Shown in pieces: positions 1-36,472 of a stretch of 36,472 nt of DNA. Both the position numbers and the translations under genes were made by a program. Every line of letters begins with the position of its first letter. The first letter of the stretch is position 1. The stretch is from Ignavibacteria bacterium (GTDB taxonomy: Bacteria > Bacteroidota > Ignavibacteria > Ignavibacteriales > SURF-24), in assembly GCA_025612375.1 (NCBI GenBank), contig JAAXKN010000026.1, forward strand, positions 28,682 through 65,153. Reading direction: 5' to 3'. The notes beneath the pieces are model-generated. The model was not told the origin of the DNA, searched no databases, and was given only the letters and a program-made list of their open reading frames with translations.

Positions 1-10
1 TCTCCTATGC

Positions 11-2122
11 TTAGCGGACGATAATAAATTTCACAAACTGGTTATCAGAACTCTTGCCCGTTACTGACTGCGCATCCGTAATAGCCAAGATATAGATGCC
101 GGTGGCAACGAACTGGTTTCCATCGGTCTTCTGATCCCAACTCTCATAATCGGTACCCAGATGATCAAACGACTTTACCAAATCGCCGGTTTCTGTAAAA
201 ACCTTCAGTGTACACTTGTAAGGTAAATTGAAGAATTTGATCCTGTCCGGTGTACCTGAATTGAGAGCTCCTGTTTTGTGTCCGTACCTCGAAGCAGGGT
301 TTGGAACTACTCTCACCAGGTCCGCGTTATCCAGACCGGCCCTGTAAGGAACGGCAGGAATCATCGAACGTGTCGCAAAACGTGAGCTTTCAAGCTTCTG
401 ATTCGGAATTATATCATCCGGGTTCTGTGTACCGTTGTCCACTGCTGTAACTGCATAATAATAGTCAACGCCTCTTTGAACATTCTTATCAACATAAGTC
501 GTCTGGCTGCGGTCTTTTGTCTCATAGACAAGTTCCCACTGCGCTCCGCTCCTCTGGTCAAGAGGATCATCCACTAAAAGAGCTCCCTTTTTCCTGTAAA
601 CTCTCCATGCATACCAGTCATCAACTTTTGTAACCGCATCATTGAAGTATGCCGGATCAGGATATGACCAGCTTACTGTAATCTTGTCGTCTCCTGAGGT
701 AACCGTCATATCAGGAGCCGGAGGCGTTGCTGGAACAGACTGCCCCTTGCTTAAGCGTCCCCAAGCCCAGTTTGCACGGTCAAGCGTCTGCACAAGACTG
801 TCGCGCCCTTTAAGCATGTAATCAAGCTTCTCCTGGTTGGTTATCTTTCCCTGAAGCCAAAGCTTTCCTATTGAATCGGCCTTTGCCCAGCCAATGTCGC
901 CTGCACCAACGGCATAAACAAGTGTAACTGAATCCACTCTTCCGAGCGCCTTGTCTTTTGTAAGCTCATAAGGACCAGCGGTAATAAATCTCATTGGACC
1001 CTTGTTATACTTACCGCCGCTTGTAGGAGGCTCAACAGGGAAGTGCCCGTTGGCGTCATCACCGCGGTATTTCAGCCTTACACCGTTTGAATGGTCGCCC
1101 CAGAGATCTGTCTCTATGCTGGCATGAGCCATTGAATAAGGCTGAGTTCTGTCATCAGAATGATCCTGATAACTCTTGTCCGCATGCAGAAGCGTAAAGC
1201 CCGGTATCTGTGTTGAATACAGGTGGCCTGATGTTCTATCGGGGTCACCCGTGTCATCTTGTGAGCCGTTTGTAAAAGGCTGCGCATTGGGATTATTTGC
1301 GTCCCTGTAGTAAGCAATATAAAGGCTGTCGCGGGCTCCGCCTAACTTCGATGGAACTTTTATCCAGCTGTCGTAGTCATCTTCACCTTCATAGCTGAAA
1401 CCGCCTAAGGCATTGCGTTCGCCTGCTTTCGTAGGACCGAAGCTGAAAGACATCGGCCACCAGAAGCGTATCGTCTGGTCGGGAATGCTGTCAAGCGAAT
1501 TTGCAGTCTGGCGCGGTATCTTTAGCTCGCCTGTGAACTTGTGCGTTGCCTTCCAGATGAAATAGTCGGCATGATCAGGATTGCTGAAGCCGTAGACTTC
1601 AACGTGGCTTCTGATGCCAAACTGGTTTAGAACGTCTTCAAATTCAATCTTAATATCACTCTTAAGGTTTGGGTCAACGGCCCAGAGATATGGAGCATCT
1701 ACTGTAAGTCCGTCTACGACAATGTGCGGGGGACGGTAGCGCCTTGTCTCAAGGCCCCAGTCGGTCGTTCCTGAATTTGTAAGGGCGCCTCCGCTGACGT
1801 ATGATACCTGCTTTACACCCTTTTCATTCAGTATACCGTTATTGTCAAGTGAAAGCGGGTTAAAGATCTGATAAAGCATATTCGACTGCCAGCGGTCGGC
1901 CGGATAGTAGAATATCTCAGTCTTTGATGCATTTGAACCTGTAAGATTCCAGCTGTACATGCTCTGCAGGCCCCCGTCACCGGTCAGCTTATTGAATGTC
2001 ATGTTAATGCGGCCTACATCCAGGTTCATAATGGGAGGATTCTGCCTCCTCTGTCCAAATACCGATAACGCCGGCACAAGGAGTGTTATTATAAATAAAC
2101 TTGTTAAATAGCTTCTTTTCAT
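11..2122 (-). CDS. Secreted protein with FN3-like domain and T9SS/FlgD-like C-terminal domain
   Basis: The 703-residue product starts with a clear Sec signal peptide (Lys-Arg, a hydrophobic stretch, cleavage near VFGQ at about residue 24). A large region of unrecognised fold fills roughly residues 30-470. A fibronectin type III-like segment follows at about 475-580, opening with PAPDMTVTSGDDKITVSW. The last 90 residues begin with VVPNPAS and carry LKVFTETGDLVKSF and ATGIYILAI, the pattern of Por/FlgD-like C-terminal domains used for type IX secretion or surface attachment in Bacteroidota. The start is supported by AAGGAT just upstream, inside the end of the receptor gene. Only 9 bases separate the two genes, so they are probably cotranscribed and the protein may work with that receptor at the cell surface. 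The substrate and any enzymatic activity are unknown; the middle region shows no catalytic motif I recognise. Confidence 0.82.
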   Translation of the reverse strand: MKRSYLTSLFIITLLVPALSVFGQRRQNPPIMNLDVGRINMTFNKLTGDGGLQSMYSWNLTGSNASKTEIFYYPADRWQSNMLYQIFNPLSLDNNGILNEKGVKQVSYVSGGALTNSGTTDWGLETRRYRPPHIVVDGLTVDAPYLWAVDPNLKSDIKIEFEDVLNQFGIRSHVEVYGFSNPDHADYFIWKATHKFTGELKIPRQTANSLDSIPDQTIRFWWPMSFSFGPTKAGERNALGGFSYEGEDDYDSWIKVPSKLGGARDSLYIAYYRDANNPNAQPFTNGSQDDTGDPDRTSGHLYSTQIPGFTLLHADKSYQDHSDDRTQPYSMAHASIETDLWGDHSNGVRLKYRGDDANGHFPVEPPTSGGKYNKGPMRFITAGPYELTKDKALGRVDSVTLVYAVGAGDIGWAKADSIGKLWLQGKITNQEKLDYMLKGRDSLVQTLDRANWAWGRLSKGQSVPATPPAPDMTVTSGDDKITVSWSYPDPAYFNDAVTKVDDWYAWRVYRKKGALLVDDPLDQRSGAQWELVYETKDRSQTTYVDKNVQRGVDYYYAVTAVDNGTQNPDDIIPNQKLESSRFATRSMIPAVPYRAGLDNADLVRVVPNPASRYGHKTGALNSGTPDRIKFFNLPYKCTLKVFTETGDLVKSFDHLGTDYESWDQKTDGNQFVATGIYILAITDAQSVTGKSSDNQFVKFIIVR

Positions 2123-2131
2123 GTTAAATCC

Positions 2132-5100
2132 TTAAATGTTTATACGGAGGCCTAATAAAATTCTTCTTGGATTAAGGAATATCGGCGCTTCAAGCCAGCC
2201 GGTATTTATGTGATTATCGTCTGACTTCCACTGGCCCCACTTGTCTGTGCCTCCTTTGTCCGGAGTCTTAAGTGAATTCTTATAATCGTTATACTGGTTC
2301 TGTGTCATGTTCGACGTGTTGAGCCATTTGTTGTTTGTCAGGTTCTTCACGGTGAATACCAGCTCCAGACTTCCGAATGATGTGTTGAACGCCTTGGAAG
2401 CACGGAAATCAATATTCCAGTAGTTAACGTTATCAGCATAAACCCAGAGACTGCGGTCCAGCTCCGATCCGTTTAAGAGTGTCCTTCCGCCTGAACGCCA
2501 TTCGAAGAAGAAATCGGCATACAAATCACCAATCAGGTAATTTAAGCCGTATAACCCTTCTCCAAGATCAGAAGGTGTATGCAGGTTCAGGTTTGCGTTT
2601 GCCCTCGGAAGAGGATCTGAGGTGTAAACTGATGCTGAACGTGTGGCAAGTTCTCTGTACTTGACAAGATTTTCATAAATTGTCGAAAGTCCCGACTGTC
2701 CTGAACTTGCAACCATATAGTCGTACATTGCGTTGAATGTCACGAACCTTCCAACAGATTTTTCAATGCGCAGTTCAACGCCTCTAACATCCTTGTATCC
2801 GTCAGGTACATACTCTGTAACGTTGTTGTCTTCATACCAGTTTACATACTGGCGCGCAAGAGCACGGTTGCTGATATCTTTATAGTAAGCCGTAATGTTT
2901 GCTATTATATCTGAGAATACCATCTGTTCGTAGCCGAACTCATAAGAAGTCGTCTTTTCCATCTTAAGTCCCGGTGTGGGAACTGTTACGCCGCCAAGCA
3001 CCGTATAAGTGTCATACAGGAAGGCCATCGGCTGTCTCTGATAAAAAGTTCCGTAGTTGAAGTACATCTTGCTGTCTTCAGTAATCGGGAATGAAACACC
3101 AAGCCTCGGCGAGAGGTATACCTGAACGTCATTATCAGTTCTTGGCCATCCCGGAGGATTTGCAATTAAATCCCTGAATGCAAGCCAGCGTTCATAGCCC
3201 TGCGCATCTCCCGGTAGGCTTGGGTATATCTCATTCATCAGGCGGGCATATTCCTCGCTTTCAGGAAAACCTACCTGGAAACCTTTCTTAAATGGGTTGA
3301 AATAGTCAACTCTGAAACCTCCGTTGAGGATCATACCTTCAAATTCAAGTTTGTCCTGAACATAAAGGCCAACCTGCAATGGATTCGATTTCAGGTACTG
3401 CCAGGTGTCAGGCGTATAAGCAAGCTGGCTCTGGAACCAGGTACCTGTGTATACGAAGAAATCTTCCAAACGTGCCGAAAAACCTGCATCCAGCTGGTTA
3501 TGACGCCCAAGCTGTGCGGTAAAGTCGCCCTTTAACTGGAAAGTGGTCGTATAAGATGAATCCACTCTCTGTGCACCTCCGTATAATTTATACGTGCCAA
3601 GCGGGTCGGCACCAAAGTTTGTAGATGCATTCGGGCTTCCATACATAGGAAGTGGGAAGCGGTAATACTTTTTCGTGGCAGCGCTGTACATTGTGTACCA
3701 GAAATTCGGGTTGCTCGTATCAGCCCTGAAAGGCTGAAGGTTCTGATCTGTATACCCCGCCTGGAAATCAAGTGTATAAAATGCCTTGTCAGAAAGCGTG
3801 TGCGTCAGGCGTGCTCCGCCAACAATATATTTCTGGTCAAAGAACTGCAGCCTGCTCTGGTTGAAGAGCTGATCGCTGCTTGCGCCGCCTAAAAGTGCAG
3901 CCTGGCTCTTAACTGAGCTTTCAGTGCTGTTAAGGAACCCAAAACTTTGGGCCTGGTCACTTAAGGCGCCGCCGAAACTCGTACGGCTGCCGCCGCTTAA
4001 TGATGCAACCTTGGCATACATTCCGTTAACCGACAGGCGCATGTTATCCTGCAGCTGTGTGGTTACTTTTAACTGCCCGTTCCAGTCGAGATAATGATCT
4101 CGTCCGCCAAGCGGGAATGCAAACTGCGAATTCTCGTACTTAAAGCCGAAAAGGAAGGTGCTCCTTTTTGCAAATTCACCATAAAGAGGAATCCACTCTC
4201 CGGGAACAGGGCCCGTAATGCTTCCTTCAAAGTAGTAGTCGGGCTTGTTCTGATAGCCATACTTCGGATGCTGTGCTAACCACAGCTCACGCAGCTGGTC
4301 GGCTGTGAACATGCCTAAATCCTTTTTCGTGGCGGCATTGGTCCTTACCTTATTCCAGCCAGGGAAATTCCAGAAGTCACGGGGCACAACGGCTGAATCC
4401 GCCTTCGATACTCCGTTCATGGCATACTGACCGGCATAAACCTTGTAAATCCATGACGAGTCGCTGTAAGGATCAGTTCCGAAATATCTTCTCTGTCCTG
4501 CCGGGGCAACGTCCATCTTCAGGGATACCGTATAACGTTCACGCTGGCCGTCTTTGGTAACAACGTTAAGAAGACCCGACTGTATGCCTCCGTATTTTGC
4601 TTCAAAACCGCCCGTTAAAACCTGTACCTGCTGAATTGTTGTTGAATTCAGCGCAATGTACGAGTTTCCGGAGCGCGGATCCTGAAGCGACATTCCGTCC
4701 AGGCGTACATCAGTCTCCCTGATATTACCGCCTCTGACGCTGAGACCGTTACCCTCAGAGTTGCTTACAAGTTCAACACCTTTTATTCTTCCCATGAACT
4801 CATCAAGCCTTAAGACTGGCATCTGCTCAATCCTTGCCGATGCAACAACTTCCTGTGTGCCAGAAACGTCCTGCTTGATGATTTCCCTCGGGGCTACAAC
4901 AGTAATCTGCTCAGTCTGAATTGAGGTGGAACTGAGCTGAAAGTTTGCTGTAATCGTACGGTCCAGTTCAACTCTTACACCTTTCTGGACTGTAGGGGTG
5001 TAACCGATAATGCTCGAGCTCAGTGTGTAAACACCGGGCTGAACATTCATAATGAAATAATATCCGTCGGCGTCTGTTGCGGCGCCCATTGTCTTAGGAA

Positions 5101-5305
5101 GGGGAACTTCCTTTCCATCGGCAGCAACCATATGCGTAATGACAACAGTTGCGGCCGGCAGAGGTTCACCGGTTTCCTTGTCAGTGACTCGGCCGGTGAT
5201 CTTGCCGTTGGCGGCAAAGACAAAGCTGTTCATGGCTACAAGAACTAGTCCCATAACCACCAGCAGTCTCATCCTTAAGAACATAAAAGTAGATTTGTTT
5301 TTCAT
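2132..5305 (-). CDS. SusC-like TonB-dependent outer-membrane receptor
   Basis: The product of about 1057 residues is an outer-membrane gated channel. After a signal peptide comes a carboxypeptidase-regulatory-like beta-sandwich (GKITGRVTDKETGEPLPAA), typical of Bacteroidota/Ignavibacteria receptors. The plug domain follows (MPVLRLDEFMGRIKGVEL, GLSVRGGN, DVRLDGMSL, QVQVLTGGFEAKYGG), and then a long aromatic-rich beta-barrel reaching the C-terminus. An ATG 30 bases upstream is also in frame. I chose the ATG at 5305 because AGGGA lies 5 bases before it and the signal peptide then begins directly with MKNKS. The gene is first in a two-gene unit with the secreted FN3 protein. A plausible promoter lies at 5353-5381. 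The ligand cannot be told from sequence; no SusD-like partner is present in the window. Confidence 0.93.
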   Translation of the reverse strand: MKNKSTFMFLRMRLLVVMGLVLVAMNSFVFAANGKITGRVTDKETGEPLPAATVVITHMVAADGKEVPLPKTMGAATDADGYYFIMNVQPGVYTLSSSIIGYTPTVQKGVRVELDRTITANFQLSSTSIQTEQITVVAPREIIKQDVSGTQEVVASARIEQMPVLRLDEFMGRIKGVELVSNSEGNGLSVRGGNIRETDVRLDGMSLQDPRSGNSYIALNSTTIQQVQVLTGGFEAKYGGIQSGLLNVVTKDGQRERYTVSLKMDVAPAGQRRYFGTDPYSDSSWIYKVYAGQYAMNGVSKADSAVVPRDFWNFPGWNKVRTNAATKKDLGMFTADQLRELWLAQHPKYGYQNKPDYYFEGSITGPVPGEWIPLYGEFAKRSTFLFGFKYENSQFAFPLGGRDHYLDWNGQLKVTTQLQDNMRLSVNGMYAKVASLSGGSRTSFGGALSDQAQSFGFLNSTESSVKSQAALLGGASSDQLFNQSRLQFFDQKYIVGGARLTHTLSDKAFYTLDFQAGYTDQNLQPFRADTSNPNFWYTMYSAATKKYYRFPLPMYGSPNASTNFGADPLGTYKLYGGAQRVDSSYTTTFQLKGDFTAQLGRHNQLDAGFSARLEDFFVYTGTWFQSQLAYTPDTWQYLKSNPLQVGLYVQDKLEFEGMILNGGFRVDYFNPFKKGFQVGFPESEEYARLMNEIYPSLPGDAQGYERWLAFRDLIANPPGWPRTDNDVQVYLSPRLGVSFPITEDSKMYFNYGTFYQRQPMAFLYDTYTVLGGVTVPTPGLKMEKTTSYEFGYEQMVFSDIIANITAYYKDISNRALARQYVNWYEDNNVTEYVPDGYKDVRGVELRIEKSVGRFVTFNAMYDYMVASSGQSGLSTIYENLVKYRELATRSASVYTSDPLPRANANLNLHTPSDLGEGLYGLNYLIGDLYADFFFEWRSGGRTLLNGSELDRSLWVYADNVNYWNIDFRASKAFNTSFGSLELVFTVKNLTNNKWLNTSNMTQNQYNDYKNSLKTPDKGGTDKWGQWKSDDNHINTGWLEAPIFLNPRRILLGLRINI

Positions 5306-5352
5306 AGCTTCCCTGTCTTTTTGCAGTAAAGGCATTATTTTTTTTCATGGGA

Positions 5353-5381
5353 ATTTTAGATAATATTTCCAGCACAATCAA
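5353..5381 (-). promoter_or_regulatory. Candidate promoter for the TonB receptor operon
   Basis: On the minus strand a TTGATT box (5376-5381) is separated by exactly 17 bases from a TAAAAT box (5353-5358). This places a start site roughly 40 bases before the receptor ATG. The boxes resemble a housekeeping sigma-70 promoter; use of this consensus in this lineage is assumed. Confidence 0.4.
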
Positions 5382-5416
5382 GCAAAGCGGCGGCTAAAGA
5401 TTTTCTAAAAAATGTA

Positions 5417-5445
5417 TTGATAATTTAACAACAGTTTTGTATAAT
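5417..5445 (+). promoter_or_regulatory. Candidate sigma-70-like promoter facing mnmA
   Basis: TTGATA (5417-5422) and TATAAT (5440-5445) are separated by 17 bases, a near-perfect housekeeping promoter on the plus strand. It would give mnmA a leader of about 200 bases. The other TATAAT at 5620-5625 is an alternative start closer to the gene. Confidence 0.4.
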
Positions 5446-5654
5446 CCTTATTTACTCAACCCCGTCTCATCACTCATGCCAAAATCCTGAATCCTATTCC
5501 TGTGAAATTTTTGTAATCATACAGATTCTCGAAGATTCTTCTAAGTAGTTTAGTGCATTAATTGGGAACATCCTTTTTCATAGAATTTCCAAAACTATTT
5601 CTCTATATTTAACGTTGCATATAATTAATATCGGATAATAGAAAGGATTGTGTT

Positions 5655-6755
5655 GTGTCCAAAGGCAGAGTAATTGTGGCTATGTCGGGCGGAGTGGATT
5701 CTTCGGTTGCAGCGGCTTTATTGCATAACGACGGCTATGAGGTAATTGGAATTACAATGAAAACCTGGGGCTTTATGGAAGTAGGCGGGGCCCCGAAGCA
5801 TGAATCGGGCTGCTGCTCGCTTGATGCAATTTATGACGCTAAAAACGTTGCCTCTATAATGGGATTCCCCCATTATACGGTGGATTTTACTAAGGCGTTC
5901 GAGGATGCCGTTATAGACAACTTTGTCGATGAGTACCTCCACGGCAGAACCCCTAACCCATGCGTCATCTGCAACAGGAAAATTAAATGGGAGGAGCTCC
6001 TTAAAAAAGCCGATGCCCTGGACGCTGAATTCGTGGCTACGGGCCATTATGCCAACGTTGAGTTTAATCCGCAGTCAGGACGCTACTGCCTGAAAAACTC
6101 CAAAGATAACGGCAAGGACCAGACCTACGCACTCTGGGGACTTACACAGGAAAGCCTTAAAAGAACAATTTTCCCGCTCGGGATGTATAACAAAAGCGAG
6201 GTCAGAAGCCTGGCCCAAAAATTCAGCCTTAAGACGGCTTCAAAACCCGACAGCCAGGAGATCTGCTTCGTGGCTGATAATAATTATGAGAGGTTCTTAA
6301 GAGAAAAAGCCCCAGATGTTGTTAACAATATCGGGAAAGGGGATATTTTATTAAACGGCAAAAAAATCGGCGAACACCGCGGAATCCCTTTTTATACCGT
6401 GGGACAGAGAAAAGGCCTCGGCATCGCCCTCGGTAAACCGGCTTATGTTACTAAAATAGACTATAACAATAATACAATTGAAATAGGGGATAAAAGTGAC
6501 CTCATGCAGCAGAACCTTCTGGCTGAAGATGTTAATTATGTCTCCATGAGTAACCTTAGGCCCGGAAGCACGGTTATCTGCAAGATCAGGTATTCCGACA
6601 AGGGCTCACTGGCAGAAGTAATTTCTGCCGGTCAGAACAATTTTGAACTGAAGTTTAACACGGCCAAAAGCGCCATTACGCCGGGACAGTCCGCAGTCAT
6701 CTACGACGAACAGGGCTACGTCATTGCAGGCGGAATAATAAATAAGGGGTTTTAA
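5655..6755 (+). CDS. mnmA: tRNA-specific 2-thiouridylase MnmA
   Basis: MnmA adenylates and thiolates U34 of the Lys, Glu and Gln tRNAs, using persulfide sulfur relayed from a cysteine desulfurase. The 366-residue product is full length. The ATP-binding PP-loop SGGVDSS is at residues 11-17. The catalytic cysteines are C103 in NPCVICN and C204 in DSQEICF, and ATGHYA is at 128-133. The C-terminal beta-barrel region includes YTVGQRKGLG. The start is GTG, preceded by GAAAGGA at good spacing; no better in-frame start exists. The gene heads a short cluster with a small membrane protein 3 bases downstream and an HNH protein. Nothing is missing or unusual. Confidence 0.97.
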   Translation: MSKGRVIVAMSGGVDSSVAAALLHNDGYEVIGITMKTWGFMEVGGAPKHESGCCSLDAIYDAKNVASIMGFPHYTVDFTKAFEDAVIDNFVDEYLHGRTPNPCVICNRKIKWEELLKKADALDAEFVATGHYANVEFNPQSGRYCLKNSKDNGKDQTYALWGLTQESLKRTIFPLGMYNKSEVRSLAQKFSLKTASKPDSQEICFVADNNYERFLREKAPDVVNNIGKGDILLNGKKIGEHRGIPFYTVGQRKGLGIALGKPAYVTKIDYNNNTIEIGDKSDLMQQNLLAEDVNYVSMSNLRPGSTVICKIRYSDKGSLAEVISAGQNNFELKFNTAKSAITPGQSAVIYDEQGYVIAGGIINKGF

Positions 6756-6758
6756 CAA

Positions 6759-6950
6759 TTGAACAGGCGGGTTTTAGAATTTTCAAATTATGCCACTCTT
6801 ACAATTATTGCAGTTCTTCTGCTCATTATAGGTTTGAGGGCAGTTTCTCCCGATAAAATGAAATACATACTGTATTTTGCAATTTTTTTGTTAATTTTGC
6901 GCATAGCGTTCAGATTATTTTTCTATTTTCAGGAAAAAAAGATCAGGTAG
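6759..6950 (+). CDS. Small two-helix membrane protein, function unknown
   Basis: This 63-residue protein has two hydrophobic helices (about residues 12-27 and 34-55) joined by a short polar loop (RAVSPDKMK), and ends in a basic tail (QEKKIR). The start is TTG, with AAGGGG about 9 bases upstream, and the gene begins 3 bases after the mnmA stop, so it is probably translated with it. The TAG stop is followed at once by AGGAGG, in the same frame as the downstream HNH protein. I do not recognise a family. It looks like a real small gene because of its ribosome binding site, spacing and membrane-protein composition. Confidence 0.6.
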   Translation: MNRRVLEFSNYATLTIIAVLLLIIGLRAVSPDKMKYILYFAIFLLILRIAFRLFFYFQEKKIR

Positions 6951-7070
6951 AGGAGGCGTGTCTTCGAACCGTACAAAAGTACCAATGGAAAGCTCAATGC
7001 AAAAGTCCTGGTTCTGAATCAAAGCTACGAGCCGCTCTCGATATGTAACGTCAGAAAGGCGATTGTTCTC

Positions 7071-7496
7071 ATGATCCTTAATAAGGCACAGATGGTTGCA
7101 AATAAGGACCATAAAATGATCAATAGCGCCTATAACTCTTTCCCGTGGCCCAGCGTGATACGTCTGAACAGGTATGTTCAGATGCCTTATAAGAAAGTTA
7201 TCCTTTCCCGGAGAAATATACTGAAAAGGGACATGTATAAATGCGCCTACTGCGGCAGAAGCGACCTTCCGCTTACGGTGGACCATATTATACCGAGAGC
7301 CAGGGGAGGTGAGGATAACTGGGAAAACCTCATTACGGCTTGCATAGTCTGCAATAACCGTAAGGGCAACAGAACTCCCGAGGAGGCTAACCTGGTCCTG
7401 CGCATGAAACCCTATAAACCAAACCACATCATGTTTATGACTGCTTCGGTCAGTAAAATGGAAGAATCTTGGAAGCCTTATCTCTTCCAGTCCTGA
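7071..7496 (+). CDS. HNH endonuclease family protein, true N-terminus upstream of first ATG
   Basis: The C-terminal half is an HNH nuclease module. A zinc-type CAYCG is followed by LTVDHIIPRARGG (metal-binding Asp-His), then NWENLITACIVCNNRKG with the second Cys pair. Proteins of this Bacteroidota-type family are usually about 160-175 residues and begin with a conserved LVLN-Q-x-Y-x-P-L stretch. Here that stretch (KVLVLNQSYEPLSICNVRKA) is encoded at 7002-7061, in frame but upstream of the first ATG at 7071. The frame is open from 6951, right after the TAG of the preceding gene, yet contains no ATG, GTG or TTG before 7071. Coordinates given use the first normal start. The natural protein probably begins near 6960-7000 by an unusual start, or after a base lost in the sequence. 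Molecular role unknown; not a restriction partner here. Confidence 0.8.
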   Translation: MILNKAQMVANKDHKMINSAYNSFPWPSVIRLNRYVQMPYKKVILSRRNILKRDMYKCAYCGRSDLPLTVDHIIPRARGGEDNWENLITACIVCNNRKGNRTPEEANLVLRMKPYKPNHIMFMTASVSKMEESWKPYLFQS

Positions 7497-7611
7497 AGAC
7501 TTAAGGCCTGGTATTCAGACTTATTACTTTAAACTGACAAAATTTCTTAATAGATTTAGTGTTTAATTTTTTATTTATTTATTTCTTGAAAAAGTTCAAA
7601 TGAAGGAAACG

Positions 7612-8595
7612 ATGCCGAAAAAGAGAATCTTAAGCGGAATGCGCCCAACAGGTAAGCTTCACCTTGGAAATTACGTCGGAGCGCTTGAAAACTGGGTGAA
7701 AATACAGAATGATTATGAAAATTTCTACCTTGTGGCAGATTACCATATGCTCACTACAGACCTTAATACAGATCCAATTGCTCAGAATACACGGGATATG
7801 GTTATAGACTGGCTTGCTGCGGGCCTGGATCCTGTTAAAAGTCCCTTTTTCAGGCAGTCAAAAATTAAAGAGCATACTGAACTGTTCCTGCTATTGTCAA
7901 TGCTCATTACAACTGCCCGCCTGGAAAGAAACCCTACTCTGAAAGAACAGGTTAGGGACTTAAATGTGGAAAGCTTGGTCTTTGGACACTTGGGCTACAC
8001 GGTGCTCCAGGCTGCGGACATCATGCTCTATAAAGGGGAAGTCGTCCCTGTAGGCGAAGACCAGGTGCCTCACGTTGAAATTACACGCGAACTCGCAAGA
8101 CGCTTTAACCTTCAGTTCGGACAGACGTTCCCGGAACCCGAGGCGCTGCTTACCAGCTTTTCAAGGCTCCCCGGCCTGGACGGCGTGGCTAAGATGAGCA
8201 AGTCCTTAAGTAATGCAATTTACCTCTCTGACACCCCGGACGTTGTAACGGCAAAAATGAAAAAAGCCGTAACAGACCCCTTGAAAGTTAGAAAAGGCGA
8301 CCCCGGACGCCCGGATATATGCGTCGTCTATATGTACCACCAGAAATTTAATACCCCTGAGGCTACATCTGAGGTTGAGGCTGGCTGCCGCTCCGGCGCC
8401 CTTGGATGCGTCGACTGCAAGATGAGAGCCGCGCACAGGATAAATGAGATGCTTACACCGATTCTTGAAAAAAGACGGCACTACGAGGAAAACCCCTCAG
8501 AAGTAGAGGATATTCTCCTCAATGGCGAAAAACGCGCCAAAGCCGTCGCCGAAAGTACTATGCAGGAAGTACACGAAAAAATGAAATTAGGTTAA
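7612..8595 (+). CDS. trpS: Tryptophan-tRNA ligase TrpS
   Basis: TrpS charges tRNA-Trp with tryptophan in the cytoplasm. It is a class I synthetase. The HIGH-type signature is KLHLGN at residues 15-20 of this start, and the KMSKS loop is intact (VAKMSKSLSN, about residue 195). The C-terminal anticodon-binding part ends in a normal position. The product is 327 residues, usual for the family. An ATG at 7600 is also in frame. I prefer 7612 because GAAGGA lies 4 bases before it, while 7600 has no ribosome binding site. This gene opens a run of closely spaced genes that continues through scpA to lysS. I see no T-box or leader structure upstream. Confidence 0.96.
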   Translation: MPKKRILSGMRPTGKLHLGNYVGALENWVKIQNDYENFYLVADYHMLTTDLNTDPIAQNTRDMVIDWLAAGLDPVKSPFFRQSKIKEHTELFLLLSMLITTARLERNPTLKEQVRDLNVESLVFGHLGYTVLQAADIMLYKGEVVPVGEDQVPHVEITRELARRFNLQFGQTFPEPEALLTSFSRLPGLDGVAKMSKSLSNAIYLSDTPDVVTAKMKKAVTDPLKVRKGDPGRPDICVVYMYHQKFNTPEATSEVEAGCRSGALGCVDCKMRAAHRINEMLTPILEKRRHYEENPSEVEDILLNGEKRAKAVAESTMQEVHEKMKLG

Positions 8596-8611
8596 GGCAT
8601 CCGGGTAAAGT

Positions 8612-9340
8612 TTGTATAAGATAAAACTACAACAGTTTGAAGGCCCTCTCGACCTCCTCTTATTCTTTATTAAAAGAGATGAGCTGGATATTTACGATAT
8701 CCCTATCTCTAAGATTACAGGGGACTTCTTTGAGTATATGAACATGATTAAAGCCCTCGACCTTGAAGTGGCCGGGGACTTTATTCTCATGGCCACTACT
8801 CTCATGCAGATTAAGGTCAGAATGCTTCTTCCAAGGGAAGTCGATGAAAAGGGAGATGAGATAGACCCGAGAGACGACCTCGTGAAGGCTCTGCTCGAAT
8901 ACAAACGCTACAAGGAAATGACCGAGGAACTCTCATACCTGGAGTCTAATCAGAGAAAACTTAGCTACAGGGGGAATTTTGACGCCGATTATAGGGTTGC
9001 TCCTCCGGAATTCGGCACTTTGCTTAAAAATGTTACGCTCTACGACCTCCTGAAGGCCTTTAAGAACGCCCTTATGGATAAACCGAAGGAACCGGTACAT
9101 GAAATTAAGAAAATCCCGGTTACAATTGAAGAGCAGATTAATTATATCCAGTCCAGAATTGAACACGAAAAAAAACTGAGCTTTATCGTTCTCGTAAGCG
9201 ATATGCGGGAAAAGATTAAGATCGTCGTTACATTTATTGCTTTGCTGGAAATGATTAAAATGGGTAAATTAGGGCTTCACGTATCTGAAAATTTTAACGA
9301 TTTTGTAATTTATAATCTGGCTGATGGAGAAAATTTATAA
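8612..9340 (+). CDS. scpA: Segregation and condensation protein ScpA
   Basis: ScpA is the kleisin subunit that bridges the SMC dimer and binds ScpB, forming the bacterial condensin that compacts the nucleoid. The N-terminus shows the family signature FEGPLDLLLFFI, with DIPISKIT soon after. The C-terminal winged-helix part ends with FIALLEMIKMGKLGL, the SMC-head contact region. At 242 residues it is full length. The start is TTG, behind GGGTAAAG. It sits 16 bases after trpS and overlaps scpB by 17 bases, the usual coupled arrangement. Confidence 0.95.
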   Translation: MYKIKLQQFEGPLDLLLFFIKRDELDIYDIPISKITGDFFEYMNMIKALDLEVAGDFILMATTLMQIKVRMLLPREVDEKGDEIDPRDDLVKALLEYKRYKEMTEELSYLESNQRKLSYRGNFDADYRVAPPEFGTLLKNVTLYDLLKAFKNALMDKPKEPVHEIKKIPVTIEEQINYIQSRIEHEKKLSFIVLVSDMREKIKIVVTFIALLEMIKMGKLGLHVSENFNDFVIYNLADGENL

Positions 9341-9974
9341 TTCAATAATTGAAGCGCTGATATTTGCCTCGGATGAGTCTATTACCGCCTCCGAGCTTAT
9401 AAAAGCCATTAAGGAAATTGACGGCGAGGACGTCTCCTTATCAGCCGGTGATATTGATAAATGCATTGATGAATTAAACGAAAAGTATAATTCTCAGGAG
9501 CTTTCTTTCAATATTACAAAAGTTGCCAACGGCTATCTTTTTGCCACTAAACCTGAGTTCGGCAAGTACGTCGGATTCCTTTCAACTGAAAAAAGCAAAA
9601 GAAGACTCAGCCAGGCAGCCCTGGAAACCCTCGCCATTATCGCCTACAAGCAGCCGATTACAAAACCGGAACTTGAGGCCATAAGAGGCGTAAATTCAGA
9701 TTATATTCTGAATATGCTCCTTGAAAAAAACCTGATTACAATTACAGGCCGCTCCGAGTCTATTGGCCGGCCTCTTCTATACGGTACTACGGATGAATTC
9801 CTGAAGTATTTCGGGCTCTTTAACATAAGCGACCTCCCGAAACCCCGTGAAATTGAGGAAATTATGAAGGATCAGGACTTTATTGAACAAAAACAGAAAA
9901 TTATGATGAACGCTATCGAAGAAAACCTCGAAAACAGCGTTCGGGAACCGGATAATGACGATGAGACTGAATAG
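9324..9974 (+). CDS. scpB: Segregation and condensation protein ScpB
   Basis: ScpB dimerises and binds ScpA to complete the SMC-ScpAB condensin. The 216-residue product has two winged-helix domains. The hallmark AALETLAIIAYKQPITKPELEAIRG-type motif spans about residues 97-122, and a GRPLLYGTTDEFLKYFGL segment lies near 150-165. The acidic, low-complexity tail (DNDDETE) is typical. The gene begins inside the end of scpA and its last 20 bases overlap the pseudouridine synthase gene, so translation is probably coupled in both directions. Confidence 0.95.
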   Translation: MEKIYNSIIEALIFASDESITASELIKAIKEIDGEDVSLSAGDIDKCIDELNEKYNSQELSFNITKVANGYLFATKPEFGKYVGFLSTEKSKRRLSQAALETLAIIAYKQPITKPELEAIRGVNSDYILNMLLEKNLITITGRSESIGRPLLYGTTDEFLKYFGLFNISDLPKPREIEEIMKDQDFIEQKQKIMMNAIEENLENSVREPDNDDETE

Positions 9975-10665
9975 ATATTTGTCGGAATGCGGACTGGGCT
10001 CCAGACGCAAAGTGGAGGAATTTATCCTCCAGGGCAGAGTTGAAATTAATGGCAAAACCATAGACCAGCTTGCCTATAACGTGGAACCCGGCAAGGATGC
10101 CGTTACCTTTGACGGCGAAAAGGTAAAACCTCAGCTGAAGGCCTATTACCTCCTTAATAAGCCCAAGGGCTTTGTCACTACTACAAGCGACGAGAAAAAC
10201 AGGAGAACCGTAATGGAGCTCATTAAAAGCAATATAAAGGTTTTTCCTGTCGGACGCCTCGACTATAATACAACGGGCGTACTGATCTTGACAAATGACG
10301 GCGATTTTACTAACTATCTTCTGCACCCGAATAATAAGGTAAGAAGAGTCTACAGGGCAGTTATCGACAGGCCGCTAGAGGTTAAGGATAAGGAGAAAAT
10401 GCTCAAAGGCCTGTTCCTGGATGGGAGAAGAGGAAGATTTGAAGAGATAATCGTAACCAAAAAAAGTACTATTATTAACGTTACTGCTATCGAAGGAAGA
10501 AACCATTTCGTAAAGAAAATGTTCCAGACTCTTGGATATAACGTTGTCGAACTCTCCAGAATAAATTATGGCGGAATTACTCTGGGCGACCTGCCGCTGG
10601 GAGGCTGGCGCGAACTGACGGCAGCGGAAATAAATAGTATTACAAAAAAATATGAGAAACTTTAA
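9955..10665 (+). CDS. rluB: RsuA/RluB-family ribosomal RNA pseudouridine synthase
   Basis: This enzyme converts a specific uridine in rRNA to pseudouridine. An S4 RNA-binding domain (RLNRYLSECGLGSRRKVEEFI) covers residues 4-50. The catalytic domain has the family motif GRLDYNTTGVLILTNDGDF with the catalytic Asp at D103, and GRNHFVKKMF further on. The length of 236 residues fits RluB/RsuA-type enzymes. Position next to scpAB is common for rluB, but the exact target (23S versus 16S) is inferred from context. A second ATG two codons in is equally possible as start. The gene overlaps scpB by 20 bases and the carboxypeptidase gene by 14. Confidence 0.9.
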   Translation: MTMRLNRYLSECGLGSRRKVEEFILQGRVEINGKTIDQLAYNVEPGKDAVTFDGEKVKPQLKAYYLLNKPKGFVTTTSDEKNRRTVMELIKSNIKVFPVGRLDYNTTGVLILTNDGDFTNYLLHPNNKVRRVYRAVIDRPLEVKDKEKMLKGLFLDGRRGRFEEIIVTKKSTIINVTAIEGRNHFVKKMFQTLGYNVVELSRINYGGITLGDLPLGGWRELTAAEINSITKKYEKL

Positions 10666-12154
10666 GCAGCTATTTCTTTTAAGCTTTGTGCTTCTGCAGG
10701 CTACAGTCTCTGCACAGAATTTTCAGACGCCCGCTTTTAATAAGTTTAATTCATCGCGGATTGCGGAATTCTGGCAGCAGATTGACGATATCTTCAACGA
10801 CCCTAACTTTAACAGCGCAAACTGGGGCGTCGTCGTTAAATCCCTCGAAACCGGGGAATACCTGTATAAAAGAAATGAAGACAAACTAATGGTCCCGGCC
10901 AGCAACCTGAAGCTCTTTACTACTTCTGCAGGACTGCTTCTTTTGGGGAAAAACTACAGGTATAAGACTAACCTTTATATGAACGGTAACCTCGAGGGCT
11001 CAATCCTCAAAGGAGACCTCATAATTCAGGGCTCGGGCGACCCCACAATCTCAGGGCGATTCCATGAGGAGGATCCATATAAGGTCTATAACGACTGGGC
11101 CGATACACTCCTTTCGCGCGGAATTGAGGAAATTACAGGAAACCTCATCGGCGACGATAAGCTCTTTGACGAAAACGGACTCGGCGAAGGCTGGTCGTGG
11201 GATTATGAAACCTACTGGTACTCTGCTTCAACCAGCGCTATCAGCTTTAACGACAACTGCGTCGATATTATCATTAAACCGACTGAAGCAGGCAAACAGG
11301 CCTCGCTCAGTATTCTGCCTGAGACTAAGTACGTTACTATTATTAATAAGGTCGTTACTGTGCCTAAGGATACCCCCACGGATATCGACGTCTACCGCGA
11401 ACGCGGCACAAACATTATTACAGTCTTTGGCAAAATAAGCGAAAACTCAGAGGAGTTTAAGACTTATTCTACGGTAAATAATCCCACACAGTTTTCTTTG
11501 ATCGTTCTTAAGGATATATTAAAGAAAAAGGGTATTGTTATCCGGGGCTACGCTACAGATATAGACGAGGAAAATGTAAGCCTCGACTATTCAAAAATGA
11601 AAAAGATTTTCACCCACTATTCTGTTCCGCTTTCTGAAATAGTCAGGGTGATAAATAAAAACAGCCAGAACTTTTATGCCGAACAGCTCCTTAAGACAAT
11701 AGGCCTCACTAAATACGGCTTCGGCTCTATTGAAAACGGCGTTAAGGCCGTTAAAAACCTATTGAGGGAAATGGGCATAAACTCTGAAGATATGATCATG
11801 GCCGACGGCTCGGGACTCTCGCGCCTGGACCTCGTGACACCAAGACAGATCGTGGACCTGTTGAACTATATGTATAAAAATGAGACTTTCTCTGTATTCT
11901 ACCAGACTCTGCCTGTAGCCGGAATCGACGGCTCGCTGGCGCGCAGAATGCTGAGGTCAAAAGCTGAAAATAACGTAAGGGCTAAGACCGGATACTTAGG
12001 CGGCGTTAGATCTCTCTGCGGCTTTGTGCATACCGCGGATAACGAACCGGTAGCCTTTTCTATTATTGTAAATAACTATATTGTCCCTGCTACTCTGGCC
12101 GATAACCTGCAGGACCTGGTCTGTTTGAGGCTGGCCAACTTTTCAAGAAAATAA
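10652..12154 (+). CDS. dacB: D-alanyl-D-alanine carboxypeptidase/endopeptidase, PBP4 type (family S13)
   Basis: This periplasmic enzyme trims or cleaves peptidoglycan peptides at D-Ala or at cross-links. An N-terminal signal peptide ([15 protein letters not shown], cleavage after residue 21) directs export. The three penicillin-binding motifs are present: SNLK at 84-87 with nucleophile S84, SQN at 338-340, and KTG at 445-447. The 500-residue length includes the insert domain typical of the S13 family between the first two motifs. The gene overlaps the pseudouridine synthase gene by 14 bases and precedes lysS by 11, so it belongs to the same transcription unit. Whether it acts as carboxypeptidase or endopeptidase cannot be told from sequence. 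Confidence 0.94.
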
Positions 12155-12165
12155 AAGGAGGATTT

Positions 12166-13671
12166 TTGGAAACCAATTTTAATGAAGATATTAATACGCT
12201 CGTAAAAAGACGACTCGAAGAATTAGACGAGCTTCAGAAAAGAAACCTTGAAGCATACGCTTATGAGTTTGACGTAAACGCTTATTCAAATGATATAAAA
12301 TCTGAATTCCAGGAAGGTACGGAGAAAAACGTCAGGATCGCCGGACGCCTTATGGCCGTGCGCCGCATGGGTAAAGCCTCATTCGCTCATATACAGGATC
12401 AGCAGGGAAGAATTCAGATCTACCTGAAAAAAGACGACATAGGCCAGGAGTACGACATCTTTAAGCTCATGGATATCGGCGACATCATTGGCGTTGAAGG
12501 CTTTGTCTTTAAGACTAAAACCGGCGAAACTTCCATACACGCTAAAGCCCTTAAACTCCTCTCTAAATCTATAAGGCCGATCCCTATCGCAAAGGAAGTT
12601 ACAGATGAACAGGGCAATAAGGTTATCTTCGACCAGTTCGCTGATAAGGAACTCAGATACCGCCAGCGCTACGTTGACCTTATAGTTAACCCTGAAGTTA
12701 AGGATGTATTCATAAAAAGAAGTAGGATAATTTCAGCCTTAAGAAACTTCCTCGATACAAGGGGCTACCTTGAAGTTGAAACTCCCGTGCTTCAGCCAAT
12801 GTACGGCGGCGCGGCTGCAAGACCTTTTGTTACGCACCATAACGCGCTCGATATTCCGCTATACCTTAGAATAGCCGACGAGCTTTACTTAAAACGCCTC
12901 ATCGTGGGAGGCTTCGACGGAGTCTATGAGATATCTAAAGACTTCCGCAACGAGGGTATGGACAAAACCCATAACCCTGAGTTTACTATGATGGAACTCT
13001 ACGTGGCATACAAGGACTATAACTGGATGATGTCTTTTGTTGAGGAAATGGTGGCCCACGTTGCTACAACGGTCTTCGGCACTACGGAATTTGAAATTGA
13101 AGGAAAGAAAATAAACTTCCAGCCCCCGTGGGACAGGGTCTCAATGGTTGAAGCCATTAAAGAGGCTACAGGCATCGACGTCCTTAGCGCCTCATATGAC
13201 GAGGTTAAAGCTGCCTGCAGAAAGTACGGAGCGCCTCTTGGCGGAGGCGAAAGCAAGGGCAAACTGATCGATAACCTCTTCGAAGTTACCGTGCAGGACA
13301 AGCTCATTCAGCCCACATTCCTTACGGACTATCCGCTTGAGATGTCGCCTCTGGCCAAGAAGCACAGGACTAAGGAAGGTCTTGTCGAACGCTTTGAAGG
13401 CTTCGTCTTAGGACGCGAAATCTGCAACGCTTTCAGCGAACTTAACGATCCTATCGATCAGAAAAACAGATTTGAAGATCAGGTCAAAATGCGTGAGGCC
13501 GGAGATGAGGAAGCCCACCAGATCGATGATGACTTCGTGCGCGCCCTTGAATACGGAATGCCTCCTACGGCAGGACTTGGAATCGGTATCGACCGCCTGG
13601 TAATGCTTTTAACTAACCAGCCTTCAATACGCGACGTAATCCTCTTCCCGCAGATGAAACCGGAGAAATAA
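12166..13671 (+). CDS. lysS: Lysine-tRNA ligase, class II
   Basis: LysS attaches lysine to tRNA-Lys. The N-terminal OB-fold anticodon-binding domain covers about residues 55-150 ([20 protein letters not shown]). The class II catalytic core follows, with motif 2 as [20 protein letters not shown] and motif 3 as [14 protein letters not shown] near the end. At 501 residues it is full length. The start is TTG behind a strong AAAGGAGG. It is the last gene of the run starting at trpS; a strong intrinsic terminator lies 26 bases after its stop. Confidence 0.97.
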
Positions 13672-13697
13672 TCTTTAAGACTGCTTTGTTTTACATA

Positions 13698-13734
13698 GGG
13701 ATAAGCCGCCCCATTGGCGGCTTGTCCCTTTTTG
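13698..13734 (+). terminator. Rho-independent terminator after lysS
   Basis: A 13-base-pair stem (13698-13710 with 13716-13728, one G-U pair) with core AAGCCGCC/GGCGGCTT and a 5-base loop is followed by TTTTTG. It closes the trpS-lysS transcription unit. Confidence 0.9.
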
Positions 13735-13791
13735 TTTTATATTAATTTCTCTTTTATTTTAATCTCTCGAAACCTTAAAAACCGGATTCTG

Positions 13792-14724
13792 ATGAAATTT
13801 ACTTTTCTTGTACTCTTGCTTTCTCTTACACCCTTGTGCCAAAGCTATTCCATAATGGCTGACACGGCTTCAGCCTGTAAGGGCGCATCCGGTTTTACTC
13901 CTCAGGATTCTCTTTCAGCTCCTTTAATAATACGCAAAGAAATAAATCCAGTTGATCCTTTTGACACAGGGCTAAACCATAAGCTCCTTGCATCCCTTGG
14001 CGTAGCCTATCTGGGCTCCGGCTTTGCAGCGCATAATTACATGGCACATGCATGGTGGAAAAGCCCGGGGAAATTTTATTTTTCAAATGATTATTGGAGT
14101 AAGTTATCAAATTTTAATAAATTTAGTCACTTCTATTCGGTAAATTTGCTAGGGCACCTGTTCTCAGGAGCCTACGAGGCCGCTGGAATGCAGGCCCTGG
14201 GTTCAACCTGGTATAGCTCTATCTCGGCCCTGGCATATATGTCCTATATAGAAACAGAAAACGGCTTTCATCAAAATAACGGATTCAGCCTCTCCAATTT
14301 TTCAGCTGATATAATTGGAACCGCATTCTATATTGGACAGTATTATATACCGGAAATGAAAAGCATGATGCCCAAAATGAGTTATAAACCAGTGGGCAGG
14401 CTTGCCCCGGGTAGCAGCATCATATTCGATGACTACGCAGGGCAGAAGTACTGGATGTCTTTCAGGCTTAAGGAATTGCTGCCTGAAAAGGCCGCGGGCT
14501 ATTGGCCCTCATTTTTAATGGTTGCCCTGGGTACGGGCTTGCGCGGTAATTCAATAGACTATGGCCCTATGGACCTTTATGTTGCGCTTGACCTGGATGC
14601 GGAAAAGCTGCCCTTGTACGGACCGTTCTGGCAGTTTGTAAAAAACACTCTTAACTATTTTCATTTTCCCATGCCAGGCGTAAGAGTGACACAAAAAAGC
14701 GCTTTCTTCATGTTCTGTTTCTAA
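13792..14724 (+). CDS. DUF2279 (YfiM-like) predicted periplasmic protein
   Basis: The 310-residue product begins with a signal peptide (MKFTFLVLLLSLTPLC, cleavage near QSYS). The body resembles DUF2279 proteins: NHKLLASLGVAYLGSGFAAH, a conserved FSHFYSVNLLGHLFSGAYEAAG segment with two His, then YIETENGFHQNNGFSLSNFSADIIG. The family is predicted to be periplasmic or outer-membrane associated and has no established reaction. A longer frame begins at 13714, but it overlaps the terminator tail and lacks a signal peptide, so I chose the ATG at 13792. The residues before Cys16 do not fit a lipobox. It stands alone after the lysS terminator and may start the envelope block. Confidence 0.75.
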   Translation: MKFTFLVLLLSLTPLCQSYSIMADTASACKGASGFTPQDSLSAPLIIRKEINPVDPFDTGLNHKLLASLGVAYLGSGFAAHNYMAHAWWKSPGKFYFSNDYWSKLSNFNKFSHFYSVNLLGHLFSGAYEAAGMQALGSTWYSSISALAYMSYIETENGFHQNNGFSLSNFSADIIGTAFYIGQYYIPEMKSMMPKMSYKPVGRLAPGSSIIFDDYAGQKYWMSFRLKELLPEKAAGYWPSFLMVALGTGLRGNSIDYGPMDLYVALDLDAEKLPLYGPFWQFVKNTLNYFHFPMPGVRVTQKSAFFMFCF

Positions 14725-14761
14725 AAGATTAAGTTCCTTTTTCCCGACAAATAGGTGAAAT

Positions 14762-15490
14762 TTGAAATACAGTATTATTATACCGACACTAAACGAAGAA
14801 AAACTGCTGCCTAATATCCTGAGCCAGATCAGGCAGGAGAGGCTGCTGGAGCGTTTTGATGCGGAGCTCATTATCTCTGACGGCGCCAGCACAGACGCCA
14901 CACTTTCCATTGCCCGGAATTTCACCCGTAAAATTGTACTCCACACAAAACCCGGAAGACAGAACATCTCTGAAGGGCGCAATGCAGGAGCCCGATGCGC
15001 TGAAGGGGAAATACTCATTTTCCTGGGAGCAGATATCGTATTCTCCGATATCATTAAATTCTTTGAATTTATTGAAAACCGCTTCCGCAAAAGCCCATAC
15101 CTCGCAATGACAAGTAACGTTAAGGTATTCCCTGAGGAGGAAAAGTTCAGCGACCGCTTCTTCCATTCAATACTTAATACATACTTTTACCTTTTGAACG
15201 TTTTCGGCGTCGGCATGGGACGCGGGGAATGCCAGATTATAAGGCGCGGCGTTTTCTTTGACTTTAACGGATATAATGAAACGCTTGCTGCAGGCGAAGA
15301 CTTCGACCTTTTTAAGAGAGTCCGGAAGAAGGGGAAGATCCTCTACGCACGTAACCTCTGCGTCTATGAGTCCCCAAGGCGCTATAGGAAAATAGGATAC
15401 CTAAACGTCTGCAAACTCTGGTTCGTAAACGCTTTCTTTGTAATTTTTATGAAAAAATCACTGGCGCAGGAATGGGAACAAATAAGATAG
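14762..15490 (+). CDS. Family 2 glycosyltransferase
   Basis: This enzyme transfers a sugar from a nucleotide donor, probably at the inner membrane face. The N-terminus is the GT-A fold signature KYSIIIPTLNEEKLLPNIL, followed by ELIISDGASTDATL and GRNAGARCAEGEILIFLGAD, the last in the DXD position. GMGRGECQIIRRG and AAGEDFDLFKRVRKKG complete the acceptor side. A hydrophobic segment (LWFVNAFFVIFM) near the C-terminus may hold it to the membrane. The start is TTG behind AGGTGA. The last 19 bases overlap the Wzi-like gene, which suggests coupled expression and a shared role in surface polysaccharide. The acceptor and sugar are unknown. Confidence 0.9.
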   Translation: MKYSIIIPTLNEEKLLPNILSQIRQERLLERFDAELIISDGASTDATLSIARNFTRKIVLHTKPGRQNISEGRNAGARCAEGEILIFLGADIVFSDIIKFFEFIENRFRKSPYLAMTSNVKVFPEEEKFSDRFFHSILNTYFYLLNVFGVGMGRGECQIIRRGVFFDFNGYNETLAAGEDFDLFKRVRKKGKILYARNLCVYESPRRYRKIGYLNVCKLWFVNAFFVIFMKKSLAQEWEQIR

Positions 15491-17157
15491 CCCTCATATT
15501 CATATTACTTCTGTTTGCCTTTTCAGCCCGTGCATTTGCTCAGGCTGAATATGTGCCTTATAACCATCCCGTTTATGACTTCCTGGAAAGAATGAACTCA
15601 CTGGGATACATATCGGGATTTAACGACTTTGAAAGACCCACTACAAGAAGGGCTGTTGCAGCCTTCCTGAAGGAAGTACTGCCCCTTAAAGGCAGGCTCG
15701 ATCTGTCAGATAAGAGACTCCTTCAGGACTTCCAGAATGAATTTGAATTTGAAATTTCTGGCACGCTGAAAGAAACCAGAAACCTCATTGCCGACAGCAG
15801 CTTCAGTTTCCTCTACCAGGGACAAAAGCACATTTACAGCTTTGCAGATTCCGGCAAAGCATCGGTGTTTATTGACTTTTTAGCCGACTATGAAACAATT
15901 TCTGAAAACAGTTTTAAGCCCATTGAAAACATTGGAGCAACTTTCATCCGCTGGGGCGGGGCAATAAGAGGTACATTCCTCGATAAATTCGGCTTTTCCA
16001 TTAAAGGCACAAACGGCAGGCTCTGGGGAAGCAAGGCTGCCGCAAGAACCGTTAACGAGCTTAAATATAACTATAAGTTTAATGCCGATCCTAATGGGAT
16101 TACAGCAACAGACTACTTCGATAACTCCGAAGGCTACCTTTCAGCCGACTTTGACCTCGTAAGATTTAAGATCGGGCGCGACCAGAACATTATCGGCTAC
16201 GGACCTGTAAAAAACCTCCTTGGGGATAATGCCCCTCAGTACGATTACCTCTCCATGGCATTTAATTATAAGTTTATTTCGTTTTCTTACCTCCATGCAA
16301 AACTCCTTGGAAACCTTAGCTATGCTGCCGACCCCCTCCAGGGAGCAATAACCACCGTGGATGAAAAGTATTTGGGATACCACCGCCTGGACCTTAACAT
16401 CTCAAAAGATTTTTCACTGGGAATTGGTGAACTCATAGTCTATTCCAGGCGGTCAATTGACCTGTCGTACCTGAACCCGTTTAATTTCTACAAAAGCACC
16501 GAACACGCTAACCAGGACCGCGATAACTCCATGCTGTTCCTTGACGTGGCAAATTATTCCATCAAAGGGCTTAAGATTGCGGGCTCCGTATTAATAGACG
16601 ACATAGATTTCGGCAAGATCGGCACGGGCTGGTACGGCAATCAGCTTTCCTATGACCTCTATTTAAGATCTTTTAACCTTTATGGAATTGTTCCTGTGGA
16701 TTTTTCGTTTGAATACCTGAGGGTTGAGCCTTATGTATATACGCACAGGATAACTGACAATAACTTTACCAACATGTCATACAGCCTGACTGAACCCGTT
16801 CAGCCCAATAGCGACATGTATCTCTTTGCGGTTAATTACCGCCCTGTAAACCGCCTGACGTTTACAGGAGAATTCAGGTTTTCAAGGCACGGCGCAAACT
16901 TAATGGCCCCCGACGGCACGCTTTTAATGAACTATGGCGGCGATGTGAACTTTGGCCACAGGAATAATGACCCCACAGTTGTCAGATTCCTGGATGGCGC
17001 AAGGGAATTTTACAGAATGATTTCTTTTTCCAGTGTTTTTGAACCTGTAAAAAATTATTATATTTCTGGAAGGGTACTTTTTCAGAATAATTCCCTTAAG
17101 AACACCCCAAGCCGTAAGTTTATGGCGGCTTACTTTCTTGTAAATATTGGAATTTAA
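15472..17157 (+). CDS. Wzi-like outer-membrane beta-barrel (capsule assembly family)
   Basis: The 561-residue product has a signal peptide (LIFILLLFAFSARAFA, cleavage near residue 24) and an N-terminal helical SLH-like segment (HPVYDFLERMNSLGYI, RPTTRRAVAAFL). A beta-rich barrel follows, with alternating aromatic strands and the conserved FKIGRDQNIIGYGPVKNLL near residue 225. Proteins of this type are annotated as Wzi family, a lectin-like barrel that helps attach capsule to the outer membrane. Overlap with the upstream glycosyltransferase gene supports a polysaccharide role. The match rests on pattern rather than a full alignment; a general porin-like barrel is the alternative. Confidence 0.75.
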   Translation: MGTNKIALIFILLLFAFSARAFAQAEYVPYNHPVYDFLERMNSLGYISGFNDFERPTTRRAVAAFLKEVLPLKGRLDLSDKRLLQDFQNEFEFEISGTLKETRNLIADSSFSFLYQGQKHIYSFADSGKASVFIDFLADYETISENSFKPIENIGATFIRWGGAIRGTFLDKFGFSIKGTNGRLWGSKAAARTVNELKYNYKFNADPNGITATDYFDNSEGYLSADFDLVRFKIGRDQNIIGYGPVKNLLGDNAPQYDYLSMAFNYKFISFSYLHAKLLGNLSYAADPLQGAITTVDEKYLGYHRLDLNISKDFSLGIGELIVYSRRSIDLSYLNPFNFYKSTEHANQDRDNSMLFLDVANYSIKGLKIAGSVLIDDIDFGKIGTGWYGNQLSYDLYLRSFNLYGIVPVDFSFEYLRVEPYVYTHRITDNNFTNMSYSLTEPVQPNSDMYLFAVNYRPVNRLTFTGEFRFSRHGANLMAPDGTLLMNYGGDVNFGHRNNDPTVVRFLDGAREFYRMISFSSVFEPVKNYYISGRVLFQNNSLKNTPSRKFMAAYFLVNIGI

Positions 17158-17176
17158 TTTTTGGAGCACAATCCGA

Positions 17177-18781
17177 ATGGACTTTAATAGATTCAAAACC
17201 CCATTTGTAGCAGTTATCGTTCTTACAATTGGCATTATACTTGGCATAGAAATCCAGAAAGTCGTCTCAAGCGACAATCTGCGCGAAGGCTTAAGAAAAT
17301 TTAATGAGGTTTTGCAGTTTACAGATAAATATTACGTTGAAGAAGTGGATTCGCAAAAGCTGATTGAAAATGCGATTTCAGGAATGCTCGACAGCCTCGA
17401 CCCGCATTCAGTCTATATACCTGCCAAACAGATGGAAAACGTGGAAGAGCAGTTCAGAGGCAACTTTGAGGGAATTGGAATTGAATTTCAGGTGGTAAAC
17501 GATACCTTAACCGTCGTAAGCCCCATTACAGGAGGCCCCAGCGAGGCGCTCGGCATTATGGCAGGCGACAGGATAGTTAAAATAGATAACCAGAACTGCG
17601 TCGGCATTACTACAGAACAGGTCCGTGAAAAGCTCCGCGGCACGGCAGGAAGCAAGGTTACTGTGTCAATTTCCCGCCCTGGAGTAAAGGGGGTTAACGA
17701 CTACGTCATTACACGCGACAAGATCCCTATCTATTCCGTAGATGCTCACTTTATGTACGACAGCCAGACCGGATATATCAGCCTTTCAAGGTTCTCTGAA
17801 ACCTCTACCCAGGAAATGCTCCAGGCCCTGGATGAGCTGACAAAAAAGGGGATGAAACGCCTTATTTTCGACCTCAGAAACGATCCCGGCGGATACCTTA
17901 ACCAGGCATTCCAGATTGCTGACCTCTTTATTGACGGCAATAAGATGATCGTTTATACAAAAGGCAGAAGATCGGAATTTAACGAGGAGTACCATGCCTC
18001 AAAGGCTTACCCTTACGAAAAACTCCCGCTCATCGTACTGGTTAATTCAGGAAGCGCCTCGGCATCGGAAATTGTCTCGGGCTCAATTCAGGACTGGGAC
18101 CGCGGACTTATTGTAGGCGAAACTACCTTCGGCAAGGGACTCGTACAAAGACAGTTCATGCTTCCGGATAACTCTGCCGTAAGACTTACAATTTCGCGCT
18201 ATTATACCCCTTCAGGACGCCTTATCCAAAGGAGCTATAAGGATAAGAAGGATTATTTCCTGAACGCTCACTCAAAAACAATTAACGACGGCCTTAATAT
18301 TGAACATAAAGCCGAGAAGGATTCCTCAAAACCTGTATTTAAGACAAATGCCGGAAGGATAGTCTATGGCGGAGGCGGCATTACACCCGACTATGTGGTA
18401 GCCTCGGAAAAACTGCAGCCTTATTCAGTTGCGCTCAGGCGCGCCAACCTGTTCTACCTTTACGAGCTGAAATATATGGACCAGCACGGCTCACAGATAA
18501 TGAAGAAATACGCAAAGGATTTTGCAGGTTTTAAGAAAAATTTCCATTTTTCAGACAGGGATCTGAACGATTTTGTTAATTTTGCCTCTTCTAAGAAGGT
18601 GCCTTTTGTTAAGAGCGATTTTGAAAAGGATAAGGATTATATAAGAATACAGCTGAAGGCTTATATTGCCAGGGGTATATGGAAAAACGACGGATGGTAT
18701 CAGACGCTTCTTGAGGCCGATAACCAGTTCAGAAAGGCTATTCAGGAATTTACCGAAGCTGAAAAACTATCAAAACTATAA
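17177..18781 (+). CDS. S41 family C-terminal processing protease with PDZ domain
   Basis: This exported serine protease cleaves proteins from the C-terminus. One N-terminal membrane segment (FVAVIVLTIGIILGIEI) is followed by a PDZ domain at about residues 85-170 (GIGIEFQ, GIMAGDRIVKIDNQ). The S41 core carries the Ser-Lys dyad: the middle Ser of GSASASE (S295) and the Lys of FGKGLVQ (K320). Their 25-residue spacing is usual for Tsp/CtpA enzymes. The mature length of 534 residues is normal. A TTG at 17147 is in frame and overlaps the upstream gene; I chose the ATG at 17177, which follows GGAG. The next gene begins 1 base after the stop. Confidence 0.95.
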   Translation: MDFNRFKTPFVAVIVLTIGIILGIEIQKVVSSDNLREGLRKFNEVLQFTDKYYVEEVDSQKLIENAISGMLDSLDPHSVYIPAKQMENVEEQFRGNFEGIGIEFQVVNDTLTVVSPITGGPSEALGIMAGDRIVKIDNQNCVGITTEQVREKLRGTAGSKVTVSISRPGVKGVNDYVITRDKIPIYSVDAHFMYDSQTGYISLSRFSETSTQEMLQALDELTKKGMKRLIFDLRNDPGGYLNQAFQIADLFIDGNKMIVYTKGRRSEFNEEYHASKAYPYEKLPLIVLVNSGSASASEIVSGSIQDWDRGLIVGETTFGKGLVQRQFMLPDNSAVRLTISRYYTPSGRLIQRSYKDKKDYFLNAHSKTINDGLNIEHKAEKDSSKPVFKTNAGRIVYGGGGITPDYVVASEKLQPYSVALRRANLFYLYELKYMDQHGSQIMKKYAKDFAGFKKNFHFSDRDLNDFVNFASSKKVPFVKSDFEKDKDYIRIQLKAYIARGIWKNDGWYQTLLEADNQFRKAIQEFTEAEKLSKL

Positions 18782-18782
18782 A

Positions 18783-19601
18783 ATGAAATTCTTAAAAAAT
18801 ACTTCGCTTTTCATTGTGTTTTTCTATTTCTGCGGCTTCAGCAATGATAACTCTCTCTGGAATTCCAATAACCCGGGCCAGATTATTCCAAAAGAGATGC
18901 ACCCGGGTGAAGATATTACTTATGTCGTCAGCTACGGATTCCTTAAGTTCGGCGAGGTCAGGCTCCTCATACTTGACCAGAAGGAAAAAAACGGCGTCAC
19001 TTACTTTAGAACTAAAGCCTATATAGATTCCTATAACGGAATCCCTTTTGTAAACCTGCACCAGATTTATGAAAGTAACTTCGACCGTAATCTCTATTCC
19101 GATTTCTTCAGGGCCACGGAAAAGGAAAAAGACTATATTAAATTCACGGAGTATTTTTTCGATTATAATTCCAGGACGGTTCACGTCAAAAAAGGGAAGT
19201 ATAAACCCTTTGAAATATGGGCGGATTCCACTACTCATGTTAACAATTTTTATCAGGACGGCCTTTCCTTGTTCTATTATGCCAGAATGAATACAGGACA
19301 GAAGAAAAGCGTTAACGTGCCTTGTTTTGTTACAGAGGACTTCGTCTATACCAAAATCAACTTCTACGACCAGGTCGAGACTACTTCAGTTGATGCGGTA
19401 GATTACGATATTGCCAGCGTAAGATTGGATGGACATACAGATTTTGTTTCAATTTTCGGTCTGACGGGAAATTTCGAAGGCTGGTTTACTAATGATAAAT
19501 ATGCCGTGCCCACAATTGCAAAGATGAAGGTAATAATTGGAAACGTAACTCTTGAACTTAAAAGCTACAAAATAGCCGGCTGGAACCCGCCCAAAGGCTG
19601 A
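18783..19601 (+). CDS. DUF3108 domain protein, exported
   Basis: The 272-residue product begins with a signal peptide (LKNTSLFIVFFYFCGF). The DUF3108 pattern follows: GEDITYVVSYGFLKFGEVRLLI, then DSYNGIPFVNLHQIYES, and a beta-rich body ending in a FVSIFGLTGNFEGWFTND-like segment. The family is periplasmic and often lies near envelope genes, but has no known reaction. The true start is the ATG at 18783, 1 base after the S41 protease stop; the longer frame overlaps that gene by over 100 bases. No lipobox is seen around Cys17. Translation is probably coupled to the protease. Confidence 0.82.
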   Translation: MKFLKNTSLFIVFFYFCGFSNDNSLWNSNNPGQIIPKEMHPGEDITYVVSYGFLKFGEVRLLILDQKEKNGVTYFRTKAYIDSYNGIPFVNLHQIYESNFDRNLYSDFFRATEKEKDYIKFTEYFFDYNSRTVHVKKGKYKPFEIWADSTTHVNNFYQDGLSLFYYARMNTGQKKSVNVPCFVTEDFVYTKINFYDQVETTSVDAVDYDIASVRLDGHTDFVSIFGLTGNFEGWFTNDKYAVPTIAKMKVIIGNVTLELKSYKIAGWNPPKG

Positions 19602-19657
19602 ATTTGCGCTTAATGTTCTCTGGTTTCATTTTTATTTGCTTCAAAACGGACCTTATT

Positions 19658-20179
19658 ATGGATAATTACTTATATAACTATAAAGATTTCACCCCAGAGG
19701 TTCACCCGGAGGCCATCATATTCCCCGGCGTGAAAATTATAGGCAGGGTCGAAATCGGGCAGGATTCCAGCATCTGGTACAATTCTGTCATCAGGGGCGA
19801 CGTCAATTTTATTAAAATCGGATCCAAAACGAACATACAGGACTTGTCCGTTCTGCACGTAACGTCTGATAACCCGCTTATTATAGGTAACGGCGTTACA
19901 ATTGGCCACGCCGTTAAACTTCACGGCTGCACGGTTGAGGACTTTTGCCTCATCGGAATTGGCTCTGTTGTCCTCGATGGCGCCGTGGTAAGCAGAAACT
20001 CTATCGTTGCTGCAGGTGCCGTCGTTAAACCGGGCTATGTTGTTCCTTCAGGCAAACTTGTCGCCGGAGTGCCGGCTAAAGTGGTCCGCGACCTTACTCC
20101 CTCTGAAATTGAGGACATAGCCCATTCAGCTGAGAGGTACACGGAATACGCAAGAAGCAGCAGGCAGGAAAAAGAGTAA
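19658..20179 (+). CDS. Gamma-class carbonic anhydrase-like protein
   Basis: The 173-residue product is a left-handed beta-helix of hexapeptide repeats (IIFPGVKIIGRVEIG, SSIWYNSVIRGDV). The three zinc-binding histidines of the Cam/YrdA type are in place: H67 in VLHVT, and H84 and H89 in IGHAVKLHGC. Members hydrate CO2 or bind other metals; many bacterial YrdA-like proteins have weak or unknown activity. The longer frame adds a hydrophobic stretch with no ribosome binding site, so I chose the ATG at 19658. It is the last gene of the envelope block; a terminator-like hairpin overlaps its stop codon. Confidence 0.9.
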   Translation: MDNYLYNYKDFTPEVHPEAIIFPGVKIIGRVEIGQDSSIWYNSVIRGDVNFIKIGSKTNIQDLSVLHVTSDNPLIIGNGVTIGHAVKLHGCTVEDFCLIGIGSVVLDGAVVSRNSIVAAGAVVKPGYVVPSGKLVAGVPAKVVRDLTPSEIEDIAHSAERYTEYARSSRQEKE

Positions 20180-20197
20180 TTTTTTTGCCGGTTTTTT
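20163..20197 (+). terminator. Probable intrinsic terminator overlapping the gamma-carbonic anhydrase stop
   Basis: A ten-pair stem joins GGCAGGAAAA (20163-20172) with TTTTTTTGCC (20180-20189). It contains two G-T pairs and is followed by GG and six T. The stop codon lies in the loop. The stem is mostly A-U, so strength is uncertain. Confidence 0.4.
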
Positions 20198-20381
20198 GAT
20201 GAAAATGTTGAAATTTTGCTTAAATTACTTTCTTTTTATCCGTAATTATTTACTTTTGCATGGAACAAATCGGGGCCTTAATCCTGTTATAAACTGGATG
20301 GGCAAATTCCCGGTTTCAAGGCTCTAATGGCCTTGATAATTATGCAATTTGTATTTGCTTAACAAATTAAAATAAGATATA

Positions 20382-20846
20382 TTGATTAAAAATCTTACTG
20401 TAGTTAGTGAAGGGAAAATTAAGGTTAACAAGAGGCTTTTACACCGCCTTGTTGGACTTTTAACAGAAGAAATGGAGCTTTCCATTGTCTCCCTTCCAAT
20501 TAATTTTTTAACCCCTGAGACTATCTGGAACATTAATAAACAGTATCTCGGGCATGATTATTCGACCGATATCATTACATTTAACTATTCGGGGGATAAC
20601 AAAGACTTAGACGGAGAAATACTTATTTCTGTTGCCGATGCGGCAGATAACGCTAAAAGATATGAATGTTCACTGGATAATGAGTTGTTGAGACTGGTCA
20701 TTCATGGTGTTTTGCACCTGATGGGTTACGATGACATTGAGATTGCTGACAGAAAAAAAATGAAGAAGCTCGAAAACTTCTTAACTAACAAATTTGAATA
20801 TCTCGTTCATAACGACAGACTTATTTATGACAGCCAAAATAGTTGA
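20382..20846 (+). CDS. ybeY: Endoribonuclease / rRNA maturation factor YbeY
   Basis: YbeY is a zinc-dependent single-strand ribonuclease needed for 16S rRNA 3' end maturation and ribosome quality control. The 154-residue product has the conserved STDIITFNYS and DGEILISV segments. The metal site is HGVLHLMGYDD at residues 108-118. The third ligand, His in most YbeY proteins, is Asp here (D118), as I recall for some Bacteroidota sequences. The start is TTG with no strong ribosome binding site. Its end overlaps the DUF494 gene by 20 bases. Confidence 0.94.
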   Translation: MIKNLTVVSEGKIKVNKRLLHRLVGLLTEEMELSIVSLPINFLTPETIWNINKQYLGHDYSTDIITFNYSGDNKDLDGEILISVADAADNAKRYECSLDNELLRLVIHGVLHLMGYDDIEIADRKKMKKLENFLTNKFEYLVHNDRLIYDSQNS

Positions 20847-21285
20847 AGTAATAGCTCAAATTCTTGATGCGCTCAGCAAAAACTCTTCTTTGGAAGAAGT
20901 GAACAGAAAATTAAGCCATAATAAGAATTTTGATAAACAAACTGTAAGCACGGCTTTCAGCTGGATATACGACAAAAAGCTTACGAATAATTATTTTAAT
21001 AATTCAATTAAAAATAAAGAAATTAAAAGTTTTAGATTCCTGACCGAAGAGGAAAAAGAAATTCTGGGAGTTGAAAATTACGACTATATTACTCATTTGA
21101 TAAATGTCGGTTTACTAAAACTCACTGATCTGGATAATATCCTGGAGCAGGTTACTTTATTTCCGGGTGATAAAATTTCTAAGGAAGAAATCAATTGGCT
21201 GATCCTGTTTTCTTTAGTTGATTTAAATGAAAGTATCCCCCCTGGAAGCAGAGTCCTTTTATATTCTTCGGATACAATTAACTAA
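20827..21285 (+). CDS. smg: DUF494 / Smg-like protein
   Basis: The 152-residue product matches the Smg family pattern: an N-terminal helical part (KIVEVIAQILDAL), a central FRFLTEEEKEILG, and a C-terminal half with YDYITHLINVGLLKLTDLDNIL. Its molecular role is unknown. In Escherichia coli smg lies beside genes for DprA-like and topoisomerase zinc-ribbon proteins, and here it directly precedes topA, so the association is conserved. The start at 20827 lies inside the end of ybeY; a longer frame from 20794 is less likely. The topA start is 14 bases downstream. Confidence 0.75.
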   Translation: MTAKIVEVIAQILDALSKNSSLEEVNRKLSHNKNFDKQTVSTAFSWIYDKKLTNNYFNNSIKNKEIKSFRFLTEEEKEILGVENYDYITHLINVGLLKLTDLDNILEQVTLFPGDKISKEEINWLILFSLVDLNESIPPGSRVLLYSSDTIN

Positions 21286-21299
21286 AGGAAATTTTGTAA

Positions 21300-23615
21300 A
21301 TGGAAAAAAATCTCGTTCTGGTGGAATCGCCTGCAAAGGCTAAAACCATCAATAAGTACCTTGGCAAGAATTATCTCGTTGAAGCTACTGTAGGACATAT
21401 AAAGAATCTTCCTAAGACAAAACTCGGCGTTGACATTGAGGACAACTTTAAGCCCCAGTTCGTCAACATCCGGGGCAAAGGAGATGTAATTAAAAAAATT
21501 AAAAGCCTTGCCTCTAAAAGCAAATCTGTGTATATCGCAACTGACCCTGACCGCGAAGGGGAAGCTATTGCCCAGGATATAGCAGACGTAATTGAAAACG
21601 TGACCGACGGCAAGATCTTTAGAGTCCTTTTTAATGAAATCACAAAAAACGCCGTTAATAAGGCCATTAACTCCCCCCTTGAAATAGACACCAACCTGGT
21701 TTCTTCTCAAAGGGCCAGAAGGGTAATGGACAGAATTATTGGCTATAAGATCAGCCCGTTCCTCTGGAGAGCCGTCCTTGACCCATCCAGCTTTAACCTG
21801 TCTGCCGGTCGCGTGCAGTCTGTTGCCTTAAGACTCATATGCGAAAGAGAAAAGGAAATTGAAAACTTTATCATAACCGAGTACTGGGCTATCTGGGCCG
21901 ACTTTAAGACTGAAAAAGGAGACATCTTCCGCGCAAAACTGGTCGAGGTCGACGGCAAAACCCTCAGAATCCAGCCCAAACCGCAGATGACGGAAAAAGA
22001 CTGGGAAGAATTCCTTGTCGGCAACTTCGCCCTTAATAACGAAACCTCGGCTCAGGAAGTCCTGGACCGCCTGGTAAAGAAAAATAATTTTGTTATAAGC
22101 GACGTTAATAAAAAAGAAGGCAGACGCAATCCTCCGCCTCCTTTTATTACCAGCTCCATGCAGGCTGAAGCCTCACGCACTCTCAGACTTAAGCCCAGCC
22201 ATACAATGGCAATTGCTCAGAACCTCTACGAGGGAATTGACCTTGGGAAAGAGGGCACAGTTGGTTTAATTACTTATATGAGAACCGATTCAACAAGGCT
22301 TAGCCCTGAAATCGTGGGTGACCTCAGAGAGTATATTAAAGATACCTACGGCAATAAATACCTTCCTGAACAGATCCGTGTCTATGAAAAGAAAAACGGT
22401 GCCAACGTCCAGGACGCCCATGAAGCCATCAGGCCAACATCTTTAAGATATACACCTGAATTCGTTAAGCCTTTCCTTGAACCCAAACAGTTCAAACTCT
22501 ATGAGCTCGTCTGGAAAAGGTTCGTGGCCTCGCAGATGAACCCTGCAATTACAGAAACTACCGTAATTGAGGTCCGCGCAGATGAATTCCTCTTTAAGGC
22601 CTCCGGCACCGCTATACGCTTCGACGGATTCCTTCAGGTATACGAGGAACAGTCGGAAGAAACAAACGGTAAAGATGAGGGTGAAAACGACCTTATCCCA
22701 TTGGGTCTTGAGGCAGGGCAGAAGGTGGGACTTGAAAACCTGCATAAGACACAGCACTTTACTAAGCCCCCTGCACGCTATAGCGAAAGCACACTGATTA
22801 AAGAGCTCGAAAGCCGCGGTATCGGAAGGCCTTCAACTTATGCAATGATCGTTGGAACTATTCAGGACAGAAAGTACGTCTATACCGAGGAAAAACGCCT
22901 GAGGCCAACGGAACTCGGGAAAAAAGTTAATGACATTCTTGTCCAGAGCTTCCCCGAAGTCCTTAACGTGAACTTTACGGCCCGTATGGAAGATGAACTA
23001 GACCTTATAGCCCAGGGCGAAATCGGATACCTTAACGTGCTTAACGATTTTTATCACCCGTTTTCAGACGCCCTCAAAAAGGTTGAAGATAATGTGGAGA
23101 AGATCTACTGCGACCTTTGCGGCAGTGAAATGGTAATTAAAATGGGTCGCTTCGGTAAATTCCTGGCCTGCAGCAATTATCCTGATTGCAAAAACATCAA
23201 GTCCTTAAAGGACCTGCACCCGGGTGAACCGAAGGAACCCGAATATACAGGCGAAAAATGCGAAAAATGCGGCGCTAACACCGTCTACAGAAACGGGAAA
23301 TTCGGACGCTTCATTGGGTGCGAACGCTATCCCGACTGCGACTATATCAAACCCCTCGTTACAGGCGTTAAATGCCCCAAATGCAAGGAAGGCGATATTA
23401 TCGAAAGACAGTCCAGAAAAGGCAAGGTATTCTACGGGTGCAGCCGCTATCCCGACTGTGACTTTGTCGCCTGGTATAAACCTGTTCCCGTAAGCTGCCC
23501 GAACGGCGACTCTCTTTATATGGAAAAAAGGTACAGCCAGAAAAAAGGCGAGTACTTGCGCTGCCCGGTCTGCAGCGAGGAAATAGTGGAAGAGTTAAAA
23601 GAGACATCGGATTAA
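21300..23615 (+). CDS. topA: DNA topoisomerase I
   Basis: TopA relaxes negative supercoils by cutting one strand through a tyrosine link. The TOPRIM domain opens with LVLVESPAKAKTI (acidic E9) and has ATDPDREGEAIA. The catalytic tyrosine is Y326 in GLITYMRTDSTRL. The 771-residue protein ends in zinc-ribbon domains with repeated Cys pairs: CDLCG, CEKCG and CPKCK each paired with a C-x(5)-C ending (NYPDC or RYPDC), and a last CPNG...CPVC unit. The start follows AAAGGA. It is cotranscribed with the DUF494 gene upstream and probably with xerC downstream. Confidence 0.97.
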   Translation: MEKNLVLVESPAKAKTINKYLGKNYLVEATVGHIKNLPKTKLGVDIEDNFKPQFVNIRGKGDVIKKIKSLASKSKSVYIATDPDREGEAIAQDIADVIENVTDGKIFRVLFNEITKNAVNKAINSPLEIDTNLVSSQRARRVMDRIIGYKISPFLWRAVLDPSSFNLSAGRVQSVALRLICEREKEIENFIITEYWAIWADFKTEKGDIFRAKLVEVDGKTLRIQPKPQMTEKDWEEFLVGNFALNNETSAQEVLDRLVKKNNFVISDVNKKEGRRNPPPPFITSSMQAEASRTLRLKPSHTMAIAQNLYEGIDLGKEGTVGLITYMRTDSTRLSPEIVGDLREYIKDTYGNKYLPEQIRVYEKKNGANVQDAHEAIRPTSLRYTPEFVKPFLEPKQFKLYELVWKRFVASQMNPAITETTVIEVRADEFLFKASGTAIRFDGFLQVYEEQSEETNGKDEGENDLIPLGLEAGQKVGLENLHKTQHFTKPPARYSESTLIKELESRGIGRPSTYAMIVGTIQDRKYVYTEEKRLRPTELGKKVNDILVQSFPEVLNVNFTARMEDELDLIAQGEIGYLNVLNDFYHPFSDALKKVEDNVEKIYCDLCGSEMVIKMGRFGKFLACSNYPDCKNIKSLKDLHPGEPKEPEYTGEKCEKCGANTVYRNGKFGRFIGCERYPDCDYIKPLVTGVKCPKCKEGDIIERQSRKGKVFYGCSRYPDCDFVAWYKPVPVSCPNGDSLYMEKRYSQKKGEYLRCPVCSEEIVEELKETSD

Positions 23616-23657
23616 GTATTTAGTTCAAATTAGTTTTTCCACTGAAATTCTTAATTT

Positions 23658-24536
23658 ATGGAAATAAAAAGGGTTATAGATGACTTCCTGGAAAACCTGC
23701 AGAAACTCCGCAGGTTTTCCGGAAATACGGTTAAATCCTACACTCAGGATCTTGAGCAGTTTTGTGAATTCTGCCATTCTCTTCATGTTACCGATGTGCT
23801 TCAGGTAAATGAAAAACTGGTAAGACGTTTTGTTATCAGCATCAATGTCAATAACGAATACGAAAAAAGCACAGTCTCAAGAAAACTCTCGGCAGTAAGA
23901 AGCCTCTTCAACTACGCCCTGAGGAATAATCTTGTCCCCTCAAACCCCTTGAAAAGGATATCCAACCCGCAGGTAAAAAGAAAACTTCCGGAAGTCGTTC
24001 CCATGGCCGTTATGGATGAAATATCCGAAAAGCTCGGCAGGGAAGACAGGCTTCTTCATAACGCCGTTATGGAAGTTCTCTACAGCTGCGCTCTTCGTGT
24101 CAGTGAACTCTGCAGCCTTAACCTGGGTGATATAGATTTCGAGAAGGGCTCGGTCAGGGTTTTAGGCAAGGGATCTAAAACAAGGATTGTCCCCATTGGA
24201 AAGGAATCCCTTCAAGTCGTAAAGAAGTATCTTGATTCACGGGGTGCTTTAGAGTATAATTATCCAATATTCGTAACTTCAAGGAGCAAAAGGATTTATC
24301 CGCGTTACGTTTATAGGATAGTTAACAAATATCTGAGTGAGGAAACGGAGCTTAAGAAAAAAAGCCCCCATGTCTTAAGGCATACGGCGGCAACCCATAT
24401 GCTTGATAACGGAGCAGATCTGCTTGCCGTCAAGGAAATATTGGGTCACGAAAGTCTATCAACCACTCAAATCTACACGCACGTCTCCATTGAGCGGTTG
24501 AAGAACATATATAAACAAGCTCATCCTAAATCTTAA
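23658..24536 (+). CDS. xerC: Tyrosine recombinase XerC/XerD
   Basis: This recombinase resolves chromosome dimers at dif. The N-terminal SAM-like domain covers about residues 1-95 (RRFSGNTVKSYTQDL). The catalytic residues are all present: R147, K171, H238, R241, H264 and the nucleophile Y273 in STTQIYTHV. At 292 residues it is the length of chromosomal XerC/D, with no integrase extension, and it sits in a housekeeping operon, so a phage or transposon origin is unlikely. XerC versus XerD cannot be decided alone; xerC next to hpf is common in this phylum. Confidence 0.9.
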   Translation: MEIKRVIDDFLENLQKLRRFSGNTVKSYTQDLEQFCEFCHSLHVTDVLQVNEKLVRRFVISINVNNEYEKSTVSRKLSAVRSLFNYALRNNLVPSNPLKRISNPQVKRKLPEVVPMAVMDEISEKLGREDRLLHNAVMEVLYSCALRVSELCSLNLGDIDFEKGSVRVLGKGSKTRIVPIGKESLQVVKKYLDSRGALEYNYPIFVTSRSKRIYPRYVYRIVNKYLSEETELKKKSPHVLRHTAATHMLDNGADLLAVKEILGHESLSTTQIYTHVSIERLKNIYKQAHPKS

Positions 24537-24549
24537 AAAGGAGCATCAT

Positions 24550-24927
24550 ATGAACATTCAAATCACTTCAAGGAAGTTTAAGGCTAAAGACTCTCTGAAA
24601 GATTATATCTATGCAGAGGTTGGCGCTTTAGATAGGCTTAATGACGGCATTAACGACATTGAAGTTATTTTGAGCTTTGAGAACTTAAAGGATAGCACTA
24701 AGATTGCCGAAATCATCTTGCCAATTCCTGGCAAGGTACTAACTGCAAAGGAAAATTCAGACGACTTTAAGAAGTCTGTTTCTGCTGCGGTTACAAAAAT
24801 AGAAAAACAGCTTAGCAAAATAAAAACCAAGGTTGTCGACGGAAAAAGGAGCGATAGAGTAGAAAGGGCTGCTGTTTCCGAAGAACCCCCTGTTGTCTCC
24901 CCGGAAGAGGAAGAAGAAGAAGAGTAA
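24550..24927 (+). CDS. hpf: Ribosome hibernation-promoting factor, short type
   Basis: HPF binds the 30S decoding region in poor conditions and blocks translation. The 125-residue product begins with MNIQITSRKFKAKDSLKDY and has the beta-alpha fold of the S30AE family up to about residue 100. A Glu-rich tail (SPEEEEEEE) follows; the long C-terminal dimerisation domain is absent. An excellent AAAGGAG lies 7 bases before the start. It stands between xerC and hprK with gaps of 13 and 6 bases. Confidence 0.92.
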   Translation: MNIQITSRKFKAKDSLKDYIYAEVGALDRLNDGINDIEVILSFENLKDSTKIAEIILPIPGKVLTAKENSDDFKKSVSAAVTKIEKQLSKIKTKVVDGKRSDRVERAAVSEEPPVVSPEEEEEEE

Positions 24928-24933
24928 AAAAGG

Positions 24934-25944
24934 ATGAAACTGGACGATAAGAAAATAATCAAAAAAGAAAGTATAACGGTTGATTTCTTTTATAAGAATG
25001 TTAAAGACCGCTTTAAGCTCACTTTGTTTACTGATGAAACGGGCTTTAACAGAAATATTTACGATCAGAACCTTCACAGACCCGGCCTTGCACTGGCCGG
25101 GTTCGTGGAGCTTTTCTCATATACACGCATTCAGATCTTCGGCAATACGGAAATGAAGTATCTGAACCAGCTTACCATAGAAGAAAGAGTTATTACATTG
25201 AGAAGAATATTCCAGTTCGAGATTCCCTGCATTATCTTAACAGACGGCAACCAGCCGTTTCCTGAAATGACTGAACTGGCAAACGAGTTCCATATCCCTA
25301 TGTTCGGGTCAACTTTTACCACCACAAAACTGGTCTACCTTGTAGGCGACTTCCTGGACGACCAGTTTGCACCCAGACTTTCCATACACGGATCATTTGT
25401 TGACGTCTACGGCGTCGGTATACTCTTCGTCGGTAAGTCAGGCATCGGAAAAAGCGAAGTTGCACTCGACCTGGTTGAAAGAGGCCACCGCCTCGTTGCC
25501 GACGACGTTATTATAGTCACAAAGAAGGGTGAAAACATCCTCATGGGCTCAGGCACCGAGCTTGTAAAACACTTCATGGAAGTACGCGGAATAGGCATTA
25601 TTGACGTCAAAAGCATGTTCGGCGTCCGGGCAATCCGCTTCCAGAAAAGACTCGAAATAATTGTTGAACTGGAAGTATGGGACGAGAAGTCTCATTATAC
25701 GCGCACGGGTCTTGATGAAGAGGTTTTCAGCCTCCTGGATATAGAGATACCCTACATAAAACTTCCTATTCTGCCCGGAAAGAACATTACGGTAATTTCA
25801 GAAGTTATAAGCCTGAACTACCTCCTGAAACACTACGGCTACGATTCGGCAAAAGTCCTGCAGAGAAGGCTCGAGGACCGCTTAAACCGCATCAACGTCG
25901 ACGACAAGCGCTTCGTGGACTACTTCGAGCACGATTTCGAATAA
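24934..25944 (+). CDS. hprK: HPr kinase/phosphorylase
   Basis: HprK phosphorylates a seryl residue of HPr and reverses this, linking carbon state to regulation. The 336-residue product is full length. The catalytic domain has Walker A GKSGIGKS at 167-174, H152 in IHGSFVDVYG, the HRLVADD segment with D190 and D191, and the HprK signature MEVRGIGIID at 215-224. The N-terminal domain (1-130) is of the usual type. The start ATG directly follows the hpf gene. No HPr or PTS enzyme gene is in this window, so the partner lies elsewhere or the role differs. Confidence 0.95.
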   Translation: MKLDDKKIIKKESITVDFFYKNVKDRFKLTLFTDETGFNRNIYDQNLHRPGLALAGFVELFSYTRIQIFGNTEMKYLNQLTIEERVITLRRIFQFEIPCIILTDGNQPFPEMTELANEFHIPMFGSTFTTTKLVYLVGDFLDDQFAPRLSIHGSFVDVYGVGILFVGKSGIGKSEVALDLVERGHRLVADDVIIVTKKGENILMGSGTELVKHFMEVRGIGIIDVKSMFGVRAIRFQKRLEIIVELEVWDEKSHYTRTGLDEEVFSLLDIEIPYIKLPILPGKNITVISEVISLNYLLKHYGYDSAKVLQRRLEDRLNRINVDDKRFVDYFEHDFE

Positions 25945-26061
25945 TTGCATATGTAGCCCCTCCGTGCCGCACGCTTCAATTTGAAAAATTGCAACTATAG
26001 ACGGGTACCTTTCATGAAGTCACGAAGGGATGCCCTGTCTGTAGCATATTTTTCTTGACAT
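25945..26061 (+). ncRNA. Possible structured RNA or regulatory leader between hprK and the M23 peptidase gene
   Basis: The sequence between the hprK stop and the next ribosome binding site can fold into one long imperfect hairpin. ATATGT (25949-25954) pairs with GCATAT (26044-26049). CCCTCCGTG (25958-25966) pairs with CACGAAGGG (26021-26029) at 8 of 9 positions. The arm ends in CATATTTTTC, which resembles a terminator tail. An inner palindrome CGTGC-C-GCACG lies at 25963-25973. I found no match to tmRNA, SRP, 6S or a known riboswitch. It could be the hprK terminator, an untranslated leader or a small RNA. Confidence 0.3.
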
Positions 26062-26073
26062 AAAGGAGTTATT

Positions 26074-27003
26074 TTGATAACTTCGCACTCATCTATGAAC
26101 AAGTTTTACTATTTCTCGAAAACGAAGCTGAAGTTAATTGAGATAAGCAATTTTTATAAAAAATTCTTGTCTTTGTTCATATTACTTGTGCTCGTCGTTT
26201 CTTTCTTGCTTTTTGGGGGATTCCTTTTAATCAACTCATTCGTTAACTCCGACAGTGAAATGTCGGACCTTAAGTCCGAAAATAAAGATCTTTCCCGGAA
26301 ACTCTCCGAGATGGCATCTTTATATAAGAAACTTAATACCTCGGTCGATAGCCTTTCTAAGGCTAATAGCGAACTTAGAGTTGCTGCAGATCTGCCGCCA
26401 TCATCCGATGAGGAAAAAGCCCTCGGAACAGGCGGCGGCATTTTCGAAAAGCTGTTTTCCAAGAAACATTCAGGCGTCGACCTGGATAACTTGTCTGAAT
26501 TTGTAGACAAAATCCAGACGAAAATCGCTTACGAAAAATCCAATTATATGGAAATTTCAAATAAACTTAAAAGTAATGAGAAACTCTTTGAGGCCATTCC
26601 GGCAGTTAAACCCGCTGACGGCGTCGTTACTGCTCATGGCTTCGGAATGCGTAAACACCCTATACTCGGCGTAATGAGAATGCACGAGGGAATTGACATC
26701 GTCGTTGATGTCGGCACCCCTGTCTATGCACCGGGAAGCGGAACTATTGCATTCGTTGGTACAAAAGGCGGCTTCGGATTATGCATTGAAATAGATCACG
26801 GTTTTGGCTATAGAACAATTATGGGTCATCTTTCTGAAGCCTCGGTTACCATGGGACAGAAAGTTAACAGAGGGACTATGATAGCCAGAAGCGGTAATAC
26901 CGGGTTGTCTACAGGACCCCACCTTCACTACGAGGTGCACCATAACGGACTGGCTCTTAACCCGGAGGACTTTTTCTTTGATGATTTGAACTTATTTAAT
27001 TAA
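26074..27003 (+). CDS. M23 family membrane-anchored metallopeptidase
   Basis: The 309-residue product is a LytM-type peptidoglycan hydrolase or an activator of one. A membrane segment (SLFILLVLVVSFLLFGGFLL) covers residues 33-52. A coiled coil follows at about 60-105 (SDLKSENKDLSRKLSEMASL), as in NlpD/EnvC-like proteins. The LytM domain has zinc residues H204 and D208 in HEGID, and HLH with H283 and H285 in GPHLHYEVH, so the active site is intact. The start is TTG, 5 bases after AAAGGAG; an ATG seven codons downstream is a weaker alternative. Confidence 0.92.
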   Translation: MITSHSSMNKFYYFSKTKLKLIEISNFYKKFLSLFILLVLVVSFLLFGGFLLINSFVNSDSEMSDLKSENKDLSRKLSEMASLYKKLNTSVDSLSKANSELRVAADLPPSSDEEKALGTGGGIFEKLFSKKHSGVDLDNLSEFVDKIQTKIAYEKSNYMEISNKLKSNEKLFEAIPAVKPADGVVTAHGFGMRKHPILGVMRMHEGIDIVVDVGTPVYAPGSGTIAFVGTKGGFGLCIEIDHGFGYRTIMGHLSEASVTMGQKVNRGTMIARSGNTGLSTGPHLHYEVHHNGLALNPEDFFFDDLNLFN

Positions 27004-27039
27004 ATTAAAAAAAACAAAATTTTTTCCGGAGTAAGGTAT

Positions 27040-27267
27040 ATGATTTGGACAGTGGAATTAGCTTCTTATTTAGATGATGCCCCATGGCCAGCTACAAAAG
27101 AAGAATTAATAGATTATGCCGAACGAATCGGCGCTCCCTTGGAAGTAATTGAGAACCTCCAGGAACTGGAGGACTCGGAAGAGCCTTACGAGACTATTGA
27201 GGATATCTGGCCCGATTATCCAAGCGACGAAGATTTCTTCTATAACGACGATGACGATATGATGTAA
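27040..27267 (+). CDS. DUF2795 domain protein, small and acidic
   Basis: This 75-residue protein carries the DUF2795 pattern: YLDDAPWPATKEELIDYAER followed by IGAPLEVIENLQEL. The C-terminal third is strongly acidic (FFYNDDDDMM). It has no known activity; related sequences are widespread in this phylum as single short genes. A good ribosome binding site (GGAGTAAGG) precedes it and a strong terminator lies 6 bases after its stop. It may therefore be expressed with the M23 gene or alone. Confidence 0.85.
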   Translation: MIWTVELASYLDDAPWPATKEELIDYAERIGAPLEVIENLQELEDSEEPYETIEDIWPDYPSDEDFFYNDDDDMM

Positions 27268-27273
27268 GATCAC

Positions 27274-27298
27274 AGGCGCCTCTTGTAGGCGCCTTTTT
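27274..27298 (+). terminator. Rho-independent terminator after the DUF2795 gene
   Basis: AGGCGCCT (27274-27281), a CTTGT loop and AGGCGCCT (27287-27294) form a perfect 8-base-pair stem followed by TTTT. It separates the DUF2795 gene from holB. Confidence 0.88.
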
Positions 27299-27315
27299 CG
27301 ATTAAGAATCCATAT

Positions 27316-28446
27316 ATGACTACATCTATCTTACATAGCGTAAAAGGGCAGAACGCCGCGGGCGATCTTTTGTACAAAATCTGCTCTTCTGATAAAATTC
27401 CCCATGCTTTCCTTTTTTCAGGCCCCGAAGGCGTTGGCAAACACTTTATGGCAGTTAAATTCCTCGAACTCCTTAACTCTTTACCCGGGGAGAACGGCTC
27501 GTCTAACCATGCCATTAAGGTCAGAAACCTCTCTGAACCTTTCGTCAAGTTCGTAATGCCTTTGCCCCGCGGGAAAAACGAAACAGGGGATAATACGCCG
27601 ACTGAAAAACTGAGTGCCGAAGCGCTCGAACAGCTTAAGGAAGAGCTGGAAAAGAAGGTTAAAAATCCTTACTATAAAATCAGCCTGCCCGGCGCAAATA
27701 CAATTAAAATCAGCAGCATCCGCGAAATTAAAAAATTCCAGTCGCTCACATACGAAGAGGCTAAGTACAGGGCGGTCATTATTTCAGATGCCCACCTGAT
27801 GAACGATGAGGCCCAGAACGCTCTTCTGAAAAGCCTCGAGGAACCCCCGGAAGGAATGATCTTTATCCTTATTACACCATTTAAGAATGAACTCCTTCCT
27901 ACAATCCTGTCCAGGTGCTGGACAGTCAATTTCGACCCCCTCAAAAGGGAAGACTTGTCACAGATTCTCCAGGAATACTTCGGAGTTGAAAAATCACTTT
28001 CAGACAGGATATCTGTTTTTTCAAACGGATCCCTTACTCACGCAAATACACTGATCGACCAGGACTTTGATTTCCTTATAGATAAAACGATAAATATACT
28101 GAGAAATTCACTGGCCTTAAAGTATAAAACGGCATTAAAAGATATCTCGTCCTTTACAGGCACAAACTCGGCTTCGCAGATGACTCTGCTCATCGAAATG
28201 ATCATTACCTGGCTTAATGACGCCGGGAAGAGCAAGCTCGGACTTAAGGAATACCTCTTTAACGGCCACAGCGATACACTGGAGAAGTTTAACATGAGAT
28301 TCTCCCGGGCGGCTATAGATGAGGTCGTTTTCAGACTCAGTGACCTGGCGCACTCAATAGACAATAATCTGAACTTGAATGTTATAGCGCTTAATATTAT
28401 ATTTGAACTGGCTTCAATAAGATATTCAGGTATAGGAAGTGCATAG
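27316..28446 (+). CDS. holB: DNA polymerase III delta-prime subunit (HolB-like)
   Basis: The delta-prime subunit is part of the clamp loader that places the sliding clamp on DNA. The AAA+ region has SGPEGVGKHFMAV at about residues 35-47, where the usual Ser/Thr of Walker A is His (GKH). It also has DAHLMNDEAQNALLKSLEEPP and the SRC motif (ILSRCW). The four-cysteine zinc module of enterobacterial and Bacillus delta-prime is missing. An insertion with SLPGENGSS and MPLPRGKNETG fills that region, which I take to be the Bacteroidota form. The C-terminal helical part is of normal length. ricT begins 1 base downstream. Confidence 0.88.
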   Translation: MTTSILHSVKGQNAAGDLLYKICSSDKIPHAFLFSGPEGVGKHFMAVKFLELLNSLPGENGSSNHAIKVRNLSEPFVKFVMPLPRGKNETGDNTPTEKLSAEALEQLKEELEKKVKNPYYKISLPGANTIKISSIREIKKFQSLTYEEAKYRAVIISDAHLMNDEAQNALLKSLEEPPEGMIFILITPFKNELLPTILSRCWTVNFDPLKREDLSQILQEYFGVEKSLSDRISVFSNGSLTHANTLIDQDFDFLIDKTINILRNSLALKYKTALKDISSFTGTNSASQMTLLIEMIITWLNDAGKSKLGLKEYLFNGHSDTLEKFNMRFSRAAIDEVVFRLSDLAHSIDNNLNLNVIALNIIFELASIRYSGIGSA

Positions 28447-28447
28447 T

Positions 28448-29314
28448 ATGAGCTCAAGTGAAAATGAAAACGAAAATAAGGTAACACACAACTGCGATTC
28501 CGCCTGCGGCGGCCATTTGTTGTATAATAATATCCTTGTTCAGCAGCTTGAACACCACGTCAATATGAGCGGCTGCATGGCCTGCGGAGCCGAAGTCTCG
28601 GCATTTGTTCCCATGGATGACCGCAATATCGTTGAAGCACACTGCAATGGACTCCTTGGCACTTTTTACTGCCTGGTCCCAGATTCAATAACCGAAGAAC
28701 TCCTGCCCGACGACCGCATAATTGTATCCTGCGAAGATACAGTTGAAATTGCTACTGTAAAAGAAGCCGGAGAATTCGTGAGGGTAAAAAGACAGAAATC
28801 AGGCCTCTACGGCGAACTCCTTCCGTGCATTATAAGAAAAGTTGACGCAAATGACTGCACTACGCTCGAAAAAAACAGCGCCGAAGAGCTGAGGGCTATG
28901 GATGTCTTTAAGGTTAAAGTCCAGAAATATAACCTCAGCATGAAACTCATAGACGTGCACTACCAGTTCGACAGAAATAAGCTTTACTTCTTTTATACTG
29001 CCGACGGCAGGGTCGATTTCCGCGAGCTGGCAAAGGACCTGGCAGCCAATTTCAAGACCCGTATCGAGCTCAGGCAGATCGGCGTCAGGGATGAGGCTAA
29101 AAGAGTCGGCGGAATCGGCACGTGCGGCAGGGAATTCTGCTGCAGCTCTTTCCTATGCAATTTTAAGAAAATTACCACACAGCTGGCTTCAGAGCAGAAC
29201 CTGGCTTCCAATTTCTCTAAACTTAGCGGCCCCTGCGGCAAACTGAAATGCTGCCTTTCTTTTGAAAGCGAATCGCAAAACGGCAACCACAATAAAAACC
29301 AGGAACAGGCATAG
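28448..29314 (+). CDS. ricT: PSP1 domain protein, RicT (YaaT) family
   Basis: RicT-type proteins form a complex, RicAFT in Bacillus, that carries iron-sulfur clusters and promotes RNase Y-dependent mRNA processing. The 288-residue product has the PSP1 signature ELRQIGVRDEAKRVGGIGTCG followed by REFCCSSFLCNF and GPCGKLKCCLSFE, a dense Cys set. An N-terminal Cys-rich extension (CDSACGG, CMACGAE) is extra compared with Bacillus. I chose the ATG at 28448 because GGAAG precedes it by 8 bases; a GTG at 28439 would overlap holB. The holB-yaaT order matches Bacillus subtilis, so the pairing is conserved widely. Confidence 0.9.
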   Translation: MSSSENENENKVTHNCDSACGGHLLYNNILVQQLEHHVNMSGCMACGAEVSAFVPMDDRNIVEAHCNGLLGTFYCLVPDSITEELLPDDRIIVSCEDTVEIATVKEAGEFVRVKRQKSGLYGELLPCIIRKVDANDCTTLEKNSAEELRAMDVFKVKVQKYNLSMKLIDVHYQFDRNKLYFFYTADGRVDFRELAKDLAANFKTRIELRQIGVRDEAKRVGGIGTCGREFCCSSFLCNFKKITTQLASEQNLASNFSKLSGPCGKLKCCLSFESESQNGNHNKNQEQA

Positions 29315-29451
29315 CTTACTGAGGTTAATAGTTCTGTATTTTGCCGCTTTTCCAGTATTTTTTTGCTTTCCCATTCACATTTTTTCCTGCAATTTATCTT
29401 AATAAGAAATAAATTATATTTTCTGCAAACATTCTTAAAGAGGGTTAATTT

Positions 29452-30300
29452 ATGGCAATTGAGAAAGTTTCTGTAGTCGGATCCGGAACAATGGGTAACG
29501 GAATAGCCCACGTCTTTGCATTAAAAGGATTTGACGTCTCTTTAATTGACGTTAAAGATGAATTTGTAAAGAAAGGAATGGACACCATTTCACGCAATAT
29601 GGACCGCCAGGTAACGAAAGGATCCATAACAGGCGAAGAAAAAGAAGCTGCCTTGGGCCGCATTAAGCCTGTAGTCGACGTTGAAAACACTCCTGTGGAC
29701 TCAGACCTCGTTATTGAAGCTGTTTATGAGAATAAGGAAGCTAAGTTATCTGTTTTTAATAAGTTAAGCAGTATTATGAAGCCTGAATGTATCTTTGCCT
29801 CAAATACTTCGTCAATATCTATAACAGAGCTTTCAAACGGGCACCGTCCGGAGAAATTTATAGGCATGCACTTTATGAACCCGGTCCCGATGATGCAGCT
29901 CGTAGAGATTATACGCGGTTACTCTACGACAGACGAGACATTCCAGGCCGTAAAGGATCTTGCGCTTAAACTGGGCAAGGTGCCGGTCGAAGTGTTCGAT
30001 TATCCCGGATTTATATCCAACAGGGTCTTAATGCCAATGATAAATGAGGCCATATTTGCCTTATATGAGGGCGTAGCCTCAAAAGAAGACATAGACACCG
30101 TTATGAAGCTGGGGATGAATCATCCCATGGGGCCTTTGACACTGGCAGATTTCATCGGCCTCGACGTATGCCTGGCCATAATGAACGTTCTTTATGACGG
30201 CTTTAACGACAGCAAATACCGCCCATGTCCATTGCTTAAAAAGATGGTAGCCGCCAACAAACTCGGCCGCAAAACAGGCGAAGGCTTCTTTAAATATTAA
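29452..30300 (+). CDS. 3-hydroxyacyl-CoA (3-hydroxybutyryl-CoA) dehydrogenase
   Basis: This NAD(P)-dependent enzyme interconverts 3-hydroxyacyl-CoA and 3-oxoacyl-CoA. The Rossmann motif [10 protein letters not shown] starts at residue 10. The catalytic region reads [12 protein letters not shown] and [16 protein letters not shown], with the active-site His in the second. The C-terminal domain holds [16 protein letters not shown] and ends in [11 protein letters not shown]. The 282-residue length is that of short, single-domain hydroxybutyryl-CoA dehydrogenases (Hbd/PaaH type). A good AGAGGG precedes the ATG. No butyrate or beta-oxidation neighbour is present, so chain length preference is open. 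Confidence 0.93.
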
Positions 30301-30310
30301 GAACACCATC

Positions 30311-30336
30311 GGTGTCAGGAACCATTTCCTGACACC
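30311..30336. repeat. REP-like perfect hairpin after the hydroxyacyl-CoA dehydrogenase gene
   Basis: GGTGTCAGGAA (30311-30321), a CCAT loop and TTCCTGACACC (30326-30336) form an 11-base-pair perfect stem 10 bases after the stop codon. No T-run follows, so it is not a standard terminator. It may be an mRNA 3' end structure or a dispersed extragenic palindrome. Confidence 0.6.
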
Positions 30337-30356
30337 AATCGATCGCTGGAGGTGGC

Positions 30357-30411
30357 TTAACACTTAACAGGATTTGTTAATAAAGTTAACATTTTTTTTG
30401 TTAAGTGTTAA
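30357..30411. repeat. 13-base perfect inverted repeat with nested inner repeat
   Basis: TTAACACTTAACA (30357-30369) is exactly complementary in reverse to 30399-30411. Inside the spacer, TGTTAA (30375-30380) and TTAACA (30386-30391) make a second palindrome. An A/T-only spacer with eight T lies before the right arm. It may be a protein binding site or the structured end of the mobile segment. Confidence 0.55.
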
Positions 30412-30562
30412 AATGGGGATTTTGAGAGAAAATGATAATTTGGGCTAAATACGAAGAAAATGACATAAGCCACTCCCCTCAAATCAAAAATCAAAAAGTC
30501 GTATAATGTATATTACGTAAACTTGGATGTAAACTAATTTTTTGCAAAATACCCTTTTGAGT

Positions 30563-31564
30563 TTAAAAGGACATAAACCTAATATACTTACGATCCAGTC
30601 TATTATTCTCTGTTGTATCTCTATAAATTAGATCGCGCATTTTATAAAGAGATTCTTTTTTAGTAATTCTTAACTCATAAGATCTGTGATTAGGATAAAC
30701 TTTGGTCACTTGCAGATCATAAGACAAAAGTCTATGACGTAATTGGTAAATAAATTCTTTTGAGCCGGAAACAAATTTTGCCCTGCCATAACCATTATCT
30801 TTGTAAATGGAACCATCACCATCCCATAGGCCCCGGATGAAGTGCCATTCGAATTCCTCCGGAACTTGCGGATATTGAATCGTTAGACTTTTATTTGGTG
30901 TAACACCTAAACAAAGTAGATCATGGTACATTTCGTCATTATTAAGTGTAAGTATATAGAGTGAATCTATTATTCCATTATTTTTCCTGGCACTTATTCT
31001 GGCGTTAGTGCCCATAATGGACCTGATCTTTTCCAACAACTCCGGCTCTTTCTGAGAAATACTTAATCTGGAAGTATTGCACGTTGTTTTAAAGCCTTCA
31101 CAATTAAACTTCGCCTCCGAAATATTGCCATCTGTAAATACTACTCCCAGTACATATGCCATATTTGCCGTCCAAGATTTAAAAAATGAAGTATCATAAA
31201 CAACATGCTGCAACACAAGACCTGTTTTTGATGCGATAATTTTCTTTCTCAATAATGCCAGTTGTCTAGCGGCACTTTTTTCTCTAAATTGTATACCCAA
31301 TTCCTTAATGCGTTTATTAACATATTGCCTGCTTCCACCCACGATCATAGCAATATCTGCCATAGACTTTTGTTCAATTACATATAATTGGTTCAAATAA
31401 TCAAATGTCAACACATCTTTAATGCTTCCACGGACTTGAGATTTTCTGAATTTGTGCCTTTTTTCTGTCCGTTTTGCATAGCAGCGCACACATAAACCAA
31501 GAGCCTTATGGGGAAAGTCAGTAGAATGACATTCCCGACACTGATTAAATTTCATTGCCCACAT
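30563..31564 (-). CDS. Free-standing LAGLIDADG homing endonuclease with zinc ribbon and HTH
   Basis: The 333-residue protein is a two-motif LAGLIDADG nuclease. The first motif is VLGVVFTDG (138-146, catalytic D145) and the second is IRGLWDGDG (243-251, D250); both acidic residues are intact. Ahead of the nuclease domain lie a Cys4 zinc ribbon (C9, C12, C25, C28) followed by YAKR, and a helix-turn-helix near 66-91 (MADIAMIVGGSRQYVNKRIK), both likely DNA-binding. The gene looks more A/T-rich in codon choice than its neighbours, a sign of transfer. It is not inside an intron or intein, since both flanking genes are complete. The start could be this ATG or the one three codons on; no strong ribosome binding site is seen. 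Enzymes of this kind cut a long site and copy themselves into it. Confidence 0.85.
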   Translation of the reverse strand: MWAMKFNQCRECHSTDFPHKALGLCVRCYAKRTEKRHKFRKSQVRGSIKDVLTFDYLNQLYVIEQKSMADIAMIVGGSRQYVNKRIKELGIQFREKSAARQLALLRKKIIASKTGLVLQHVVYDTSFFKSWTANMAYVLGVVFTDGNISEAKFNCEGFKTTCNTSRLSISQKEPELLEKIRSIMGTNARISARKNNGIIDSLYILTLNNDEMYHDLLCLGVTPNKSLTIQYPQVPEEFEWHFIRGLWDGDGSIYKDNGYGRAKFVSGSKEFIYQLRHRLLSYDLQVTKVYPNHRSYELRITKKESLYKMRDLIYRDTTENNRLDRKYIRFMSF

Positions 31565-31688
31565 GATGATTCTCTGTTACGAAATCGGGTATTATACTAT
31601 ACCATCCTACAAGCTTATTATTCACCCTATATTACCATTATAAAAATTTTGGACACTTTCAACAGCTTAATAGTATAACTACCTGGTA

Positions 31689-32621
31689 CTACTTTGCAAA
31701 TATGAACTTCTGTCTGGTGGGATTTAGGCCTGCTTCAACTTCTGTAACTGTGCGCGAGATGACTTCACCATCGGCGTGAATATAAACCGGCAGAGCCGTC
31801 TTTATACGCACGCTTTTGAACTTCCTTATCTCAATACCCGGTATGTCCCCGTGCTTTCCCCGTATCAGCTTCTGAAAGTCGCGTATAATCTGCCACACCG
31901 GCAGGCTTCCTATCAAACAGGCATCCAGATACCCGTCGTCCACCTCTGCCTCAGGATTCACTTTAAGGCCTCCGCCATAGGTCTTCCCGTTACTGACCGC
32001 AATTAAAAGCTTCCTGCCGGCTGCCTTATAACCGTCGTCAAACTCAGCCTCCGCGTCCATTACCTGGTACATAAATAAGGCCTGAATAACGGCTGAAATG
32101 TAAAGGGGTAACCCCTTAAAATACTTGTTCTTTTTAATCTGGTCTGAAACAATTGCATCAAAGCCGATCCCGGCGCTGTTGAGGAACCTTCTATAAATAA
32201 GATTCACCATCTTATTTTCTTTATACTTCAGGTATCCCGTATCCACTTCCCGCACAACACGGCTTTCCAGTATTACCCTTAAAGCCTCTTCCGGGTCCTT
32301 GCTTATACCCGCCGTCCTGGCAAAATCATTTCCTGAGCCTATCGGAATAACCCCAATAATGTTCTCAACGGAGCCGTCAAGCCCGTTAATAATTTCATTT
32401 AGTGTCCCGTCGCCTCCGGCAGCGCAGATCGTCTTAAAATCCTTCCTGTAAAGCTTTACGAGCTCTGTGGCGTGATGTGCTCTTTCGGTTTGTACTATTT
32501 CTGTATGGTTTGAATGACTGGCAAGAATGCGTGAGAGTTGAGGCAGGATCTTCCTGCCTCTTCCTTTACCCGCTTCAGGGTTAATTATAAAAAGTGTTTT
32601 CTCTTTCAAAACTTTTAGCAC
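31689..32621 (-). CDS. Diacylglycerol kinase family lipid kinase
   Basis: This YegS/DagK-type enzyme phosphorylates a lipid hydroxyl such as diacylglycerol with ATP. The N-terminus holds IINPEAGKGRG and the nucleotide signature GGDGTLNEIING, with GGDGT at 69-73. IGSGNDFARTAGI follows, and the C-terminal beta-sandwich includes NGKTYGGGLKVNPEAEVDDGYLDACLI. At 310 residues it is complete. The start is GTG without a clear ribosome binding site; a TTG four codons downstream is possible. It lies 24 bases after ftsY and may be in its operon; pgsA, also a phospholipid gene, is just upstream. Confidence 0.92.
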   Translation of the reverse strand: MLKVLKEKTLFIINPEAGKGRGRKILPQLSRILASHSNHTEIVQTERAHHATELVKLYRKDFKTICAAGGDGTLNEIINGLDGSVENIIGVIPIGSGNDFARTAGISKDPEEALRVILESRVVREVDTGYLKYKENKMVNLIYRRFLNSAGIGFDAIVSDQIKKNKYFKGLPLYISAVIQALFMYQVMDAEAEFDDGYKAAGRKLLIAVSNGKTYGGGLKVNPEAEVDDGYLDACLIGSLPVWQIIRDFQKLIRGKHGDIPGIEIRKFKSVRIKTALPVYIHADGEVISRTVTEVEAGLNPTRQKFIFAK

Positions 32622-32645
32622 CCAATGGCGCGTTTGAAAATTGGC

Positions 32646-33599
32646 CTAACCGGCTGCCTGCTCGGTTGAGAAGAGCGCTGAGACGAAGCTCCCGGCATCA
32701 AAAGTCTGAAGGTCGTCAATCCCCTCTCCAACCCCTATATATTTAACCGGCACCTTCTGCTGGCTGCAGATCTGGAATACCACGCCGCCTTTTGCCGTCC
32801 CGTCAAGCTTCGTTATGATAAGCCCCGTAATATCCGTAACTTCACGGAATTTCTCGGCCTGAATGAGCGCGTTCTGCCCTGTATTGCCGTCAAGCACCAG
32901 GAAGGTCTCATTTGGAGCGTAATCCACAACTTTGCTCATAACCTTCTTTATCTTCTTCAGCTCTTCCATCAGGTTCGATTTCGTGTGGAGGCGCCCTGCC
33001 GTATCAATCAGCACAACGTCGGCATTCTTTCTTTTCGCAATATTCATCGTGTCAAAAGCTACAGCCGAGGGGTCGCTTCCCGTGGTGCTCTGTATAATTT
33101 CAACCCCGGCCCGCTTTGCCCATATCTCCAGCTGCTCATTGGCCGCAGCCCTGAACGTGTCGGCTGACCCTATTATAACGTTCAGGCCGGCTTTCCTGTA
33201 ATTATGCGCAAGCTTTCCTATAGTGGTCGTTTTACCCGCACCGTTAACACCAATTACCAGAATAACATACGGCTTAAACTTATCCATGCGGTTGAACTCT
33301 GAATTTGTGTCGTATGAGTTCAAAAGCTTCTCAAGCTCTTCCTTAATTGCGTCAATTACGTTAAGCTTGCTGCGGTCTTTTTCTACCTTAAGCCTTACCC
33401 TGGTGTTTTCAATGATTTTTATGGCGACATCATATCCGATATCACTCGTAATCAAGATTTCTTCAATTTCGTCTAACAGCTCATCATCCAGCTTTGCCTT
33501 GCCGGTAATGGTCTCATTTATTTTCGTAACGATCTTGTCCCTTGTCTTGGACAGGCCGTCTTTCAGTTTGTCAAAGTTGATGTTCTTGAACAGATTCAT
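32646..33599 (-). CDS. ftsY: Signal recognition particle receptor FtsY
   Basis: FtsY docks SRP-ribosome complexes at the membrane and is a GTPase. The short N domain (1-100) is followed by the G domain: G1 GVNGAGKT at 117-124, ADTFRAAANEQL, DTAGR near 198, and TKLDGTAKGG near 261. The C-terminal VKYIGVGEGIDDLQTFD is the family closing motif. At 317 residues it lacks the long acidic A domain of enterobacterial FtsY, as is usual outside that group. The start follows GGA at proper spacing and overlaps the end of pgsA by 29 bases. Confidence 0.97.
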   Translation of the reverse strand: MNLFKNINFDKLKDGLSKTRDKIVTKINETITGKAKLDDELLDEIEEILITSDIGYDVAIKIIENTRVRLKVEKDRSKLNVIDAIKEELEKLLNSYDTNSEFNRMDKFKPYVILVIGVNGAGKTTTIGKLAHNYRKAGLNVIIGSADTFRAAANEQLEIWAKRAGVEIIQSTTGSDPSAVAFDTMNIAKRKNADVVLIDTAGRLHTKSNLMEELKKIKKVMSKVVDYAPNETFLVLDGNTGQNALIQAEKFREVTDITGLIITKLDGTAKGGVVFQICSQQKVPVKYIGVGEGIDDLQTFDAGSFVSALFSTEQAAG

Positions 33600-34155
33600 T
33601 TTTATTCCACGTTAAAGATTCTTTTGCCCTGATTATGTAGGCTACTAGTGAACCATAGACCAGAATCAGGCTGGTATAATAAAGTAAATCGTAGACAAGG
33701 CTATCCTTTAGTCCGAATATAATTGACAAAAGATAAGCAGCAATAAATGTAACGGTTATCTTCCCTAAAAGGTTTGAAGGCAGTACCTTGCCTATTTTAT
33801 TGGTAACGTAAATCCCTCCCAGGAATATTATTAAATCACGCCCTATAACGGAAAAAAAGAATAAGGGAGGAATATGACCCAGAAGGAAGAGCTGGATAGC
33901 AACTACCCCCACCAGCACCTTATCGGCCAGAGGGTCAATGATCTTTCCTGCTTCTGAAATCTCATTATACTTGCGGGCCAGGTAACCATCCAGGAAATCG
34001 GTTGAAGCTGCAAATACAAGAATGGCTATAATCTCAATCCTGTAGCTGACAGAGTTTTCCATCCTGGAGAGCAGAAAGAATACCGGCACGCTCAAAAGAA
34101 GCCTGGTCAGGCTTAACAGGTTTGAGCGGGTATAGAAATCCCTGATTTTAATCAT
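33571..34155 (-). CDS. pgsA: CDP-diacylglycerol-glycerol-3-phosphate 3-phosphatidyltransferase
   Basis: PgsA makes phosphatidylglycerol phosphate from CDP-diacylglycerol and glycerol 3-phosphate in the inner membrane. The CDP-alcohol phosphotransferase motif is complete: D53-x2-D56-G57-x2-A60-R61, then G70, D74 and D78 (DFLDGYLARKY, DPLADK). Several hydrophobic segments before and after it make up the membrane bundle. At 194 residues it is normal. The start has CGGA upstream; it follows purF by 25 bases. Another CDP-alcohol transferase substrate is possible but less likely. Confidence 0.88.
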   Translation of the reverse strand: MIKIRDFYTRSNLLSLTRLLLSVPVFFLLSRMENSVSYRIEIIAILVFAASTDFLDGYLARKYNEISEAGKIIDPLADKVLVGVVAIQLFLLGHIPPLFFFSVIGRDLIIFLGGIYVTNKIGKVLPSNLLGKITVTFIAAYLLSIIFGLKDSLVYDLLYYTSLILVYGSLVAYIIRAKESLTWNKNESVQEHQL

Positions 34156-34180
34156 AAAATTCCGGTGTTAAGAAATGGTG

Positions 34181-35665
34181 TTAGTCTTCGTAAACGTTTT
34201 TATTAAAGGACTCATTTACCTTTGTGGGGTAAATACCTGAAAAACATGCCGTACAGAAATGGGACTGATCCTGATCCACCATAGCTTCCAGAAGCTCCTC
34301 GTTAGTCAGATACTCCAGGCTGTCTACATCCAGATACTCTCTTATCCTTTCAACATCACCATCAAACTTATTTGCAATCAACTCTTCCCTTGAAGGAAAG
34401 TCCATTCCATAATAACACGGATATACAATCGGAGGCGAAGAGATCCTTACATGGATTGCCTTCGGGTTCGCTTCCTTAATCAGGCTTATAAGCTGCCTGG
34501 AAGTGGTCCCCCTTACAATCGAATCATCAATAAGAACAACTGTCCGGTTCTCCAGAACCCCCTTTACAATGTTAAACTTAAATCTTACGCCCATTTCCCT
34601 GTTCGACTGCCCGGGCTGTATGAACGTCCTGCCCACGTAATGGCTTCTTATAAGGCCAATTTCAAACTTGGCCCTTATGCCGTCTTTTTCCAGCTGGCTT
34701 GTGTATCCTAATGCCGCCGTGTTGGAACTGTCGGGCACACTGATAACAATAACCTTTTCGCCATCTTTGTCTACTACAGGATGCTTCTTAGCCAGAACTT
34801 TCCCCAGCTTGCGCCTTATCTTGTCGACGCTGTGGCCGAAGATTTTACTGTCTGGACGCGAGAAGTAAATATACTCAAAAATGCACTGTTTCTTAACAGG
34901 CTTTTCATCAAAAATTCTATATGACTCTACCTGCTTTGTTTCCGTTGCATGGCGGTCAATTACAATGAGTTCGCCCGGCTCAATATCCCGTATATACTTT
35001 GCGCTGTTAATATCCAGAGCGCATGTCTCTGAGGCAACCACGAATGTACCGTTAACCTGCCCCAGTGCAAGCGGCCTGAAGCCGTATGGGTCACGTGCTG
35101 CAATAAGTTTGTCTTCAGTTAAAATTACAAGGCAGTAGGCGCCTTCAATCGCCCTTAAGGCTTCAAGTATCTGCTGTACCTGGTCGTTCAGCCTGCTGCG
35201 CGCAATAAGATGAAGTATAACTTCAGTATCGCTCGTAGTCTGAAATATTGCCCCGTCGTTTACCAGATCTTCTCTTAAAATGTGCGCGTTTGTAAGGTTT
35301 CCGTTATGAGCAACTGCAAGATGCCCCATACGGTAATTTACAACGAAAGGCTGAATATTCTTTAAGGATTCAGATGCTCCCGTCGTTGAATAACGGTTGT
35401 GTCCTATAGCAGCAAAACCCTTCAGGTTATGTTTCAGAATATCAGGGTTGTGAAATACCTCGGAAACAAGCCCGAGATTTTTATGAATATTAAAAATTAC
35501 CTTATCCTTCACTTCCTCTGCCGTTACAATTCCCGAGGCTTCCTGCCCGCGGTGCTGGAGTGAATGGAGACCGTAATATGTCAGGAAAGCCGCTTCACTT
35601 GTTCCGAAAACGCCGAAAATGCCGCAAAATGACTTTGGTTTATCTGTGTTCAAAGTTAAATCCAA
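34181..35665 (-). CDS. purF: Amidophosphoribosyltransferase PurF
   Basis: PurF catalyses the first step of purine synthesis, adding the glutamine amide to PRPP. The nucleophile is C14 in SFCGIFGVFG, exposed after removal of a short propeptide. The PRPP loop is VVLIDDSIVRGTTSRQ near 376-391. Four cysteines at 261, 417, 471 and 474 match the 4Fe-4S ligands of the Bacillus-type enzyme (QCIFEY, YPCYYG, CTACF). The start is TTG; a second TTG four codons on has a better-spaced GGA and would shorten the propeptide. At 494 residues it is complete. It heads a minus-strand group with pgsA and ftsY. Confidence 0.96.
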   Translation of the reverse strand: MDLTLNTDKPKSFCGIFGVFGTSEAAFLTYYGLHSLQHRGQEASGIVTAEEVKDKVIFNIHKNLGLVSEVFHNPDILKHNLKGFAAIGHNRYSTTGASESLKNIQPFVVNYRMGHLAVAHNGNLTNAHILREDLVNDGAIFQTTSDTEVILHLIARSRLNDQVQQILEALRAIEGAYCLVILTEDKLIAARDPYGFRPLALGQVNGTFVVASETCALDINSAKYIRDIEPGELIVIDRHATETKQVESYRIFDEKPVKKQCIFEYIYFSRPDSKIFGHSVDKIRRKLGKVLAKKHPVVDKDGEKVIVISVPDSSNTAALGYTSQLEKDGIRAKFEIGLIRSHYVGRTFIQPGQSNREMGVRFKFNIVKGVLENRTVVLIDDSIVRGTTSRQLISLIKEANPKAIHVRISSPPIVYPCYYGMDFPSREELIANKFDGDVERIREYLDVDSLEYLTNEELLEAMVDQDQSHFCTACFSGIYPTKVNESFNKNVYED

Positions 35666-35857
35666 TCCTAAAAATTAGCCTAAAATATACGATTTTTAAT
35701 TTAATTTTTCTATCAGCTTAACAGCCTCTTTATGAACAAAGTTCATAATAAATTAAGGAAACCTGCCCGGGATACCTGAATTTAGAAAATAAAGGGGAAA
35801 TTGCCAAAATAGAAATTTATGGAGATGCCTTTCCGGCGGGATTTAAGCGGGTATGGC

Positions 35858-35885
35858 AAAAAAAAAAGGCGGATAACCGCCCTTT
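35858..35885 (-). terminator. Intrinsic terminator for the response regulator gene
   Basis: Read on the minus strand, GGCGG, a TTAT loop and CCGCC form a GC stem followed by ten T. It lies directly after the response regulator stop and ends the upstream unit before purF. Confidence 0.8.
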
Positions 35886-36293
35886 CTACATCTTAATTTC
35901 ATTTACGCGCTTTCTTTCAATCGCAAAGCGTATTGAGCGCATAAAAAGCACAGGATCCAGCTGATACTTTACCAGATAATCCTGAGCGCCCGCCTGAACG
36001 GCTTTAATGCCTGTTTCTTCGTCCTCAAGCCCTGTCAGCACTACAACAGGAGTTCCCTTTGCCTCAGGCAGAATTTTCTTCAATGTATCCAGCCCCATGC
36101 TGTCAGGCAGACCCAGATCCAATAGCACCAGGTCAACTCCGCCTTTTGACAGACGCTGAATACCCGTAGAAAGCCTGAAGGCCTGATCTACCTTAATATC
36201 CATTACTCCTGCATCGTGGATCAGCTCATTTATTAAATGCACATCACCCAGGTTATCTTCAACAAGCAGTATTGTTATCTGAGATTCATTCAT
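35886..36293 (-). CDS. Single-domain response regulator (CheY-like)
   Basis: The 135-residue product is a lone receiver domain, phosphorylated by a histidine kinase. The acidic pocket is ED at residues 12-13, the phosphorylated Asp is D59 in VLLDLGLPDS, and the conserved Thr and Lys are in VVVLTGLED and DYLVKYQLD. There is no output domain. The IERKRVNEI tail resembles receivers that precede PAS/kinase proteins. No ribosome binding site is evident. A second receiver gene lies just upstream, cut by the window end. Confidence 0.92.
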   Translation of the reverse strand: MNESQITILLVEDNLGDVHLINELIHDAGVMDIKVDQAFRLSTGIQRLSKGGVDLVLLDLGLPDSMGLDTLKKILPEAKGTPVVVLTGLEDEETGIKAVQAGAQDYLVKYQLDPVLFMRSIRFAIERKRVNEIKM

Positions 36294-36373
36294 GGCGAAT
36301 ATGGTTTTGCTTAATTATAATGAATTTTGCGTTAAAATTTACAAAAATAAATAATAAAATGTTAGTAAATAAA

Positions 36374-36472
36374 TTAGTAAACCAAACGCTTAAAGGAAAT
36401 GTTCCCGCCTCTGATCCATAACCAGAAATTCTCGATAGATCTAATAATATGAATAAATTCGTCATAGTCAAC
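36374..36472 (-). CDS. C-terminal end of a second response regulator (partial)
   Basis: The minus strand is open from the window edge to a TAA at 36374-36376 and encodes 32 residues. They read VDYDEFIHIIRSIENFWLWI and then a short basic tail. This matches the last helix of Rcp1-type receiver domains, where a Lys-Pro segment is followed by FDEFxxxIxSIxxFWL. It is too short for a start to be seen. Paired with the complete receiver gene 80 bases downstream, it suggests a two-component cluster continuing beyond the window. Confidence 0.6.
   Translation of the reverse strand, partial: VDYDEFIHIIRSIENFWLWIRGGNISFKRLVY

Follow-up and report, generated by a model that had tools for sequence, protein, structure and literature searches.

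The window, a stretch of 36,472 nucleotides from an Ignavibacteria bacterium, carries a LAGLIDADG homing endonuclease gene that stands by itself beside a site identified from its sequence as dif, and this dif has a base in its XerD arm that occurs in no other dif it was compared with. The protein and its locus were confirmed and the family is already known, while the place beside a uniquely altered dif is new and was seen in one genome. I tentatively propose that in this genome the gene was inserted between dif and the lipid kinase gene dagK and spreads by 'intronless homing' at dif, a reading that I regard as nearly as likely to hold as to fail. The features on which the argument draws are collected in Table 1.

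Table 1. Coordinates of the endonuclease gene, its predicted domains, dif and neighbouring genes (positions within the window).
Feature	Position	Strand	Basis or remark
xerC-like gene, one of two recombinases expected on dif	23658..24536	+	TIGR02224 9.5e-91, just below curated cut-off
3-hydroxyacyl-CoA dehydrogenase (3HCDH), left neighbour, complete	29452..30300	+	
dif, AAGTCGTATAA-TGTATA-TTACGTAAACT	30496..30523	+	XerD arm C at 30516; T in 134/134 other sites
LAGLIDADG homing endonuclease gene	30563..31564	-	intact ORF, 333 aa; Pfam, PHROG, conservation, fold
LAGLIDADG motif 2 FIRGLWDGDG, catalytic D250	30812..30841	-	sequence, alignment
LAGLIDADG motif 1 YVLGVVFTDG, catalytic D145	31127..31156	-	sequence, alignment
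Helix-turn-helix (HTH), residues 54-88	31301..31405	-	predicted helices H54-63, H68-75, H79-88; phrog_4645 match from residue 63
CxxC-x12-CxxC putative zinc ribbon, residues 9-28	31481..31540	-	sequence motif; low-confidence in model
Diacylglycerol/lipid kinase (DagK), right neighbour, complete	31689..32621	-	

The assignment of the 333-residue protein to the LAGLIDADG homing endonucleases, by its two motifs, acidic residues and modelled fold, is solid. It matched Pfam LAGLIDADG_3 over the family cut-off (E 2.1e-13) and the phage family phrog_4645, annotated 'endonuclease', over residues 63-330 (E 6e-35), a match that spans both the HTH and the nuclease. D145 and D250 were each conserved at at least 90% in an alignment of 50 relatives, and the view of the sequence-only reading that both LAGLIDADG motifs are intact was upheld. 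The AlphaFold model (mean pLDDT 87) aligned over approximately residues 129-333 with I-DmoI, I-Tsp061I, and PI-PfuI at Z 17-20, and the family profile of the endonuclease found I-Tsp061I in the PDB (1.9e-14); the profile and structure searches that the same reading had proposed thus place the protein among LAGLIDADG nucleases. It had also described a Cys4 ribbon and a HTH. The HTH stood, as it is predicted with high confidence in the model, but the ribbon did so at motif level only: the pattern C9-x2-C12-x12-C25-x2-C28 is present in the sequence, the model is of low confidence there (pLDDT about 48-68), a profile search of the protein gave no zinc-finger match to this segment, and the zinc ribbon is best called putative. 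Site-specific DNA cutting by the protein would be expected by analogy.

The nearest matches to the endonuclease were phage and plasmid proteins of ~30% identity. Peptide-pattern searches with the single protein found no relative, while a pattern made from its conserved core found many phage relatives. Several relatives with readable loci lay in or between parts of the genes for DNA polymerase I, DNA polymerase III alpha, and recA, and a Rfam group I intron adjoined two of them, which served as a positive control for the intron search. Related members of the family aim at coding genes, often via introns, and not at intergenic sites, which weighs against homing at dif, and the best dif-like sequence near the viral relatives reached 17/21, with no convincing site. 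The PHROG 4645 / LAGLIDADG_3 phage endonucleases (I-MsaII of Staphylococcus phage MSA6, and JENST_137 of Brevibacillus phage Jenst) share the HTH and the two-motif domain with the window protein at roughly 20-30% identity. They are, however, found in or between pieces of polA, dnaE, and recA, some with group I introns, whereas the window gene lies on a bacterial chromosome, beside dif and without an intron, and its N-terminal Cys4 was not seen in the relatives checked. I-DmoI and I-Tsp061I resemble the window protein in their fold, a single chain with two LAGLIDADG motifs (Z about 17), but are archaeal, intron-encoded, and only 17-21% identical to it.

The flanking genes 3HCDH and dagK converge on dif, and both are complete, as had been read from the sequence at the outset. 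A group I intron around the endonuclease gene was considered and rejected, as a search extended to E 10 gave no match and there is no split host gene. The endonuclease gene is free-standing: it lies outside any intron or intein and is optional between conserved genes. In a relative of the same genus (G001) and in two others (G002 and G003), 3HCDH and dagK face each other at a distance of 46-300 bp with no endonuclease between them, while in G004 both are found at the ends of contigs. By coordinates, the interval from dif to dagK measures ~95 bp in G001, 9 bp in G002, and 36 bp in G003, against 1,165 bp here, where the endonuclease gene fills it with its stop codon 39 bp from the XerD arm. The sequence-only reading had called for a comparison of this junction, and relatives in the family that keep this gene order were found to be without the gene, so it is not a constant resident. 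The flanks beyond dif could not be aligned even within the genus (pairwise, against the same-genus relative); they are too diverged for the exact insertion point to be fixed, and dif is consequently the only shared landmark there for a site-specific enzyme.

The endonuclease gene was horizontally acquired and is foreign in composition, with a GC content of 35.8% and a GC3 of 31% compared with 44-47% and 49-51% in the two flanking genes. The composition check bore out the earlier remark that the gene is A/T-richer than its surroundings (GC3 31% against about 50%). It is a recent or rare acquisition and not a conserved resident, because neither its own genome, nor 58 relatives, nor the other genomes of a 395-genome phylum sample gave a further match, and the phrog_4645 profile had matches in only 2/395 of these genomes. 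Its absence in relatives, its foreign composition, and the retention of both Asp residues agree with the initial description of a free-standing, intergenic, and probably selfish gene.

Across G001-G004, one conserved sequence follows 3HCDH, TTGTCCGATAA-TGTATA-TTATGTAAACT or a close variant, whose architecture and core are those of dif of E. coli and Bacillus subtilis. Of 59 genomes of the order, 58 had the 21-base core, 56 of them in a single copy, with few matches to a reversed control pattern; in the class it was present in 133/294 genomes. A genome search showed a single dif in the source genome. The xerC-like gene lies 6 kb from the site, and an xerD over cut-off lies on another contig. 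By its core architecture, its near-universal single copy in the order, and the presence of xerC-like and xerD genes, 30496-30523 is identified as dif, the XerCD chromosome-dimer resolution site. It has the 28 bp of this XerCD site (PMC3025954), an ATAA-N6-TTATG core, and one copy per genome, and deviates at position 21. The dif-dagK locus would sit at a putative chromosome terminus, to which the convergence of the flanking genes on dif points only indirectly. The target had at first been given as an 'intergenic or still unknown site', of which the intergenic part held, but the site is identifiable as the dif locus. Nothing else in the space between 3HCDH and dagK is strongly conserved, and dif is single-copy in 56/59 genomes, which makes it the obvious shared target. 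At the other 134 dif sites of the class, the ORFs lying within 1.5-3 kb included no member of the endonuclease family, and this lack of recurrence limits confidence in homing at dif. A duplicated XerD half-site after dif (GGATGTAAACT, 9/11) was discarded as not significant, with scores of at least 9 within 60 bp at 4/135 loci.

The XerD arm is nearly frozen across the 135 dif sites compared. Position 4 of the arm (30516, dif position 21) is C instead of T here, giving TTACGT for TTATGT, while T was found in all 134 others. As the survey tolerated two mismatches, a variant of this kind would have shown at most sites. Among 84,980 species genomes, a pattern with the C allele matched twice, once within a long ORF of an archaeon and once in a Ruminococcaceae MAG with no LAGLIDADG gene in the stretch examined. 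The one genome with an altered XerD arm is also the one with an adjoining homing gene; this is 1 in 135 by rank and was noticed post hoc, and the co-occurrence of a changed dif and a homing gene is suggestive. The C at 30516 may be a single-base assembly error.

In phages, it is established that free-standing homing endonucleases between conserved genes cut adjoining sequence in genomes without them, and that repair after such cutting copies the homing gene in (PMC6083498; PMC2988022); the usual homing target is a functionally critical sequence (PMC2988022). Applied to the window, the enzyme would cut dif, or dif together with its right flank, in a chromosome that lacks the endonuclease gene, which would then be copied in when the break is repaired from a chromosome that has it. 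The resident dif would be spared because the insertion parts it from its flank and/or through the T-to-C change in the XerD arm, and the changed dif may thus be a resistant allele. That dif is the target, that it is cut, and that the base change protects it are suggested by analogy from a single genome, and the fuller proposal, in which dif is the homing target and the resident copy was mutated at an otherwise invariant XerD-arm base to escape cleavage, seems possible but doubtful to me. T4 SegF, SegG, and F-CphI are like the window gene in being optional genes between conserved genes (PMC6083498, PMC2988022), and they cut nearby conserved sequence in genomes without the gene, whereas cutting by the window protein is putative; they are unlike it in being of the GIY-YIG or Endo VII type, phage-borne, and directed at coding genes.

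The serious, and chief, rival to homing at dif is a chance landing, in which the gene came as a passenger of phage or other foreign DNA that recombined at the terminus, in an intergenic place tolerant of insertion, with its target elsewhere (e.g., in a phage gene) and the dif change due to drift. Such an event is conceivable though on balance doubtful: phages carry many members of the family, which are for the most part linked to replication genes of phages or plasmids, there is one case only, and the space between convergent genes tolerates insertion. A random hit within 100 bp of dif would, however, fall on ~4e-5 of the 5.2 Mb genome, or have a probability of ~3e-4 when the count is confined to the intergenic part (assumed 12%), and the sole altered XerD arm among 135 is in that same genome, although both arguments are post hoc. 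Alternatively, the gene might have entered on an integrative element that makes use of XerCD (IMEX), recombined at dif, and left a hybrid dif whose XerD arm is foreign, which I consider improbable. The dif-like sites of IMEX have XerD arms that diverge (PMC5357621), it is the XerD arm that holds the altered base here, and XerC-like and XerD genes are present; CTXphi and GGI are likewise foreign DNA that abuts dif with an altered XerD arm. Yet an IMEX needs two bounding dif-like sites, while the best in the interval reached 17/28, which other parts of the window reached as well, and the genome has a single dif; this lack of a second dif disfavours an IMEX origin, and, unlike at CTXphi and GGI, no other element genes are present, the endonuclease being the only phage or plasmid gene.

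The sequence-only reading had offered a domesticated regulator as an alternative to a selfish element, and the protein could in principle be a domesticated DNA-binding protein (a WhiA-like regulator or a terminus-associated factor) that acts at dif with no cutting. WhiA indeed has the same fold (Z about 16), and the extra HTH, the Cys4 motif, and the place beside dif would suit such a role, but both catalytic Asp residues are intact at positions at least 90% conserved in the family, the composition is foreign, and the gene is kept in no relative, which makes domestication very unlikely. Similarly, a group I intron could have decayed in its ribozyme and left only the endonuclease gene behind, as relatives are intron-encoded (the Rfam matches beside two of them, and I-MsaII inside rec); given the failed intron search, two complete neighbours, and no host gene to split, there is hardly any likelihood of this.

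With its short length, wide conservation, and single copy in each chromosome, dif would suit a selfish endonuclease ideally as an address. No report linking LAGLIDADG enzymes with dif or dimer resolution was found in the literature searched, which mostly excluded subscription papers. If homing at dif is true, a homing gene exploits a cis-acting maintenance site and not a coding gene, and a selfish gene parasitises a near-universal, single-copy site of chromosomal maintenance. The escape mutation would then be visible, may come at a cost to dimer resolution, and a natural dif-specific nuclease would be on offer. If it is false, what remains is an ordinary endonuclease of a phage family, left stranded at the terminus.

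Several minor observations were made along the way. Two genomes had more than one dif-like sequence: two dif-like cores in opposite orientation lie 4 bp apart in one of them, a relative (L159; G590:C23, 96681-96726), and two dif-like sites lie 12 kb apart on one contig of the other (L162 and L163; G597:C3, 26653 and 38656), possibly a Xer-integrated element. An inverted repeat left of dif was considered as a part of the endonuclease gene and rejected, as it is a REP-like hairpin (GTGTCAGGAACCATTTCCTGACACC, 30308-30339, between 3HCDH and dif) that recurs in the genome with eight more partial matches. Just left of dif, at 30348-30476, nested inverted repeats (TTAACACTTAACA / TGTTAAGTGTTAA inside GGAGGTGGCTTA / TAAGCCACTCCCC) were found, possibly a small palindromic element, of which none was seen in the sister species. 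In G001, a truncated tRNA-like sequence (GTGGCGCAGCCCGGTAGCGTACTTG...GTTCAAGGGGTCGCGGGTT; L027) lies between dif and 3HCDH and is perhaps an old integration scar. Finally, a DUF494-like gene at 20827-21285, just before topA and the xerC-like gene, has a low GC content of 32% and a GC3 of 32%.
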